Shown in pieces: positions 1-64,000 of a stretch of DNA of 64,000 bases. The translations under genes were made by a program, and so were the position numbers. Each line of letters begins with the position of its first letter. Position 1 is the first letter of the stretch. The notes beneath the pieces were generated by a model. That model ran no database searches. It was not told where the DNA came from and was given only the letters and a program-made list of their open reading frames with translations. Source of the stretch: Desulfuromonadales bacterium (GTDB taxonomy: Bacteria > Desulfobacterota > Desulfuromonadia > Desulfuromonadales > BM103); assembly GCA_014860225.1 (NCBI GenBank), contig JACZKE010000052.1, positions 62,001-126,000 on the forward strand. Direction: 5' to 3'.

Positions 1-383
1 CGACGGGCTGATCCGGCTTTGGCGCGGCGCGCCGCCTGGAACCAGGGGTGCTGGTCCGAGGTGTGATTAACGACGAGTTCGGTGATTACTTTCATTCCCC
101 GTTGATGGGCCTCTCGAATAAAATTGCGGAAGTCCCGCAAGGTGCCGTAATCAGGATGGATACCGCGATAGTCAGAGATGTCGTAGCCATCGTCACGAAG
201 AGGGGACGGATAAAAGGGCAGCAGCCAGATGGCGGTTATGCCGAGGTCCTGAAGATAGTCGAGTTTTTGTATGAGCCCGCGGAAGTCCCCCAAGCCGTCG
301 CCATTGCTGTCAAAGAAGGCTTTGACATGAAGCTCGTAGATGATCGCGTCCTTATACCAGAGACTGTCCTTTTTCTTGGCCAT
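1..383 (-). CDS. treS: Trehalose synthase / maltose alpha-D-glucosyltransferase, N-terminal part (cut by window edge)
   Basis: Interconverts maltose and trehalose in the cytoplasm and feeds maltose into the GlgE alpha-glucan route. About 127 residues are visible from the ATG at 383. The product opens [20 protein letters not shown], has the family segment [17 protein letters not shown], and then GH13 conserved region I as [14 protein letters not shown]. The gene runs off the left edge, so the catalytic Asp/Glu and any C-terminal maltokinase fusion cannot be judged. It starts 18 bp after the glgE stop, so the two are probably cotranscribed. The family call is secure. Whether it is a TreS-Pep2 fusion is unknown. 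Confidence 0.93.
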
Positions 384-401
384 AACAGTAATCAACCTCT
401 C

Positions 402-2417
402 TTACATGAAATATTCAAAGTCCCGCTCGGTTCGGACCCGGCGGCGGAGACGGTAGATTTGCGCCGGGCTCTCGGCCGGGTCGAGACGTACGTAGTTGCG
501 CCGCCCCTGCCAGAGGTAGCGCCCTTCGCCGATCAGGTCGTGGACCTGGTAAACTTCACTCGCGCCGATTCTCAACTTTTCAAGGGGCAACTCAACCCAG
601 CCGTCATGCACATGATGTGGGTCGAGATTGATCACTACCAGGATGATGTTGTCGAGGCTCGACGTCATCTTGCCGAAAAAGAGGAGCTGTTCGTTGTCAA
701 CCGGGTAGAAGTCGAGGCCATCGTTGCTGTGAAGTGCCGGGTTCTCACGGCGGACCCGGTTAACCAGAGTGATGTACTCCCGCAGGCTTTCCGGCCGATT
801 CCAGTCCCGATGGCGGATCTGGTATTTTTCGGACTGGTGGTATTCTTCGGTGCCCGGTGTCGCCTCGTTTTCGCAGAGTTCATATCCGCTGTAGATGCCA
901 TAGCTCGCTCCCAGGGTAGCGGCCAACACCAGCCTGGAAAGGAAAGCCGGGCGGCCGCCGAACTGGAGGAACTCCGGCAGAATGTCCGGTGTGTTGGCGA
1001 AAAAGTTGGGACGGAAGAATTCACGGACTCCGCTACGGGTGAGCGTGGTCACATATTCGATGATTTCGCGTTTTGTGTTTCGCCAGGTGAAGTAGGTGTA
1101 CGACTGGCTGAAGCCCACCTTGGCCAAAGCATGCATGATTTTCGGCCGGGTGAAGGCTTCAGAGAGAAAGACCGTGTCCGGAAAGCTTCTTCGCACTTCA
1201 TCTATGGTCCAGCCCCAAAAGTTAAGCGGCTTGGTGTGAGGATTGTCCACACGGAAGATGCGCACTCCCCTTGAGGCCCAGAAGACGATAACATCCTTGA
1301 GCTCAGACCAGAGGCTTTCCCAGGCCGGATTTTCAAAATTGAGAGGGTAGATGTCCTGGTATTTCTTCGGCGGGTTTTCCGCATACTTGATGCTGCCATC
1401 CGGGCGGTGGCGAAACCATTCCGGATGTTCCTTGACGTAGGGATGGTCCGGCGAGCATTGAAAGGCGATGTCGAGGGCCACTTCGAGGCCGAGGTGGGAT
1501 GCGGTCTCAACAAAAAAATCAAAATCGTCCATGGTACCGAGTTCCGGATGAATCGCCTTGTGACCCCCCTCTGGTCCGCCGATGGCCCAAGGACTCCCGG
1601 GGTCGTCCGGTCCGGCTACGAGGGTGTTGTTCGGTCCCTTGCGGTAGGTGTGCCCGATGGGGTGGATGGGCGGCAGGTAGACGACGTCAAAGCCCATTCC
1701 TGCCACATAGGACAGCTGCTTCGCCGCATCCCGGAAGGTACCGCTCTGTGACGGGGAGCTGCCGGTCGAGCGGGGAAACATCTCGTACCAGGCGCCATAT
1801 CTGGCGCGGATACGTTCCACATTGATCTGCAGGGCCTGGTGGTAACGGGAGCTCTGCGAGCGGTCCGGATAACGGTTCATGAGAGCGGTAAGGTCCGCTG
1901 ACAGTCCGCGCTCCACGCGCTCGGCCTGGGCCTTTTTTGACTTGAGCAGCAGTGCGATTTTTGTCAGCCAGCTGCGATCGGGCTCTAACGCCCGCTCCGC
2001 CGCCGCCTCGATCAGGGCGGCGCCTTCCAGAAGTTCACTCTGGATATCCTGGCCGGCCTGATGTTTCTTCAGAACTTCGTCCTGCCAGCTGGCAAAATGG
2101 TCAACCCAGGCCTCTATGGTGTATTCATAAGGATCCAGACGTTCCACACAAAAGTGACCCTCCCAGATATCGTTCACCTGCGGCTTCATGTGCGTTTCCT
2201 GCCAGGCGGCCGCGGAGACGGGACGATAACGGAGCACGGCTGCCAACAGATCATGCCCGTCGGCAAAAATGTCGGCCGTTACCCTGACATCCTCCCCCAC
2301 GCAACGCTTGATCGGAAAGCGGCCGGCATCAACCGCTGGCTGGATATTCTCTATCCAGACCCGGTGGGCGATCTCCGGATCGATCCTTTCTGGCAGGTCT
2401 TTGTTGGCATGATCCAT
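402..2417 (-). CDS. glgE: Alpha-1,4-glucan:maltose-1-phosphate maltosyltransferase
   Basis: Transfers maltosyl units from maltose-1-phosphate onto alpha-1,4-glucan. The product is 671 residues, normal for GlgE. An N-terminal beta-sandwich domain (about 1-130) and a helical insert (about 130-190) precede the GH13 barrel. The nucleophile is Asp391 in FRVDNPHTKP and the general acid is Glu420 in FLSEAFTRP, close to the positions known for Streptomyces GlgE. VVYLPPIHPIGHTYRKG (about 245-261) is another strong family signature. ATG at 2417 is preceded by AGGAGG-like bases. treS follows on the same strand, so this is the GlgE-TreS pathway. A maltokinase gene (pep2) is not in view. Confidence 0.96.
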   Translation of the reverse strand: MDHANKDLPERIDPEIAHRVWIENIQPAVDAGRFPIKRCVGEDVRVTADIFADGHDLLAAVLRYRPVSAAAWQETHMKPQVNDIWEGHFCVERLDPYEYTIEAWVDHFASWQDEVLKKHQAGQDIQSELLEGAALIEAAAERALEPDRSWLTKIALLLKSKKAQAERVERGLSADLTALMNRYPDRSQSSRYHQALQINVERIRARYGAWYEMFPRSTGSSPSQSGTFRDAAKQLSYVAGMGFDVVYLPPIHPIGHTYRKGPNNTLVAGPDDPGSPWAIGGPEGGHKAIHPELGTMDDFDFFVETASHLGLEVALDIAFQCSPDHPYVKEHPEWFRHRPDGSIKYAENPPKKYQDIYPLNFENPAWESLWSELKDVIVFWASRGVRIFRVDNPHTKPLNFWGWTIDEVRRSFPDTVFLSEAFTRPKIMHALAKVGFSQSYTYFTWRNTKREIIEYVTTLTRSGVREFFRPNFFANTPDILPEFLQFGGRPAFLSRLVLAATLGASYGIYSGYELCENEATPGTEEYHQSEKYQIRHRDWNRPESLREYITLVNRVRRENPALHSNDGLDFYPVDNEQLLFFGKMTSSLDNIILVVINLDPHHVHDGWVELPLEKLRIGASEVYQVHDLIGEGRYLWQGRRNYVRLDPAESPAQIYRLRRRVRTERDFEYFM

Positions 2418-2434
2418 CTTGTTTCCTCCTTTGC

Positions 2435-2603
2435 CTAGCAGTCTGTCGGACTATACGGGCCGAAGCGAAAATCTGGATGTTTGAGAACAGATTTTAGCTC
2501 ATTTGCAGGTTCATAGCCGCAGCTATGGACCAAAAAGGAGCTGAAATATGGGCCAAACAGCCGGATTTGCAGCCGGCTCATGGATAGTCCGACAGGCTGC
2601 TAG
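2435..2603 (+). repeat. MITE-like repeat, copy 1 (169 bp)
   Basis: Non-coding element bounded by a 21-bp terminal inverted repeat with one mismatch: the left end reads CTAGCAGTCTGTCGGACTAT and the right end, reverse-complemented, reads CTAGCAGCCTGTCGGACTAT. The interior carries nested palindromes, such as CATAGCCGCAGCTATG at about 2511-2526, and a short inverted pair TTTAGCTC/GAGCTGAAA. Copies with the same interior lie at 14066-14234 (same orientation) and about 43577-43742 (opposite orientation). It sits just upstream of glgE, in the space between two divergent genes. Confidence 0.9.
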
Positions 2604-2793
2604 ATCCTGAATTTGAGGCTTAAAACATAAGTATAACAATCAACACGGATTTTTGGCTCATTGCGCATTATTTATTCATAAAAACCATATTCCTCTCCCA
2701 CCATGATGAGAATATTGTTTTGCAGATGCACCTGGTAATGGAATGGCTGATTCTGGTGAGCGAGGAATAAGGCGAATCCTTGACTACCTGGAC
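2604..2793. other. Intergenic DNA, nothing recognised
   Basis: AT-richer DNA between repeat copy 1 and the osmC-like promoter region. I see no coding sequence with a ribosome binding site, no RNA gene and no clear terminator here. Confidence 0.5.
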
Positions 2794-2821
2794 TTGACTT
2801 TGGCGGTTCAAAAAGTAAATT
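2794..2821 (+). promoter_or_regulatory. Candidate sigma-70 promoter of the OsmC-like gene, overlapped by an inverted repeat
   Basis: TTGACT (2794-2799), a 16-bp spacer and TAAATT (2816-2821) precede the gene by about 80 bp. A 9-bp perfect inverted repeat, CGGTTCAAA at 2804-2812 and TTTGAACCG at 2842-2850, brackets the -10 box and the expected transcription start. It could be an operator or a 5' UTR hairpin. Assigned by pattern only. Confidence 0.4.
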
Positions 2822-2898
2822 TTTAAGAAAACATTTTTTTGTTTGAACCGAATTAATAGCACCTGCAGCAGAGCCATTACCGAAGAGGAGACAAAGCC

Positions 2899-3474
2899 AT
2901 GCAAAAGCATACAAGTGACCCACACCAGGCAAAGGTGATAAACGGAATCGATACCGATGCGGTTAAAGAGTTGATCGGGAAAGTCGCCAACGATTCAGCC
3001 GAAGGGCAAACTCGCTGGAAAGTGGCCACCTCCTGGAAAGGTGGTGCTCAGACCGAAACCCATGTGGACGGGTACTCTATCGGTGGAGAATATGTCAAAA
3101 AAGATTTTACCATTCGTACCGACGAACCCCTTGAATTGGGCGGCACAAATAATCACGCCAATCCCCAGGAAACACTTATGGCGGCTCTCAATGCATGTAT
3201 GACGGTCGGGTACGTGGTAGGCTGCGCCATGGAGGGGATCGAATTGGAGGAACTTCGCATTGAAACCGAGGGAGACATCGACCTACGCGGGTTTTTCGGT
3301 CTCGACCCCAACGTCAAGCCAGGCTACGATGAAATTCAATACACGGTACACATCCGGGGCAACGGAACCGAGGAACAGTTTCGGAAAATCCATGAAAATG
3401 TCATCGCAACCTCTCCGAATCGTTTCAATGTGGCCAATCCCATTCGATTAAAGTCCGAACTGGTGGTGACATAA
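2899..3474 (+). CDS. OsmC family protein (YhfA-like), probably not a peroxidase
   Basis: 191-residue OsmC-fold protein. The family core NPQETLMAALNACMTVGY is at about 88-105, with Cys100 in the position of the first catalytic cysteine and Glu91 conserved. OsmC and Ohr peroxidases have a second cysteine about 60 residues later. Here that region reads TSPNRFNVANPI and has none, and the only other Cys (109) is nine residues away. The thiol peroxidase cycle is therefore doubtful and a YhfA-type role is more likely. The first 40 residues form an extra helical N-terminus. A clean GAGGAG ribosome binding site lies 9 bp before ATG 2899. The gene is monocistronic and diverges from glgE. Confidence 0.85.
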   Translation: MQKHTSDPHQAKVINGIDTDAVKELIGKVANDSAEGQTRWKVATSWKGGAQTETHVDGYSIGGEYVKKDFTIRTDEPLELGGTNNHANPQETLMAALNACMTVGYVVGCAMEGIELEELRIETEGDIDLRGFFGLDPNVKPGYDEIQYTVHIRGNGTEEQFRKIHENVIATSPNRFNVANPIRLKSELVVT

Positions 3475-3608
3475 AAAGTCGGTTCAAAGACCAGATGCAT
3501 TTTTTCAGAGACGTCTCATACTGGAGATATGACCAGGCCGAACGTCTGATTTTCACTTAAAGAGAAACAACTAGCCGGAATCGCCGAATAGGAAGGTGCC
3601 CTGTGCGA

Positions 3609-4196
3609 TCAGGGCTTCTTGCCGGGCAGGTCGAACAGGGTTTTCCGTGCCTGCAGCAAGCAATCCGGGCAGATGCCATGAGTAATCTGCGGGACCCGGT
3701 CGGCGTTGAAGACAGCCAGTGCTGCCAGCGCCTCTTCCACTTCGCTCCAGCAGGTATCGAGAGGAGTCTCGATCCGTTTGCACATGCTGCACATCTTGAT
3801 CAACTCCTCACTGCGCTGCGCGTCAACCAGCAATATCGCCAGCGGGTCACGAAGCTCTTCGCGCAGCAGCGTGCTCATGAATTGCAGCCGGTCAGGGGAT
3901 ACGGGGGTGATAAGCAATTCAAGAAAACGCCGGCGATCCGGGGCATCGCAACGGAAGGGAAGTTTCACGGCAAGCTGCAGTGAGCGGACCTTTTTCAACA
4001 CGACATGATAGAGATGGCGAGTTTCCATCCCATCGATGAAGTCCCAGAGTGGCCGGCCGATCACCTGGTCGGGGAAACAGGAGGCAGCCGCTTGGTTCGC
4101 CCGGGCAAAAGCCACCCAGTCACCGCCGACATAGTCGATTCGGTCCTGGGCATCGATTTGATAGGTACAACTCCCCGTCAGATTACCAGCATCCAT
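3609..4196 (-). CDS. PAS-like sensory protein with C-terminal CxxC...CxxC motif
   Basis: 195 residues. The N-terminal part (about 10-120) resembles a PAS fold: it opens with CTYQIDAQDRIDYVGGDWVAFA and has the segment VIGRPLWDFIDG. The C-terminal part carries MCSMCKRI (about 135-142) and HGICPDC (about 173-179) around a Trp. This tail recurs in many deltaproteobacterial PAS and response-regulator proteins and probably binds one metal ion. There is no kinase, cyclase or DNA-binding domain, so the output partner is unknown. The gene is alone on its strand and ends 134 bp from the convergent OsmC-like gene. The domain call is moderately sure; the function is not known. Confidence 0.6.
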   Translation of the reverse strand: MDAGNLTGSCTYQIDAQDRIDYVGGDWVAFARANQAAASCFPDQVIGRPLWDFIDGMETRHLYHVVLKKVRSLQLAVKLPFRCDAPDRRRFLELLITPVSPDRLQFMSTLLREELRDPLAILLVDAQRSEELIKMCSMCKRIETPLDTCWSEVEEALAALAVFNADRVPQITHGICPDCLLQARKTLFDLPGKKP

Positions 4197-4369
4197 GAAT
4201 TAAATACTCCCCTGCAAAATTCAAATTTTCAAGACGATAGCCCCTCGCGGATTGAGCGAGGCTTTTTACCCGCAGATCAAAACCTGTCAGCTCTTCGATA
4301 TCAGGCTCGGAGGGATACTGCATTTCAAGCCTTGCAAAATAACTGAACGCCGCTCCATGGTAACATACC

Positions 4370-5026
4370 TTATTTGCTTAATGCTTTGTCAATGTCCTCC
4401 GTTTTTCCTAAAATGATCAGTAGATCGCTGTCCTTTAGTCTGTACGTCGGGGGCGGGACCGGAATGAACTGGTCGGTCAAAATATCCTTAATCGCGATAA
4501 CAGTTATTTGATATTTTTTCCGCAAATCCAATTCAATCAGGGTTTTGCCGAGGAAGTGTCTCGGTGGCTCGGCTTCGGAGAGGGAATACTCTTCGGCGAG
4601 CGGAATGAACTCCAGGATGTTGGGACTCGACATATTGTGAGCCACCCGGATGGCCATGTCCTTTTCGGGGAAAATGACGTCTGTTGCGCCGACGCGCTCC
4701 AGGATCCGCCCGTGATCTTCGCTGACGGCTTTGACCAGAATGCGCCGAATCTTGAGTTCCTTCAGATACAGGGTCATCAGGGTCGAAAGATGCGAACGAT
4801 CGCCGGTCGACACCACCACGGCATCCATCTCCGCAACTCCCTGGGAGGCCAGGAACTCCTTGCTGCCCGCATCTCCGAGTATGGCAGAGAAGCAAATGTC
4901 CTTGACAGCCTGAACCTTGTCACGGTCGATATCGATCGCGGTGACTTCGTGGCCTTGATCGTAGAGTGTCGAGACGATATGAAAGCCAAAGTTCCCCAGG
5001 CCAATGACACAAAATTTCTTTTTCAT
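4370..5026 (-). CDS. ktrA: KtrA-type RCK gating subunit of K+ uptake
   Basis: Cytoplasmic ring-forming protein that gates the KtrB channel in response to bound nucleotide. The product is 218 residues from ATG 5026. A TTG directly in front (5027-5029) is an alternative, but AGGAGA is spaced better for the ATG. The RCK_N Rossmann fold begins FCVIGLGNFGFHI and has the acidic end of beta2 (AIDIDRDK). The RCK_C domain spans about 135-218. Size and single-RCK layout match KtrA, not the tandem TrkA. It starts 20 bp after ktrB, so the pair is one operon. Confidence 0.88.
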   Translation of the reverse strand: MKKKFCVIGLGNFGFHIVSTLYDQGHEVTAIDIDRDKVQAVKDICFSAILGDAGSKEFLASQGVAEMDAVVVSTGDRSHLSTLMTLYLKELKIRRILVKAVSEDHGRILERVGATDVIFPEKDMAIRVAHNMSSPNILEFIPLAEEYSLSEAEPPRHFLGKTLIELDLRKKYQITVIAIKDILTDQFIPVPPPTYRLKDSDLLIILGKTEDIDKALSK

Positions 5027-5045
5027 CAATTAATGTCTCCTGTCG

Positions 5046-6431
5046 TTAGCCAATCATGATGTTCTCTTCTGCATAGCGGGTTGCAAAACGTCGGGTCTTT
5101 CCGGCTATGGCAAAGGCCATGGTCAGCAAACCGACCCTGCCGACAAACATCAGCATGATGATGATCATCTTGCCCGGGGCATTCAATTTGGCGGTTGCGC
5201 CGATCGACAACCCCACGGTGCCGAATGCGGAAAAGGCTTCGAAGGCGTAGCCAAGGAACTCCCTCGGATCCTCATGGGCCAGATCCGGACTCTGTACGAT
5301 CATCAGACCGAACAGGGCAATGCCGATGAGGATAATGGCCAGTAGTACCAGCGCCAGAGCCTTGGTGATCATCTCGTCCGGAATCGTACGATGGAACAGG
5401 CTGGTATGCGGGCTGCCTTTTAGGCGATTATAAAAAATGGCCAGAAACAGGGCCATGCTGGTGGTCTTGACACCACCGCCTGCCGAACCGGGGGAGGCAC
5501 CGACAAACATCAGAAAGATGAACATGAACACCGTCGGTGCCCGGAAGGCATTGAGATCAATGGTATTGAAACCGGCAGTGCGTGCCGTCACCGATTGAAA
5601 CAGGGAGGTCCAGAAACCTTCCATAAACGGCATTCCTGCCAGGGCTTTATCGCTCTCCAGCCAGCCGATCATCACGGCACCGTAAATAATCAAAAACAAT
5701 GTCATCACCAGGACAATCCTGGTATGCAGGGAGAGTCTCGGGCGTTCAGATCGCTTGAGTGTACGATTGCGGCCAACCTGCACCAGTTCCCTGATGACCA
5801 GAAAGCCGATCCCGCCGAAGATGATCAGCCCCATCACGGTCAGATTCACCAGAGCGTTATCGCGGAAGCCGACCAGGCTGTCGGGGAAAAGGGAAAAGCC
5901 CGCGTTGCAGAAGGCGGAAATCGAATGGAACACTGCGCTGTAGATCCCTTGCCAGAAGCCAAGCTCGGGGACAAAGGCAAATGCGAGCAGGATCGTCCCG
6001 GCCGTTTCGATCACCAGGGTCACGACAAAAATTCCCTTGATCAACTCTTGCCAGGAGCTGACAGGGCTGTGCATCAGGGTTTCGTTAATGATCCAACGGC
6101 CTCGACCGCTGACGCCGACCCGCAGGTAAATGAACAGGTAGACCGAAAAGGTCGTGATTCCGAGCCCGCCGATCTGGATCAGCGCCAGAACCACACATTG
6201 CCCGAACAGGGTCAGCCTGGTGCCCGTGTCGACTACGATCAGTCCGGTGACGCACTGCGCCGAAGTCGCCGTGAACAGGGCATCGAGAAACGAGAGCGGT
6301 GAGCCGTTCGCGGCCCAGGGTGTCGCCAGCAGCGCGCTACCGATCAGAATGGCAGCGGCGTAGTAGAATGCCAGCGCCTGAGCGGGAGACATGGTTTGCA
6401 TGATTTTGATGACGCGGAAATTATTCATCAT
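5046..6431 (-). CDS. ktrB: KtrB/TrkH-family K+ (or Na+/K+) translocating subunit
   Basis: 461-residue inner-membrane channel subunit. All four pore-loop repeats with the filter glycine are visible: SAQCVTGLIV, SAFCNAGFSLF, VTARTAGFNTI and SAFGTVGLSIG. The middle gate loop after M3 (GASPGSAGGGVKT) is also typical. Length matches KtrB. Two ATGs in tandem (6431 and 6428) both fit the upstream GGAG. ktrA follows at once. A second, different TrkH lies 250 bp upstream on the same strand, so the cell has two related uptake systems side by side. Confidence 0.92.
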   Translation of the reverse strand: MMNNFRVIKIMQTMSPAQALAFYYAAAILIGSALLATPWAANGSPLSFLDALFTATSAQCVTGLIVVDTGTRLTLFGQCVVLALIQIGGLGITTFSVYLFIYLRVGVSGRGRWIINETLMHSPVSSWQELIKGIFVVTLVIETAGTILLAFAFVPELGFWQGIYSAVFHSISAFCNAGFSLFPDSLVGFRDNALVNLTVMGLIIFGGIGFLVIRELVQVGRNRTLKRSERPRLSLHTRIVLVMTLFLIIYGAVMIGWLESDKALAGMPFMEGFWTSLFQSVTARTAGFNTIDLNAFRAPTVFMFIFLMFVGASPGSAGGGVKTTSMALFLAIFYNRLKGSPHTSLFHRTIPDEMITKALALVLLAIILIGIALFGLMIVQSPDLAHEDPREFLGYAFEAFSAFGTVGLSIGATAKLNAPGKMIIIMLMFVGRVGLLTMAFAIAGKTRRFATRYAEENIMIG

Positions 6432-6680
6432 TATTGGAGCTCCGTTGTCTCCTTATTGCAAGTCTTCAGTACAGTCAGAGGCATGACAAAATCAGCGGTC
6501 ATGTGCTGAGAGGACCGCTTGTCTCTGCAGCCAGGCTATGAGTGGACAAGCCCGGCGCTATTCATTACAGCTGAAGCCGTTCCTGTATCGATAACGTCAA
6601 TTGATTGCGAACAGGTTTTCTGCTGGCAGCTTATCAGAAAAACGGCAATGGCAGATAGAAGCATTGGACAGGCCGGCCTG

Positions 6681-8180
6681 TCAATCTTCCTTTAAAGCCG
6701 AACCGGCCAGTGTCGTCATGTCGGTTATTAACCGTGTGATGGCGATAAATATGACGAAGAATTCCAATCGTCCCAGAATCATTCCCACGATTTCAGCCCA
6801 GAGTAGTCCTCCGGGCGCATCGGCTGCAGTTACCCCCGCCGAGAGGCCAACTGTCCCGAGCGCGCTGGTGAATTCAAAGAGACTTTCCTTGAGAGAATAG
6901 CCGTAGGCCGTCAGAACTCCGGTACCCAGGGACAGTATTGCAAGATAAAGAAAGGAAAAGGCGGCAAGCTGGCGCAGTTCCCGATCCGCCAGAAAACGGT
7001 GGGCCTCACCAACCCAGATATCTGGTTCAGTAACGCATCTGCGGGGGAGCCATCTCCGTCGGAACTCCCAGAGCAAGCCCCGATACAGGGCGTAAACCCG
7101 GTATTGCTTGAGGCCGCCTGCGGTTGAGCCGGTTCCGCCGCCGATGATCATCAGCAGGATCAACACCAGCCAGCCAAGATCGTTCCAGTTGCTGTAGCCG
7201 ACGGTGGAAAAGCCGGTGGTCGACAGCGCGCTGACAACCTCGAAAATGGCCACCCGCAGCTGCTTGCCGAGGGTCGGATAAAGTCCTGCGGTCACTCCGA
7301 AAAAGACCATCAGAGCCATGGAAGGTATCACCAGGGTCTGCAGCCGGATTTCACCGTTTCTCCCAACGGCGCGAAATTTGCCGTGCAGCAGGGCATAGGT
7401 AGTGACGAAGTTAATGGTTCCGAGCAGCATTAGCACGATGATGACCCCTTCAACCAGGGGGCTGTTCCAGAAACCAATCGATTCAGGACGGGTAGAAAAT
7501 CCGCCGGTAGAAATTGCGGTAAAGGCATGGTTGATGGCATCGAACCAGTCCATGCCGGCCAGTCTCAGGGCAATGCAGCCGAAGAAAACGTAACCGCTGT
7601 AAATGGTCACCACCAGTTTGGCCGAGCGGCGCACGTTCGGCACCAGTTGGTCAGCTCGTCCCTCGGCCGCGCTCAGGCCGGTGCCGGAGGGCCCGGCCAG
7701 TGCGCTGAGCATGATCACCGCCAGCCCCGCACCGCCGGCCAGTTGCATGACGCTGCGATAAAATAGCAGCAGCCGGGGAGCGCTGGTTACATCGACTATC
7801 GACAACCCGGTCGTGGTCCATCCGCTGGTCGATTCGAAGACAGACTGGGTGAAAGTAAGATGACCTATGGACATCAGGGGGAGTGCGCCGACGAGAACTG
7901 CGGCGCTCCAGGCGAGGACCACGACTACGGCCCCTTCCTGTCTGCTGAGGTTTTCGTCTCCACGCGGCAGGCAAACTCGCCACAAGAATCCACCGACTAC
8001 GGTTAAACTCAGACCCGGCGCTGCCAGGCCCCAAGCCAGGACGTACTCTTCTGGATAGGCCGGAAGCAGCAGGCAGGGGGAGAGTATCAATACTCCAACC
8101 AGGACAGCAATCAGGCCGGTGTAGCCCAGCAGAATCCGGTAGCGCTCCCGCAGGTACCTGGTGTAGCGGGCATCGCTCAT
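6681..8180 (-). CDS. trkH: TrkH-family K+ uptake transmembrane protein
   Basis: 499-residue polytopic membrane protein. The four filter loops read STSGWTTTGLSI, FTAISTGGFST, VSALSTTGFST and TSALGTVGLSAG. Longer than KtrB and with two extra N-terminal membrane helices, as in TrkH. Its start overlaps the stop of the upstream trkA-like gene by 4 bp (8177-8180), so translation is coupled. It is the third gene of a three-gene operon with two TrkA-type proteins. Confidence 0.92.
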   Translation of the reverse strand: MSDARYTRYLRERYRILLGYTGLIAVLVGVLILSPCLLLPAYPEEYVLAWGLAAPGLSLTVVGGFLWRVCLPRGDENLSRQEGAVVVVLAWSAAVLVGALPLMSIGHLTFTQSVFESTSGWTTTGLSIVDVTSAPRLLLFYRSVMQLAGGAGLAVIMLSALAGPSGTGLSAAEGRADQLVPNVRRSAKLVVTIYSGYVFFGCIALRLAGMDWFDAINHAFTAISTGGFSTRPESIGFWNSPLVEGVIIVLMLLGTINFVTTYALLHGKFRAVGRNGEIRLQTLVIPSMALMVFFGVTAGLYPTLGKQLRVAIFEVVSALSTTGFSTVGYSNWNDLGWLVLILLMIIGGGTGSTAGGLKQYRVYALYRGLLWEFRRRWLPRRCVTEPDIWVGEAHRFLADRELRQLAAFSFLYLAILSLGTGVLTAYGYSLKESLFEFTSALGTVGLSAGVTAADAPGGLLWAEIVGMILGRLEFFVIFIAITRLITDMTTLAGSALKED

Positions 8181-8845
8181 TCGCTTTCTTCCCCGGTCAG
8201 CAGGTGCAGGAGCTGGTCGTAGCAGTCGGACTCACTAATAACAATCAGGCGGTCCCCTCCGAGCAGGCGGGTACCGCCGCGGGGGACGATCACCTCACTA
8301 TCGCGAATGATGCCGCCGAGCAGCGCACCTTCCGGGAACAAGATGTGTTGCAGCTCCTGCTCCACCACCGGCGAATCGGTACGCAAAACCACTTCCGAAA
8401 CCGTAACCCCCCCTTCGGCGACGGGGATGAGATTGGAGATATCCTCGAAATCCGCTCGCTCCTCGAGAATGCGAGCAATGATCTGGGTAGCCGAGAAGGC
8501 CACAGACACCCCAAGTTTGCGGAAAATTTCTTCGTTTTCCGGATCATTGATCAGTCCTACGGTGCGCGGCACCAGGTACCAGCGCCGGGCTATCTGGCAG
8601 ACCGCCAGGTTGTCCTGGTCATAGGCCGTCAGCGCCAGGACCACATCGGCACGACGAGCGCCGGCCTCTTCGAGAACTCCGGGATCGCTGCCGTCCCCCG
8701 GAAGCACCGTTGCCTTGAGACGGCGGGAGAATGCACCAGCTTCTTCTTCGTTATCGGTCACGATGGTGACCTTATGCCCTTTGCTGGCAAACTGGCGGGC
8801 GAGAAAATAGACAACCTTGCCGCCGCCGACAATGATCACCCTCAT
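8177..8845 (-). CDS. trkA: TrkA-type K+ transport regulator with RCK_N and RCK_C domains
   Basis: 222 residues. The Rossmann start MRVIIVGGGKVVYFLA (about 1-16) and the acidic stretch VTDNEEEAG form an NAD-binding RCK_N domain. An RCK_C domain follows from about 140 (VSEVVLRTDSPVVEQ to LLGGDRLIVISE). Classic TrkA has two such N-C units. This protein has one, and the gene before it encodes an additional RCK_N-only protein overlapping by 4 bp. The two products together with TrkH probably make the gating ring. Confidence 0.88.
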   Translation of the reverse strand: MRVIIVGGGKVVYFLARQFASKGHKVTIVTDNEEEAGAFSRRLKATVLPGDGSDPGVLEEAGARRADVVLALTAYDQDNLAVCQIARRWYLVPRTVGLINDPENEEIFRKLGVSVAFSATQIIARILEERADFEDISNLIPVAEGGVTVSEVVLRTDSPVVEQELQHILFPEGALLGGIIRDSEVIVPRGGTRLLGGDRLIVISESDCYDQLLHLLTGEESE

Positions 8846-9291
8846 GATTTCTCCTCTCCGCCTTTTTCAAGGGTGGCGAGGAAGAAATCCGCCGACAACT
8901 TGGTGGGACTGACCGTCTCGATACCGAAAGCATGGTAAATGGCTTCCCGGCGGGGATCGAAGACGCGCGCCATCACCCGGGGCACCTTAAAAAGTTCATG
9001 GGCAACCTGGGCTACCATCAAATTGACATTGTCTTCACCGGTGACCGCAAGGAGGCAGTCAGCGCTGTGCACTTTGGCCCTCTGCAGAATTTCCATTTCG
9101 ACAGCATCGCCGGTAATGCGGAAGCCGCTGAACTCCGGTGCCAGCAGTGCAAAAGAGGCCTCGTCGCGATCGATGATGACAACACTGCTGCCGGCCTGGC
9201 TGAGCAGACCTGCAAGCAAGGACCCGAGTCGTCCACAGCCGACAACAACCACGTACTGAGGCCAGTTTTTATCTGTTTTTTTACCGCCCAT
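8842..9291 (-). CDS. RCK_N-only (TrkA-N) nucleotide-binding protein
   Basis: 149 residues. After a short charged N-terminus the product has the dinucleotide motif VVVGCGRLGSLLAGLL (about 15-30), the acidic IIDRDEASF and RITGDAVEMEIL. It ends right after the Rossmann domain and has no RCK_C. First gene of the trk operon, overlapping the next gene by 4 bp. It looks like one half of a split TrkA; a free-standing regulatory subunit is also possible. Ends cleanly, with no sign of frameshift. Confidence 0.8.
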   Translation of the reverse strand: MGGKKTDKNWPQYVVVVGCGRLGSLLAGLLSQAGSSVVIIDRDEASFALLAPEFSGFRITGDAVEMEILQRAKVHSADCLLAVTGEDNVNLMVAQVAHELFKVPRVMARVFDPRREAIYHAFGIETVSPTKLSADFFLATLEKGGEEKS

Positions 9292-9744
9292 GGTCTACCC
9301 CTGCTGTTCCGGCAGGCGCAACCTGTCCTCGCCGCTGACTGTGTTGCGGACGACATCGCTTTTGGCTCTCAGGATGTGGTGCAAGCCAGCACACAGGTTG
9401 ATTGAAGCCGTCATGTTTTTCAACAATAGTCTATTGCCCATGCAACGCAAGGGGCCGTACTGCGAAATCAGCCATATATACACTTTTTAAGATTTGAGAC
9501 AGAGCTGCGACAAGCAGCTGAAGGCGTTTAGGAAAAGGGTTAAACCTCGTCCACATTTGTTGCAGAATTATTGCGAGTTGGTATCTCAACAGTAGTGGCT
9601 CCATCAGGAATTAATGGTCCCTGCTCACCCTGCAAGAGAAGAGGTACGTCAGACAGTATACAATTTGACCTGACAGGTCTGTTGCAAGAAGAAACGACAA
9701 GTGTTCCGCTTGGTCATGCCTGACAGTTGTGCTATTTTGCAGCG
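9292..9744. other. Intergenic region between divergent trk operon and antiporter gene
   Basis: About 450 bp that must hold the promoters of both divergent transcription units. No good -35/-10 pair stands out. A GTATAC palindrome inside ACAGTATACAATT lies at about 9653-9665. I looked for the conserved boxes of c-di-AMP riboswitches, which often precede K+ transport genes, and did not find them by eye. Confidence 0.4.
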
Positions 9745-11481
9745 ATGGATATCTCTTTCCTTCCGCTTTTGACTGCCTTGTCGTTTATCTTTCTCGGTGC
9801 CCTGATCGGTGGTCGCCTGGCATCGTTCTGTCATATCCCGCGGGTTACCGGATACCTGATAACCGGCTTGTTCATCGGCCCTTCATTTGCTCATCTGACC
9901 AATCTGCCGGTGCTGTTACCTCCTGAAGTGCTTCTGGAACTTCGGCCACTCTCGGAAATGGCTCTGGCCTTGATTCTGATGCATATCGGCGGCCTTTTTG
10001 AAATCAGTCATCTCGATCGCTGGCGGCATCGTATCCTGCTGTTCTCAGGCAGTGAAATCCTGCTGACCTTTGCTCTGGTTGTCAGCGCAGTTTTCACCGT
10101 CAATTATATCTTCTTGCAGAAGATTGTGCCGGGGCAGACCCTGTGGCAGACCTCTCTTGAGTTTGCCTTGTTCCTTGGAATAATTGCCGTAGCAACCGCT
10201 CCGGCGGCTACATTGATGGTAATTCGCGAATATGAAGCGGAAGGACCTGTCACAAGCCTGGTGTTGACCCTGGTCGGTTTTAACAATCTTGTTTCAGTCA
10301 TCGGTTTTGCAGCTCTGGCCCATATCTTTATCTTCCCGAGTGAAGGCTTTGGCGCACTCCTGATGCGCATGGGTGGGCCTGTTCTGGTGGGTGCCCTGAT
10401 GGGATTTGCCCTCTCGGTATGGGCTCAGCGCCTGGAGTTGCCGAGTGAAAACAAGATCCTGATATTGGGCGGGATTGCCGTCAATGTAGCAATCTGTCGT
10501 GCCCTGAATATTGATCCGTTGCTGGCTAGCCTGGTTTTGGGGATGACGCTGGCGAACAGTTGCCCGCGTTGGCATCGCCTGCAGAGCGATATCCGTCAGG
10601 TTGATTACCTCCTTTACGTGGTTTTTTTCGTGTTGGCCGGTGCCAATCTTCACTTAGAGACATTGACGCATATTGGCCTGCTTGGTGCCGCTTATGTGGT
10701 CGCGCGGACTTTGGGCAAATGGTTGGGGGCTGCCATCGGTGCCCGCCTCGGAGGTTTCGGCTCGAACGAGAAAGCTTACATCGGCCTGACCCTGATGGCC
10801 CAGGCCGGCGTCGCTATTGGCCTGGCCAGCCAACTCGCTCTGCACTGGCCGGCTGGCGGTAAACTTCTGGAAACCATTGTGCTTGGTTCCGTAGTGGTTT
10901 TCGAGCTGATGGGGCCACTTGCGGTGCGGCATGGTCTGGTGCGTTCTGGCGAAGTGCCGATACTCGCTCTGTTGCAGAAACGGGCGCCGATGGGTGCTCT
11001 CGAAGGAATGCACAATGTCGTGCACCATTTTCGCAGCTCTCTCGGGGTGCCGATCGGTCATCGGCTTGAGGACCCCGGTGATATCCTGGTTCGGCATATC
11101 ATGCGACAGAATGTTGAGACCGTGTTGCACAGCACTCCCTACTATGCCCTGCTCAAGCACATTGCCCACAGTCGCTATGATCAGTTCCCGGTGGTTGATG
11201 ACAGCAACCGCTTTGTCGGTGTGATCGATTATACTGAGATTCGCAACCTGCTCTTTGAGCCGGCACTGGTGCCACTGGTGGTCGCCGGAGATCTGACGGT
11301 TTCGGCACAATATTGCCTGAGGATGGACCAATCTTTGCGTGAAGCCCTGCATGTCCTGCAATTACATCGCAATATAAGCTATTTCCCCGTAGTTGATACT
11401 GATGATCCACAAAAGCTGGTCGGCATCCTCAGCCAGAATGACGTGTTGGCTGCCTTTCGCCGTCTGGGACAGGAGGCGTAA
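9745..11481 (+). CDS. CPA2-type cation:proton antiporter with C-terminal CBS pair
   Basis: 578 residues from ATG 9745; a TTG 18 bp upstream in frame is possible but neither start has a strong ribosome binding site. About 12 hydrophobic segments cover residues 1-380 and match the Kef/NapA-like sodium/hydrogen exchanger fold. Two CBS motifs follow (about 440-570), seen in ILVRHIMRQNVETV..YDQFPVVDDSNRFVGVIDY and SYFPVVDTDDPQKLVGILS. CBS pairs usually sense adenine nucleotides, so transport is probably coupled to energy state. It is divergent from the trk operon and convergent with the next antiporter. Confidence 0.82.
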   Translation: MDISFLPLLTALSFIFLGALIGGRLASFCHIPRVTGYLITGLFIGPSFAHLTNLPVLLPPEVLLELRPLSEMALALILMHIGGLFEISHLDRWRHRILLFSGSEILLTFALVVSAVFTVNYIFLQKIVPGQTLWQTSLEFALFLGIIAVATAPAATLMVIREYEAEGPVTSLVLTLVGFNNLVSVIGFAALAHIFIFPSEGFGALLMRMGGPVLVGALMGFALSVWAQRLELPSENKILILGGIAVNVAICRALNIDPLLASLVLGMTLANSCPRWHRLQSDIRQVDYLLYVVFFVLAGANLHLETLTHIGLLGAAYVVARTLGKWLGAAIGARLGGFGSNEKAYIGLTLMAQAGVAIGLASQLALHWPAGGKLLETIVLGSVVVFELMGPLAVRHGLVRSGEVPILALLQKRAPMGALEGMHNVVHHFRSSLGVPIGHRLEDPGDILVRHIMRQNVETVLHSTPYYALLKHIAHSRYDQFPVVDDSNRFVGVIDYTEIRNLLFEPALVPLVVAGDLTVSAQYCLRMDQSLREALHVLQLHRNISYFPVVDTDDPQKLVGILSQNDVLAAFRRLGQEA

Positions 11482-11569
11482 ACAGTCAAGAGCTTTTTGC
11501 CGTGCCATTCTCTGAGGCAAGTATGGAACGGACACTTTGCTACGCCATCAATGCCCGGCCTGCCATGAT

Positions 11570-13264
11570 TCACCTGCGCGGCTGGCCGCTGCGCACCAAA
11601 GCCAGAAACTCGGTGAATCCCTCGACGTTCATGACCTTGTCCCGGATCTCCCTGACCTTGAAGGTTGTCGCGATGTCAGCCAGGATTTCCAGCTGCGCGC
11701 CATCGTCGTTGAGCGGGGTCAGAATCAGGCAGATCACGTGGGCCGGGGAGTTGTCCGGGGCATCGAAATCAATTCCGGGGGCGGATAACCCGATCGCCAC
11801 CAGCGGTGCTGTCAGACCTGGTAAGCGGGCGTGCGGAACGGCCAGGCCGTTGCCGATTCCAGTGGGCATCATCTTCTCGCGTGCCCGTACCGCCGCAGTG
11901 ACAATGGCGGTGTCGATGCCAGCCAGGGGGGCCGTTACCAGCGAAAGCTCGTGGATGACTTGCCAGCGCTCTGTTGCTTCAAGGTGATTGACGAAGCTCT
12001 GCAGCTGAAGGTAGTCGGTGAAACAGCGCGGTTTTTTCAAACGCAGGATCCATTGCAGCATCGGGCCACTCACCAGCGAGGTGACCAGAGCCATCACCAC
12101 CAGAGAGACGAAAACCTGCTGGTTGATCAGTCCAAACTGCAAGGCCAGAACCCCAAGAATGATCCCCATGGTTCCCTGGGCGCTCATGCCGAATCCGATT
12201 CCCAGGGATTCGCGCCAGGGTAGGCCGCCAAAGCGCCCTCCCAATGCGCTTCCCGTCACTTTCCCGGTCAGTGCAATTCCCAGTATCGTCAGGGTCAGCA
12301 GCAGGTCAAAGTGTTCGACAAAATTCACTTTCAGACCAATGCTGGCGAAAAACAGCGGGGCGAAGATGAAGGAAACAAACTGGTCGATGGTGGTGCGTGT
12401 CCGTTCGCGCAAATGAGTCGAGTGACCCAGGGCTACACCAGCCAGAAAAGAGCCAAAAATGGCGTGGATGCCGATCCATTCGGTAAAGGCTGCGGCAATC
12501 AGGCAAAATGACAGGGCAAAGCCGAGCACGCCACCTGGCCAACTGGTATGGGCCTGAATCCAGGGAAGGATCCGGTGGATGACCCAGGGAATGATGGTCA
12601 GCATGGCGGCGGTGAAGGCAAAGGTCAGCCAGAGGGTGTGGCCCAAGTGCATGCCATCGCCTACTCCCAGGAGGCCGAGCACGACTGCAAAGACCAACCA
12701 ACCCAGCAGATCGTTGAAAATCGCTGCAGCGATCACGGTCACCCCGAGATCGCTGCGATAGATGTTGAGGTCCATAAGGATTTTGGCGATGATCGGCAGG
12801 GCGGAGATGGAAAGCACCGTTGCCATGAACAGTGCATATGCCAGGTGGTTGACGCCCGGTTGATAACCTGTCAGGCCCGGTGCCCACCAGACGACGGCAA
12901 AACCGAGGCTGAACGGCACTAGCATGCCGGTCAAGGCCACCCAGAGGGCCACCTTGCCCTGTCGCCAGACCGTGGAGAGATCGACTTCCATGCCGGCAAC
13001 CAGCAGAAAGAGCACAATCGCCAGAGTGGTCAAGCCATCAAACGCCAATGCTCCGCCACCATGGGAGGGAAAAAGGAAGGCACGCCATGCTGGCGCAAGG
13101 GCGCCCAGAACCGTTGGTCCCCAGAGCACCCCGGCCAGGATCTCGCCGAGCACCGCCGGCAGGTTGAAGCGTCGGGACAGCTCGCCGAGCAGCCTGGCTG
13201 TAGCCAGCAACAGGCCGAGGGCGAGGAGCAGGGCGGTTATCTCACTGTGATTGAGGGTCTCCAT
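11570..13264 (-). CDS. CPA2-type Na+(K+)/H+ antiporter fused to a PTS-IIA-like domain
   Basis: 564 residues from ATG 13264. A longer in-frame start at 13432 adds 56 non-conserved residues and is unlikely. Residues 1-400 are a membrane exchanger domain with about 12 helices, starting ITALLLALGLLLATARLLGE. Residues about 420-564 resemble the fructose/mannitol-class PTS EIIA domain, including the phosphorylatable-His context GNGLAVPHARLPG (His about 478). This fusion could link ion exchange to a phosphotransfer signal. The domain might bind a ligand only; the conserved His argues for phosphorylation. Confidence 0.85.
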   Translation of the reverse strand: METLNHSEITALLLALGLLLATARLLGELSRRFNLPAVLGEILAGVLWGPTVLGALAPAWRAFLFPSHGGGALAFDGLTTLAIVLFLLVAGMEVDLSTVWRQGKVALWVALTGMLVPFSLGFAVVWWAPGLTGYQPGVNHLAYALFMATVLSISALPIIAKILMDLNIYRSDLGVTVIAAAIFNDLLGWLVFAVVLGLLGVGDGMHLGHTLWLTFAFTAAMLTIIPWVIHRILPWIQAHTSWPGGVLGFALSFCLIAAAFTEWIGIHAIFGSFLAGVALGHSTHLRERTRTTIDQFVSFIFAPLFFASIGLKVNFVEHFDLLLTLTILGIALTGKVTGSALGGRFGGLPWRESLGIGFGMSAQGTMGIILGVLALQFGLINQQVFVSLVVMALVTSLVSGPMLQWILRLKKPRCFTDYLQLQSFVNHLEATERWQVIHELSLVTAPLAGIDTAIVTAAVRAREKMMPTGIGNGLAVPHARLPGLTAPLVAIGLSAPGIDFDAPDNSPAHVICLILTPLNDDGAQLEILADIATTFKVREIRDKVMNVEGFTEFLALVRSGQPRR

Positions 13265-13523
13265 GTATCCTCTGTCTAAGGAGAAATTCCTGTTGGGGCG
13301 TTTCAAACAGGTGTTGGTGAGTCCTGAAGGGAACCGGGAGTTCCCCACAAGAGAGATATAATCTATCCGTGCCCTTCCACGGATGCAAGGGGAAAGCAGT
13401 TCTTCATCTTCCCCTTTTTCGAAGCCCCTCAATCTTCCGAGACGGTATCGGCGAAAAGTGTAGACCTGCCTTCTGTTTCATAGTAGATATCTCTTCAAAA
13501 GCTGAACATGCCGGAGGTTTGTA

Positions 13524-13961
13524 GTGATCCCACATCAATTTCGTATTCACGTTGTTCTCATCGTCGTCTGCATTTTTATTATCATCTTCCCGATCCTCAG
13601 CGAAAGGCCGGACGCACAGAAAGCTGAAAAAGCAACAGCCGCTGCAATGGAATTTCTGCATTTGATCGATGCTGAACAGTATGCAGAGAGCTGGCAGATT
13701 GCCGCAGATCTGATGAAAGAGAAGGTGAACAAACAGGAATGGATCGAGCAATTGACCCGGGCACGGACACTTTCCGGGGCTCTGGTAGAGCGCTCTGAAG
13801 AAGAGGTGAGTTATTCTACTACGGCCAAGGATAGTCCAGATGGTGAGTATATTTCGCTGACCTTTGCATCAAAATACCAAAGGGCCGAGAGCGTCACCGA
13901 ATTTGTGACCGTGATGCTCGAAGATGGGCACTGGAAGGTTGCAGGTTACTTTATCCAGTAG
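13524..13961 (+). CDS. DUF4019 family protein with N-terminal membrane anchor
   Basis: 145 residues from a GTG with a GGAGG site 9 bp upstream. The first 25 residues (FRIHVVLIVVCIFIIIFPIL) form a membrane anchor or uncleaved signal. The rest matches DUF4019: AAMEFLHLIDAEQYAESW, then a basic WIEQLTRAR segment, then EYISLTFASKYQ and LEDGHWKVAGYFIQ at the end. The fold resembles NTF2-like periplasmic domains; the function is unknown. The gene stands alone between two minus-strand genes. Confidence 0.75.
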   Translation: MIPHQFRIHVVLIVVCIFIIIFPILSERPDAQKAEKATAAAMEFLHLIDAEQYAESWQIAADLMKEKVNKQEWIEQLTRARTLSGALVERSEEEVSYSTTAKDSPDGEYISLTFASKYQRAESVTEFVTVMLEDGHWKVAGYFIQ

Positions 13962-14012
13962 CTAGTTTTCGTCCGGAAACGGCCCTTTTCCGCAATCTCT
14001 GCGTCAATCGGC

Positions 14013-14057
14013 GGATTTGATTGTGCGGCGTAAAGAACTACGCCTCCGCTCAAATCC
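14013..14057. repeat. Imperfect palindrome next to repeat copy 2
   Basis: GGATTTGA (14013-14020) pairs with TCAAATCC (14050-14057), and inside this GGCGTA pairs with TACGCC around a six-base loop. It lies 8 bp before the 169-bp element and may be part of a larger repeat mosaic or a hairpin terminator for the DUF4019 gene, though it has no T-run. Confidence 0.5.
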
Positions 14058-14065
14058 TTGATTTC

Positions 14066-14234
14066 CTCGGAGCCTGTTGGACTATACGGACCGAAGCGAA
14101 AATTTGGATGTTTGAGAACAGATTTTAGCTCGTTTGCAGCTCCATAGCCGTAGCTATAGAGCAAAAAGGAGCTAAAATATGGGCCGAACAGCCGAATTTG
14201 CAGCCGGTTCATGGATAGTCCGACAGACTCCTAG
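14066..14234 (+). repeat. MITE-like repeat, copy 2 (169 bp)
   Basis: Same length and orientation as copy 1. The left end reads CTCGGAGCCTGTTGGACTAT and the right end, reverse-complemented, reads CTAGGAGTCTGTCGGACTAT. The interior shares long identical blocks with copy 1, for example ATGTTTGAGAACAGATTTTA and AAAAAGGAGCT. Located downstream of both the DUF4019 gene and purA. Confidence 0.9.
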
Positions 14235-14339
14235 ACCTTGCGAAAAATTGCTCGTTTCCAGATCGAAAACTGCGGTCGTGCCAACCGGAGTTTCCGGATG
14301 GACAGTCTCCTGGACAAAGATATCCTCGTTGAGCCAACA

Positions 14340-14374
14340 AAAAAACGGACCGCAGATTGCGGTCCGTTTTTTTT
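14340..14374 (-). terminator. Rho-independent terminator (purA end; works both ways)
   Basis: AAAACGGACCGCA, a 3-base loop, then TGCGGTCCGTTTTTTTT. A-run on one side and T-run on the other make it bidirectional. It closes the serA-hisZ-purA unit. Confidence 0.88.
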
Positions 14375-14390
14375 CGAGCATAAGCCTGGG

Positions 14391-15680
14391 TCAGGCAAAC
14401 GGGTTGCTGACCTGGATTGTCTGGTCGCGACGTGGGCCAACGGAAATCAGAACCGCCGGGCATCCGGCCAACTCTTCAAGCTTGGTCAGGTAAGCTTTGG
14501 CTGCCGCTGGCAGCTCAGCCATGGTGCGTGCTTCGCAGATATCGCTGCACCAGCCATCAAACTCCTCGTAGACAGGTGTGCATTCCTGAAGAATGTCGGC
14601 TTCGCGTGGGTATTCCTCGAGCAGCTGTCCTTTGTAGGAATATGCTGTGCAAACCTTGATACTCTCCAGTTCATTGAGAACGTCCAGTTTGGTAATCGCC
14701 AGTCCGGTCAGGCCATTGAGACGGACGGCTTCGCGGAGCGCGACGGCGTCGAACCAGCCGCAGCGGCGAGGACGACCGGTAGTAGAGCCAAACTCATGGC
14801 CCGCCTTACGCAGGCGTTCACCCATCTCATCTTGGAGTTCCGAAGGAAAAGGCCCTTCGCCAACCCTGGTGCAGTAAGCTTTGGTGATACCGACCACGCC
14901 GGTGATGTGGCGAGGGGCAATGCCGGTACCGGTGCTGACGCCACCAATGCAGGTGGATGATGACGTCACGTATGGATAGGTGCCGTGATCGATATCGAGC
15001 AAGGTGCCCTGAGCACCTTCAAACAGCAGGTTTTCTCCTGCTGCAATGGCGGTGTTCAGCAAGCTTGAGCAGCAGCCGATATATTTTTCCATCTGCTGTG
15101 CGTATCCTGAGTACTCTGCGAATATCTGTTCTTCGTCGAGAGGTGCTTCACCGAAAAACTTTTCCAGGAGGAAGTTCTTTTCCGGAAGCACTTCCTTGAG
15201 CTTGCGCCGGAACACCTGGGGTTTTACCAGGTCGCTCATGCGAATGCCGCGACGGCCAATTTTATCTTCATAAGCAGGGCCGATGCCGCGTCCGGTGGTG
15301 CCGATCTTGCGGTCCGAATCCTTCTCTCTGGCCAAGTCGATCGCCTTGTGCCAAGGCATGATGATGTGCAGGTTGCTGTCCACAACCAGTTGCTGATCGT
15401 CCTTGAGATAGCCCTTTTTCTTGAGCCCTTCGATCTCGCCGAGGAATATTTTCGGGTCGAGTACCACGCCGTTGCCGATGACACAGCGTTTGCCCGGGTG
15501 CAGAATGCCGGAGGGGATCAGGTGCAGAACGATGGTCTGGTCGCCGACCACAAGTGTATGTCCGGCATTGTTGCCGCCCTGATAGCGGACAACCTGCTGG
15601 GCGTGTTCTGTATAGATATCAACCACTTTCCCTTTGCCTTCGTCGCCCCATTGGGCGCCGATAACGACGACGTTTGCCAT
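14391..15680 (-). CDS. purA: Adenylosuccinate synthetase
   Basis: Joins IMP and aspartate with GTP hydrolysis to give adenylosuccinate, the first committed step of AMP synthesis. 429 residues, the usual length. The GTP-binding start VVIGAQWGDEGKGKVVD is intact with the catalytic Asp of the QWGDEGKG loop, as are GGNNAGHT and the IMP-site segment KIGTTGRGIGPAYEDK. It lies 20 bp after hisZ in a serA-hisZ-purA series and is followed by a strong terminator. Confidence 0.98.
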   Translation of the reverse strand: MANVVVIGAQWGDEGKGKVVDIYTEHAQQVVRYQGGNNAGHTLVVGDQTIVLHLIPSGILHPGKRCVIGNGVVLDPKIFLGEIEGLKKKGYLKDDQQLVVDSNLHIIMPWHKAIDLAREKDSDRKIGTTGRGIGPAYEDKIGRRGIRMSDLVKPQVFRRKLKEVLPEKNFLLEKFFGEAPLDEEQIFAEYSGYAQQMEKYIGCCSSLLNTAIAAGENLLFEGAQGTLLDIDHGTYPYVTSSSTCIGGVSTGTGIAPRHITGVVGITKAYCTRVGEGPFPSELQDEMGERLRKAGHEFGSTTGRPRRCGWFDAVALREAVRLNGLTGLAITKLDVLNELESIKVCTAYSYKGQLLEEYPREADILQECTPVYEEFDGWCSDICEARTMAELPAAAKAYLTKLEELAGCPAVLISVGPRRDQTIQVSNPFA

Positions 15681-15700
15681 GTTTTATTCTCCGAGTTTTA

Positions 15701-16978
15701 TTAAATCTGGAATTGTCCCGATTCGATCGCTGCGTGGGTCACGCTGGTTTCTTTACCATCCGATGTGCGAATCAGGTTGAGTTCTTCTTTAGATGCATTG
15801 AGCACCAACAGGTAACGATAATGCATGCGCCGGGCATAGTCGAAACTGGCCGCCTGGTCACGCTCAATAATGTCTCGGGCCACCGAGTGCCCCTGATCGC
15901 GCAAGGCCGCAGCCAGGCGTTGCGCTGGAGCCTTGTCGCGTCCTGACGAGAAGAGCAGGATATCAGTCCCTTCCTCTGCACGCACATCCAGAATCCTGTC
16001 GAGAGCGAAGAGCAGGTTGTACAAATTGAAGGCGAAGCCTGTGGCCGGTGCCGGGTAGCCGTAACGTGCCGTCAGGCCATCGTAGCGGCCTCCGGAGCAG
16101 ACGGCTCTGCCGAACCCTGAAAGGAAGCCCTGGAAGATCAGCCCGCTATGATAATCGAAACCGCGTATTTCACCAAGGTCTAAAGTGATGTGTTCCTCAA
16201 CGCCATAGACAGCGAGGACCTCAATAATTTTTTCGAGGTTGTCCAAAGCCCTTTGTGAAGCGGGGTTGGTGACAGCCTGGCGGGCCTGACTGAGGATTTC
16301 GCGACCGCCATAGAGCCTGGGGAGAGCGAGCAGCTCGGTACGTTGTTGACCAGTAAGCGGCAGCTTCTTGAGCAGCTGCTGCAGCCCAGAGCTGTCCTTG
16401 GCCGCGATGGCTGTACGAACCGCTCGAGATTGTACCGGCTCGAGGGGCAGGTCATCCAGGATGCCGCGCAGAAATTCGACCTGGCCGATATCGATAGTGA
16501 ACTCTGTGGCACCGACCGCCTGCAGACATTTCACAGCCATGGCGATCATTTCGGCGTCAGCCTCGGGACCGCTGAGACCGATCAGCTCCACGCCGGACTG
16601 GAAAATCTGCCGGTCTTTGCCGAGACGTTGCTCAGCATGTCGTAGCACGCGGCCGTTATAGCAGAGGCGAAAGGGCAGCGGCATTTCGCGCATGCGGGTC
16701 GCTGCGATGCGTGCCACCTGAGGGGTGATGTCGGGCGGAAAGGCAACCAGACGGCCGGTCTGACGGTCGTCAAAGCGAAAAGTTCTTTCGCGCAGGTCAG
16801 TTCCCAGTCCGAGCTCAAGAACCGCAAGATCCTCAAGAACCGCTGGTACTACGGGACGAAACCCCCATGACTTGTAGATGCCGCGCAGGGTGTTTTGCAG
16901 GTAGTCCAGCTTGGCAGCTTTAACCGGCAGGAAATCTTTAACGCCGGTCGGCAATCTGGTTTCGATGGTGTTTGGCAC
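15701..16978 (-). CDS. hisZ: ATP phosphoribosyltransferase regulatory subunit
   Basis: Histidyl-tRNA-synthetase-like protein that is required by the short form of HisG for the first step of histidine synthesis. 425 residues. Class II synthetase motifs are recognisable (LPTGVKDFLPVKA at the N-terminus, motif 2 region PLPFRLCYNGRVLRHAEQ, and later CSGGRYDGLTARYG), but the tRNA anticodon domain is not full and HisS-type HisA peptides are altered. Its presence implies a short HisG elsewhere. It sits between serA (14 bp) and purA (20 bp). Confidence 0.93.
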   Translation of the reverse strand: MPNTIETRLPTGVKDFLPVKAAKLDYLQNTLRGIYKSWGFRPVVPAVLEDLAVLELGLGTDLRERTFRFDDRQTGRLVAFPPDITPQVARIAATRMREMPLPFRLCYNGRVLRHAEQRLGKDRQIFQSGVELIGLSGPEADAEMIAMAVKCLQAVGATEFTIDIGQVEFLRGILDDLPLEPVQSRAVRTAIAAKDSSGLQQLLKKLPLTGQQRTELLALPRLYGGREILSQARQAVTNPASQRALDNLEKIIEVLAVYGVEEHITLDLGEIRGFDYHSGLIFQGFLSGFGRAVCSGGRYDGLTARYGYPAPATGFAFNLYNLLFALDRILDVRAEEGTDILLFSSGRDKAPAQRLAAALRDQGHSVARDIIERDQAASFDYARRMHYRYLLVLNASKEELNLIRTSDGKETSVTHAAIESGQFQI

Positions 16979-16992
16979 GTTCAGGCCCTTTT

Positions 16993-18576
16993 TTATAAAA
17001 CAATCTGGCTTGCGGCTACGATGTGTGGGTGAGCGCGCAATTTTTCCAGAGTTTCATCAGAAATGCAACTGTCAACATTGATCAGGGAGACGGCCTGGCC
17101 GTCAACCGATTGGCGAGTCAGGTTCATGCCGGCGATATTGATCTGTGCTTCGCCAAGCACCTGGCCGATAAAGCCGATGATGCCGGGGCGGTCTTCGTTA
17201 AACAGCACCAGAATATGGCCGTGAGGTATAGCTTCAACGTAGCAGCCGTTAACGCGCACAATGCGGTAGTCGTCTTCACCAAACATGGCTCCGCAGATGG
17301 CGTGCTCGCCCTTTGCGCCAACCACCGTGAGACGTATCATGCTGGAGAACCCGCGGGATATCTGGCTACGGGTTTCGCTGACCAGAATGCCACGCTCCCT
17401 GGCCAGGTGTGGCGCATTGATGTAGTTGGCTTCGGGGCCGATCATTGGCGTCAGGATGCCCTTCAGGGCGGCCATGGTCAATGGTTCGGTCGGATGTTCG
17501 GTCACCGTGCCGGCATATTCGAGGCGGATTTCTTCAAGGCCCGTGCCGTACAATTGGGCCTGGAATGAACCGAGCCGTTCTGCAAGCTCCAGATGCGGGC
17601 GCAAGTTTGCCAGCAGGTCCGCGCTGATCGACGGTACATTGACAGCGTTGACAATGATGCCATTGGTCAAAAAGTCAATGACCTGCGTAGCGACCTGGAC
17701 CGTGACGTTCACCTGGGCGTCACGAGTGGCCGTGCGCAGGTGCGGGGTACAGATGACCTGCTCGAGTTTCAGCAGGGGGTTGTCGGCGCCGGGCGGTTCT
17801 TTCGCGAAAACATCGATGCCGGCACCGCTCACGCGGCCTGCCTCGATCGCCTCGGCCAAAGCTGTTTCATCGATCAGGCCACCGGTCGCGCAGTTGATGA
17901 TGTAACATCCAGGCTTGACTCTTGCCAGAGTTTCTCTGTTGAGAATGTTGGCGGTGTCTGCATTGAGCGGGGTGTGCAGGGTCAGGAAATCGGAACGGGT
18001 TAGCAGTTCCTCAAAGGTGACCTGTTCTGCGCCAAGCAGGCGAATGGTCTCCTCGGTAAGATAGGGGTCGTAAACAATCGGCTTCATTTTCAGGGCAATG
18101 GCCCTTTCAACGACCAGTCGGCCTATCTTTCCGCCACCGAGGACACCGATGGTTTTTCCGGCTATTTCGATTCCCAGAAAACGCTCTGATTGCCATTGGC
18201 CGCTCTTGGTCGATTGACAGGCACTCGGAATCCGTCTGGCCAGGGCGAAAACCATGGCGATGGTATGCTCAGCGGTGGTGGTCGTGCTGCCGAACGGGGT
18301 GTGCATGATGACGACCCCTTTACGATTGGCTGCTTCAAGATCCAGGTTGTCGGTGCCGACGCCGGCACGGCCCACCACTTTGAGCCTGTTGGCAGCCTGG
18401 AACACCTCTTCCGTGACCTGCGTGCCGCTGCGGACAATCAGTGCGTCTGCTTCGGCAACAGCCTCGAGCAGTTGCTCGGTCGTCAGCCCGGGCTGATAGT
18501 CAAGCACGATACCTTCTGCCTGTTCCAGGACATGAAGGCCTTCAGTGGGGAATTTGTCAGATACCAGTACTCTCAT
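16993..18576 (-). CDS. serA: D-3-phosphoglycerate dehydrogenase, long form with C-terminal ACT domain
   Basis: Oxidises 3-phosphoglycerate to 3-phosphohydroxypyruvate, the first step of serine synthesis. 527 residues from ATG 18576; an upstream in-frame start at 18645 would lie before the promoter proposed here. The NAD-binding motif is GVLGGGKIGRLV, the Arg and Glu positions are within NCATGGLIDETAL and the His is in CTPHL. An intervening substrate-like domain (about 320-450) and an ACT domain (about 450-527, GHILVLFNEDRPGIIGFIG) follow, as in the long bacterial form. Serine feedback through ACT is likely. A second, shorter SerA is encoded at 61033-62202. Confidence 0.95.
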   Translation of the reverse strand: MRVLVSDKFPTEGLHVLEQAEGIVLDYQPGLTTEQLLEAVAEADALIVRSGTQVTEEVFQAANRLKVVGRAGVGTDNLDLEAANRKGVVIMHTPFGSTTTTAEHTIAMVFALARRIPSACQSTKSGQWQSERFLGIEIAGKTIGVLGGGKIGRLVVERAIALKMKPIVYDPYLTEETIRLLGAEQVTFEELLTRSDFLTLHTPLNADTANILNRETLARVKPGCYIINCATGGLIDETALAEAIEAGRVSGAGIDVFAKEPPGADNPLLKLEQVICTPHLRTATRDAQVNVTVQVATQVIDFLTNGIIVNAVNVPSISADLLANLRPHLELAERLGSFQAQLYGTGLEEIRLEYAGTVTEHPTEPLTMAALKGILTPMIGPEANYINAPHLARERGILVSETRSQISRGFSSMIRLTVVGAKGEHAICGAMFGEDDYRIVRVNGCYVEAIPHGHILVLFNEDRPGIIGFIGQVLGEAQINIAGMNLTRQSVDGQAVSLINVDSCISDETLEKLRAHPHIVAASQIVL

Positions 18577-18635
18577 GACATGGGTCCGTAGCGGCTGGAA
18601 AGGGGTATTGTTCAATAGTTGTAACCTAACATCGT

Positions 18636-18664
18636 AAACTAGCAATCGGCATTTCCTCTGTCAA
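18636..18664 (-). promoter_or_regulatory. Candidate sigma-70 promoter for serA-hisZ-purA
   Basis: On the minus strand TTGACA (complement of 18659-18664), a 17-bp spacer and TAGTTT (complement of 18636-18641). The predicted start near 18629 leaves a leader of about 53 nt before ATG 18576, supporting that start. Confidence 0.5.
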
Positions 18665-18717
18665 GGTGAAAGGCCGGCGTTGCCAATGGTTGAACCCTTG
18701 AATTTGCCGCTTGCTGA

Positions 18718-20223
18718 TTATTGCTCACTGGCCAATTTTTGCAGAAACGCGACCAGCAACCGGACGCCAATCCCGGTACCACCTTTCGGAATGTAGGGTT
18801 GATTCTGGTCGCGCCAGGCGGTCCCGGCGATATCCAGATGCGCCCAGCGGTAATCCTTGGCGAACTTCTTCAGGAAAGCAGCTGCTGTGATTGTCCCGGC
18901 AGGTCTCCCTCCGGTATTCTTGACGTCAGCAACGTCACTTTTGATCTGTTGATCGTAGTCGTCCCAGAGCGGCAGTTGCCAGAGTCGCTCGCCGCTTTCG
19001 TCTCCTGCGTTCAGCAGTGATTGCACAAGTTTCTGGTCGTTGCCGAGGACGGCCGTTGCATGGTGTCCCAAGGCAATGATGCAGGCTCCTGTCAGGGTCG
19101 CCAGATCAATGACCAGTTTCGGTTCGTAACGCTTTGCATAAGTCAGGGCATCGGCGAGGATCAGTCGTCCTTCGGCGTCGGTGTTGAGGACCTCAATCGT
19201 CTGGCCGGAAAGGCTGGTCAGGATGTCCCCGGGTCGATATGCTGTCCCCGATGGAAGGTTTTCCACTGCCGGTACGATGCCGACCAGGTTGACTGGTATT
19301 TCGAGCAGAGCAGCGGCCAGCATGGTGCCAATTACTGCGGCACCGCCAGCCATATCCATCTTCATCTCGTCCATTTTGTCGGCGGGTTTTAATGAAATCC
19401 CGCCGGCATCAAAAACTACTCCTTTACCGACCAGGGCAATCGGCGCTTCGTCCTTATTGCCGCCACGATGCTCAAGGACAATCAGCAGGGGTTCACGTAC
19501 GCTGCCCTGGGCAACGCCGAGCAGGGCACCAAATCCCTCTTTGATCAATTCTTCCTGGCCGAGAATCTTGCACTGCAGGCTGCTTTCGTCCGCAGCCGCC
19601 CGGGCCTGTTCGGCAAGGTAGGCAGGTGATTTGACGTTACCTGGTGCATTGACCAGGTCGCGAGCGAGCATGACTGCCCGGCAGATCTTTTGTGTTCTCG
19701 CCAGGGCGGATTCACAGTCCTGCTTGTCGTGGTCGCTGTTGATCAGCAAACTCACTGATTTCGGAAGTTTGCGCGAATCTCTGGCCTCTTCACCGAGAAA
19801 CCGGTCATATCGATAGCTGGCAAGAAGAATCCCTTCAGCGGTAGCCTGGAGGTGTGCAACGCAGTCACTGTCTTTGGCACCGAGTGGCAAGGTAAAGGCT
19901 GCCTGGCCCATTTTTTTCTCGGTCACTTGTTGCATGGCACTTCCTGCTGCCTGACGGACCTTTTCGGGGGTACTCTCTGCTTTTGAGCCGAGGCCTATCA
20001 GCAGAACCCGCTTCGCCGGCAGGTGCCCGGCCGGCTGGAAGAGTATCTGCTCGCCGTCTTTCCCCGTGAATTCGCCGTGGCGTTTGGCCTGTTGCAGCAG
20101 CCCGGCCAGTTTTTGATCAAGCTCTTTCAGGAGTGGATCAGAAAGGCCCTTTTCGTAGACGCTGATCACCAGGCAGGCCGTTTTTGTTCGTAGCGGGGGT
20201 GTTTTGCTAATCTTTATCTCCAT
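18718..20223 (-). CDS. pepA: Leucyl aminopeptidase (M17, cytosol aminopeptidase)
   Basis: Cytoplasmic hexameric dizinc exopeptidase that removes N-terminal residues. 501 residues from ATG 20223 (a GTG sits directly before it; AAGGAG serves either). The catalytic C-terminal domain has the hallmark NTDAEGRLILADAL, the metal/lysine region VGKGVVFDAGGISLKP and DMAGGAAV. In E. coli PepA also binds DNA; no evidence bears on that here. Single gene downstream of an inverted-repeat hairpin, transcribed away from hemL's end. Confidence 0.96.
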   Translation of the reverse strand: MEIKISKTPPLRTKTACLVISVYEKGLSDPLLKELDQKLAGLLQQAKRHGEFTGKDGEQILFQPAGHLPAKRVLLIGLGSKAESTPEKVRQAAGSAMQQVTEKKMGQAAFTLPLGAKDSDCVAHLQATAEGILLASYRYDRFLGEEARDSRKLPKSVSLLINSDHDKQDCESALARTQKICRAVMLARDLVNAPGNVKSPAYLAEQARAAADESSLQCKILGQEELIKEGFGALLGVAQGSVREPLLIVLEHRGGNKDEAPIALVGKGVVFDAGGISLKPADKMDEMKMDMAGGAAVIGTMLAAALLEIPVNLVGIVPAVENLPSGTAYRPGDILTSLSGQTIEVLNTDAEGRLILADALTYAKRYEPKLVIDLATLTGACIIALGHHATAVLGNDQKLVQSLLNAGDESGERLWQLPLWDDYDQQIKSDVADVKNTGGRPAGTITAAAFLKKFAKDYRWAHLDIAGTAWRDQNQPYIPKGGTGIGVRLLVAFLQKLASEQ

Positions 20224-20301
20224 CACTGATTCTCCTTAAATCCCTACAGGGCCATTCGAAAAATGCAACATCTACATGATATGCCGGTTTGTGTCATTTG
20301 G

Positions 20302-20341
20302 CCAGGAGTCTGTCGGCCTAAATGGGCCGACAGACTCCTGG
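20302..20341. repeat. Solo terminal-inverted-repeat hairpin related to the 169-bp element
   Basis: A 17-bp perfect inverted repeat, CCAGGAGTCTGTCGGCC and its complement, separated by six bases. The core AGGAGTCTGTCGG is identical to the end of repeat copy 2, so this looks like the element with its interior lost. It also falls in the pepA upstream region and could act as a hairpin in RNA. Confidence 0.75.
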
Positions 20342-20364
20342 AGGCAAGTAATCATTGCGGATTT

Positions 20365-20405
20365 ACGAAAGCGGGCCGGAGCAAATGCTCCGGCCCGCTT
20401 TCGTT
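20365..20405 (-). terminator. Long stem-loop after hemL
   Basis: ACGAAAGCGGGCCGGAGCA pairs fully with its complement across a two-base loop. It begins about 19 bp past the hemL stop. The T-run is weak in both directions, so termination may be partial. Confidence 0.7.
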
Positions 20406-20423
20406 TGCTGTAGAAAACTGCGG

Positions 20424-21707
20424 TTACAGAGTTTTGAATGACTTGTGGGCTGCTTCAATGGTTTTATCAAGGTCTTCCTGCGAATGGGCAACGCTCATAA
20501 AGCCTGCTTCATATTGTGATGGCGCGATATTGATCCCTTCATCGAGCATGCTGCGGAAGAATCTGGCGAAGATCTGAGGTGTTTCCGGTTTGACGTCATT
20601 GAAGTTAAAGACTTCCTGCTGTTGGAAATAAGTACAGAACATGCCGCCAACCCGCTGCAGGGAGGTCGGTATTTTGGCTTCGGCCGCGGCTTCCTGCAGG
20701 CCTTTGCAGAGATAGGCGCTCTTCTCCTCGACGGTCTCGTAAAAACCGTCCTGTTGCAGAAGTTTCAGAGTGGCGATGCCGGCGCTCATGGCCAGCGGGT
20801 TGCCGGACAGGGTGCCGGCCTGGTAGACGCCACCCTCAGGGGAAAGATGATCCATGATCACCTGTTTGCCACCGAAAGCGCCGACCGGAAGTCCTCCGCC
20901 GATGATTTTGCCGAGACAGACCAGGTCGCCACGGACGCCGAAGCGTTCCTGGGCGCCGCCGTAGGCAACCCGGAAGCCGGTCATGACTTCATCGATGATC
21001 AGGACGATTCCTTCAGCATCACAGAGTTGCCGCAGTCCTTCGAGAAACCCCGGCTGCGGTGCGACACAACCCATATTGCCGGCAACCGGTTCAAGGATGA
21101 TGCAGGCGATCTCGCCCGGGTTGGCAGCGGCCATCGCCTTGACATCTTCGAGATCGTTGTAGGTGGCCGTCAGGGTGTACTTGGCAAAATCGGCTGGTAC
21201 GCCGGATGAGGTCGGTACGCCAAAAGTTGCCAGGCCGCTACCGGCTTTGACCAGCAGCGAGTCGGCGTGGCCATGATAACAGCCGTCGAATTTAAGAATT
21301 TTGTCGCGACCGGTATAGCCGCGTGCCAAACGGATGGCGCTCATGGTCGCTTCAGTGCCGGATGAGACCATGCGAACCTTTTCAATGTTCGGATAAGCTT
21401 CGCAGACCATCTCGGCTAGTTCGGTTTCGCGGGCCGTGGGAGCCCCGAAAGAGGCGCCGGTTGCCGCAGTTTGTTGGATGGCCTCCACGACTTTCGGGTG
21501 ACAGTGGCCAAGGATCATCGGTCCCCAGGAGCCGACGTAATCAATATAGGCATTGTCATCAGCGTCGAAAATTTTCGAACCGGCGGCTCGGGCAATAAAA
21601 ATAGGGTCGCAACCAACGGATCTGAACGCGCGGACCGGGCTGTTAACGCCCCCGGGAATAACTTTCCTGGCTTTGGCAAAGAGGGTAGAAGATTGCTGGT
21701 GGTTCAT
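20424..21707 (-). CDS. hemL: Glutamate-1-semialdehyde 2,1-aminomutase
   Basis: PLP/PMP enzyme giving 5-aminolevulinate in the C5 haem pathway, consistent with a cytochrome-rich organism. 427 residues, the standard length. The N-terminus reads [18 protein letters not shown], the substrate region [19 protein letters not shown], and the PLP lysine is Lys267 in [16 protein letters not shown] 21707 has AAGGAGAAACC before it. It is the last gene on this strand before the divergent rnf operon. Confidence 0.98.
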
Positions 21708-22034
21708 GGTTTCTCCTTGGCTGCTCGAGTCAGTGTGATCGTTTGCATAAATGAGTCGGAACGTGTTGTCCAGGTTGAATCCGGAACTGCAGACCGTCTG
21801 TTAGCATAGCCGCCAAAAGCTGTCAAGGTGCCGTCGGTACCTCCGCTCAAATCAGCGTCCTCCGTTTGGCCCAATGCCGGAGCAGAATTCGGCATAATTG
21901 AAATGATTGAGTAATTCGTTGTGGTGTCCCCTGTAAAATCAGCCTGTTTAAATTTGGCGCTCAGCCAATAAAAACACTTGTTGCCTTTATTGATATTGCT
22001 GAAGCGGGACTAAAAGATTCTCATTGTATAGCGT
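21708..22034. other. Intergenic region between hemL and rnf
   Basis: About 330 bp upstream of both hemL and the rnf promoter. Nothing coding or structured is recognised apart from the promoter annotated next to it. Confidence 0.5.
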
Positions 22035-22063
22035 TTGACTTTGATCGATAACTGATTTATAAA
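22035..22063 (+). promoter_or_regulatory. Strong sigma-70-type promoter for the rnf operon
   Basis: TTGACT (22035-22040), a 17-bp spacer, then TATAAA (22058-22063): five of six matches in each box. The start is expected near 22070, giving a leader of about 28 nt to the rnfA ATG at 22098. Confidence 0.7.
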
Positions 22064-22097
22064 CGCGGGTCTGACCAATTTATACAGGGTAGGGTAT

Positions 22098-22679
22098 ATG
22101 GCTGATCTGCTTGTCATTCTGGTAAGCGCCATCTTTGTCAACAACTTCGTGTTGGCGCGTTTCCTCGGCATTTGTCCGTTTCTGGGTGTTTCCAAGAAAG
22201 TGGAAACTGCACTGGGAATGGGGATGGCTGTGACTTTTGTTATGACTGTCGCCACAGTGGTGACCTGGTTTATCCAGTACTTTGTCCTGATCCCCTTCGG
22301 TATCGAATATCTGCAAACCATTGCCTTCATTCTGGTCATTGCATCTCTGGTTCAGCTGGTTGAGATGGTGATCCAAAAGGTCAGTCCGATCCTCTATCAA
22401 TCCCTGGGGATTTTCCTGCCGCTGATTACCACCAATTGTGCAGTCCTGGGGCTGGCTGTTCTCAATATTCAAAAGGATTATACCTTTCTGGAGGGTGTTG
22501 TCTTTTCCATCGGGGCTGCGCTCGGCTTTACTCTGGCCCTGGTTCTGTTTGCCGGTCTGCGTGAGCGGCTTGAACTCTGTGCTATACCGCAGAGCTTTCG
22601 CGGCACGGCAATCGCTCTGGTGACGGCCGGACTTTTATCGCTGGCCTTCATGGGCTTTGCCGGCCTGGTCAAAGGCTAG
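22098..22679 (+). CDS. rnfA: Rnf electron transport complex subunit A
   Basis: Integral membrane subunit of the ion-pumping ferredoxin:NAD+ oxidoreductase. 193 residues with about six helices. The N-terminal [20 protein letters not shown] and the mirrored [11 protein letters not shown] segment are the two half-repeats that hold the shared membrane iron-sulfur cluster in the RnfA/RnfE pair. First gene in an A-B-C-D-G-E order, as in E. coli rsx and many Proteobacteria. Confidence 0.96.
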
Positions 22680-22741
22680 ACGACAGCTCTGGGGCCAGGC
22701 TCTTGCCCTGTTCTGTTAATCGTGAAACTCAAGGTTAAGGT

Positions 22742-23584
22742 ATGCTCGCAGCTATATTAAGTCTCGGATGTATTGGCATGGTGGCCGCCGTTGCGCTTGG
22801 CATTGCCGCTAAAAAATTTGCCGTCGAGGTTGATCCGCGTGAACTTGCGGCAATGGAGGTTCTGCCCGGAGCCAATTGTGGCGCCTGTGGTTTTCCCGGT
22901 TGTGCAGGTTATGCAAAAGCCCTGGTGGCCGGCACCGCCGATATCAACCAGTGCCCGCCGGGTGGTGCAGAAGTGGTGGCGAAGCTGGCCCGTATCCTCG
23001 GTGTCGAAGCCTCGGCATCAGCCTCTGAATTTGCCGTGGTCCTCTGCCAGGGTGATAACAGCAAAGCGCAGCTAAAGTACCACTACCTGGGGCTGGAAGA
23101 TTGCACGGCGGCACAGCGGATTGCCGATGGCCCGAAAGTCTGTCCCGGTGGTTGCCTGGGGCTAGGCTCCTGTCAGCGTGCCTGCCCTTTTGATGCCATA
23201 GAAATGACTGCCACAGGCCTGGCGGTTATCAACCGTGAGAAATGCACGGGCTGCCGCAAGTGTGTTGCCGTGTGCCCACGCCAGGTCATCCGCATGGCAC
23301 CATCTGAAGCGACTGTGCACGTGCTTTGTAACAGCCATGACAAGGGCGCTGTCGTACGCAAGTACTGCCAGGTCGGCTGCATCGCCTGCCACCTCTGCCA
23401 AAAAGCCGCCCCTGACGCCTACAAGATAGAGAACTTCCTTGCAACCGTTGTTTACGAACATCACAACGAAGCCGCTGTAGCGATCACCAAATGCCCGACC
23501 AAGTGCATTCGGGATTTTTCCGAGGGCTATCCTGATGGCAGTGCCCTGTTGCCTGCCGTTGCCGACAAACCTCATGCAGCCTGA
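22742..23584 (+). CDS. rnfB: Rnf complex subunit B (ferredoxin-type)
   Basis: 280 residues. One N-terminal membrane helix (about 3-22) is followed by the RnfB four-Fe-four-S domain GANCGACGFPGCAGYA (about 43-58) and then by cysteine clusters CPGGCLGLGSCQRACP and CTGCRKCVAVCP (about 140-185), which accept electrons from ferredoxin. A further Cys set follows near CQVGCIACHLC (about 215-225). Located 62 bp after rnfA. Confidence 0.95.
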   Translation: MLAAILSLGCIGMVAAVALGIAAKKFAVEVDPRELAAMEVLPGANCGACGFPGCAGYAKALVAGTADINQCPPGGAEVVAKLARILGVEASASASEFAVVLCQGDNSKAQLKYHYLGLEDCTAAQRIADGPKVCPGGCLGLGSCQRACPFDAIEMTATGLAVINREKCTGCRKCVAVCPRQVIRMAPSEATVHVLCNSHDKGAVVRKYCQVGCIACHLCQKAAPDAYKIENFLATVVYEHHNEAAVAITKCPTKCIRDFSEGYPDGSALLPAVADKPHAA

Positions 23585-23614
23585 TTACAGCCAAGCGTGA
23601 TTGGCAGACGAGAA

Positions 23615-24934
23615 ATGAAACTGAAAACCTTTGCAGGTGGCATACACCCTCCGGACAATAAACAGTGGTCATCGCACAAGGCGATTGAAGACTGTCCTTT
23701 ACCGGCGGAATTTGTTGTCCCCCTGGCCCAGCATATCGGTGCACCGTCAGTTGCCTGCGTCGAAATTGGTCAGCACGTGGCCAAGGGGCAGGAGATCGGC
23801 ACGGCCAAAGGCTTTGTCTCGGTACCGGTGCATGCGCCGACATCCGGCGAGGTCATCGCCATTGAATATCGCTCTCACCCCTGGGGGCCTTCATTGCCGG
23901 CGATTGTGATCAAGTCGGACGGTGATGATCGTTGGTCGACAGAACTGCAGCCGGCCGACCCGGCCGACCTCTCTGCCAATGACATGATTGAGAGAGTTCG
24001 CCAGGCCGGTGTGGTTGGTATGGGTGGCGCGGCGTTCCCGGCGCACGTCAAAATGTCACCGCCGCCGGAAAAGAAAGTCCGTACCCTGATTTTTAACGGC
24101 GTCGAGTGTGAACCATACCTGACGGCCGATCACCGCATGATGCTGGAAGAGCCGGAGCGTATTCTGCAGGGCATGGCCCTGTTGCAATCAGTGTTCGGCG
24201 CCGAGCGGGTCGTGATCGGTATTGAAGCCAATAAGTCGGATGCGATTGCCCTTTTTGAAAAGCATTGTCTCGGAACTGCAGTCGAAGTGGTGGCACTGAA
24301 AGTCAAGTATCCGCAAGGCGCCGAAAAACAGCTGATTGCTGCGGTAACCGGAAAGGAAGTGCCTTCGGGTGGTCTGCCCATGGATATCGGTGTCGCGGTA
24401 CACAATGTCTCGACGGCGGCTGCGGTGACTGATGCGGTCATCCATGGCCGGCCTCTGATCGAACGGATCTGTACGGTGACGGGGCCCGCAATTCGTGAGC
24501 CGAAGAATCTGCGCATCCGGATCGGTACGTTGCTTTCCCACCTGGTGGAGGTTTGTGGCGGGCTGGTCGAGCAACCGGGTAAAATTGTTCTCGGTGGTCC
24601 GATGATGGGATTTACCCAGCTCGGGTTCAACGCACCGGCAACCAAGGGTACCTCCGGCCTGCTGCTGTTGCGCACGCAAGATATTGACCCTCGTCCGGAA
24701 GGCCCGTGTATCCGTTGTGCGCGCTGTGTGCAGGCCTGTCCGATAAGAATCATGCCGACGACTATCGCTGCTTACGCGCGTCGGAATCTGCTTGCGGAAG
24801 CAGCTGAATATTGTGCGATGGACTGCATCGAATGCGGTAGCTGCAGCTACGTTTGCCCGGCAGCAATACCTCTGGTGCAGTCGATTCGATACGGCAAGGC
24901 GGCCATACTCGCCGAGAAGAGGAAATCTTCGTAA
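23615..24934 (+). CDS. rnfC: Rnf complex subunit C (NADH/FMN-binding)
   Basis: 439 residues from ATG 23615; a GTG at 23597 in frame adds six residues and is less likely because MKLKTFAGGIHPPDNK matches the family N-terminus. This peripheral subunit carries the flavin and NAD site (GMGGAAFPAHVKM, VECEPYLTADHRMM) and two four-Fe-four-S motifs near the end, CIRCARCVQACP and CIECGSCSYVCP. It is homologous to NuoF. Its stop is one base before the rnfD GTG. Confidence 0.95.
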   Translation: MKLKTFAGGIHPPDNKQWSSHKAIEDCPLPAEFVVPLAQHIGAPSVACVEIGQHVAKGQEIGTAKGFVSVPVHAPTSGEVIAIEYRSHPWGPSLPAIVIKSDGDDRWSTELQPADPADLSANDMIERVRQAGVVGMGGAAFPAHVKMSPPPEKKVRTLIFNGVECEPYLTADHRMMLEEPERILQGMALLQSVFGAERVVIGIEANKSDAIALFEKHCLGTAVEVVALKVKYPQGAEKQLIAAVTGKEVPSGGLPMDIGVAVHNVSTAAAVTDAVIHGRPLIERICTVTGPAIREPKNLRIRIGTLLSHLVEVCGGLVEQPGKIVLGGPMMGFTQLGFNAPATKGTSGLLLLRTQDIDPRPEGPCIRCARCVQACPIRIMPTTIAAYARRNLLAEAAEYCAMDCIECGSCSYVCPAAIPLVQSIRYGKAAILAEKRKSS

Positions 24935-24935
24935 A

Positions 24936-25925
24936 GTGAATCAGCAGCTTTATCTGTCATCTTCGCCACATATTCATTCAGGCGAAACCACGCCCAAGGT
25001 GATGCATGCTGTGCTCTACAGCCTGCTGCCGGCCTGTGGCGTGGCTGTCTATTTTTTTGGCCCCTCGGCACTGTCTGTGCTGCTGATAGCGACTCTGGGA
25101 TGTCTTGCCACCGAAGCAGTCTGCCAGCGTCTGATGGGGCAGCCGGTCACCCTTGCTGACGGCAGTGCCGCAATTACCGGCGTTCTGCTGGCATTCAACC
25201 TGCCGCCGTCAAGTCCCTGGTGGCTGACGCTGCTTGGTGCGGTCATTGCTATAGCTATCGGCAAGCAGGTTTATGGCGGCCTGGGCTCGAATCCCTTCAA
25301 CCCGGCGCTGGTGGCCAGGGTTGTGTTGCTCATTTCCTTTCCTGTGCAGATGACAACATGGTCGGCACCAGCACCACTTGGTTCCGGCCTCGACCTGGTG
25401 ACAACGGCGACCCCGTTGGCCGAGTGGAAGAATGCTGTCATGCTGACCGGACAGCTGCCCGACGAAATGCAGGGCAGCATGGCGAATTACTTTCTCGGCA
25501 ATATGCCTGGCTGCCTCGGCGAAGTATCCGCCCTGGCGCTGCTGCTCGGTGCGGCCTATCTTTTTTATCGGCGTGTTCTGACCTGGCATATCCCGACCGC
25601 CTTTGTCGGTACCGTGGTCCTGCTCTCGGGACTGTTCTGGCTGATCAACCCGGCAAAATACCCCAACCCGGTCTTTCATCTACTGACTGGCGGACTGATT
25701 CTCGGAGCTTTCTACATGGCAACGGACATGGTGACCACGCCGGTGTCCACAAAAGGCATGCTGCTGTTCGGGATCGGTTGCGGCCTGCTGACCGTTCTGA
25801 TCCGTCTGTTCGGCGGTTATCCCGAAGGCGTTTCTTTCGCCATTCTCCTGATGAATGCGGCGACCCCGCTGATCGATCGTTACTTGCGGCCACACACCTT
25901 TGGTGTCCTGGCGGGGAAGGCTTGA
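24936..25925 (+). CDS. rnfD: Rnf complex subunit D (membrane, covalent FMN)
   Basis: 329 residues from GTG 24936, preceded by AGAGGAAA. A longer frame beginning at 24792 overlaps rnfC and has no conserved residues, so it is rejected. About nine membrane helices. The covalent-FMN motif is DLVTTATPL with the modified Thr at about 159. Homologous to NqrB. Needs an ApbE-type flavin transferase, which is not in this window. Confidence 0.94.
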   Translation: MNQQLYLSSSPHIHSGETTPKVMHAVLYSLLPACGVAVYFFGPSALSVLLIATLGCLATEAVCQRLMGQPVTLADGSAAITGVLLAFNLPPSSPWWLTLLGAVIAIAIGKQVYGGLGSNPFNPALVARVVLLISFPVQMTTWSAPAPLGSGLDLVTTATPLAEWKNAVMLTGQLPDEMQGSMANYFLGNMPGCLGEVSALALLLGAAYLFYRRVLTWHIPTAFVGTVVLLSGLFWLINPAKYPNPVFHLLTGGLILGAFYMATDMVTTPVSTKGMLLFGIGCGLLTVLIRLFGGYPEGVSFAILLMNAATPLIDRYLRPHTFGVLAGKA

Positions 25926-25926
25926 T

Positions 25927-26532
25927 ATGAACGGACTGCCTCGCCTGGTTCTCGCATTGACCCTGATTACGGTGGGGGCGGGCCTGCTCCTGTCCCAGGT
26001 GGAGTCGATGACCCGCGCGCCGATTGCCGAGCAGCGCCGCCTGGAGACCCTGCGGGCCCTGCAGACCGTTTTGCCGGACTTTGACAACAGCCCCGATGCC
26101 GATACCGTTGAGTTGGCTTTCGGCACGGACAAGAAAGGCCGGGAGCTGAAGCGGACTTTCTTCCGCGGCCGGCAAGGCGCTGAGATTTCCGGCGTTGCCT
26201 TCTCCGTGGTCGCTCCCGACGGTTATAGCGGCAATATTAACATGATGGTTGGCGTTGACGCCGGAGGAACGGTGGTTGGGCTTGAGATTCTTACCCATGC
26301 CGAGACTCCCGGTCTGGGTGATAAAATCACCCATGATGAATTCAAGGGTCAGTTCAAAGGGAAGACGCTGGAGGGCTCGGATTGGCGCGTCAAGAAGGAT
26401 GGCGGCGATTTCGATCAGATCACCGGCGCCACGATTTCACCGCGGGCCGTCGTAAAAGCCGTGCATCAGGGGCTTCAGTTCTATCGGGAACATCAGCAGG
26501 ATGTGCTCACGGCTGAAAGGTTGAGCCAATGA
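25927..26532 (+). CDS. rnfG: Rnf complex subunit G (FMN-binding)
   Basis: 201 residues from ATG 25927, directly after the rnfD stop. One N-terminal membrane helix (about 5-22) leaves the domain outside the membrane. The FMN attachment motif is DQITGATISPRAV, with the final Thr of TGAT modified. Homologous to NqrC. The stop overlaps the start of rnfE by 4 bp. Confidence 0.94.
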   Translation: MNGLPRLVLALTLITVGAGLLLSQVESMTRAPIAEQRRLETLRALQTVLPDFDNSPDADTVELAFGTDKKGRELKRTFFRGRQGAEISGVAFSVVAPDGYSGNINMMVGVDAGGTVVGLEILTHAETPGLGDKITHDEFKGQFKGKTLEGSDWRVKKDGGDFDQITGATISPRAVVKAVHQGLQFYREHQQDVLTAERLSQ

Positions 26533-27122
26533 GTTTGTTTGAGAATTTCAAAAAAGGTCTCTGGCGCGAGAATGCCGTATTCCGCCTGCTGCTCGGTTTG
26601 TGCCCGACCCTGGCGGTGACGACCAGCGCCGAAAATGGTATCGGCATGGGGTTGGCGACTACCTTTGTCCTGGTCGGTTCGAATATCGTTGTTTCGCTGA
26701 TGCGCCAGGTGATTCCCTCAAAAGTCCGCATCCCGGCCTTTATCGTCATCATCGCCTCCTTCGTCACCGTGGTGCAGCTCTGTATGGAAGCGTACTTTTA
26801 TGATCTGTACAAGGCCCTTGGCATCTTTATCCCCCTGATTGTGGTCAACTGCGTGATCCTGGGTCGCGCCGAGGCGTTTGCCTCAAAGAACAGCTTGCTC
26901 CCGTCCATGGCGGATGGCCTTGGCATGGGCACAGGATTTACCCTGGCGCTGTTCGTGCTGGGCGCGGTGCGTGAATTGTTCGGGTCTGGCACGCTGCTGG
27001 GCTATGCCGTCTTCGGCGCTGCCTACCAACCGTTGATTCTCATGATCCTGCCCCCGGGGGCTTTTATCGCCATGGGCCTTTTGTTGGCGTGCATGAACTT
27101 CATCGACAATCGCCGGAGTTAA
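26529..27122 (+). CDS. rnfE: Rnf complex subunit E
   Basis: 197-residue membrane protein, the partner of RnfA. The inverted half-repeats with conserved cysteines are LLLGLCPTLAVTTSAENGIGMG and VVNCVILGRAEAFA. Overlaps rnfG by 4 bp. It is the last rnf gene; no clear terminator follows before nuo, so some read-through into nuo is possible. Confidence 0.95.
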   Translation: MSLFENFKKGLWRENAVFRLLLGLCPTLAVTTSAENGIGMGLATTFVLVGSNIVVSLMRQVIPSKVRIPAFIVIIASFVTVVQLCMEAYFYDLYKALGIFIPLIVVNCVILGRAEAFASKNSLLPSMADGLGMGTGFTLALFVLGAVRELFGSGTLLGYAVFGAAYQPLILMILPPGAFIAMGLLLACMNFIDNRRS

Positions 27123-27277
27123 CTTTTCTACTCTTTAGCTCCTTTTTTTGCAGGTTCAATTTAGGGATTAATCACCTCTAAGACAGCTAATCCCCGCCCC
27201 TTTTTACCCTTTCGAAGTACCTGACCAAAACACTCCTAAAGCCGCAAAGGTTGGGCGTTTGTAGACCCTTCGATTGC

Positions 27278-27293
27278 ATACTGTATACTGTAT
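27278..27293 (+). promoter_or_regulatory. Tandem ATACTGT motif upstream of nuo
   Basis: Two direct copies of ATACTGT followed by AT contain a GTATAC palindrome and end 8 bp before the candidate -35 box. Could be an activator or repressor site. A single GTATAC also occurs upstream of the antiporter gene at 9656. Assigned by eye only. Confidence 0.25.
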
Positions 27294-27300
27294 TTTTCCC

Positions 27301-27329
27301 TTGACAAAGCACTGCTTTTATCCTAACTT
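27301..27329 (+). promoter_or_regulatory. Candidate promoter of the nuo operon
   Basis: TTGACA (27301-27306), a 17-bp spacer, then TAACTT (27324-27329), which keeps the key first, second and last bases of a -10 box. It would give a leader of about 70 nt containing short GC-rich inverted repeats before nuoA. Confidence 0.4.
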
Positions 27330-27407
27330 GCTGTCGGCCGAAGTGCCGAAAAGCTATAGCTGCGGCCACCAGATTTTGCAACCTCACCTGGCAGGAGGAC
27401 CATATCA

Positions 27408-27764
27408 ATGCTGGATAGTTACCTACCGATTATCACTCTGATCGTTATCGCTCTTGGCTTTTCTATCGGCTCAATCATCTTCTCGCGGTTGATTGGAGAG
27501 AAAAAGCCCTCTGCTGTCAAGTTGTCGCCTTACGAGTGCGGCATGCCTCCTGTCGGTTCTGCCCGTGAACGGTTCTCGGTCAAGTTCTACATAATTGCCA
27601 TGCTCTTTATCGTTTTTGATATCGAGGTGGTCTTCATGTATCCCTGGGCTGTTATGTTCAAACGCCTCGGCCTGTTCGGCTTCGCGGAAATGGGCGTGTT
27701 TATTCTGATCCTTCTCGTTGGATACGTATACGTTTGGAAAAAAGGAGCTCTGGAATGGGAGTAG
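27408..27764 (+). CDS. nuoA: NADH-quinone oxidoreductase subunit A
   Basis: 118-residue membrane subunit at the hinge between the peripheral and membrane arms of complex I. Three helices are visible. The loop [21 protein letters not shown] with its Cys is the family signature, followed by [22 protein letters not shown] precedes ATG by 10 bp. First gene of a complete A-to-N set in canonical order. Confidence 0.97.
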
Positions 27765-28261
27765 AGGAAACACTGGGTAATAACGTTATTACCACGTCTC
27801 TGGACAAGATCGTAAATTGGTCCCGTGCCAGCTCTCTCTGGCCTCTGACCTTTGGCCTGGCTTGCTGCGCTATCGAGATGATGGCTACCGGCGCCGCCCG
27901 TTTTGACCTGGACCGTTTCGGCGTGCTTTTCCGCGCTTCGCCCCGCCAGGCGGATGTCATCATTATTGCCGGAACCGTCACCAAGAAAATGTTGCCGGTC
28001 ATTCAGACCGTGTATGAACAGATGCCGGAACCCCGCTATGTCATTGCTATGGGAGCCTGTGCCTGTTCCGGAGGTATCTTTGATACCTACAGCACGGTGC
28101 AGGGGGTTGACGAGTACTTGCCGGTAGATGTCTATATCCCGGGTTGTCCTCCTCGTCCGGAAGGTCTGCTGTACGGCATTATGAAGCTCCAGGAACAGAT
28201 CAAGAGGGAGCGCAACTCCTTCGGCGCTGCCATCGGTGTGGGCGAGCGAATAGCAGGTTGA
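27755..28261 (+). CDS. nuoB: NADH-quinone oxidoreductase subunit B (N2 cluster)
   Basis: 168 residues from ATG 27755, which overlaps the nuoA stop by 10 bp and has AAAGGAG upstream. Holds the terminal four-Fe-four-S cluster N2: the adjacent cysteines in [13 protein letters not shown] plus those in GACACSGG and [10 protein letters not shown] are all present. Confidence 0.97.
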
Positions 28262-28313
28262 TTGCTTTCTCCCGGTCGGCAACTTTAACCCAGATAAACA
28301 GGATGCAACCGTT

Positions 28314-28796
28314 ATGAGTGTACAGGCTGCTGTTGACAAGCTGAAGGCCAGGTTTGGCGATACGGTGCTCGAGATCAGCGAGTTTCGTGGTGAGACCACT
28401 GTGGTTGTCAAGAAAGAGGAAATTGTCGCTGTCTGCACCTTCCTCAAGAAAGACGTTGGCTTTAATTTTCTGACCGATCTCTGTGGCGTTGATTACATGG
28501 GGCAGTCCCCCCGCTTTATGGTGGTCTACCAACTCTATAATATCGGCACCCACACACGTCTGCGGATCAAGGCGCCGGTAGCAGAGAACGATGCGCGGAT
28601 TGAAACTGTCAGCGGTGTCTGGGCGACAGCCAACTGGCTGGAGCGTGAATGTTGGGACCTGATGGGTATCGCCTTCAACAATCATCCTGATCCGCGCCGC
28701 ATCCTTCTTCCTGAAGACTGGGTAGGCCACCCGCTGCGCAAGGATTACCCGGTGCAGGGTCCTGATCGCGAGCCCTACCAGGGGCGACTGCAGTAA
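28314..28796 (+). CDS. nuoC: NADH-quinone oxidoreductase subunit C
   Basis: 160 residues; separate from nuoD, not fused as in E. coli. The signature WLERECWDLMGIAFNNHPDPRRILLPEDW spans about 105-135, ending in HPLRKDYPVQG. Structural part of the connecting module. Confidence 0.95.
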   Translation: MSVQAAVDKLKARFGDTVLEISEFRGETTVVVKKEEIVAVCTFLKKDVGFNFLTDLCGVDYMGQSPRFMVVYQLYNIGTHTRLRIKAPVAENDARIETVSGVWATANWLERECWDLMGIAFNNHPDPRRILLPEDWVGHPLRKDYPVQGPDREPYQGRLQ

Positions 28797-28849
28797 GAGT
28801 CTTTTTTGCGCAAACTCAAGCATGTTCTGAATATAGACGAGGCAGAGAT

Positions 28850-30028
28850 ATGGCAAATTTAGAAATCATGACCATCAATATGGGCCCACAGCACCCCTCG
28901 ACACATGGGGTGTTGCAGCTGGTTCTGGAACTGGATGGCGAGATTGTCCGCAAAGCCACGCCGCATATCGGTTTTTTGCACCGTGGTGTGGAAAAGCTGG
29001 CGGAGCACCGTACCTATCACCAGGTGCTGCCCCTGACCGACCGGCTCGATTATCTGGCTCCAATGCATAATAACCTCGGTTATGTGCTGGCCGTGGAAAA
29101 ACTGCTTGGCATCACCGATGCGATCCCTGAACGTGCCCAGGTGGTACGTGTCCTGCTAGCCGAGTTGACCCGCATCAAGAGTCATCTGGTCTGGCTGGCC
29201 TGCCATGCGCTCGATATCGGTGCCATGACGGTGTTCATCTACTGCTTCCGCGAACGTGAGCACATCATGAACATCTACGAGAAGATCTCTGGCGCACGCA
29301 TGACCTCCAACTATTTCCGCGTCGGTGGCCTTTCTGCCGATCTTCCCGCTGGCCTGGAGCAGGAAATTCGCACCTTTGTCAATGACATGCCTGGCCATAT
29401 CAAGACCTATGAAGGTCTTCTGACCGGCAATAAAATCTGGCAGAAACGAATTCAGGGTGTCGGCGTGATCAGCGCTGAAGACGCCATTGACCTGGGCGTC
29501 ACCGGTCCTTCCCTGCGCGGCTCCGGCGTCGATTGGGACCTGCGTCGCGATCAACCTTACAGCGGTTACGAGAACTACGATTTCAACGTCATAGTAGAAG
29601 ACGGCTGCGATACCTGGGCCCGCTATCATGCCCGCCTCAAAGAGATGCACGAGTCCTGCAAGATCATTCACCAGGCGCTTGATAAGCTCAAGCCGGGGCC
29701 GATTCTGGCGGATGCACCGAAAATAGTGCTGCCTCCCAAGCAGGATGTTGTCAATACCATCGAGGGCCTGATTCACCACTTCAAAATAATTACTGAAGGT
29801 TTTAAACCAGAAGTCGGTGAAGTTTATGTCGGCGTCGAAAACCCCAAAGGCGAAGTTGGATTTTACCTGGTTTCCGACGGGTCTCCACGGCCTTATCGGA
29901 TGAAGATCCGCCCGGCCTCATTCATCAACCTCCAGGCCTTGCCCAAGATGTGTGAAGGTTCCATGATTGCTGACGTGGTCGCAGTTATCGGAACGCTGGA
30001 CATCGTATTGGGTGAGATCGACCGCTAA
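28850..30028 (+). CDS. nuoD: NADH-quinone oxidoreductase subunit D (quinone site)
   Basis: 392 residues. NMGPQHPSTHGVLQL at the N-terminus and GFLHRGVEKLAEHRTYHQ form the quinone-binding cavity with NuoB, including the His of the HPSTHG loop. Related to the large subunit of NiFe hydrogenase but without its nickel cysteines. Confidence 0.97.
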   Translation: MANLEIMTINMGPQHPSTHGVLQLVLELDGEIVRKATPHIGFLHRGVEKLAEHRTYHQVLPLTDRLDYLAPMHNNLGYVLAVEKLLGITDAIPERAQVVRVLLAELTRIKSHLVWLACHALDIGAMTVFIYCFREREHIMNIYEKISGARMTSNYFRVGGLSADLPAGLEQEIRTFVNDMPGHIKTYEGLLTGNKIWQKRIQGVGVISAEDAIDLGVTGPSLRGSGVDWDLRRDQPYSGYENYDFNVIVEDGCDTWARYHARLKEMHESCKIIHQALDKLKPGPILADAPKIVLPPKQDVVNTIEGLIHHFKIITEGFKPEVGEVYVGVENPKGEVGFYLVSDGSPRPYRMKIRPASFINLQALPKMCEGSMIADVVAVIGTLDIVLGEIDR

Positions 30029-30054
30029 TCTGCTGCGAGAATAAGGAATCAGCC

Positions 30055-30555
30055 ATGAGTGAAGCAGTCGAAGCTACTGTAGCAGAGCAGGATACGGATC
30101 TGACCGGAGCCAACCGGATTCTCGACAAATACGTCGATTTTCCCGGAGCGCTGATGCCGGCCCTGCAGGAAATTCAGGAATTCTACGGTTATATCCCCGA
30201 GCCGACAGTACACCTCACGGCTGAGCGGCTGAATGTCTATACCAGCCAGATCTATGGGGTGCTGACCTTTTATGCGCAGTTTCATCTCGAACCGCGCGGC
30301 AAGTACATTGTGCGTGTCTGTATGGGGACCGCCTGCCACGTCAAGGGCGCTGGCCGGATAGCGGAAACCATCAAGGATCGTCTGGGAATCGGTCATGCCG
30401 AGACCACCGAAGATCTCAAGTTTACCGCCGAATACGTGGCCTGCATCGGTGCCTGTGGCATGGCTCCAGTCATTATGGTCAACGATGGTACCTACGGTTC
30501 GTTGACAGTTCAGAAGGTGGACGAAGTCATTAAAAAATACCAGCAGATGGATTGA
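30055..30555 (+). CDS. nuoE: NADH-quinone oxidoreductase subunit E (2Fe-2S)
   Basis: 166 residues with a thioredoxin-like two-Fe-two-S domain. Cluster cysteines occur in CMGTACHVKGA and CIGACGMAP. The start is preceded by AAGGA. Carries cluster N1a in the NADH module. Confidence 0.95.
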   Translation: MSEAVEATVAEQDTDLTGANRILDKYVDFPGALMPALQEIQEFYGYIPEPTVHLTAERLNVYTSQIYGVLTFYAQFHLEPRGKYIVRVCMGTACHVKGAGRIAETIKDRLGIGHAETTEDLKFTAEYVACIGACGMAPVIMVNDGTYGSLTVQKVDEVIKKYQQMD

Positions 30556-30573
30556 TAACTGACCGAGGATTTT

Positions 30574-32355
30574 ATGGCCGAAACATCTGAAAATATTCAA
30601 GTACTTATCTGTACCGGCACCGGTGGCTTTGCCTCTGGTGCCCAGAGTGTCATCGACGCTTTCGAAGCCGAGTTTGCGAAACAAGGTGTCGAGGCCAAGG
30701 TCGGCAAGCGCTGCGATATCAAGAAAACCGGTTGCCGCGGGCTGTGTGCCAACGACGTTCTGGTTGATGTTGTGCTGCCGGGGCAGGAGTCAGTCACTTA
30801 CGATTTCGTGACTCCTGAGCTGGTGCCGCAGATTGTTGCAGAGCACATGCTCAAGAATGAGCCGGTCGAGAAGAAGGTGGCCGGCGCTTACTATAACAAG
30901 TTCCTCGAGAAACAACAGCGCATCATCTTCTCACGCTGTGGAACCATCGATGCTGAGAGCCTTGACGATTTTATCGCCCACAGGGGATTCACCGGAATCA
31001 AGAAGGCCGTAACGATGAAACCTGAAGAGGTCATCGAGGAAGTCAAAAAGTCCGGCCTGCGCGGTCGTGGCGGCGGCGGTTTCCCTACCGGCGTCAAATG
31101 GTCCTTCTGTAAGGCCTCCCCTGGCGATCACAAATATCTGATCTGCAACGCCGACGAAGGCGATCCAGGCGCGTTTATGGACCGTTCCGTCCTCGAAGGT
31201 GACCCCTACGGCCTGATAGAGGGGATGATGATCGCAGCCTACGCTATCGGTTGTAAGTTCGGCTATGTGTACTGCCGTGCTGAATACCCGCTGGCGATCA
31301 AGCGTCTGCAAAAAGCCATCGACGTCTGCACGGAGAAGGGTTATCTCGGCAAGGATTGCATGGGACTCGGGTTCCAGTTCGAGATGCGCATCAAGGCCGG
31401 TGCCGGTGCTTTTGTCTGCGGTGAAGAGACAGCACTGATGGCTTCGATCGAAGGTGAGCGCGGGATGTCCCGTCCCCGTCCGCCCTTCCCGGCGGTGCGC
31501 GGCTTGTGGGGCAAGCCAACCAACATCAATAACGTCGAAACCTTTGCCAACGTCTCATACATTTTTTACAACAGCGCAGAATGGTACGCCTCGATCGGCA
31601 CTGAAGGCACCAAGGGCACCAAGATCTTCGCCCTGACCGGCAAGGTCAAGCATACCGGCCTTGTCGAAGTCCCGGCCGGGACCACCATGAAGGAAGTCAT
31701 CTATGACGTCTGCGGCGGTATCCTCAACAACCGCAAGTTCAAGGCGGTGCAGGCCGGTGGCCCTTCAGGAGGTTGTTTGCCGGCGGAAGCTCTCGATGCC
31801 GAGGTTGATTACGACTCGCTGATCAAGGCTGGCGCCATGATGGGTTCCGGCGGTCTGGTAGTCATGGACGAAACCACCTGCATGGTGGACATCGCCCGTT
31901 TCTTCCTCAACTTCACCCGGGTCGAATCGTGCGGCAAATGTATCCCCTGCCGTATCGGCCTTAAGATCATGCTCGAAATCCTTGAGCGGATCACTCAGGG
32001 TAAGGGCAGGGAAGGCGATCTCGAGCTGCTGGAAAGTATGGCTTACGACATCAAAAAAAGCTCGCTCTGTGGCCTTGGTCAGACCGCGCCTAACCCGGTT
32101 CTCTCCACGCTGCGCTACTTCCGTCATGAATACGAAGCGCACATCAGGGATAAAGAGTGCCCGTCACATGCCTGCAAGCCGCTCCTGCATTTCAGGGTTG
32201 TCGAAGAGAAGTGTAAGAAGTGCGGAGTCTGCCCGAAGGTCTGTCCGGTCGATTGTATCTCCTGGGAAAAAGGCAAGGTTGCGGTGATAGACCGCGAGCG
32301 ATGCACCGAGTGTACGTCCTGTTACGATGCCTGCCGCTTCATGGCGATTGAATAG
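30574..32355 (+). CDS. nuoF: NADH-quinone oxidoreductase subunit F, extended form
   Basis: 593 residues, against about 430 in E. coli. Residues 1-110 are an added thioredoxin-like ferredoxin domain with cysteines 13, 47, 54 and 58. The core follows with the FMN loop GRGGGGFPTGVKW, the NADH region CNADEGDPGAFMDR and the cluster N3 motif CGKCIPCRIG. The tail adds two ferredoxin motifs, CKKCGVCPKVCP and CTECTSCYDACR. This build is like HndC/HoxF-type hydrogenase subunits, so donors other than NADH alone are possible. Confidence 0.95.
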   Translation: MAETSENIQVLICTGTGGFASGAQSVIDAFEAEFAKQGVEAKVGKRCDIKKTGCRGLCANDVLVDVVLPGQESVTYDFVTPELVPQIVAEHMLKNEPVEKKVAGAYYNKFLEKQQRIIFSRCGTIDAESLDDFIAHRGFTGIKKAVTMKPEEVIEEVKKSGLRGRGGGGFPTGVKWSFCKASPGDHKYLICNADEGDPGAFMDRSVLEGDPYGLIEGMMIAAYAIGCKFGYVYCRAEYPLAIKRLQKAIDVCTEKGYLGKDCMGLGFQFEMRIKAGAGAFVCGEETALMASIEGERGMSRPRPPFPAVRGLWGKPTNINNVETFANVSYIFYNSAEWYASIGTEGTKGTKIFALTGKVKHTGLVEVPAGTTMKEVIYDVCGGILNNRKFKAVQAGGPSGGCLPAEALDAEVDYDSLIKAGAMMGSGGLVVMDETTCMVDIARFFLNFTRVESCGKCIPCRIGLKIMLEILERITQGKGREGDLELLESMAYDIKKSSLCGLGQTAPNPVLSTLRYFRHEYEAHIRDKECPSHACKPLLHFRVVEEKCKKCGVCPKVCPVDCISWEKGKVAVIDRERCTECTSCYDACRFMAIE

Positions 32356-32394
32356 ACATAATCTAAAGATTCTCACTGACGATAAGAGGACACG

Positions 32395-34875
32395 ATGGTT
32401 AACCTGACAATCGACGGTAAACAGGTCACAGTCAGCAAGACGGCCACGATCTATGAGGCCGCCAAAGAGGCCGGCATACATATTCCGGTGCTCTGCTATG
32501 CCAAGAAACTACTGCCTTATGGCGCCTGCCGGGTCTGCCTGGTGGAGGTGGAGCAGATGAAGGGTCGTTTGATTCCCTCCTGCACAACCCCGGTCAGTGA
32601 AGGCATGGTAGTGACGACCACCTCAGACGAGATCAACAAGGTCCGCAAAACCGTTCTGGAATTCCTGCTGGTCAACCATGTGGTCGACTGTCCGGTCTGC
32701 GACAAGGGCGGTGAGTGTGACCTCCAGGATCTCACTTATGAGTTCGAAGTGGTGACCAACCGCTTCGAGGGTGAGAAGTTCGATCTGCCGACCGATGAAG
32801 TCAACCCGCTGATCGAACGGAACATGAACCGTTGTGTATTGTGCGGCAAATGTGTCCGTGTCTGCGACGAAATAGTCGGTTACGGCTCTTACTCATTTAT
32901 TAACCGTGGGTTCGAAACCAAAATAGCCACAGCTTACGACCGTGGTCTGAACTGCGAGTTCTGTGGGCAGTGTCTTTCCATGTGCCCGGTCGGAGCCCTG
33001 CTGCCGCGGCCGTTCAAGTTCAAGGCCCGTCCATGGCAGTTGAAGGAAGTCGACTCAGTCTGCGGTTACTGCGGGAACGGCTGTACCGTGACACTCGGCG
33101 TGCTCAATAAGAAGGTCGAGACCATCCGCTTCAATGACAAGATCGGCGTCAACGACGGCAACCTCTGCATCCGCGGACGTTTTGGTTATTCCTATGTAAA
33201 TCATGAAGATCGCCTTACCATGCCGCTGGTGCGCAAAGACGGTGAACTGGTTGAGACAGATTGGGACGAAGCACTGCAAGTTGTGGCCGATGGTTTGTCA
33301 AAAGCTCAGAAAGGTCTGGGAGTTGGAATCATCTCCGGTGCCCGCCTGACCAACGAAGAGCTCTTCGTGCTCAAAAAAGTTGCCAGGACCCTCGGTACGG
33401 AGAACCTCGATCATTCCGGCGGGGAATGCTACAAGAGCGTCACCGAAGGGCTGAAAGAAACCCTCGGAGTTGCAGCGTCAACAGCGACTTTCCCGCAAAT
33501 TGAAAAAGCCGATGTAGTTCTGGCGATTCGTTCCGATTTCTATGAAACACACCCGGTCGTCGGTATGGTGGTCAATCAGGCCATTCGCCGCAACGGAGCT
33601 AAACTCCTGGTCATTGCAGACAAACGTGGCAAGCTGGACAAGCTGCCCGGAGCCCGGACACTGTTAAGCAAGCCCGGTCTGGAACTTGATGTTCTTAATG
33701 CCATGGCGAAAGTGCTGATCGATGAAGGCCTGGCACAAACGGAAGGTATTGAGGGACTTGCGGAGCTGAAGACGGCTTTGACAGACTTCGATCCGGCACA
33801 GGTCGCGGAGCGCAGCGGAGTTGATTTTGAGTTGCTGCAAACTGCTGCGCGGCAGCTGGCCGGAGCAAAAAATGTCGCAATACTGATGGCATATGGCCTG
33901 CCTTATCAGGGGTTTAACAAGGAACTGGCAACAGCAGCCGCCAACCTGGCCTTATTGGCCGGAATCCCCGGCCGCGCAGGCAGCGGCTTGTATCTCTGCG
34001 GTGAAAAAGCAAACAGTCAAGGTGCAATTGATCTTGGCATCTTGCCTCAGGGCAATGGCCTTGGAGCTCAACTAATGCTGAGTGCCGCAGCTGAGGGCAA
34101 GCTTGACGCATTGTATGTCGTCGCTGAGGATCCGCTGAGCAGTTATCCGGACCGCGACAAGGTTGCCAAATCTCTCGAAAAGGTACCTTTTCTGGTGGTT
34201 CAGGATTTGTTCCTGTCGCCCACGGCACAACAAGCCGATGTGGTTCTTCCCGCAGCGTCTTTTGCTGAAAAGGATGGCACTTTTACCAACGCTGAGCGAC
34301 GCATTCAGCGGGTACGTCAGGGCATTCCAACCCCTGGAAAAGCACGTACTGACGGAGCCATCTTTGCGGCAGTTGCCGGCAAGTTGGGCAATTCGCTCTC
34401 CTTTACCGGTCCGGCTGCTATCTTTGCTGAAATCGGCAAAGAAGTTCCGGCCTATGCCGAGTTCGATTTCAACGAAATCGGTCCGCAAGGGGTAGTCTGG
34501 GGTGGTGAAACCCTGCAGCCTGTCAGCCATAAAGTTGTGAACGCTGGTGCTGGAAAGACAGTTGAAGCTGATTTCAAACTGGTAACCGGCAGCGCTCTTT
34601 ATCACAGCGGCACGGTTTCCACCAGGGCTAAAGGTCCGATTGCGGTTCTTCCCGAACCCTATGTTGAGCTTAGTCGCGAAGACGCCAAGGGACTCAAGGT
34701 TGTTGATGGCGACCTGGTTAAGGTCAATGGAAACGGCGTCGAATTGCAGCTGAAAGTTAAAGTAGGTAACCGTCTGCCGAAGGGCGTGCTGTTTGTCCCT
34801 TATCACTTTGCCGAGGCCCAGGTTAATCGCCTGTACAAAGGCGAAGCGGTTATTGCGGTCAAGGTCAGCAAGTAG
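32395..34875 (+). CDS. nuoG: NADH-quinone oxidoreductase subunit G
   Basis: 826 residues. The N-terminal two-Fe-two-S domain has CYAKKLLPYGACRVCLVEV, the next Cys-rich stretch VCDKGGECDLQDL holds the His/Cys cluster, and CVLCGKCVRVCDE with CEFCGQCLSMCPVGAL gives further four-Fe-four-S sites. A fourth cluster motif, CGYCGNGCTVT, starts the molybdopterin-oxidoreductase-like domain (about 220-826), which is presumably catalytically inactive in complex I. Confidence 0.95.
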   Translation: MVNLTIDGKQVTVSKTATIYEAAKEAGIHIPVLCYAKKLLPYGACRVCLVEVEQMKGRLIPSCTTPVSEGMVVTTTSDEINKVRKTVLEFLLVNHVVDCPVCDKGGECDLQDLTYEFEVVTNRFEGEKFDLPTDEVNPLIERNMNRCVLCGKCVRVCDEIVGYGSYSFINRGFETKIATAYDRGLNCEFCGQCLSMCPVGALLPRPFKFKARPWQLKEVDSVCGYCGNGCTVTLGVLNKKVETIRFNDKIGVNDGNLCIRGRFGYSYVNHEDRLTMPLVRKDGELVETDWDEALQVVADGLSKAQKGLGVGIISGARLTNEELFVLKKVARTLGTENLDHSGGECYKSVTEGLKETLGVAASTATFPQIEKADVVLAIRSDFYETHPVVGMVVNQAIRRNGAKLLVIADKRGKLDKLPGARTLLSKPGLELDVLNAMAKVLIDEGLAQTEGIEGLAELKTALTDFDPAQVAERSGVDFELLQTAARQLAGAKNVAILMAYGLPYQGFNKELATAAANLALLAGIPGRAGSGLYLCGEKANSQGAIDLGILPQGNGLGAQLMLSAAAEGKLDALYVVAEDPLSSYPDRDKVAKSLEKVPFLVVQDLFLSPTAQQADVVLPAASFAEKDGTFTNAERRIQRVRQGIPTPGKARTDGAIFAAVAGKLGNSLSFTGPAAIFAEIGKEVPAYAEFDFNEIGPQGVVWGGETLQPVSHKVVNAGAGKTVEADFKLVTGSALYHSGTVSTRAKGPIAVLPEPYVELSREDAKGLKVVDGDLVKVNGNGVELQLKVKVGNRLPKGVLFVPYHFAEAQVNRLYKGEAVIAVKVSK

Positions 34876-34978
34876 TTAGCTGCTCACAGGGAAACCACGT
34901 GGCTGTCACTTCAGGGTGCGCCGCGGTAAGTATAACTTGGAACACTAAGATCAATCTGATACGAGGAAGAGGAAGATC

Positions 34979-36046
34979 ATGACGCCTGAAATGCTGAGCC
35001 TCTCTAACAGTCCTGGGTTGTTTGTCGGGATAATGCTGCTGAAACTCCTGGTTGTCTTCGGCGTGACAATGCTCATCGTTGCGTATGCAACCTGGTGTGA
35101 GCGTAAGGTCATTGGCCATATGCAGACCCGCCTTGGACCGATGCGTACCGGCTGGCACGGACTTCTGCAGCCGATCGCCGATGGTCTCAAGCTGTTTTTC
35201 AAGGAGGACATCATCCCGTCCGAGTCCACCAAGGTACCCTTTCTGCTGGCGCCGATGATGATCCTGGTCCCGGCGCTGATCACGGTAGCCGTTATCCCCT
35301 TCGGACCGGATCTCAAGTTTGGCAACTTCATAATCCCACAACAGATCACGGATCTGAATATCGGTGTCCTCTACATTCTGGCCTTTGCCGGCCTCGGTGT
35401 TTACGGGATTGTCCTGGCTGGCTGGGCTTCTAACAGCAAGTACGCTCTACTCGGTGGCGTGCGTGCCTCAGCCCAGATGATCTCCTATGAATTGGCTGCA
35501 GGACTGTCAATCATAGCCATTTTTATGCTCTCGGAAACACTCAGCCTGCGTGAAATTGTCGCTCAGCAGCAGCTGGATCTCTGGGGCGTCTGTTCGTTTG
35601 TGCCGAACTGGTTCGTTTTTACCCAGCCGCTGGCATTTTGCCTCTTCATCGTGACAGGTCTGGCTGAAATCAACCGGACTCCATTCGATATGCCAGAGGC
35701 GGAGAGCGAACTGGTTTCGGGCTTCTGTACCGAGTATTCCTCTATGAAGTACGCTCTTTTCTTTATGGCGGAATATGCCAACATGATTGTCATCTCGGCC
35801 ATTGCAGCTACCCTCTTTCTCGGTGGCTGGAGCGCCCCGCTCAACATCGCCATCCTTACCATGATTCCCGGGTTCGTCTGGCTGCTGATGAAAATCTTCG
35901 CGCTGATGTTCTTTTTCATGTGGCTGCGCGCCACTTTCCCCCGTGTTCGTTATGACCAGTTGATGCGCATGGGTTGGAAAGTCCTGTTGCCGTTGGCTCT
36001 GGCCAATGTGGTGGTTACCGGCCTGGTGGTCGTGGTTCTGCAATAA
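34979..36046 (+). CDS. nuoH: NADH-quinone oxidoreductase subunit H
   Basis: 355-residue membrane subunit that forms the entry to the quinone channel. The motif TWCERKVIGHMQTRLGPMRT (about 38-57) and NRTPFDMPEAESELVSGF (about 225-242) with their charged residues are conserved. About eight helices. 103 bp separate it from nuoG, the largest gap in the operon. Confidence 0.97.
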   Translation: MTPEMLSLSNSPGLFVGIMLLKLLVVFGVTMLIVAYATWCERKVIGHMQTRLGPMRTGWHGLLQPIADGLKLFFKEDIIPSESTKVPFLLAPMMILVPALITVAVIPFGPDLKFGNFIIPQQITDLNIGVLYILAFAGLGVYGIVLAGWASNSKYALLGGVRASAQMISYELAAGLSIIAIFMLSETLSLREIVAQQQLDLWGVCSFVPNWFVFTQPLAFCLFIVTGLAEINRTPFDMPEAESELVSGFCTEYSSMKYALFFMAEYANMIVISAIAATLFLGGWSAPLNIAILTMIPGFVWLLMKIFALMFFFMWLRATFPRVRYDQLMRMGWKVLLPLALANVVVTGLVVVVLQ

Positions 36047-36079
36047 CCCGTTACCTTTGAGTCTTTAAGAGGTCTGATC

Positions 36080-36475
36080 ATGTTCAAAGAATTTGCCAAA
36101 GGTCTGAGCATCACCTTCAAACATCTGCTTCCGGGTCATTCGACGACCGTGCAGTATCCGACTGTCAAGCTCAAGCCGTCTGACCGGTTCCGTGGCTTGC
36201 ACCGTCTGGTACCCTCGCAGGATCGCGAAAAGTGCGTCGCCTGTTACCTCTGCCCGACAGTTTGTCCGGCAAAGTGCATTACGGTGGAGTCTGCGGAAAA
36301 CGAAAAAGGCGAGAAGTACCCTAAAGTTTACACGATTGATCTGCTGCGCTGTATCTTCTGCGGTTACTGCGTAGAAGCCTGTCCTGTAGAAGCTATCGAG
36401 ATGACAGGGGTCTATGAAATGGCCAATTACAAGCGTGAAGATTTTCAATTCACCAAGCAGCGGCTGCTGAAGTAA
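36080..36475 (+). CDS. nuoI: NADH-quinone oxidoreductase subunit I (two 4Fe-4S)
   Basis: 131 residues, on the short side. Both ferredoxin motifs are intact: CVACYLCPTVCPAKCI and CIFCGYCVEACPVEAI, for clusters N6a and N6b. An amphipathic N-terminal part binds the membrane arm. Confidence 0.96.
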   Translation: MFKEFAKGLSITFKHLLPGHSTTVQYPTVKLKPSDRFRGLHRLVPSQDREKCVACYLCPTVCPAKCITVESAENEKGEKYPKVYTIDLLRCIFCGYCVEACPVEAIEMTGVYEMANYKREDFQFTKQRLLK

Positions 36476-36496
36476 GCCTGGAGGAGTGTAGAACTC

Positions 36497-37000
36497 ATGG
36501 AGATTATCTTTTTCTATCTGGTTGCGTTGGTTGCCGTGGTCTCCGGATTCCTGGTGATTCGTTGCCAAAGCCCTGTTAACAGTGCTCTCGGGCTGGTTAA
36601 CACGTTTTTCTGTCTGGCAATCTTTTATGTCATGCTGCACGCCCCCTTTATGGCAGCAGTCCAGGTCATGGTCTATGCCGGAGCGATCATGGTGCTGATC
36701 CTGTTCGTCATCATGCTGCTTAATCTCGGCACGGAAGCACGCAAGCGCTATACCCACGGCATTGTCTGGTCAAGCCTCGCCAGCCTTCTGGTTCTGTTCA
36801 ACGTGATCTACTTCATTAAGCGTGGCCGTGTCACAGGGGCTGAGGGAGACATCACCACTTTTATGGTTGAAAGTGTCGGTCATACCGAGCTGATCGGCAA
36901 GGCGATGTTCACTGAGTTCCTGCTGCCATTTGAAATTGCCTCCGTTCTCTTGCTGGTGGCGATCGTCGGGGCGGTAGTCCTCGCCAAAAAACAAGTTTAA
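36497..37000 (+). CDS. nuoJ: NADH-quinone oxidoreductase subunit J
   Basis: 167-residue membrane subunit with five helices. The conserved VQVMVYAGAIMVLILFVIML (about 56-75) is the helix that contains the pi-bulge in known structures. Confidence 0.95.
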   Translation: MEIIFFYLVALVAVVSGFLVIRCQSPVNSALGLVNTFFCLAIFYVMLHAPFMAAVQVMVYAGAIMVLILFVIMLLNLGTEARKRYTHGIVWSSLASLLVLFNVIYFIKRGRVTGAEGDITTFMVESVGHTELIGKAMFTEFLLPFEIASVLLLVAIVGAVVLAKKQV

Positions 37001-37028
37001 AGCGAAGCGGATTACGGGAGACTTACCA

Positions 37029-37331
37029 ATGATTAGCGTTTACCACTACATGAGTGTTGCTGCGATCCTCTTTGCCATGGGTACTTATGGGGTCCTGACC
37101 CGGCGGAATGCGATTGTGATCTTCATGTGCATCGAATTGATGCTGAACTCGGTCAACTTGACCTTCATCGCGTTGTCGCGTCACCTGCAAAGCATGGACG
37201 GCCAGATCTTCGTCTTCTTTGTTATGACCGTGGCGGCAGCTGAGGCAGCCGTTGGCCTGGCACTGATGATTACATTTTACAGGAACCGTGATTCGATCGA
37301 CGTCGATGATATGAATTTGCTGAAATTGTGA
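37029..37331 (+). CDS. nuoK: NADH-quinone oxidoreductase subunit K
   Basis: 100 residues, three helices, with the glutamate-bearing stretch FMCIELMLNSVNL and a second in TVAAAEAAVGLAL, both used in proton transfer. Homologous to MrpC. Confidence 0.96.
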   Translation: MISVYHYMSVAAILFAMGTYGVLTRRNAIVIFMCIELMLNSVNLTFIALSRHLQSMDGQIFVFFVMTVAAAEAAVGLALMITFYRNRDSIDVDDMNLLKL

Positions 37332-37387
37332 GCGATTTAAACTGCCCACTTCCCATAAGACGCTTACTTCGTTCGGAGGAGAGATAG

Positions 37388-39385
37388 ATGTACGATAAAC
37401 TGTGGCTCATACCCTTCTTCCCGTTGCTCGGTTGTATTATCAACGGGTTGCTTGGCAAGCGGTTCATCAAGAATGAAAAGGTTATCGGCGCCATAGGCAC
37501 CGGCGCGGTATTCCTATCATTCCTGGTCTCCTGCAAGTATTTCATCCAACTGCTCGGCGATTCTGTCAAGTCTCATGAGAATATCGTCGCATCTTGGATC
37601 TCGGTTGGCAATCTGCAGGTAGATTGGGGGTTCCTGCTCGACCCGCTGTCCGCTTTGATGCTTATGGTGGTCTGCGGTGTCGGTTCCCTGATTCACCTCT
37701 ACTCCATTGGCTACATGCATGGTGAAGAAGGCTTTTACCGCTACTTCAGTTATCTGAACCTGTTCGTCTTCTCCATGTTGATGCTGGTGCTTGGCAACAA
37801 CGCCCTGGTCATGTTTGTCGGCTGGGAAGGTGTTGGTTTGTGTTCTTACCTGCTGATCGGTTATTACATTGAAAAGCAGAGCGCAGGTGATGCGGCGAAA
37901 AAAGCTTTTGTCATGAACCGCGTTGGTGACTTCGGTTTCCTGCTTGGCCTCTTTATCATCTTCTGGACTCTGGGCAGCAAGCATGGCGTCTGGACAATCA
38001 ATTTTGTGGAAATATCAGAAAACGCCCACCTGATGTCAGGCGACATGATGTTGGGTGCTGGTGTCACGACGGTGGCAACACTCTGCTTCTTCCTCGGCGC
38101 GACCGGCAAATCGGCTCAGTTGCCACTCTATACCTGGCTGCCAGACGCCATGGAAGGTCCTACCCCTGTCTCCGCTCTGATCCATGCGGCAACCATGGTG
38201 ACCGCCGGCGTCTACATGATCGGTCGGATGAATGTGCTGTTTGCCATGAGTCCGACCACCATGTTCGTGGTCGCCATGGTCGGTGCCTTAACGGCGATTT
38301 TCGCTGCCACCATCGGTTTTGCTCAGAACGATATCAAGCGCGTCCTGGCCTACTCGACCGTCTCTCAGCTAGGGTTTATGTTTATTGCCATGGGTGTTGG
38401 CGCTTTTACCGCAGGTATTTTCCACCTGATGACCCATGCCTTCTTTAAAGCCTGTCTCTTCCTCGGTTCCGGTTCGGTCATCCACGCTATGCACCATGCC
38501 CTGCATCATGCCCACCTCGATGATGACGCACAGGACATGCGCAATATGGGCGGGCTGCGCAAGAAGATGCCGGTTACCTGGGCAACCTTCGGTATTTCCT
38601 GCCTGGCAATTTCCGGTCTGCCATTCTTCTCCGGGTTTTTCTCCAAGGACGAGATTCTCTGGTGGGCATTTGCATCAACCCGCGGCAGCATGCTGGTCTG
38701 GGGGATTGCGGTAATTGCTGCGTTCATGACGGCTTTCTACATGTTCCGTTGCCTTTACATGACCTTTTACGGTGAGCAAAGGACCAACCCAAAGGCCAAA
38801 GATCATATTCACGAGTCGCCCTGGTTAATTACGCTGCCGCTGGTCGTACTGGCGTTCCTTGCTACTGTTGGCGGTTTGATCGGTATCCCTCACGTACTCG
38901 GTAACCTCCTGGGTCATATTCCGAACAAACTTGAGCATTTCCTGGCACCGGTGTTTGAACACTCCCAGAAACTGCATCAGATCGAGGCACACGGATCAGC
39001 TGCAACGGAATTTGGTCTGATGGGTTTTTCAGTGGTCGTTGCTTTGGCAGGTATCGTTCTCGCTACCATTATGTACATAAGAAATCCGGAACTGCCAGGC
39101 AGATTTACTGCTAAATTTTCTCAGCTGCATCGCGCTGTATTTAACAAATGGTACGTCGATGAAGCTTATGATGCGCTATTCGTTAACAGTACCAAGAATC
39201 TTGGCATCTTCTGCTGGAAGGGTTTCGATGTCAAAGTGGTCGATGGCATTGTAAATGGTGTTGCCAAACTGGTTGGAGCCCTTGCCGCTACCTTGCGCCA
39301 TACGCAAACTGGCCTCTTCCAAAACTATGCCTTGACTATGGTTCTCGGCACGGTGGTCATGTTGGCCATTTTTATCCTCAATTAA
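37388..39385 (+). CDS. nuoL: NADH-quinone oxidoreductase subunit L
   Basis: 665-residue antiporter-like proton pump subunit at the far end of the membrane arm. The conserved lysine helix region GATGKSAQLPLYTWLPDAM and the glutamate in FVGWEGVGLCSYLLIG are present. The long lateral helix region is at the C-terminus. GGAGGAGAGA precedes the ATG. Confidence 0.96.
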   Translation: MYDKLWLIPFFPLLGCIINGLLGKRFIKNEKVIGAIGTGAVFLSFLVSCKYFIQLLGDSVKSHENIVASWISVGNLQVDWGFLLDPLSALMLMVVCGVGSLIHLYSIGYMHGEEGFYRYFSYLNLFVFSMLMLVLGNNALVMFVGWEGVGLCSYLLIGYYIEKQSAGDAAKKAFVMNRVGDFGFLLGLFIIFWTLGSKHGVWTINFVEISENAHLMSGDMMLGAGVTTVATLCFFLGATGKSAQLPLYTWLPDAMEGPTPVSALIHAATMVTAGVYMIGRMNVLFAMSPTTMFVVAMVGALTAIFAATIGFAQNDIKRVLAYSTVSQLGFMFIAMGVGAFTAGIFHLMTHAFFKACLFLGSGSVIHAMHHALHHAHLDDDAQDMRNMGGLRKKMPVTWATFGISCLAISGLPFFSGFFSKDEILWWAFASTRGSMLVWGIAVIAAFMTAFYMFRCLYMTFYGEQRTNPKAKDHIHESPWLITLPLVVLAFLATVGGLIGIPHVLGNLLGHIPNKLEHFLAPVFEHSQKLHQIEAHGSAATEFGLMGFSVVVALAGIVLATIMYIRNPELPGRFTAKFSQLHRAVFNKWYVDEAYDALFVNSTKNLGIFCWKGFDVKVVDGIVNGVAKLVGALAATLRHTQTGLFQNYALTMVLGTVVMLAIFILN

Positions 39386-39425
39386 GGGTAGAACGTTCAA
39401 GCGTTGATATAAGGAGCTAGCACCC

Positions 39426-40994
39426 ATGAATGACCATCTTCTTAGCCTGATGACCTTTTTCCCGCTGGTGGGGATGTTGATTATCCTTTTCCTGCCCCGG
39501 GAAGCCGACCGCCTGATCAAGACGGTGACGTTGATCGTAACGATCATTGTCTTCATAATCAGTTTGCCGTTGGCCTTCGACGATGTCTTTATCAACTCGT
39601 CGGCGATGCACTATACTGAGTTTGCCAACTGGATCAGCATCGGCCAGTACTTTCAGATGAACTACAATGTAGGCGTTGATGGCATCAGCCTCTGGCTGGT
39701 TCTGCTGACCACCTTCATCATGCCGATCGCCATCCTCTCGACCTGGCACGCCATTGATAAAAATACCAAGGGCTTTATGGCGTTGGCATTGCTCCTGGAA
39801 ACGGGGATGCTCGGTGCTTTCATCTCCCTTGACCTGTTCCTGTTTTACATCTTCTGGGAATTGATGCTGGTGCCGATGTATTTTATGATCGGCATCTGGG
39901 GTGGTAAAAACCGCGTCTATGCAGCGGTCAAGTTTTTCATCTTTACAGCGGTTGGTTCTCTCTTGATGCTGGTCGCTATTATCTATGTCTATTACTTTTC
40001 GGTAGAAGCCGGCGTTCCTTTCGAAAACGGTTTCAGCGTCGCCCACTTCGCTCAACTGGATATTCCGGCGCATCTGCAAACCTGGCTGTTTGCCGCTTTC
40101 GCTTTAAGTTTTGCCATCAAGGTGCCGATGTTCCCTGTCCATACCTGGTTGCCGGATGCCCATACTGAAGCCCCGACGGCCGGTTCGGTTATCCTTGCCG
40201 CCATCCTTCTGAAAATGGGTACCTATGGCTACGTGCGCTTTGCCATTCCGCTCTTTCCGGTAGCGACAATGCAGTTCACTCCGTTCCTCGCGTTTCTGGC
40301 TGTGGTCGGCATTATTTACGGCGCGCTTGTTGCCATGATGCAGGATGATGTTAAAAAACTCGTTGCCTACTCATCAGTCTCTCACCTCGGTTTCGTCATG
40401 CTCGGCGTCTTTGCCATGAATCTGCAAGGGCTCTCCGGTGGTATGCTGCAGATGATCAATCATGGTATCTCAACCGGCGCGCTCTTCCTTATCGTCGGCT
40501 TTATCTATGAACGCCGCCATACACGTTTGATCGTCGACTTTGGCGGGCTTTCGAAAGTGATGCCAGTTTTCGCTGTCATTTTCATGATTGTCACCTTCTC
40601 CTCGATCGGACTGCCGGGAACCAACGGTTTCGTCGGTGAATTCCTGATCCTGGTCGGTGCTTTTGAGAGCGAGTTGCGCATCTTTGCAGTGTTTGCTACC
40701 ACCGGGGTGATTCTGGCGGCCGTCTACATGCTGTGGATGTTCCAACGCGTCATGATGGGTAAAGTGACAAACCCGAAGAATGAAAAGCTAAAAGATATGT
40801 CGGCTCGTGAAGTTGCCATCATGATGCCCTTGTTGATCTTCATTTTCTGGATCGGCGTTTATCCGAATACATTCCTGGATAAAATGAATCCTGCTCTAGA
40901 AAATATGATTAAGCAGGTGAAGGACAAACAGCATATTGCCATGATGGTTGAGGATATGGACCAAACCGTTACGCAAGCTACGGTTAACGATTAA
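39426..40994 (+). CDS. nuoM: NADH-quinone oxidoreductase subunit M
   Basis: 522-residue antiporter-like subunit. FYIFWELMLVPMYFMIGIWG holds the key Glu and FAIKVPMFPVHTWLPDAHTE the key Lys. C-terminal 30 residues are charged. Confidence 0.96.
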   Translation: MNDHLLSLMTFFPLVGMLIILFLPREADRLIKTVTLIVTIIVFIISLPLAFDDVFINSSAMHYTEFANWISIGQYFQMNYNVGVDGISLWLVLLTTFIMPIAILSTWHAIDKNTKGFMALALLLETGMLGAFISLDLFLFYIFWELMLVPMYFMIGIWGGKNRVYAAVKFFIFTAVGSLLMLVAIIYVYYFSVEAGVPFENGFSVAHFAQLDIPAHLQTWLFAAFALSFAIKVPMFPVHTWLPDAHTEAPTAGSVILAAILLKMGTYGYVRFAIPLFPVATMQFTPFLAFLAVVGIIYGALVAMMQDDVKKLVAYSSVSHLGFVMLGVFAMNLQGLSGGMLQMINHGISTGALFLIVGFIYERRHTRLIVDFGGLSKVMPVFAVIFMIVTFSSIGLPGTNGFVGEFLILVGAFESELRIFAVFATTGVILAAVYMLWMFQRVMMGKVTNPKNEKLKDMSAREVAIMMPLLIFIFWIGVYPNTFLDKMNPALENMIKQVKDKQHIAMMVEDMDQTVTQATVND

Positions 40995-41027
40995 AATAGA
41001 TTTCTATAGCTTCTGAGGAGCCATTCA

Positions 41028-42488
41028 ATGGAAAACCTGGTGCAAATCGCCCTGCAGAACGTCAATATGGCGGCTATCCTGCCGTCACTGATACTGACCT
41101 GCTTCGGCATGGGACTGCTGCTGATTAATGTATTCCTGCCTCGTGGCACCACGCGGCAAGCCGTCTGGATCAGCATGATCGGTCTTGTGGTGACGGGGTT
41201 CTTTGTGTTTACCGGTTGGGGGAATCCTCAATATGGTTTCAATGACGCCGTCGCGCTGGATAATTATGCAGCGTTCTTCAACATCATATTTCTGTTCGCT
41301 GCCGGGCTGACAATCCTGATGTCGGACGATTACCTGCATCGTGAGGGTTATCCGGTCAGTGAATATTATCCGCTGATTCTCTTTACCACAGCGGGTGCCA
41401 TGTGGATGGCTTCCGGTACCGACATGATGACGATTTTCCTTGGACTGGAAGTCATGTCAATCAGCCTCTATGTGCTGGCCGGTTTCTTCCGTGGCCAGGT
41501 TCGATCCAACGAGGCCGGTCTCAAATACTTTCTTTTGGGAGCCTTCTCAACCGGATTCCTCCTTTACGGAATGGCCCTGATCTACGGTGTTACAGGTTCA
41601 ACCAAGTTGACAGAGATCGGCATCTATCTAAACGGCCATGCCTCTTTGCTGGAAAATCCGATGACCCTCGCAGGGTTGGTCCTGCTTTCTATCGGCTTTC
41701 TTTTCAAGATTGCCGCAGCGCCTTTCCATATGTGGACACCGGACGTCTATGAGGGCGCACCGACGCCGATAGCCGCTTTCATGAGCGCCGGACCGAAGGC
41801 GGCTGCCTTTGCTGCTTTCCTGCGCATAATGGAGTATTGCTTCTTTAGTCTGAAGCCGGAATGGACTGCCATGCTGTGGGTCCTGGCGGTCCTGACAATG
41901 GTCATCGGCAACGTAATTGCCATCAGCCAGACCAATATCAAGCGCATGCTCGCATACTCCTCAATCGCGCATGCCGGATACGCGCTGGTTGGTATGGTTG
42001 CTGCGAACGAAATCGGTTATTCCGGTCTGCTTTTCTACATGCTGGCTTACACATTCATGAATATCGGTGCTTTTGCGATTCTGGTCCTGGCGGGCAAAAA
42101 AGGTGAAGACAATCTGACCCTGGAGGGTTTCTCCGGGTTCGGTTTCAAAAGGCCTTTTCTGGGTGTGGCCATGACCATCTTCCTCTTCTCATTAATGGGC
42201 CTGCCCCCTTCAGCCGGTTTTTCAGGCAAGTTCTTTATCTTTGCCGGAGCTGTTGAAGCCGGCTACATCTGGTTGGCGGTGATTGGCGTGCTCAACTCCG
42301 CAGTCTCTCTTTATTACTATCTGCGAGTGATGGTCTACATGTACTTCCGTGATCCTGTCGAAGATTATGCGTGGGTTTCTCTGCCGGCCGCTGCGGTGAT
42401 CTCTATCGTGATTGCGCTCATTGGTGTTCTTTACCTGGGGATCATTCCTGGCGATGTTATGGAACTGGCTAAACTCGCTATTTTTTAG
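41028..42488 (+). CDS. nuoN: NADH-quinone oxidoreductase subunit N
   Basis: 486-residue antiporter-like subunit. TIFLGLEVMSISLYVLAGF carries the conserved Glu and FKIAAAPFHMWTPDVYEGAP the Lys. Last gene of the operon, 20 bp before a strong terminator. Confidence 0.96.
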   Translation: MENLVQIALQNVNMAAILPSLILTCFGMGLLLINVFLPRGTTRQAVWISMIGLVVTGFFVFTGWGNPQYGFNDAVALDNYAAFFNIIFLFAAGLTILMSDDYLHREGYPVSEYYPLILFTTAGAMWMASGTDMMTIFLGLEVMSISLYVLAGFFRGQVRSNEAGLKYFLLGAFSTGFLLYGMALIYGVTGSTKLTEIGIYLNGHASLLENPMTLAGLVLLSIGFLFKIAAAPFHMWTPDVYEGAPTPIAAFMSAGPKAAAFAAFLRIMEYCFFSLKPEWTAMLWVLAVLTMVIGNVIAISQTNIKRMLAYSSIAHAGYALVGMVAANEIGYSGLLFYMLAYTFMNIGAFAILVLAGKKGEDNLTLEGFSGFGFKRPFLGVAMTIFLFSLMGLPPSAGFSGKFFIFAGAVEAGYIWLAVIGVLNSAVSLYYYLRVMVYMYFRDPVEDYAWVSLPAAAVISIVIALIGVLYLGIIPGDVMELAKLAIF

Positions 42489-42507
42489 ACATCCTTTGAT
42501 GTTTGTT

Positions 42508-42541
42508 AAAAAACCCCGGCTGTACAGGCCGGGGTTTTTTT
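42508..42541 (+). terminator. Rho-independent terminator of the nuo operon
   Basis: AACCCCGGC and GCCGGGGTT around a short loop, with an A-run before and a T-run after. Confidence 0.93.
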
Positions 42542-42731
42542 GTTCAATAGTTTAATTCTGGTATCGTTGAGTTGTAACTGAGCTGTTGAAGATACATTCT
42601 TCTGTTCTCGTTCCCTGTTTCAGGAGAAATATAGCAGAGAAAGACTTGATGTACTTTCTGCGTATCAACTCTAATGGTCAGGAGATGACGTAAGTCGCTT
42701 GCGCCAGGTCAAATCTCTCACTGAGGTTGTT

Positions 42732-43550
42732 ATGAAAATCGTCTCTTTCAATGTCAACAGCATTCGCAGCCGTCTGCAGCAACTCGAGGCAGTTGTAGCA
42801 AAGCATCAACCGGAAATCATTGCTCTGCAGGAAACAAAGGTGCAGGATGCCGATTTCCCGTTGGCTGCTATTTTGGAACTGGGATATCACGCCATCTGGT
42901 TCGGTCAAAAAACTCACTACGGCGTTGCGTTGCTAAGCCGCGCAGAGCCGTCTGACGTCCAATACGGTTATGCCGGTGATAATGAGGATGCCCAGCGACG
43001 GTTGCTTGCTGCGAGTTATTCTCTGGTCAACGGTCGGACTCTGCGTGTGCTCAATGGTTATTTTCCGCAAGGGGAAAGCCGCAATCACCCGGTTAAGTTT
43101 CCAAACAAGGCACGCTTTTATGAAGATTTACATACACTTCTGACCAGTCACGAACGCCCTGAAGAATGGCTGCTGGTAGTAGGTGATATGAATGTCGCCC
43201 CTGAGGATATAGATGTTGGTATAGGTTCAGACAACGCCAGGCGCTGGCTGCGCACAGGAAAATGCAGTTTTCTGCCGGAAGAACGGGCATGGCTGTCCCG
43301 ACTCGTTGAATGGGGAATGGTGGATACCTTTCGCAAATGTCATCCGCAGAAGGATGACCAATTCAGCTGGTTCGATTATCGTAGCCGGGGTTTTGAAGCA
43401 ACACCGCCACGGGGTTTGCGCATCGACCTGATACTGGCAAGCGCTCCACTCGCTGAACACTGTGTTGGCGCCGGGATCGATTACGATATCCGGGCCATGG
43501 AGAAGCCTTCAGACCATGCACCGGTCTGGGCCGAGTTTGACGTCACCTAA
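42732..43550 (+). CDS. xthA: Exodeoxyribonuclease III (AP endonuclease family)
   Basis: Cuts at abasic sites and degrades duplex DNA from 3' ends in base-excision repair. 272 residues from ATG 42732 with GAGG upstream; an in-frame start at 42699 adds 11 unlike residues. The motifs are [20 protein letters not shown] with the metal Glu, [13 protein letters not shown] with the catalytic Asp/Asn, and SDHAPVW with the catalytic His. Confidence 0.95.
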
Positions 43551-43576
43551 TATTCAGGACTTTGTGCAGGTTCCAC

Positions 43577-43742
43577 TTGGAGACTGTCCGACAATAGAGC
43601 CCGGCTGCAAATCCAGCATTTTGGCCCATATTTCAGCTCCTTTTTGCCCCATAGCTACGGCTATGAGGCTGCAAACGAGCTAAAATCTGTTCTCAAACTT
43701 CTGGATTTTCGCTTCAGCCTCTATTGTCGGACAGCCTCCTGG
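43577..43742 (-). repeat. MITE-like repeat, copy 3 (about 166 bp, inverted)
   Basis: Ends pair as TTGGAGACTGTCCGACAATAGAG and CTCTATTGTCGGACAGCCTCC. The interior is the reverse complement of copies 1 and 2, seen in CTAAAATCTGTTCTCAAA and GGATTTTCGCTTC. Its terminal repeats have TGTCCGACAATAG in place of TGTCGGACTATA, so both ends changed together, which suggests selection for pairing or a separate sub-family. Confidence 0.88.
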
Positions 43743-43838
43743 GTCACTTGCCTTACTTTGGGAAATCGACCGTAACATTCCTCGGGAAAGCCCGCTTTGC
43801 TTGAATCTGCGACGAGGCCGTTGTAAACTGACACGCTT

Positions 43839-44723
43839 ATGGATACATTAATAACAAATAACGGCTGGGGCAAGTTGACCGCTTTGCTGGAGATGATCAA
43901 ATTCTCCCACACGGTTTTCGCCTTTCCTTTTGCCCTCATGGGAGTGGTGCTGGCCTCACTGGCCAGTGGCACGGCGCCGACCGTTGGTCAAATATTCTGG
44001 ATCTGCCTTGCGATGATCGGGGCCCGTACCGGGGCCATGGGGCTGAACCGCATCATTGATGCCGGCATTGACGCAGAGAATCCGCGAACCGCTGAACGCC
44101 ACCTGCCGGCGGGCAAAGTTGCAATGAGCGAGGCCTGGCTGCTGGTATTGGGCGCGTTTGCCCTGCTGTTGCTGGCCGCCTGGATGCTCAACCCGCTTTG
44201 CCTGAAACTGGCGCCGTTCGCCATCTTTCTCCTGGCATTATACAGTTACTGCAAACGTTTTACGGCTATGGCCCATTTAGTCCTGGGGCTCTGTCTCGCG
44301 ATAGCACCGGTCGGAGCCTGGGTCGCTCTGCGTGGCGACATCGGCTGGCCGGTTGTCGTGCTTGGGCTGGCTGTCCTCTTTTGGGTGGCTGGTTTTGATA
44401 TCTTCTACGCTCTGCAGGATTACGAGTTTGATCGCGACAAAGGCCTGTTTTCTATACCGTCACGTTTCGGTGTCGAACGCTCGCTGCAGATCGCTCGTTT
44501 GTTTCACGTGCTCATGGTAGTTCTACTCGTTGTGCTGTTTTTCAGCAAGGGGCTGGGCGTTATTTACCTGCTTGGAGTGGCGGTGGTGACGGGCTTGCTG
44601 CTGTATGAACATATGCTGGTAAATCCCGACGACCTGTCACGATTGGACGCAGCATTTTTCAACATGAATGGCTATATCAGCGTAACAATTTTTCTCTTCA
44701 CGCTTGCGGACGTTCTGATTTAA
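43839..44723 (+). CDS. UbiA-family prenyltransferase, likely menaquinone (MqnP-type)
   Basis: 294-residue membrane enzyme with about eight helices. Both aspartate motifs that bind prenyl diphosphate are present: NRIIDAGIDAENPRT (about 68-82) and ALQDYEFDRDKG (about 187-198). Automated tools would say 4-hydroxybenzoate polyprenyltransferase, but it is followed by ubiX, mqnE and mqnC, so prenylation of the futalosine-route naphthoate is the better inference. First gene of this group. Confidence 0.85.
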   Translation: MDTLITNNGWGKLTALLEMIKFSHTVFAFPFALMGVVLASLASGTAPTVGQIFWICLAMIGARTGAMGLNRIIDAGIDAENPRTAERHLPAGKVAMSEAWLLVLGAFALLLLAAWMLNPLCLKLAPFAIFLLALYSYCKRFTAMAHLVLGLCLAIAPVGAWVALRGDIGWPVVVLGLAVLFWVAGFDIFYALQDYEFDRDKGLFSIPSRFGVERSLQIARLFHVLMVVLLVVLFFSKGLGVIYLLGVAVVTGLLLYEHMLVNPDDLSRLDAAFFNMNGYISVTIFLFTLADVLI

Positions 44724-44737
44724 TCCAGGTGGGCATA

Positions 44738-45361
44738 ATGTTGTCGAAGAACCAGGAAACAAAACAGTTTGTCGTTGCAATAACCGGAGCTTCCGGTTCA
44801 CTCTATGGTCTGAGGATGGTGCGCGAATTACTGCATGCAGGTGAACGTGTCAGCCTGATTCTAACCTCAGCGGGGCGCCAGGTCCTGAATTATGAAACAG
44901 GGCTCAATTGGTCTGAGGACATCAAGCAGCGGCGTCACCAGGTTCAGGAACATTTTGCCAGTATTGCTGTTGAGTCTCTGGCTATTGATGATTTCTGGGC
45001 GGGTTCCGCCAGCGGGTCTGCGACCACCGATGCCATGATTGTCATCCCCTGCTCCATGGGGACCATCGGCAGGATCGCGTCCGGTTTGAGCAGCAACCTG
45101 TTGGAGCGGGCTGCTGATGTTATGCTCAAGGAGCGTCGTCCGCTGGTCCTGGTGCCGCGTGAGACGCCTTTCAATACCATCCACCTGGAGAACCTGCTGC
45201 GCCTTTCCAGGGCCGGTGCGGTTGTTCTGCCGGCAATGCCTGGATTTTACCATGCCCCGCGGACGATAGATGATTTGGTGGACTTCGTGGTCGGCAAGGT
45301 TCTTGATCAACTGGGTATTGAACATTCACTTTTTGCAAGATGGGGAGAGAATCGGGATTAA
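44738..45361 (+). CDS. ubiX: Flavin prenyltransferase UbiX-like
   Basis: Makes prenylated FMN, the cofactor for UbiD-type decarboxylases. 207 residues from ATG 44738 with AGGTGG upstream; a GTG at 44729 is possible. Family motifs are ITGASGSLYGLRMV, PCSMGTIGRIASGLSSNLLERAADV and LVPRETPFNTIHLENLLRL. Its partner decarboxylase in the menaquinone route is not in this window. Confidence 0.93.
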   Translation: MLSKNQETKQFVVAITGASGSLYGLRMVRELLHAGERVSLILTSAGRQVLNYETGLNWSEDIKQRRHQVQEHFASIAVESLAIDDFWAGSASGSATTDAMIVIPCSMGTIGRIASGLSSNLLERAADVMLKERRPLVLVPRETPFNTIHLENLLRLSRAGAVVLPAMPGFYHAPRTIDDLVDFVVGKVLDQLGIEHSLFARWGENRD

Positions 45362-45427
45362 TCTCATGGTTGAGAGAATCCCGGCCTGCTGTTTTTTCTC
45401 CGCGACATCTGTGGTTTCTAAATCGTT

Positions 45428-46510
45428 ATGACGAATCTGTTCGAAAATGTCCGTGCAAAAATCGAAGTCGGAACCCGTATCTCTGATGGCGAAGCGCTGG
45501 CGCTGTTCGAAAGCGATGATCTGCTTGCCGTTGGTGAGTTGGCAGCACTGGCCAACCGGCGCGTCAATGGCGACAAGGTTTATTTCAACGTTAATCGTCA
45601 CATCAACTACACCAATATCTGTGTCAACCGTTGCACTTTCTGCGCATTCAGCCGTGGCCACCAGGATGATGATGGCAGCTTTACCCTGGCTCTGAATGAC
45701 ATCCTCAAGCGCGCCGCCGAGGCACGTGCCGCAGGTGCTACAGAGATACATATGGTCGGTGGTCTACATCCCGATCTGCCCTTTGACTTTTATCTGGAGA
45801 TTTTGGCAGCCATCAAAGCGGACATTCCGGAAATGCACATCAAGGCATTTACCGCCGTGGAGATCGACTATTTTGCCAAACTCACCGGCCAGTCCCCTGC
45901 TGAAGTCATCGTGGAGTTGAAAGCCGCCGGACTCGATTCCATGCCCGGCGGTGGCGCGGAAATTTTTGCCCCTGAAGTGCGCAAGCAGATTTGCCCGGAA
46001 AAAATTAGCGGTGAGCGTTGGCTGGAAGTTACCGAACAGGTTCACCAGGCGGGGCTGAAGACCAATGCCACCATGCTCTTCGGCCATGTCGAGAGTTATG
46101 CTGACCGGGTTGATCATTTCGCCAGGCTGCGTCAGTTGCAGGATCGCACCGGCGGTTTCCAGGCATTTATCCCGCTGGCCTTCCAGCCCGACAATACCCG
46201 GGTGCCGGGAGCCAAAGGCGTCGGCGGCGTCGATGCTCTCAAGACCCTGGCGGTCAGCCGGATCTATCTCGATAATTTCCGGCATATCAAAGCGTATTGG
46301 GTCATGCTCGGCTTGAAGGTGGCACAGGTCTCGCTGGCCTTCGGCGTCAATGATATTGACGGTACAGTGGTTGAGGAACAGATCGGTCATGATGCCGGGG
46401 CCGACTCGCCACAGCAGTTAAGCAAGGAGCAACTTGTCGATCTGATCCACAAAGCCGGCAAGCAGGCGATCGAGCGGGATACGTTGTATAACGAGTTAAA
46501 GATCTGTTGA
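45428..46510 (+). CDS. mqnE: Aminofutalosine synthase (radical SAM)
   Basis: Adds the SAM-derived adenosyl radical to 3-enolpyruvyl-benzoate to give aminofutalosine. 360 residues. The radical SAM Cys triad is CVNRCTFCAF at about 66-75, and GGLHPDLPFDFYLEIL and MPGGGAEIF are typical. Together with mqnC it shows the futalosine route, not the Men route. mqnA, mqnB and mqnD are not in view. Confidence 0.94.
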   Translation: MTNLFENVRAKIEVGTRISDGEALALFESDDLLAVGELAALANRRVNGDKVYFNVNRHINYTNICVNRCTFCAFSRGHQDDDGSFTLALNDILKRAAEARAAGATEIHMVGGLHPDLPFDFYLEILAAIKADIPEMHIKAFTAVEIDYFAKLTGQSPAEVIVELKAAGLDSMPGGGAEIFAPEVRKQICPEKISGERWLEVTEQVHQAGLKTNATMLFGHVESYADRVDHFARLRQLQDRTGGFQAFIPLAFQPDNTRVPGAKGVGGVDALKTLAVSRIYLDNFRHIKAYWVMLGLKVAQVSLAFGVNDIDGTVVEEQIGHDAGADSPQQLSKEQLVDLIHKAGKQAIERDTLYNELKIC

Positions 46511-46566
46511 GGAGTGAGGTTGTTCTTCCTGATCTTTGGTGGTCTTCATGATCTGCGTGGTTATTA

Positions 46567-47631
46567 ATGCTTTCTTCTATTGAAAACAAAATTAATGCAG
46601 GCCAACCGCTTAATCGGGAGGAAGGGCTCTGGCTGTTGACCGGGGCCGAGCTGCTCAGCCTGGGCAAACTGGCTGACGGTGTGCGTCGGCGCAAGCACCC
46701 TGACTGTCGGGTCTCTTTCGTCGTCGATCGCAACGTCAACTACACCAACGTCTGCACCACTCAGTGTAAATTCTGCGCATTTTACCGTGACGTCACCCAT
46801 CCCGATGCCTACGTGCTCAGCTATAAGCAGATCTTCAGCAAGGTCCAGGAGCTGGTTGATCGCGGCGGTACACAACTGTTGATGCAGGGCGGGCTGCATC
46901 CCGATCTGAAGCTAGACTGGTTCGAGGACCTCTTCCGTCAACTCCGTCAACGCTTTCCGACGGTGCAGATTCATTCCCTGTCACCTGCCGAGATTGTGCA
47001 CATCGCCAGGCTCTCAGAGCTGCCCATGGTCGACTGCCTCGCCCGCTTGCACCAGGCCGGCCTGCAATCGCTGCCCGGCGGCGGGGCCGAGATCCTGGTC
47101 GACGCAATTCGCCAGGAGATTTCGCCGAACAAGATCGGTTGGCGGGAGTGGGCGGCAGTCATGCGTGCGGCCCATCATCTGGGCATGCCGACGACAGCGA
47201 CCATGATGTTCGGCGTGCGCGAGCAAGCCGAAGATATTGTCGAGCACCTGTTCCGGATCCGTGAACTGCAGGCGGAACGGGGAGGTTTCACAGCCTTTAT
47301 CCCCTGGAGTTACCAGCCGGGAAATACCGAGCTGGGTGGTGAGCAGGCGAGCGGAGTCGAATATTTGAAGGTGCTGGCGCTGGCGCGGGTGATTCTGGAC
47401 AATGTGACCAACATCCAGGCCAGCTGGGTCACCCAGGGGGCGCGCATGGCGCAGATTGCGCTCTACTTTGGTGCCAACGATCTGGGTGGTACCATGTTGG
47501 AAGAGAATGTTGTTGCAGCCGCCGGGGTTGATTTTCGTTTGAGCCAGGAAGAAATTATCGATTTGGCGAAAAGCGCCGGTTTCCAGCCGGCGCGGCGGAC
47601 GACGACTTATGACGTATTGGAAACTTATTGA
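46567..47631 (+). CDS. mqnC: Cyclic dehypoxanthinyl futalosine synthase (radical SAM)
   Basis: Cyclises dehypoxanthine futalosine in menaquinone synthesis. 354 residues. CTTQCKFCAFYRD at about 63-75 binds the cluster, followed by LLMQGGLHPDLKLDW and LPGGGAEILVDAIRQ. Paralogous to mqnE next to it, but with the MqnC features near DAYVLSYKQIFSKV. Confidence 0.94.
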   Translation: MLSSIENKINAGQPLNREEGLWLLTGAELLSLGKLADGVRRRKHPDCRVSFVVDRNVNYTNVCTTQCKFCAFYRDVTHPDAYVLSYKQIFSKVQELVDRGGTQLLMQGGLHPDLKLDWFEDLFRQLRQRFPTVQIHSLSPAEIVHIARLSELPMVDCLARLHQAGLQSLPGGGAEILVDAIRQEISPNKIGWREWAAVMRAAHHLGMPTTATMMFGVREQAEDIVEHLFRIRELQAERGGFTAFIPWSYQPGNTELGGEQASGVEYLKVLALARVILDNVTNIQASWVTQGARMAQIALYFGANDLGGTMLEENVVAAAGVDFRLSQEEIIDLAKSAGFQPARRTTTYDVLETY

Positions 47632-47791
47632 ACTATTATTGACGCTTTTGACAAAACAGCGATTTAGCCACCAGACACTAAGGTACCAAAAATAAAAACA
47701 TAATCTGTTGATCCACTTCTCGCCAGTAAAGGCAGCACCATGCCGATAATGGCCACAGACATGCACGGACAAAGATGAACCAAGAACCTTG
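47632..47791. other. Intergenic DNA with degenerate repeat remnants
   Basis: The segment at about 47666-47690 (GCCACCAGACACTAAGGTACC) resembles one arm of the repeat at 62218-62384, and GGCCACAGACATGCACGGA at about 47750-47769 resembles another common bacterial repeat. Neither is complete. Confidence 0.35.
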
Positions 47792-47891
47792 ATTTAACGC
47801 GGAGGCGCAGAGACGCGGATGACGTCATAAAGGCTTTAAGGTTTTACCCTGATCAAAGGTCTTTGCCTCTCTCAGCGCCTCCGCGTTAAAT
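47792..47891. repeat. 100-bp inverted-repeat element upstream of hisC
   Basis: ATTTAACGCGGAGGCGC (47792-47808) and its exact complement (47875-47891) enclose 66 bp. The arm extends as CAGAGACGCGG on the left and TTTGCCTCTCTCA on the right with mismatches. It ends 63 bp before hisC and would form a hairpin in the transcript. Confidence 0.8.
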
Positions 47892-47954
47892 TTGTTTTTC
47901 CGGGTTTTAATGTTGAATAGTTCTGAACTTTATTATTACAAGAGAGCGTTGATC

Positions 47955-48998
47955 ATGTCTTATCTCCGCAAGAATATCGCCGCTATGGACGGCTACGTGC
48001 CAGGTTTCCAGCCGCCTGACGAGGCGAGTTGGATCAAGCTCAATACCAACGAGAATCCTTACCCGCCTTCACCGCAGGTGATCAAAGCGATCCAGGCCGC
48101 AACCGGCGACGACCTGCGCAAATATCCGGATGCGGCTTGCCGTGCCGGACGTGAGGCGGCGGCTGAACTTTATGGCTACCCGGTTGACTGGGTGATCATG
48201 GCCAACGGTTCGGATGAACTGCTCAACAACCTGATCCGGGCCTGTGCCGGCGAGGGAGAAGAGGTTGCCTACCTGCACCCTTCTTATTCCTATTACGCAA
48301 CCCTGGCTGCGGTCCAGGGAGCACAGATAAAAACCTTCGCCCTGACTGAGAGTGGCGATATTATGGATTTTCCCGAGCGCTACACCGGCAAGCTGTTTTT
48401 CCTGACCAACCCCAACGCGCCCCTCGGTCTGCGTTGGCAGGCCGATGACGTTGGCGCATTGGCCGACCGCTGCAGCGGCTTGCTGGTGGTGGATGAAGCC
48501 TACGCGGATTTTGCCGAAGGCAACTGCCTGGAGCTGGTTCGGCAGAAGCCGAATGTGGTGGTGACCCGGACCTTGTCAAAAAGTTATTCTCTCGCCGGGA
48601 TGCGCCTTGGTCTGGCCATTGCCCGCCCCTATATCATCGCCGCTCTGGACAAAATTCGCGATCATTACAATCTCGACCGTCTGGCCCAGGCTGCCATTGC
48701 CGCTGCCTTGATCGATCAGGATTATTTCCGCGAATGTGTCGAACGTATCTGCGCGACCCGGCAGTGGTTCAGCATCGAATTGGACAAGCTTGGCTATAGT
48801 GTCATCCCTTCGAGCGCCAACTATGTTTTTACCAGTCCCCCCGATCAAAATGGCAAACGGGTTTACGACGCACTTTATCAACGCAAAATCCTGGTGCGCT
48901 ATTTCAGTGATCCGGTTCTGTCTCATGGCCTGCGCATCTCGATCGGTACGCAAGAGGAGATGGAGAGGACGCTGGCAGCCCTTGCGGAGATAGGCTGA
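47955..48998 (+). CDS. hisC: Histidinol-phosphate aminotransferase
   Basis: PLP enzyme of histidine synthesis. 347 residues from ATG 47955; an in-frame start at 47892 lies in repeat-flanking DNA. The PLP lysine is Lys209 in [14 protein letters not shown], and [21 protein letters not shown] and VVDEAYADF are family motifs. PNAPLGLRW replaces the usual PNNPTG, a mild variant. The stop shares one base with the mutY ATG. Confidence 0.94.
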
Positions 48999-50101
48999 TG
49001 GCATGCCCTTGTAAGGACGACGCATGCGTCGTCCCTGCGCCGTTCGATCCTGTAGAAATCGCTCCACGCCTGCTTGCCTGGTATGGCCGGGAAGGCCGCG
49101 AACTGCCATGGCGCAAGACCCGCGACCCTTACCGTGTCTGGCTCTCGGAAGTTATGCTGCAGCAGACTACCGTGGCTGCGGTCATCCCGTATTACCAACG
49201 ATTTCTCGAACATTTCCCAACCGTGGGTTCTCTCGCCGCAGCAGCTCTGGATGATGTCATTACCCTGTGGGCCGGTCTAGGCTACTACTCGCGTTCCCGC
49301 AATCTGCATCAGGCAGCCCGGCAGGTTGTTCTGGAACATGAAGGGGCTTTCCCCGCTGACCATGGCTCTTTGACGGCGCTGCCTGGTGTTGGACGATCTA
49401 CAGCCGGGGCGATCCTTTCCATCGCTTTCGACAAACCGGCGCCTATTCTGGACGGCAATGTCCGCCGTGTACTCGTCCGTCTGTTTGCCTGGATGGAAGA
49501 TCCTCGCAGCAGTCGTGCGGAAAAACAACTCTGGGCCTGGGCAGAGGCCTTGACCTCCGTAGAGAGCCCCCACGACTACGCCCAGGCAATCATGGATCTC
49601 GGAGCGACGGTCTGCACGCCACGTGAGCCGAAGTGCGATCATTGCCCGTTACGGGAAGTCTGTAAGGCCCGGGGAAAAGGGCTGACCGGGATATTGCCTG
49701 TGTCGCGCAAGAAGCAGAAGCTTCCGGTTCGTCAGCAGGTCGCTCTGATCATCAGCTCTTTGGATGGAATCTTGCTGCGGCAACGCCCGCCCGAAGGCTT
49801 CCTCGGTGGCTTATGGGAATTCCCAACGGTTGACTTGTCTTCAGGTCTCGAGCCTGAGCAGGCTGCTGCTCGCCTGCTCTCTGAGCTGCTTCTGCACGGA
49901 AAGATTGCTAAGGTGGGAGACGTTCGACATGCTTACAGTCACTTTAAGCTGGAATTGACTGTTTTTGCGGTTGAGGCAACTCCTGCGAGTGGTGCTGCTG
50001 AAGGAAGTTCATATCGCTGGTGTCGTGGCGTTGAATTTGAACGTCTGCCGTTACATGGCGCCCATCGTAAGGCTTACCACCAGATTGTCAGTGAAAGCTG
50101 A
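48998..50101 (+). CDS. mutY: A/G-specific adenine glycosylase
   Basis: Removes adenine opposite 8-oxoguanine. 367 residues. WLSEVMLQQTTV has the catalytic Glu, LPGVGRSTAGAI is the helix-hairpin-helix and PILDGNVRRVL has the catalytic Asp. The cluster motif is CTPREPKCDHCPLREVC. A C-terminal NUDIX-like domain (about 235-367) recognises 8-oxoguanine. The first 13 residues ([13 protein letters not shown]) are translated from a palindrome that looks like an inserted repeat. Translation is coupled to hisC by a 1-bp overlap. Confidence 0.96.
   Translation: MACPCKDDACVVPAPFDPVEIAPRLLAWYGREGRELPWRKTRDPYRVWLSEVMLQQTTVAAVIPYYQRFLEHFPTVGSLAAAALDDVITLWAGLGYYSRSRNLHQAARQVVLEHEGAFPADHGSLTALPGVGRSTAGAILSIAFDKPAPILDGNVRRVLVRLFAWMEDPRSSRAEKQLWAWAEALTSVESPHDYAQAIMDLGATVCTPREPKCDHCPLREVCKARGKGLTGILPVSRKKQKLPVRQQVALIISSLDGILLRQRPPEGFLGGLWEFPTVDLSSGLEPEQAAARLLSELLLHGKIAKVGDVRHAYSHFKLELTVFAVEATPASGAAEGSSYRWCRGVEFERLPLHGAHRKAYHQIVSES
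49015..49034. repeat. 20-bp perfect palindrome inside the mutY start
   Basis: GGACGACGCATGCGTCGTCC. It lies 17 bp into mutY and encodes residues DDACVV in the frame used. The GACGCATGCGTC core resembles dispersed palindromic repeats known in many bacterial genomes. Confidence 0.85.
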
Positions 50102-50193
50102 ACATTTCTTGAAATAAGAGATTATCAGTAACATGAGGCATACATCAGGTTTCTCGCACCACTCACTTCGCAACTCGCGCCAGTTTGTTCTCT

Positions 50194-52224
50194 ATGTCTG
50201 ATGAAATGAAAACATACCTGCTGATTGTACGCCAGCGGCCTGCAGCCAACGCGGAATTGGACTCTTTGCTACAGGTGCTGCACAGTGATTTCGGTCTCGA
50301 CACCTATACGTCCCGTCAGCGTCTGATCGGTCCGGGACTGGCGTTGTTCAGCAAAGGACTTTTTGAGAGAACCGACAGGATTTCAGCGCTGCTGCAACTC
50401 TACGGATTTTCCTGTTGGCTGATTGAGCCACAGAAACCCACATTCGCCCCTGATCTTCTGCGCAGCCTGGACATACATAGCAACCATATCCTGTTTACCT
50501 GCCAGAAGGACATGGTGCGTCTCGAGCGCGGCTCGTCGGTGGTCGGCGTGCTTGCTGACCTTTCGGGAGGGCTGGCAGACAAGCATGTCAAACGGCTCCT
50601 GGCCCAGAATACCTATCGCGGCAGCAGTGTCCTGGAAGTTCTCAGCCGCGAAGAGATGATCCGCATTACGCTTCAGGGGCATCCGGTTTTCGATTTTTAC
50701 CTGCTCGATCATGAGGGCAAAGTTCAGCAAGCCGTACAGGCAATGCCGGGCCGTTTCAATGTTGACGGCCTTGGTTCCCGGGCCACCATGAGCGCCGGGC
50801 AGAACTTGCAGGCGCTTGTTAAGCTTGTCGAGGAATATGCCGGACCGTTCCGGTTGTATTGCGACTTCGGCCTAAGCCAGTTGCCGGGCTGTGACGTGAA
50901 GAGGGATTCTGAGAGCCCGTCGGCAGCCATGGAAAATCTCGACAGCCTGACTCGTTATGGCTGGCTGGTCTCCCGCTTGCAAGGCGATGGCCGCCCCGTC
51001 ACGGCCCAGAGCGCCGGGAGCGTTGATGTGTTGACTGGCACAACCGCAGCCATTGTCGTCGGACAGCCGGTGCTTGGCATTTTTCCGGTGTCGAACGATG
51101 GCGTTGGCGAGGTCCCTGGTCTGGGTGAAATGTCAAGCGAGATCAGGGAAGCGCTCGAAGACGGCGACCAAACCTCGACCATAAAACCTCCCTTTGCTAG
51201 TCGACCAGCGCGTAGCGATCTGCCTGCGCCACCGGACCGACCGGCAGACCATGTGAATTGGGGCAAGTCGCTGACAATGGTCTTTGTGGCTGCTGCCGGA
51301 TTCTCAATCGCAGCAGGCAGCGGTGGCCATGAGCTGTTCCGGCTGGTCTCCCGATATGGGATGGCGACAGGAATCGTGCCGGCGGTTGTGGCTGTGCCCC
51401 TGCTCTGGGGAGGATTCCATTGCATTCGTCTCAAACGCCGCATTGAGAACACGCCGACCAGTAAAGTGCGTTCGGTGGCGATGGGTCTGGTAGAAGTACA
51501 TGGCCGAACGAAACGTCTCTACGCTCTGGTGGCACCGATGACCCAGTCGGCCTGTGCCTGGTACCGGCTGCGCAAGTACCGCAAAGATAAAAACAATAAC
51601 TGGAAACAGGTCAAGGAGATCAACAGCAATCATGTCCCGTTCCAGGTCGACGACGGTACCGGGCTTGTGATCGTCGATCCTGCTGGAGCTGCCGTAAAAG
51701 CCAGTGTCCAGCAGACGGGCTATCCCGGCCAGTCTCCGCTCACGTTTACTGCGTTTGGCAGCGGCAACGGTGACGGAGAAAAGTGGGTCGAGGATGTCAT
51801 CTACGAAGGCACCTCTATCTATGTGCTCGGTTATGCCCGGCCATCACGTGAAGAGCGTATGAGTCTACGCGAGCGAACAATAATAAAGCTGCGTCAACTC
51901 AAGCTTGACCCCCGGGCTATGCACCGTTACGATACTGACGGCAACGGAGTTATCGACGAAGCTGAATGGCAAGGTGCCCGCAGCGATGCAGAACAAGAAG
52001 CGATGCAAGATCATCTGCTGGGGGGCAACTCGCGCAAACGTCAGGAAGAGCATGTGGTGATTGGCAAAGGTCCACAGCGCAGCCTGCCGTTCATTATTAC
52101 CGAAACGGTTTCAGAGGCGGACCTGGTCCGCAAATACGGTCTGACCAGCCTTCCCCTGATGGCTGCCGGATTGAGTTCGATGGGTCTGGCTCTTTACAAG
52201 TTTTTGCAGTTCATCGGCATTTAA
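50194..52224 (+). CDS. Membrane protein with GIDE-like domain, EF-hand and novel N-terminal region
   Basis: 676 residues from ATG 50194 (later ATG 50206 possible). Residues 1-340 match no domain I recognise; they open with MKTYLLIVRQRPA. Two membrane helices follow (about 355-410). Residues about 430-550 look like the GIDE domain of bacterial E3-ligase-like proteins, with VAMGLVEVHGRTKRL and MTQSACAWYRLRKY, but there is no RING finger. An EF-hand loop, DTDGNGVIDEAEW, starts at about 580 and has all Ca2+ ligands. A last helix ends the protein. lemA follows 23 bp downstream, a recurrent GIDE partner. Function unknown. Confidence 0.7.
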   Translation: MSDEMKTYLLIVRQRPAANAELDSLLQVLHSDFGLDTYTSRQRLIGPGLALFSKGLFERTDRISALLQLYGFSCWLIEPQKPTFAPDLLRSLDIHSNHILFTCQKDMVRLERGSSVVGVLADLSGGLADKHVKRLLAQNTYRGSSVLEVLSREEMIRITLQGHPVFDFYLLDHEGKVQQAVQAMPGRFNVDGLGSRATMSAGQNLQALVKLVEEYAGPFRLYCDFGLSQLPGCDVKRDSESPSAAMENLDSLTRYGWLVSRLQGDGRPVTAQSAGSVDVLTGTTAAIVVGQPVLGIFPVSNDGVGEVPGLGEMSSEIREALEDGDQTSTIKPPFASRPARSDLPAPPDRPADHVNWGKSLTMVFVAAAGFSIAAGSGGHELFRLVSRYGMATGIVPAVVAVPLLWGGFHCIRLKRRIENTPTSKVRSVAMGLVEVHGRTKRLYALVAPMTQSACAWYRLRKYRKDKNNNWKQVKEINSNHVPFQVDDGTGLVIVDPAGAAVKASVQQTGYPGQSPLTFTAFGSGNGDGEKWVEDVIYEGTSIYVLGYARPSREERMSLRERTIIKLRQLKLDPRAMHRYDTDGNGVIDEAEWQGARSDAEQEAMQDHLLGGNSRKRQEEHVVIGKGPQRSLPFIITETVSEADLVRKYGLTSLPLMAAGLSSMGLALYKFLQFIGI

Positions 52225-52247
52225 CCTTTTATTGAAGGAGGCTCGCT

Positions 52248-52820
52248 ATGAGTTTGGGCTGGATATTACTCGGCATTCTGGTGCTTATTGTCGCTGCTCT
52301 GGTGCTCTATGTAATCATCATCTACAACGGTTTTATTGCCCTGAAGAATAATATCGAGCGCAACTGGAGCAACATCGATGTGCTACTCAAGCAGCGTTAC
52401 GATGAGCTCCCCAAGTTGATCAAGGTCTGTGAAGGCTACATGCAGCACGAACAAAAGACTCTGGAAGCGGTTATCAAGGCCCGCTCCATGGTTAACCAGG
52501 CCGGCAACGATGAGCAGAAAATGCAGGCTCAGAATGCGTTGACAGACACTCTGAAGTCCCTATTTATGGTGGTTGAAAAATATCCCGACCTGAAAGCCGA
52601 CAAGTCGTTCCAGCAACTGGGCAACCGCATTACCGAGCTCGAAGACCAGGTCGCCGACCGGCGGGAATTCCTCAACGAGTCGGTCAATATCTACAATATT
52701 CGCCTTGACCAGTTCCCCGACGTGATCGTCGCTCGTATCTTCAACTTTACCAACCGCCCCCTGTGGAAGATCGATCCTGCACACCGTCAGGATGTCGAGG
52801 TTGGGTTCCAGCACACCTGA
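52248..52820 (+). CDS. lemA: LemA family membrane protein
   Basis: 190 residues with a single N-terminal helix (about 5-27) and a long helical cytoplasmic-like domain. LKNNIERNWSNIDVLLKQRYDELPKL and the later RREFLNESVNIYNIRLDQFP are LemA signatures. GGAGGCTCGCT precedes the ATG. Its molecular role is not settled; the operon with a GIDE protein is conserved widely. Confidence 0.92.
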   Translation: MSLGWILLGILVLIVAALVLYVIIIYNGFIALKNNIERNWSNIDVLLKQRYDELPKLIKVCEGYMQHEQKTLEAVIKARSMVNQAGNDEQKMQAQNALTDTLKSLFMVVEKYPDLKADKSFQQLGNRITELEDQVADRREFLNESVNIYNIRLDQFPDVIVARIFNFTNRPLWKIDPAHRQDVEVGFQHT

Positions 52821-52858
52821 GCATCAGGCTCTCCCGGTTTTTCTGGGGGGTTGCTTAC

Positions 52859-52902
52859 AAAAAAAAGCTCCACAGTTTCTCCTGACTGTGGAGCCTTTTT
52901 TC
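52859..52902 (+). terminator. Rho-independent terminator after lemA
   Basis: GCTCCACAGT and ACTGTGGAGC around an eight-base loop, flanked by A-run and T-run. Confidence 0.92.
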
Positions 52903-53227
52903 ATATGAACAACGATAGAAGTACCTCCCATCTCTGAACCGACCATTCTTTGTCGCACAACTCTCTTGATAAAATTCAGCCCAGGACATCGGAGCTTTAT
53001 TCATCCCTGCCCGCTTTTCTTGACTCCTCATAAAGTGGAAACTTGTCTGTTCATCGGATTATTCAAAAAGTGTTGTGAATTTTTCTTCACTGAATGGCTT
53101 GGCTAAAATCTTTAATTTATCTGGAATCAAGTTGGCAGGCTACGAGATAGTAGCCATGTTTACAGGATTAGCTGCGTTAAGACGTAGCTGCCTGATTAAT
53201 CAACACAAACAGCAAACAGGAGGTTAC
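52903..53227 (+). other. Upstream region of the octaheme cytochrome gene
   Basis: About 325 bp with two small hairpins close to the gene: GGCTAC/GTAGCC (53138-53155) and AGCTGCG/CGTAGCT (53170-53189). They could be leader RNA structures. No c-di-GMP riboswitch core boxes were found by eye. An open frame runs through this region into the gene but has no start signal. Confidence 0.4.
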
Positions 53228-55285
53228 ATGAGAGGGAAATTATGGTTTAGAGTTCTACTGGCGGGGTTGATGTTGATGGCCCTGGTAATGGCTGGCTGCG
53301 AGGGCGATGATGGCGATGACGGAGTTGCTGGCCCTGCTGGTCCTGCTGGCCCAACTGGCCCTGCAGGTCCTGTTGCCCCTACTGAGCCGCTGGTACCGAC
53401 GATTCTGGTTAAAGATACCGCAGGTTTCGTCGTCGAAGGTGCAACGGTTTATGCCATCCCGGCTGCCGATGTCGCCGAACTTGCAGAAGTGCCATTGACA
53501 CTGGTGGCCGGCAACTACAGCGATGAGGCCAAGACCGTTGACGAGCCACTTGAGGATCTGATCAATGCCAACTTCACACCCACCAGCGGTGGCGTGGCGA
53601 ACTACATCTCCGCCACCACTGACGCCAATGGTGAGGCAGTCCTTGCCAACCTGCCGGTTGGCGACACCGACATGTACTTCATCTACGTTGCTCCTGCGGC
53701 AGCGGATATCGGCCATCTGCCGGGCGGCAGCATGAGCCGCGACGCGGTGTCCGGCGCTTCGCTGGACATGACCTTGACGGCAGTTGAGGTGTCAACCACC
53801 CCATCAGCGACAGCAACCTACACCGGCTCCAGTTCCTGTCTGGCCTGTCACCGCAACTATACGACCCAGACCCAGACCGCGCACAAGCACGGCATCATGG
53901 CCACAGGTATGCCGAGCAATCTACAGGATCTGAGTGAGTTCGGCGCTGACGCCGGAGTTTACAATTACATGGCCGGCATTGAAAAGTTTGAAGTTGCCGG
54001 TGGCACCACCGTCTACTTCTACAACTTCACCCCCACCCGCGGCTTCGACAAGTTCGAGACCTCGGAGATCGATCCGACAATTGCCGATCCCGCTGCGGTC
54101 ATCCTGGCAACTGTACGCGCCTTTTTGGATGTTGACGGTAAGTACAAGATGGAATTCACCAACGTCATCAACCCGGGCGATACGAACAGCCCCCTGGTCC
54201 GCGAGGCGATGATGAACTACGGCGGTGGTGTCTACAAGCAGCGCTACCTGACCTCCTTCGGCGACAGCAAAAGTCTGCACATGATGCCGCTGCAGTTCAA
54301 TGCTTCCGGTGACGATGCGTCTACCGATCGCACCCGCAGAGTATGGCGAGATTACCATCTCGACTGGTGGCTGACCACCGAGACAGTCGATGGTGTTAAA
54401 GCGGTTACGGCGAACAGCGTCTTCAATCTGCTCCCGGCAGCGGATAAGAGCTTTGACCTTAATTGCTCCTCTTGTCACTTCACCGGCTTCAATATCGCTA
54501 AGAATGCGAATGGCGATTACAGCTCCTCGGCTGTTCTCGACCAAAACGGTGAAATCCATCCTTTGACCGGACTCCAGCAAGAATTGAACGTCGGCTGTGA
54601 AACCTGTCACGGCCCGGGTTCCGAGCATATCTCGGCGGGCGGTAACGGTGCGGCGATCGTAACTCCGGGCAACCTCACGGCTGAGCGCGAAAGCGTGATC
54701 TGCGGCCAGTGCCACAGCCGGCCCAAGGGAACTTACGATGGTATCACGAGCAATGATTCACCGCTGAATGCCGATGGCAAGATGCTCTTCCCCGGTACCA
54801 GTCGCGCCGATTACCTGGCGAACCATACCAGCCGAAACGACGCCACGACCACCGACCTGTGGGCTGACCAGCATTCGAAGTCGCACCATCAGCAGTACAC
54901 CGACTTCATTGCCTCGTCTAAGTACCGCAACGGCAGCTCGCTCAAGACCTGCACCTCTTGTCATGACGTGCATGCTCCCGGCACCGATCGTCACCAGCTG
55001 AGCGGCACCAAAGATGACAGTCTCTGTCTGAGCTGTCATACCGACATCGTCAGTGAAGATCACCAAGTCGCCAAAATCGGCGCAGAACTTCATTCCTTTA
55101 GTCAAGCGCTGTGCATCGATTGTCACACTGTTGCAACCGCCAAGTCCGGAGCCGGCGAACAGGATTGGGCCGCCGGGGATATCAACTCCCACCGGTTTGA
55201 TGTACCTTTGCGCGCAAATGTAACAGACGCGATGCCTATCCCCTACGACAACCCCTGTGGCTTCTGCCATAGTGGTGGAATTTAA
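53228..55285 (+). CDS. Octaheme c-type cytochrome lipoprotein with collagen-like segment
   Basis: 685 residues from ATG 53228 with a perfect AGGAGG. A lipoprotein signal ends at VMAGC (Cys24). Residues 33-48 are collagen-like Gly-Pro-Ala triplets. A beta-sandwich region (about 55-190, TILVKDTAGFVVEGATVYAI) resembles carboxypeptidase-regulatory folds. Eight CxxCH motifs follow at about 204, 413, 457, 492, 575, 600, 629 and 677, so eight haems c. Probably exported and anchored in the outer membrane, for electron transfer outside the cell or in the periplasm. No porin gene lies beside it. Exact partner unknown. Confidence 0.88.
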   Translation: MRGKLWFRVLLAGLMLMALVMAGCEGDDGDDGVAGPAGPAGPTGPAGPVAPTEPLVPTILVKDTAGFVVEGATVYAIPAADVAELAEVPLTLVAGNYSDEAKTVDEPLEDLINANFTPTSGGVANYISATTDANGEAVLANLPVGDTDMYFIYVAPAAADIGHLPGGSMSRDAVSGASLDMTLTAVEVSTTPSATATYTGSSSCLACHRNYTTQTQTAHKHGIMATGMPSNLQDLSEFGADAGVYNYMAGIEKFEVAGGTTVYFYNFTPTRGFDKFETSEIDPTIADPAAVILATVRAFLDVDGKYKMEFTNVINPGDTNSPLVREAMMNYGGGVYKQRYLTSFGDSKSLHMMPLQFNASGDDASTDRTRRVWRDYHLDWWLTTETVDGVKAVTANSVFNLLPAADKSFDLNCSSCHFTGFNIAKNANGDYSSSAVLDQNGEIHPLTGLQQELNVGCETCHGPGSEHISAGGNGAAIVTPGNLTAERESVICGQCHSRPKGTYDGITSNDSPLNADGKMLFPGTSRADYLANHTSRNDATTTDLWADQHSKSHHQQYTDFIASSKYRNGSSLKTCTSCHDVHAPGTDRHQLSGTKDDSLCLSCHTDIVSEDHQVAKIGAELHSFSQALCIDCHTVATAKSGAGEQDWAAGDINSHRFDVPLRANVTDAMPIPYDNPCGFCHSGGI

Positions 55286-55329
55286 CCAGGAATAAGCTAA
55301 TTTCGCCAAAGCAGTAACTGGCCAATGCA

Positions 55330-55365
55330 AAAACAGCACCCCCGGAATTCCGGGGGTGCTGTTTT
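55330..55365 (+). terminator. Perfect 36-bp palindromic terminator
   Basis: AACAGCACCCCCGGAATT and its complement, with four A and four T at the ends. No loop in the DNA palindrome; in RNA the centre opens. Closes the cytochrome gene. Confidence 0.88.
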
Positions 55366-55584
55366 GCTTCTCTCGTTCTATGTTTGATCAGTTATCGGGG
55401 CACCTGAGGTTTCTGAAGTTATTGCAAGGCTTAAGTCCATTCATGCGGTGTACCATACATTGAAACGGAGCAACCTGATGCAATGAACCGGCAACGGTCC
55501 CTTGAGGTGAAGGGCGTTCTATTCGATTGCAACGGAATTGGCCGACAGCTATATTTAGCGCATGTTTAAAATGGTGGTGAAACG

Positions 55585-56991
55585 ATGATTGCAGAAGCCG
55601 GTTTCTTTATTCTTTACCTGATCTACGGGCTGGTCTTTTTTCTGATCGGTGCCGCCATTACCTCACGGGATCTGAGTTTCAGCGACCTGAAGGTGTCCCG
55701 GATTCTCTGGATTTTTGCCATGTTTGCCTATGTACACGGGGTGAACGAATGGTTCGTGCTCTTTCTCAACATGAATCACCAGCATATGCAGGGAAACCTT
55801 TACGCCTACCTGATGACGGGGCAGCTTCTCCTGCTGTGGCTTTCGTTCGCTTTTCTGTTCTGGTTTGGACTTGAACTGCTGCTGTTGAACAGGTCCCACA
55901 AAAGATACGGTATTTTGATTGCTCTTTCGGTCGCATTAATTATTCTGGGGCCTCCTGTTGCTGCCCTTCTGCTCAGGAACTATGGATTTTTCGACCTTTT
56001 CCTGCGCAACTTCGTCGCATTGCCGGGTGCGGTGATCTCGGGTTGGGGACTGATCCACTACGGCATGACCAAGGAGGTCCATAACCGTCGAGGCGGGAAA
56101 AACCTGACGTTTGCCGGTTACGCCATTCTTCTTTACGGATTTTTTGCCGGAATCCTGCCGTCTGGCATAAATCTGGCGGGGATTCCAATTGAGCTGTTCC
56201 GCGCTGTTTCCGCTTTACTGATCCTGCATTGCATCATGCGGGCGCTGCAGATCTTCGATGATGAGCGAAAGCATAAGATTGAAGAGAGCCTCAAGCGTTT
56301 TACGCAAAGTGAGAAAATGGTTTCTCTCGGCAAACTCTCCGCCGGGATTGCCCACGAGATCAATAATCCCCTGTCCAATGTGCTGTTGAATGTCGAGACA
56401 ATGGAGAAAGAGTTGCGACAGTCTGAAAAGTTGGACAGCAGGTCTCAAGATCGAATCGATGCGATCAAACGCAACCTGGACAGAGCGGCAAAAATTGCCG
56501 GCGAGCTCTTGTTTTTCTCTCACAATCGAGAGGCAGAGTTGATGCCGTTTAATTTGAACGAAGTTATTAACAAAACCTTCCGCCTCATTGGCAGTCGCCA
56601 GGAACTTTATGACTTCAAACTGGAACTCGGAGAGATTCCTGAAATTGATGGCATACCCTGGAAAATCGAGGAAGTATTGCTGAACCTTTTGATGAATGCC
56701 ATGGAAGCACTCCAGCCGGGGGGGGTAATCGAAGTGACCACCGGGGTTGATGGGGATAAACTCTGCTGCGCCGTTCGGGACCACGGTTCCGGAATTAGTG
56801 AAGAGGACCTCCGGTTTGTCCTGGATCCCTTTTTTACCACCAAGGAGCCAGGCAAGGGGACTGGGCTCGGCTTGTCGATATGTTTTGGTATCATGGAGTT
56901 GCATGGCGGTGAAATAAGCCTCAGCAGCACCTTGGGAGAAGGCACGACGGTACGGTTGTTATTCCCTCTGCCAGGAGGTTCAGTTCAATGA
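55585..56991 (+). CDS. Membrane sensor histidine kinase
   Basis: 468 residues. Seven hydrophobic segments (about 5-225) form the sensor region with no large outside loop. The dimerisation/phospho-acceptor region has His257 in GIAHEINNPLSNV. The ATPase domain shows LLNLLMNAMEAL, the Asp box DHGSGI, FFTTKEPGKGTGLGLSI. Class of ntrB/zraS-like kinases. The stop overlaps the regulator gene by 4 bp. The signal is unknown; a membrane-embedded or lipid/quinone-related cue is possible. Confidence 0.9.
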   Translation: MIAEAGFFILYLIYGLVFFLIGAAITSRDLSFSDLKVSRILWIFAMFAYVHGVNEWFVLFLNMNHQHMQGNLYAYLMTGQLLLLWLSFAFLFWFGLELLLLNRSHKRYGILIALSVALIILGPPVAALLLRNYGFFDLFLRNFVALPGAVISGWGLIHYGMTKEVHNRRGGKNLTFAGYAILLYGFFAGILPSGINLAGIPIELFRAVSALLILHCIMRALQIFDDERKHKIEESLKRFTQSEKMVSLGKLSAGIAHEINNPLSNVLLNVETMEKELRQSEKLDSRSQDRIDAIKRNLDRAAKIAGELLFFSHNREAELMPFNLNEVINKTFRLIGSRQELYDFKLELGEIPEIDGIPWKIEEVLLNLLMNAMEALQPGGVIEVTTGVDGDKLCCAVRDHGSGISEEDLRFVLDPFFTTKEPGKGTGLGLSICFGIMELHGGEISLSSTLGEGTTVRLLFPLPGGSVQ

Positions 56992-57638
56992 AAAGCATTC
57001 TTGTTGTCGATGACGACCACGAGTTGCGGGAAAATATCCGCGAGATCCTTGCCGGAGAAGGATTTGACGTAGACACCGCGAAGAATGGCAGCGAGGCACT
57101 TGAAATTGTTGGCAAGCGCGACTTTGCCCTGATCTTGCTGGACCTGATTATGCCCGGCCTCAGCGGTCTGGACACCCTCTTGCTGCTGCGCCGCCAGAAA
57201 CCACAGGTCAGGGTGGTCCTGATGACAGCTTTTTCGACGATTGAAAATGCAGTTGAGGCCATGCGTCGGGGAGCGGACGATTATCTGACCAAACCGTTCA
57301 AAACCTCGGATTTGCTGACAACGGTAAATCGTGTCCTCGAAGAAGCAAAGTTCAAGGCCTGCAAGGCGGTCCTCGACACGGACAGCACCTTCAATGCCAT
57401 GGCCAATCCGATCCGCAGGGAAATTTTGCAGCTGCTCAGTGCTAAAGGGAAATACCGGTTCATGGATTTGACCAGGGAACTTGGTATCGAAGACCACACC
57501 AAAGTGAACTTTCACCTGAAGATGCTAAAGGAAAATGGCCTTCTTGTTCAGGATGAGCAAAAATTTTATTGCCTCAGCGTCGAAGGCGAAAAAGTGACCC
57601 AATGCCTGAATGTCGTCATCCACAGCCTGACCAGCTGA
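56988..57638 (+). CDS. Response regulator with ArsR-like winged-helix output
   Basis: 216 residues. The receiver domain has Asp9/Asp10, phospho-site Asp52 in LLDLIMPG, Thr80 and Lys102. Residues about 131-216 form a winged helix of ArsR type: FNAMANPIRREILQLLSAKG then HTKVNFHLKMLKENGLL. No AAA+ domain is present even though the kinase type commonly pairs with sigma-54 activators. An ArsR-type output domain on a receiver is uncommon. No metal-binding Cys pattern is visible. Target genes unknown. Confidence 0.88.
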   Translation: MKSILVVDDDHELRENIREILAGEGFDVDTAKNGSEALEIVGKRDFALILLDLIMPGLSGLDTLLLLRRQKPQVRVVLMTAFSTIENAVEAMRRGADDYLTKPFKTSDLLTTVNRVLEEAKFKACKAVLDTDSTFNAMANPIRREILQLLSAKGKYRFMDLTRELGIEDHTKVNFHLKMLKENGLLVQDEQKFYCLSVEGEKVTQCLNVVIHSLTS

Positions 57639-57765
57639 GTGCTAAAATCTCCATAGTCACCTTCTTTATACTATTAGAACTGGACAAGGAGAGTCCTCTC
57701 CGATCTGCAGGGAAAACCCTTCCGGCCAGGAAACTTTTTTGAATTGCATCATAGAGTGCACCCAG

Positions 57766-57805
57766 AAAAGAAAAAGGCCTCGCAGTCGGTAGATTGCGAG
57801 GCCTT
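57766..57805 (-). terminator. Terminator of tRNA-Phe
   Basis: On the minus strand AAGGCCTCGCA, loop, TGCGAGGCCTT and then a T-rich tail. It starts about 9 nt past the CCA end and can also stop the response-regulator transcript. Confidence 0.88.
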
Positions 57806-57813
57806 ACATCTTG

Positions 57814-57889
<76 letters not shown>

Positions 57890-57900
57890 AAGGAAAGGGA

Positions 57901-57929
57901 TTTGTAACGAAAAGCGCGGTTTATGTCAA
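57901..57929 (-). promoter_or_regulatory. Promoter of tRNA-Phe
   Basis: On the minus strand TTGACA, a 17-bp spacer and TACAAA, with the start expected about five bases before the mature tRNA 5' end. A near-consensus layout. Confidence 0.75.
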
Positions 57930-58020
57930 GGAAAAAGCGGCGGCTGATTCTTTGCTTGCTTTCCGCGGTGCTTTTTGTTACCAAGAAGCACTATAACATT
58001 ATTGTCAAGGTGGCATCGTA

Positions 58021-58107
58021 ATGAAATATCAAGGTTGGTTGTTTGCAGATTATTACTTTTGGTCCGGCAGCTTTTTTTGCTTGCCTGACCGGGGTGCAGT
58101 CTGTTGA
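58021..58107 (+). CDS. Aromatic-rich leader peptide of aroF (28 aa)
   Basis: ATG 58021 has AAGGTGG seven bases upstream and the frame stops at TGA 58105-58107. The 28 residues begin MKYQGWLFADYYFWSGSFF: three Tyr, two Trp and four Phe, nearly a third aromatic, including a run of four (YYFW). This is the pattern of ribosome-stalling leader peptides (compare pheL and trpL). A terminator follows 25 nt later and aroF, the first enzyme of aromatic synthesis, comes next. A TATAAC (57992-57997) may be the -10 box. It is too short for ordinary ORF calling. Expression is inferred, not shown. Confidence 0.8.
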   Translation: MKYQGWLFADYYFWSGSFFCLPDRGAVC

Positions 58108-58132
58108 CGAGCAACTGTCGATAGAACTACTG

Positions 58133-58172
58133 AAACCACGGGCGGGCTCAATCGGGGCGCCTGTGGTTTTTT
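58133..58172 (+). terminator. Attenuator terminator A in the aroF leader
   Basis: AAACCACGGGCG pairs with CGCCTGTGGTTT over 12 bp (one G-U), loop of 13, and six T from 58167. Strong intrinsic terminator, placed where an attenuator would be. Confidence 0.85.
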
Positions 58173-58178
58173 CGTTTC

Positions 58179-58247
58179 GGGAAAGTAAACGATGAAGGCC
58201 GCCGGGCAAGTCCTGCCGGCCTTCATCTTTTTAACGTGAACTTTCCC
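58179..58247 (+). terminator. Second stem-loop B with outer clamp, just before aroF
   Basis: GATGAAGGCCG (58191-58201) pairs with CGGCCTTCATC (58217-58227) and is followed by five T. An outer stem GGGAAAGT (58179-58186) with ACTTTCCC (58240-58247) would enclose it and end three bases before the AGAGGAG ribosome binding site. Could be a second terminator or a translation-control structure. Confidence 0.75.
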
Positions 58248-58261
58248 AAGAGGAGACGAAC

Positions 58262-59281
58262 ATGATTATCGTTATGCGAAAAGGGGCCAGCAAGGACAAT
58301 CTGGCAGAAGTCAAAAAACGCATCAAGGAGCTGGGTTACCAGCCACACGTCATCCATGGCGAGACACGCAATGTGATTGGGGCCGTTGGTGATGAGCGTG
58401 GCAAAGACATTCTGCAGTCGATTGAATCGATGCCGGGCGTGGAAAATGTAGTGCCGATTCTCAAGCCGTACAAGCTGGCAAGCAAAGAGGTCAAGCCAGA
58501 GCCGACCACAGTCGAAATCGTTCCCGGGGTGACGGTTGGCGGTGACACCCTGACAGTGATGGCCGGTCCCTGTTCGGTCGAGAGCGAGGCGCAGATTCTT
58601 GAAACAGCGCGCGCTGTTAAGGCGGCCGGAGCGACGGTTCTGCGGGGGGGAGCCTTCAAGCCGCGTACCAGCCCCTATTCTTTCCAGGGGATGGAAGAGG
58701 ACGGTCTTAAGCTGCTGGCCCTGGCCCGGGAGGCTACCGGCCTGCCGATCGTCACTGAAGTCGTCAATCCCCGTGATGTCGAACTGGTTGCCAAGTATGC
58801 AGACATCATGCAGGTGGGAGCGCGAAATATACAGAACTTTGCCCTGCTCAAGATGCTCGGACAAATCGACAAACCGGTGCTCCTCAAACGTGGTATGGCG
58901 ACGACCATCCAGGAACTTCTGATGAGCGCCGAGTATATCCTTTCAGAAGGCAACCGCCGGGTTATACTCTGTGAACGCGGCATTCGCACTTTTGAGACAG
59001 CAACCCGCAACACCCTTGATATCTCGGCAATCCCGGTTCTGCGCGAGCAGACCCACCTGCCGATCATCATCGATCCCTCTCATGCGACCGGCCACGCTTC
59101 GCTGGTACCGAGTATGTGTTATGCCTCGGTGGCTGCCGGTTGCGATGGCCTGATCGTTGAGGTGCATCCAAGCCCGGAAACGGCAGCGAGTGATGGTCCG
59201 CAGTCATTGCGCCCGGCGGAATTCCAGATAATGATGTTGAAACTGGCGGAATTTGCAAAGGTGGTCGGTAAGAAACTTTGA
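58262..59281 (+). CDS. aroF: 3-deoxy-7-phosphoheptulonate synthase (type I-beta)
   Basis: Condenses phosphoenolpyruvate with erythrose-4-phosphate, the first step of the shikimate pathway. 339 residues. An N-terminal ferredoxin-like regulatory domain (about 1-70, [20 protein letters not shown]) comes before the barrel, as in Thermotoga-type enzymes where it gives aromatic feedback. [38 protein letters not shown] and [11 protein letters not shown] are conserved. GAGGAG lies before the ATG. Both leader attenuation and the regulatory domain point to control by aromatic amino acids. Confidence 0.96.
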
Positions 59282-59308
59282 AAAAATACATTTGTTTTTG
59301 GAGTCCCC

Positions 59309-59584
59309 ATGTTCCTGATCCCATTGAACCAGATTGAAAGTGTTGACCTTGTGATTCATGCTTTGCGCATGGCAGGGGGTGATGCTGATTGCAGCATGTG
59401 CCCGGTGCGTAAAGTCTGTACCAAGCAGTGCCTGGCTGTGGCTGCCGGGATACAGCAGATGGTCGCGACTAACAGCTTGCCTAATATGGATATGCTTAAG
59501 GATGAAAAGGATCCAGGTCCCTTTAGTCGACCCGAGGGACCGGATAACGGTGGCGCAGGTTCGCACCTGCGGATTGTCAAGTGA
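59309..59584 (+). CDS. Small Cys-rich protein, function unknown
   Basis: 91 residues with GGAG before the ATG. Four cysteines in [14 protein letters not shown] (C-x2-C-x5-C-x3-C, about 28-41) suggest a bound metal or iron-sulfur cluster. The rest is Gly/Pro-rich and low in structure. It lies 27 bp after aroF and 33 bp before a DUF1015 gene, so it is probably cotranscribed with them. No family is recognised. Confidence 0.6.
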
Positions 59585-59617
59585 ATCGCAAGATAAACAG
59601 AGAGAGGAAGAGTTGAC

Positions 59618-60955
59618 ATGAATCTCGAGAAGCTGGCCCTGGGAATACCGACAATTCTGTTGCCCAATGCAGGCATCGACCTGGGTCACTGGGCGGTGAT
59701 TGCCTGTGATCAATATACCTCCGAGCCAGAATACTGGCAGGCTGTCGATCGTCTGGTTGCCGATCATCCTTCAACGCTGCGACTGATCTTCCCTGAGGTT
59801 TACCTGGAAGAAGATGATATTGACAAGCGCATCGACGATATCAACACTTGCATGGATCAATACGTGGCTGATGGTGTTCTGGTTGCCCAGCAACCGGGCT
59901 TTGTCCTGCTTGATCGCCAGACCAGCCATGTGCCGTCCCGCAAGGGCCTGGTCGTTGCCCTCGATCTTGAGGCATATGATTATCGTCCCGGTTCCAAAAC
60001 CCTGATACGGGCTACTGAAGGTACGATTGTTGACCGGCTACCGCCGCGCATTCGCGTCAGGGAAAATGCGGCAGTTGAGTTGCCGCATATCATGGTGCTG
60101 ATCGATGATCCGGAAATGACGGTTATCGAGCCGCTGTTTGCCGCCGAACTTGAGCAGGTTTATGACTTTGAGCTGATGCAGGGCAGCGGACATCTGCGCG
60201 GCTGGAAAGTCACTGAGAAACCCCTTCTGGATCGGGTCGGCAGCGCGCTGGGTCGTCTGGCAGAGAAAGATCGCTTCCAGAAGCGCTACGACGTCGACGA
60301 TGATGAAGTCATGCTCTATGCCATGGGTGATGGCAATCACAGCTTCGCTACCGCCAAGGCGATCTGGGAGCGGCTCAAGTCGGAGGCCGCTGATTCCGCT
60401 GATATCATGGATCATCCGGCCCGCTACGCCCTGGTTGAACTGGTTAACCTTCATGACCCGGGCCTTGAGTTCGAAGCGATCCACCGGGTGCTCTTTGATG
60501 TCGACGTGGAGGAACTGCTCAATCAGGCTGATGCATACTACCGTCAGGTTGGCACCCCATGTCGCATTGAGTGGTGTGATGATCACGATGCTGCTGAAGC
60601 CGCCGCCAGGGTTGCCGGAGCTGCCCATGCGGTTCCCTTTGTTGCCGCAGGCATCCATGGTTTTCTGAAGATTGACGATCCGGCGCTGACACTGGAAGTC
60701 GCGACCCTGCAAAACTTCCTGGATGAATATCTGAAAAATCATTCGCGCGCACGTATTGACTACATTCATGGTGAAGAAGCCGTGACTCGACTGGGCAGCC
60801 TGCAAGGTAACATCGGTTTCTATCTGCCGTCGATTTCCAAACACGATCTTTTTCGTACCATCGTTCGCGATGGTGCTTTGCCGCGCAAGACCTTTTCCAT
60901 GGGCGAAGCTGACGAAAAACGTTTCTACCTGGAAGCGCGTAGGATTACCCGCTGA
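59618..60955 (+). CDS. DUF1015 family protein
   Basis: 445 residues, full length for DUF1015 (also described as SpoU-unrelated serine-kinase-like hypothetical). Conserved runs are GHWAVIACDQYTSEPEYWQ (about 23-41), YAMGDGNHSFATAKAIW and GFYLPSISKHDLF. Enzyme activity is unknown to me. Located between aroF and the serA/serC pair, and DUF1015 genes commonly sit with serine-synthesis genes, which suggests a related role. Ends at a strong terminator. Confidence 0.85.
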   Translation: MNLEKLALGIPTILLPNAGIDLGHWAVIACDQYTSEPEYWQAVDRLVADHPSTLRLIFPEVYLEEDDIDKRIDDINTCMDQYVADGVLVAQQPGFVLLDRQTSHVPSRKGLVVALDLEAYDYRPGSKTLIRATEGTIVDRLPPRIRVRENAAVELPHIMVLIDDPEMTVIEPLFAAELEQVYDFELMQGSGHLRGWKVTEKPLLDRVGSALGRLAEKDRFQKRYDVDDDEVMLYAMGDGNHSFATAKAIWERLKSEAADSADIMDHPARYALVELVNLHDPGLEFEAIHRVLFDVDVEELLNQADAYYRQVGTPCRIEWCDDHDAAEAAARVAGAAHAVPFVAAGIHGFLKIDDPALTLEVATLQNFLDEYLKNHSRARIDYIHGEEAVTRLGSLQGNIGFYLPSISKHDLFRTIVRDGALPRKTFSMGEADEKRFYLEARRITR

Positions 60956-60960
60956 TTCCA

Positions 60961-60989
60961 TTGACAACCTGCCGGAAAAGTAGTAAAAA
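60961..60989 (+). promoter_or_regulatory. Candidate promoter of the second serA, inside a terminator
   Basis: TTGACA (60961-60966), a 17-bp spacer and TAAAAA (60984-60989). The spacer covers the left arm of the terminator at 60968-61012. A transcript from here starts within the right arm and so cannot form the terminator. Confidence 0.45.
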
Positions 60990-61012
60990 CGGCCTTCCGG
61001 CAGGCTTTTTTG
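60968..61012 (+). terminator. Rho-independent terminator after DUF1015 gene
   Basis: CCTGCCGGAA and TTCCGGCAGG around a 17-base loop, then six T. Confidence 0.88.
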
Positions 61013-61032
61013 TAATTACCAAGGAGCTTCTG

Positions 61033-62202
61033 ATGTACAAAGTCCGCACCTATAATAAAATCTCTGTCAAGGGTCTGCAAAAGTTCTCCCTCGACAAGTA
61101 TGAAATCGCCAGCGAGATCGGTTCTCCTGATGCAGTCATGCTGCGTAGTCATGTGCTGCAACCAGAAGATATCGAGACGTCGGTCAAGGCAATTGGTCGG
61201 GCTGGCGCCGGAGTCAACAATATTCCGGTCGGAAATTGTACGGAGCGCGGTATCGTGGTCTTTAATGCGCCGGGTGCTAACGCCAATGCCGTCAAAGAGC
61301 TGGCTGTTGCGGCGATGCTGCTGTCTTCGCGTGATATCGTCGGCGCAATCGAGTTTGTCCGCAGGGAAGGGCAAGGCAAGAACGCCGAGGAACTGCATAA
61401 ACTGGTAGAAGATGGCAAGAAGACCTATGGCGGTACTGAGCTCAAGGGCAAAACCCTTGGCGTCGTCGGTCTCGGTGCTATTGGCTCCCTCGTCGCAGAA
61501 ACCGGCCTGATGTTTGGTATGAAAGTGCTTGGTTATGATCCGGCCCTGTCCGTTGATGCAGCCTGGCGTCTCTCGCCTGACATCGAGCGCATGGAGAATA
61601 TGCAGTCGCTGCTCTCCAAGTCGGATATCGTGACTCTGCATCTGCCGGTTCTCGAAGCGACCCGGAACCTGATCAACAAAGATCTGATCGACAGCTTCAA
61701 GCGCGGGGCAACCCTGATCAACCTGTCACGGGAGAAGGTGGCGGATAGCGAGGCGATCCTGCTTGGTTTGGAGAACGGTCGGATCGGCAAGTATCTCACA
61801 GATTTCCCGGTGCCGGAACTCATCGGCAACGACAAGGTTGTACCGATTCCGCATCTTGGCGCCAGCACCGAAGAAGCGGAAGAAAACTGCGCCATCATGG
61901 TGGCCGAACAGTTGATTGATTTCCTCGAGAATGGCAACATCAAGAACGCTGTCAATTTCCCCACCATCGCCCTGGAACGCAATGGCGGTTATCGTCTCGC
62001 ATTCTCCAACCGCAACGTTCCCAAGATGCTCAACCAGGTTCTTTCGGTTCTGGCGGATCGTGAAATCAACGTGATCGACATGATCAACAAGAGCCGCGAC
62101 GAAATAGCCTATAACATTCTCGACATTGAAACCGAGCCGTCTGCCGAGCTTATTCAGGCTCTGGAAGAGATTGACGGGGTTATCAAGGTGCGGACTCTCT
62201 AA
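61033..62202 (+). CDS. serA: D-3-phosphoglycerate dehydrogenase, short form with C-terminal ACT domain
   Basis: 389 residues from ATG 61033 (AAGGAG six bases before). NAD motif GVVGLGAIGSLVAE, catalytic region LINLSREKVADSEAI and HLGASTEEAEENCA. The ACT-like end (about 315-389, VLSVLADREINVIDMINKS) is fused directly without the intervening domain. Paralogue of the long SerA at 16993-18576, and only this one is next to serC. Likely the main serine-pathway enzyme; the other may have a separate regulation or substrate. Confidence 0.93.
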   Translation: MYKVRTYNKISVKGLQKFSLDKYEIASEIGSPDAVMLRSHVLQPEDIETSVKAIGRAGAGVNNIPVGNCTERGIVVFNAPGANANAVKELAVAAMLLSSRDIVGAIEFVRREGQGKNAEELHKLVEDGKKTYGGTELKGKTLGVVGLGAIGSLVAETGLMFGMKVLGYDPALSVDAAWRLSPDIERMENMQSLLSKSDIVTLHLPVLEATRNLINKDLIDSFKRGATLINLSREKVADSEAILLGLENGRIGKYLTDFPVPELIGNDKVVPIPHLGASTEEAEENCAIMVAEQLIDFLENGNIKNAVNFPTIALERNGGYRLAFSNRNVPKMLNQVLSVLADREINVIDMINKSRDEIAYNILDIETEPSAELIQALEEIDGVIKVRTL

Positions 62203-62217
62203 AAAAGAGATTATGAC

Positions 62218-62384
62218 CCAAAAAAGGTCGAGATTGCCACCAAGACACGAAGACACCAAGAAAACCAAAAGGGAAAGAGATTCTCGATTACCTTTAAGGA
62301 GGCTTCTTCAGAAACGATTATCTTGCCCCTGGCTTTATGATTTCCTTCGAGTCTTGGTGCCTTTGTGGCTGGCCTTTTTTTGGA
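62218..62384. repeat. Inverted-repeat element between serA and serC
   Basis: CCAAAAAAGG (62219-62228) pairs with CCTTTTTTTGG at the far end. The next arm, GCCACCAAGACACGAAGACA, pairs imperfectly with the complement of CTTCGAGTCTTGGTGCC. The type of CACCAAGACAC repeat seen often in bacterial genomes. It lies within the presumed serA-serC operon. Confidence 0.75.
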
Positions 62385-62429
62385 CTGTGAACCCTATAAA
62401 AAACCTAAGTAAGATGACAGGAGAACGAC

Positions 62430-63521
62430 ATGTCCCAGCAGGTCTATAATTTCGGTGCCGGTCCGGCGATGCTGCCGATCCCGGTGATGGAGCAGGTTCG
62501 CGACGAATTCCTCGACTTTCAGGGAATGGGGATCTCCATCATTGAGATCAGCCATCGCGCCAAGCAGTTTGAAAAGGTTCTGGTTGATGCCCAGGACCGT
62601 TTCCGCCAGTTGACCAACCTGCCGGACAACTACAAGATTCTCTTCGTTCACGGTGGTGCTCGCATGCAGTTTGCCGCTCTGCCGCTCAACCTGGCCGGGC
62701 GCTCCGCCAGCAAGAAATGCCTCTATGTCGAAAGTGGCAACTTCGCCAAGCTCGCCCACAAGGATGCCAAGCCATTTGGTGACATCCGGGTCATTGCCAG
62801 TAGCGCCGAGACCAGTTACGACCGCATTCCGAACCTGGATGCGTCGATGATTGACCAGGACGCTGCCTATCTGCACGTGACCGGCAATAACACCCTGTAC
62901 GGTTCGCGCTGGCAGACTTTTCCGGAGACCGGTGAGGTGCCGCTGATAGTCGATCAGACTTCTGAAATGCTCTCGCGGGTACTCGACTACAGCAAGTTCG
63001 GCTGTGTTTATGCCGGGTTGCAGAAGAACCTCGGACCGGCTGGAACAGCCATCGTGGTGATCCGAGAAGACCTGCTCGAATACGCCTCGCCGCAGACTCC
63101 GACTCTGCTCAACTATAAGGTTTGCGCTGCCGACAACTCATTGACCAATACGGCGAATACCTTCGCCATCTATGTCACCGGTCTGGTTCTGGATTGGCTG
63201 CAGCAGCAGGGCGGGGTGGCCGCCATCGAGAAAATCAACGAGCAGAAGGCCAAGATCCTTTATGATCTGATCGACTCCAGCGATTACTATCGCGGGGTGA
63301 TCCTGCCTGAGTTCCGCGGCACTATGAACGTCAGCTTCAACCTGCCAAGTGAAGATCTTGAAGCAAAATTTCTCAAAGAAGCGGGGGCGTTCGGTCTCTA
63401 TGCACTCAAAGGCCACCGCAGCGTTGGTGGTATACGCGCTTCGATCTATAACGCCATGCCTTTGATCGGGGTCGAAGTGCTGGCCGGATTTATGAAGGAA
63501 TTCGAGAGTAATAACGGTTGA
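62430..63521 (+). CDS. serC: Phosphoserine aminotransferase
   Basis: Converts 3-phosphohydroxypyruvate and glutamate to phosphoserine; may also act in vitamin B6 synthesis. 363 residues. YNFGAGPAMLPIPVM at the start, HGGARMQFAALPLNL and the PLP lysine Lys199 in YAGLQKNLGPAG. AGGAGAACGAC is before the ATG. Downstream of serA and the repeat element. Confidence 0.97.
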   Translation: MSQQVYNFGAGPAMLPIPVMEQVRDEFLDFQGMGISIIEISHRAKQFEKVLVDAQDRFRQLTNLPDNYKILFVHGGARMQFAALPLNLAGRSASKKCLYVESGNFAKLAHKDAKPFGDIRVIASSAETSYDRIPNLDASMIDQDAAYLHVTGNNTLYGSRWQTFPETGEVPLIVDQTSEMLSRVLDYSKFGCVYAGLQKNLGPAGTAIVVIREDLLEYASPQTPTLLNYKVCAADNSLTNTANTFAIYVTGLVLDWLQQQGGVAAIEKINEQKAKILYDLIDSSDYYRGVILPEFRGTMNVSFNLPSEDLEAKFLKEAGAFGLYALKGHRSVGGIRASIYNAMPLIGVEVLAGFMKEFESNNG

Positions 63522-63555
63522 GTCGTTGAGCGTTTACTGAAGTCTAAACAAATGG

Positions 63556-63587
63556 GGGACACTTGTCGGCTGGAAAGTGTCCCTTTT
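63556..63587 (+). terminator. Stem-loop terminator after serC
   Basis: GGGACACTT and AAGTGTCCC around a ten-base loop, then TTTTCATTTC. The T-run is weak. Confidence 0.65.
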
Positions 63588-63608
63588 CATTTCAAAGGGA
63601 TAATTCAT

Positions 63609-64000
63609 ATGAAAGAAAAAGATAATTCGCTCAAGAAGCTCGATGGTGAGCCGGACTGGGAGGTCTTTGATGCTCCTGCGCTGGTCGGTGAGACCTTGCG
63701 CTTTGTCTCGGGGGACCAGACCGGCAACCGCTTTCGTATGAGCTATTTTCGCGAGCAGCAAAATAATCTGGTCGCACGTGTCTGGTTCGGTCCGGTCACT
63801 GAAGGTCCACCCGGCCATGCTCATGGCGGCAGTATTGCTGCAGTGCTTGATGAGGTCCTCGGTCTGGCAGCCTGGGCAGCAGGTCACTCGATTGTCGTCG
63901 GCAATCTCAATGTCAGTTTTCGCCAATTGTTGCCGCTGCAGACCGTGGTGCAAGTCAATACCCGTGTAATCTCTGTGCAGGGAAGAAAGATCATGGTGCA
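63609..64000 (+). CDS. PaaI-type hotdog thioesterase, N-terminal part (cut by window edge)
   Basis: About 130 residues are visible from ATG 63609 with AAAGGGA before it. The hotdog-fold motif GHAHGGSIAAVLDEVLGLAAW (about 76-96) contains the His-Gly-Gly and the catalytic-type Asp of the PaaI/YbgC-like 4HBT group. The frame stays open to the window end. Substrate unknown; acyl-CoA is usual for the family. Confidence 0.85.
   Translation, partial: MKEKDNSLKKLDGEPDWEVFDAPALVGETLRFVSGDQTGNRFRMSYFREQQNNLVARVWFGPVTEGPPGHAHGGSIAAVLDEVLGLAAWAAGHSIVVGNLNVSFRQLLPLQTVVQVNTRVISVQGRKIMV

Follow-up and report, generated by a model that had tools for sequence, protein, structure and literature searches.

The aroF gene of a Desulfuromonadales bacterium, which encodes 3-deoxy-7-phosphoheptulonate (DAHP) synthase, is very probably controlled by a ribosome-mediated transcription attenuator with two terminators in series. 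The gene lies in the 64,000-nucleotide stretch of DNA that was analysed here (the window), and is preceded by a short reading frame rich in aromatic codons and by two terminator-like hairpins, A and B. That aroF has a ribosome-mediated attenuator of some kind can be said with still greater confidence. Comparison and computation support the reading through three lines of evidence, namely: the conservation of the leader; complementarity that tracks the species in the pairings 3:4, 2:3 and 4:5; and the fold obtained for each ribosome position. We infer that the leader is translated, that A and B terminate transcription and that each of the three aromatic amino acids is sensed.

In the proposed mechanism, RNA polymerase would make the leader RNA with a translating ribosome trailing behind. 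When the tRNAs for Phe, Tyr and Trp are amply charged, the ribosome would reach the leader stop codon, segments 1 and 2 would pair, terminator A (3:4) would form and transcription would stop; a polymerase escaping A would be halted by terminator B (5:6). If any of the three tRNAs is uncharged, the ribosome would stall at the Tyr-Tyr-Phe-Trp (YYFW) run and mask segment 1, so that segments 2 and 3 would pair and preclude terminator A. Segment 4, being freed, would then pair with segment 5 (the loop and 5′ side of B), B would be blocked and aroF would be transcribed.

At the entry step of aromatic synthesis, many bacteria use several feedback-sensitive isoenzymes. The DAHP synthase step supplies three end products, and a single RNA could here sense the supply of each. 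Coupled in this way, the two terminators would amount to a two-stage off switch on one sensor, a natural double lock. The class includes Geobacter-type bacteria (L081 is recorded as Geobacter sp.), and laboratory species should be among them.

The leader region in the window and in relatives

The window's host is a member of the Desulfuromonadales, and its nearest named relatives are Desulfuromonas and Desulfuromonadales MAGs. The features of the locus are listed in Table 1.

Table 1. Predicted features of the aroF leader region, with positions in the window
Feature	Position	Strand	Basis
Shine-Dalgarno-like AAGGTGG of the leader ORF	58007-58013	+	sequence; GGTGGC/GGTGG-like motif at the matching site in close relatives
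Leader peptide ORF, putative sensor, 28 codons; YYFW is codons 11-14 (58051-58062)	58021-58107	+	sequence; aromatic leaders in relatives
Segment 1, 5′ arm of the anti-antiterminator (1:2)	58061-58071	+	minimum-energy fold; helix kept in relatives, little covariation
Segment 2, partner of segment 1 (OFF, 58079-58090) or of segment 3 (ON, 58083-58099)	58079-58099	+	pairing tests and folding
Hairpin over the leader stop codon, inside 2:3 in the window's ON fold	58100-58125	+	window folding
Segment 3, the 5′ side of A (3:4); alternatively joins segment 2 in the antiterminator (2:3)	58130-58149	+	pairing tests and folding
Segment 4, 3′ arm of terminator A and T6; if free, pairs with segment 5 (ON helix to 58178)	58153-58172	+	permutation tests and folding
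Terminator A (3:4); stem 58132-58149/58154-58170, T-run 58167-58172	58132-58172	+	folding, complementarity, relatives' columns
Segment 5, comprising an A-rich stretch with the 5′ arm and loop of B; pairs with segment 4 when ON	58185-58211	+	permutation tests and folding
Terminator B (5:6); stem 58191-58206/58212-58227, T5 58228-58232	58191-58232	+	folding; relatives
Outer stem round B, ending just 5′ of the aroF Shine-Dalgarno	58179-58186 with 58240-58247	+	folding, complementarity
aroF, DAHP synthase, regulated gene	58262-59281	+	Pfam DAHP_synth_1 and DAHP synthase ferredoxin-like domain; NCBIfam 3-deoxy-7-phosphoheptulonate synthase

The leader ORF translates as MKYQGWLFADYYFWSGSFFCLPDRGAVC, with three Tyr, two Trp and four Phe codons. 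A preliminary description of this DNA had reported a 28-codon leader with a ribosome binding site and nine aromatic residues, four of them consecutive, and this is confirmed. It had also placed a terminator 25 nt past the leader and then aroF. The core stem of terminator A (58133-58144/58158-58169; 12 positions, 92% complementary) does begin 25 nt past the leader stop codon, its T6 lying partly within the stem, and the gene that follows is aroF by Pfam and NCBIfam.

The RNA of 58000-58262 is far more stable than its shuffles (z -6.6, 0/200). Among the 628 ORFs of 20-60 aa in the six frames of the window, only the leader attains 9 aromatic residues in 28, and two ORFs hold four consecutive aromatics. 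Under a Markov null built on the local sequence, at least nine aromatics in 28 have P = 0.0026, and four in a row have P = 0.0075. The conservation of the leader before aroF in relatives is a stronger test than these chance statistics.

No sigma-70 consensus promoter was found at 57700-58400. In an Rfam scan of the window, no family but tRNA reached its gathering score, and the T-box and amino acid leader families were unmatched. The long 5′ region, with hairpins that are strong and conserved, might be taken to indicate another RNA-level device, i.e. a T-box, another known leader family or a protein-binding RNA; the Rfam result argues against this, as does the fact that the ribosome-position model (see below) accounts for the location of the aromatic run, and we hold such a device to be highly improbable. 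Nothing in Rfam, which alone was searched, pointed to a Rho, protein or T-box mechanism.

A divergent tRNA-Phe (GAA) gene (57814-57889, minus strand) adjoins the leader. Such a gene is also present in 23 of the 32 relatives' loci scanned, nearly always just upstream of the leader and on the opposite strand; in L064 it lies farther away. This arrangement could reflect a functional link or plain synteny.

Regions upstream of aroF were taken from 58 genomes searched as relatives (30 loci kept) and from 80 named loci, and aromatic leader and terminator occur at the matching place. In most Desulfuromonadales loci with enough sequence, the leader ends about 135-190 nt 5′ of aroF; the spacers of L018 and L043 are longer, that of L076 is much longer, and L008/L035 are cut at the contig end. 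In loci from other families of the class, the leader stands directly before aroF in 20 of 20. The core of the relatives' leaders is [F/Y]-F-W-x-G. For alignment, 66 sequences were reduced to 56 at 93% similarity, with L076, L113 and the Syntrophales loci L102, L104, L105, L108, L109, L111 and L114 excluded; codon-by-codon counts refer to these 56 minus L030. The core position is Trp in 51 of the 55 leaders, and the codon preceding it is Phe in 53, both Phe codons being used (TTT 42, TTC 11). Codons -6 to +3 hold Phe in 55 leaders, Trp in 53, Tyr in 42 and all three in 41.

At E <= 0.01, a covariance model gave matches in 110 of the 118 genomes sampled from the order and in 143 of the 146 sampled from the class. 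The two samples overlap, and those matches that are weakest (E 0.001-0.01) could be to something other than this element. The window's genome gave one strong match, at aroF (8.7e-23), the next being partial with E 0.0126. The second DAHP synthase that is closest in sequence (L002) has no such leader upstream, and none of the eight second covariance matches in the same order (L231-L238) has a convincing aromatic leader. Nor was a convincing leader found among the aroF relatives of Nitrospinota and Clostridia, a 14-codon ORF at -404 in L113 being judged unconvincing. Genome G142 carries two near-identical leader-aroF copies on two contigs (L173 and L174). L066, recorded as a Chloroflexi MAG, has an aroF and leader of Desulfuromusa type, and its contig is probably mis-binned.

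Alternative pairings and the position of the ribosome

Segment 2, which lies just past the aromatic run (consensus GGCCGTCTGCCCGGGG; GCTTGCCTGACCGGGG in the window), is complementary to the 5′ arm of terminator A. Over 56 sequences, the cognate 2:3 duplex has a mean of -21.4 kcal/mol vs. -18.8 kcal/mol with permuted partners (0/10000). In 36 sequences, 96.5% of 288 cells in the 2:3 columns are paired, four of the eight pairs have changed on both sides, and 0/500 shuffles reach the covariation score, while in slid registers 25-53% of cells are paired. No 2:3 covariation excess was seen in a group of 20 close relatives (155/500 shuffles), which says little on covariation because it is almost invariant. 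Outside the class the cognate pairing is again better (0/5000 permutations, 36 loci). Judged by sequence comparison, a predicted antiterminator that excludes terminator A is present across the Desulfuromonadales and covaries.

The stem of terminator A is paired in 87.4% of 396 cells, with 28 doubly changed cells. Both the doubly changed cells and the score are above shuffles; the count of doubly changed pairs is not (233/500). Helix 1:2 forms in the window fold and is conserved in 100% of 80 cells and 79.3% of 179 cells in two sets, with slight or absent covariation in relatives. A conserved helix across the leader stop codon was also considered and was rejected, as 60.6% of 188 cells are paired in 36 relatives and 89/500 shuffles do as well.

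In the window, the supported antiterminator is 58083-58099 with 58130-58147. The preliminary description had instead suggested a pairing of TGGTT at 58036-58040 with AACCA at 58134-58138, which appears in 0 of 6 minimum-energy structures (three ribosome states, two RNA lengths). Its broader reading of the region as an attenuator holds: leader, terminator and mutually exclusive fold are all kept in relatives.

Folding was modelled on nascent RNA, with the nucleotides under the ribosome blocked and the RNA ending before the 3′ arm of A. With the core codon in the ribosomal A site, the antiterminator has P > 0.5 in 56 of 56 sequences, the register of L030 being wrong. The window is unambiguous, as the antiterminator there has a P of 1.00 with the ribosome at the core codon, 0.04 with the ribosome at the stop codon and 0.00 without a ribosome. 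The antiterminator is still seen in 20 of the 56 sequences with the ribosome at the stop codon and in 27 of the 56 without a ribosome, and the outcome in many relatives is thus less sharp than in the window.

When the ribosome was moved codon by codon along the 55 leaders, the antiterminator was possible at -6 to +3 in 89-100% of them, at +4 in 56%, at +5 in 15% and at +7 to +12 in none. The aromatic codons extend as far as +5, and there the permissive ribosome positions come to an end too. For the window, the permissive stretch is D10-Y-Y-F-W-S-G-S-F18 (DYYFWSGSF; P 0.81-1.00), with 0.19 at F19 and an isolated 0.63 at Q4. Since the permissive positions match the aromatic run, codons for Tyr, Phe and Trp appear to be placed where a stall would count. 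L010 shows a weak response at its Phe and Trp codons. In silico, on nascent RNA, the position of the ribosome over the sensor codons is thus predicted to decide the fold in the class.

The preliminary description had proposed that one switch could read every end product. Tyr, Phe and Trp codons are indeed in control position; their presence is not in itself a response, since the aroR leader of Corynebacterium glutamicum indicates that holding a codon is no proof of response to its amino acid. That leader, before aroF, reads Phe-Tyr-Phe, and Phe limitation mattered while Tyr limitation did not (Neshat 2014, as described in the accessible text of PMC11802643). It would thus favour an attenuator that senses chiefly phenylalanine, the Tyr and Trp codons being incidental or modulating, and so would the composition of codons -6 to +3 (F 47%, W 10% and Y 9% of residues in 55 leaders) and the tRNA-Phe gene beside the leader in the majority of scanned loci. 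However, the single core Trp codon is nearly always kept (51/55) although Trp is a rare residue, and the window has Y-Y-F-W in control position. We consider sensing of chiefly phenylalanine rather unlikely, and trivalent sensing of Phe, Tyr and Trp, in the strict sense, to be slightly favoured.

When the RNA is extended through the T-run of A, the antiterminator exceeds 0.5 in only 11 of the 56 stalled models and the terminator wins in 45. In the window with B complete, equilibrium favours A and B even with a stalled ribosome. Since equilibrium favours the terminators, the decision must be kinetic and fall during RNA synthesis, as in other attenuators, and the antiterminated fold would be attained kinetically.

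Hairpin B and its predicted pairing with segment 4

Hairpin B, a second terminator-like hairpin that is stronger than A, was absent from the preliminary description, as was its coupling to A. Because B lies downstream of A, a polymerase released from A must still pass B. Of 56 relatives, 51 have a hairpin of <= -14 kcal/mol in the interval from A to aroF, followed in 27 of them by at least four T within 8 nt; L027, L036, L053, L056, L059 and L067 either lack B or have an atypical one. In L036 and L053, where the typical B is lost, an outer stem similar to that of the window is still present by eye. The possibility that B is a genome-wide repeated terminator was ruled out, as the pattern GGCCGCCGGG-N(3-14)-CGGCC occurs only twice in the genome, once at the locus.

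Within the order, segment 4, the 3′ arm of A, is complementary to segment 5 in the loop of B and the upper part of its 5′ arm, so that freeing this arm of A should also block B. Over 53 sequences, which still included five mis-picked B hairpins, the cognate 4:5 pairing is at -13.4 vs. -10.6 kcal/mol for permuted partners (0/5000), and permutation within clades also gave 0/5000. By group, the counts are 0/5000 for group B (25 sequences) and 10/5000 for group C (20 sequences); the window's own group of eight near-identical sequences gave no signal (3451/5000). Controls over the 53 sequences are null (3x5 187, 4xB3′ 3087 and 3xB3′ 3677 of 5000), with 4xB3′ mildly low within clades (97/5000). On 20 divergent representatives, 4:5 and 2:3 each gave 0/5000, and the controls gave 1648 (3x5), 3031 (2x4), 1117 (2x5), 678 (4xB3′) and 1172 (4xB5′) per 5000. 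Tested against shuffled segment 5, segment 4 was in the best 5% in 27 of 48 cases (2 of 8 in the window's group), and the segment 3 control in 1 of 48.

An ungapped column test of 4:5, in which nine loci were skipped and L024 was mis-anchored, is weak (8/3000 over 10 pairs, 84/3000 within clades, 987/3000 for group B alone). Registers slid by -2 and -3 pair equally often in this test, and are uninformative because pyrimidine runs face purine runs. In the Geobacter-type set, 4:5 is suggestive only (79/5000 on 19 sequences; 355/5000 on 13 nonredundant ones).

Outside the class, segment 4 pairs with B's own 5′ arm, at -19.8 vs. -16.3 kcal/mol (0/5000 both on 25 loci and on 21 nonredundant ones). 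The controls gave 243 (3xB3′), 397 (4xB3′) and 4739 (3xB5′) per 5000. A strong second hairpin is present in 26 of the 36 outside-class loci, and none of <= -14 kcal/mol in 10. For the pairing test 28 of the 36 loci were given, eight with weak hairpins being omitted, and 25 yielded B, with doubtful picks in L201, L203 and L213. In L241 both arms deviate from the usual sequence yet still match each other. Because segment 4 here pairs with an arm that B needs, these loci provide the best evidence for 4:5 acting against B.

Folding of longer RNA, ending just before the 3′ arm of B, was computed for 47 of the 56 sequences, with L027, L036, L053, L030, L056, L059, L067, L074 and L079 left out. With the stalled ribosome, the mean P(2:3)/P(3:4)/P(4:5) is.76/.25/.76, compared to.07/.90/.10 with the ribosome at the stop codon and.14/.83/.17 without a ribosome. 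The corresponding values in the window are.90/.10/.91, 0/1/0 and 0/.86/.14. Since the stalled fold prefers 2:3 together with 4:5, the 4:5 helix would both block B and stabilise the antiterminated fold.

These results have to be weighed against a plain four-segment (trp-type) attenuator with 1:2, 2:3 and 3:4 only, in which B serves on its own as a back-up terminator or stabilises the mRNA as a 5′ structure, and the match of segment 4 to B is a by-product of repeated GC-rich arms. Such an arrangement would fit the absence of a typical B from the six relatives named above and of a strong downstream hairpin from 10 of the 36 outside-class elements, the likeness of the A and B arms outside the class, as after duplication, with its weak 3xB3′ signal, and the weak column test. 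However, 4:5 tracks its cognate partner in two separate sets, at 0/5000 in each, whereas the 3x5, 4xB3′ and 3xB3′ controls are null order-wide and much weaker outside the class; moreover, a back-up terminator that is never lifted would permanently throttle aroF. We therefore regard the trp-type arrangement as improbable and a relay through B as likely.

Related leaders across the phylum and known systems

At E <= 0.001, the covariance model matched 56 of 198 phylum-sampled genomes, 49 of them outside the class. At the 46 outside-class places that were read, out of 59, an aromatic leader is present in 36 and absent in 10. By tblastn, the genes behind the 36 leaders are aroF (23), ADH synthase (DhnA; 3), a PaaK-like ligase (4) and a Liv-type binding protein (5), with one unassigned; the PaaK-like ligases do not reach the curated cut-off for PaaK. 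Of the 23 outside-class aroF leaders, 17 contain Trp. The outside-class ribosome scan counts any upstream pairing of segment 3 and, in 11 of its 37 rows, shows no more than two closed codons; it is not used as evidence.

The switch octamer GTCTGCCC is present in exact form in 21 of 37 outside-class leaders and not in the other 16. It is read in frame 0 in 11 of its holders, in frame 1 in 3 and in frame 2 in 7, and its occurrence in all three frames indicates that the nucleotides are conserved and not the peptide. This bears on whether the small ORF encodes a functional small protein, with the hairpins merely ending an upstream transcript. The peptide sequence is conserved within the class, as a functional protein would be; against this stand the three frames of the octamer, the end of the aromatic run where the permissive ribosome positions stop, and the adjacent upstream tRNA-Phe gene on the opposite strand, and we give a functional small protein only a very slight chance.

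Phe-rich leaders (e.g. MDNRFFRFRFFGFFGGFFFRKSAHGRGR) precede PaaK-ACT-LivKHMGF in L203-L205. L206 has a Phe-rich leader and a PaaK-like ligase with a TPR ORF between, LivF lying beyond the fetched stretch. The ACT protein of these PaaK-like/Liv-type operons (L203-L206) is ACT_8. A leader ending in IGYYYYGYLRRSAL, with a YYYYGY run, stands before LivKHMGF-PaaK′ in L207 (595-692, plus strand) and L243 (8889-8986, minus strand), and the genomes of these two loci, G369 and G345, also carry a Phe-rich copy. L244-L246 have another Phe-rich leader, before a third Liv-type operon that closes with a PaaK-like ligase in L245 and L246. ADH synthase, an alternative shikimate entry, has an aromatic leader in L194, L198 and L224, and is followed by 3-dehydroquinate synthase II in L224. 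In L191 (minus-strand match, E 1.1e-8), the switch core occurs with a non-aromatic leader, MITSNKCMCNTSQPSAHGEVTGKIPL; the downstream ORF of 388 aa has no Pfam match, and to us it looks like a class II glutamine amidotransferase.

We tentatively propose a phylum-wide attenuator family on one RNA relay, in which the sensor peptide is re-coded for each gene and the leaders report supplies by transporter/ligase operons; the chances of this are somewhat short of even. The scheme of re-coding, put forward with the same reserve, would be Phe/Tyr/Trp for aroF and ADH synthase, Phe-rich for PaaK-ACT-LivKHMGF, YYYYGY for LivKHMGF-PaaK′ and Phe-rich for the third Liv-type operon. The re-coded operons may salvage phenylacetate and 4-hydroxyphenylacetate for Phe and Tyr. 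If true, this would be a use of these operons, in aromatic-acid uptake towards Phe/Tyr, that is not evident from annotation. Because the switch seems to be retained while the sensor codons vary, the leaders could yield substrate predictions for Liv-type transporters and PaaK-like ligases beyond those from homology.

The element was not found in the openly accessible literature on Geobacter, Deltaproteobacteria and Desulfovibrio attenuation, on PaaK leaders and on tandem terminators, which does not establish its absence from print. In the accessible text of a study of metal-reducing delta-proteobacteria (PMC545781), 'leader peptide' and 'arof' have 0 occurrences. Merino's database has putative attenuators near tyrA/aromatic supraoperons, and the aroA′-aroB′ supraoperon of Desulfovibrio vulgaris is discussed (PMC1173090). 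It differs in that it holds terminator/antiterminator predictions on tyrA operons, with 0 occurrences of 'leader' in the text as accessible.

Two described elements stand before DAHP synthase genes. The C. glutamicum aroR shares an aromatic leader before a DAHP synthase operon and ribosome-mediated attenuation; it differs in belonging to another phylum and in that no Trp is mentioned in the accessible part of its description (PMC11802643). The uORFC-13-1 motif shares a uORF and terminator before aroF and a proposed dependence on Phe incorporation, and comprises 24 sequences reported only from Acholeplasma and environmental sequences, as far as the accessible text goes (PMC8632094).

The statement in the preliminary description that classical attenuators sense one amino acid was too strong, as both the Phe-Tyr-Phe leader of AroR and that of E. 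coli ilvGMEDA illustrate. The latter has 15 branched-chain residues in 32 aa (PMC6123439, in its accessible part), and is likewise rich in several end products of a branched pathway; it differs in concerning branched-chain amino acids and in preceding the first gene of a multi-gene operon.

In fold logic, the element resembles the his attenuator of Salmonella and E. coli. There, termination folds A:B, C:D and E:F, and a stalled ribosome leads to B:C and D:E and hence to readthrough, according to the accessible portions of PMC4046918 and PMC10989985; here, 1:2, 3:4 and 5:6 stand against 2:3 and 4:5. The his leader has seven consecutive codons for one amino acid, His, whereas the control codons here are for Phe, Tyr and Trp. 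Furthermore, the his attenuator has a single terminator (E:F), whereas in the window 3:4 and 5:6 both carry U-runs, giving two stop signals in series. Taken together, the kind of attenuator is already known, and the trivalent leader, the double terminator and the re-coded family appear to be new as far as the searched literature goes.
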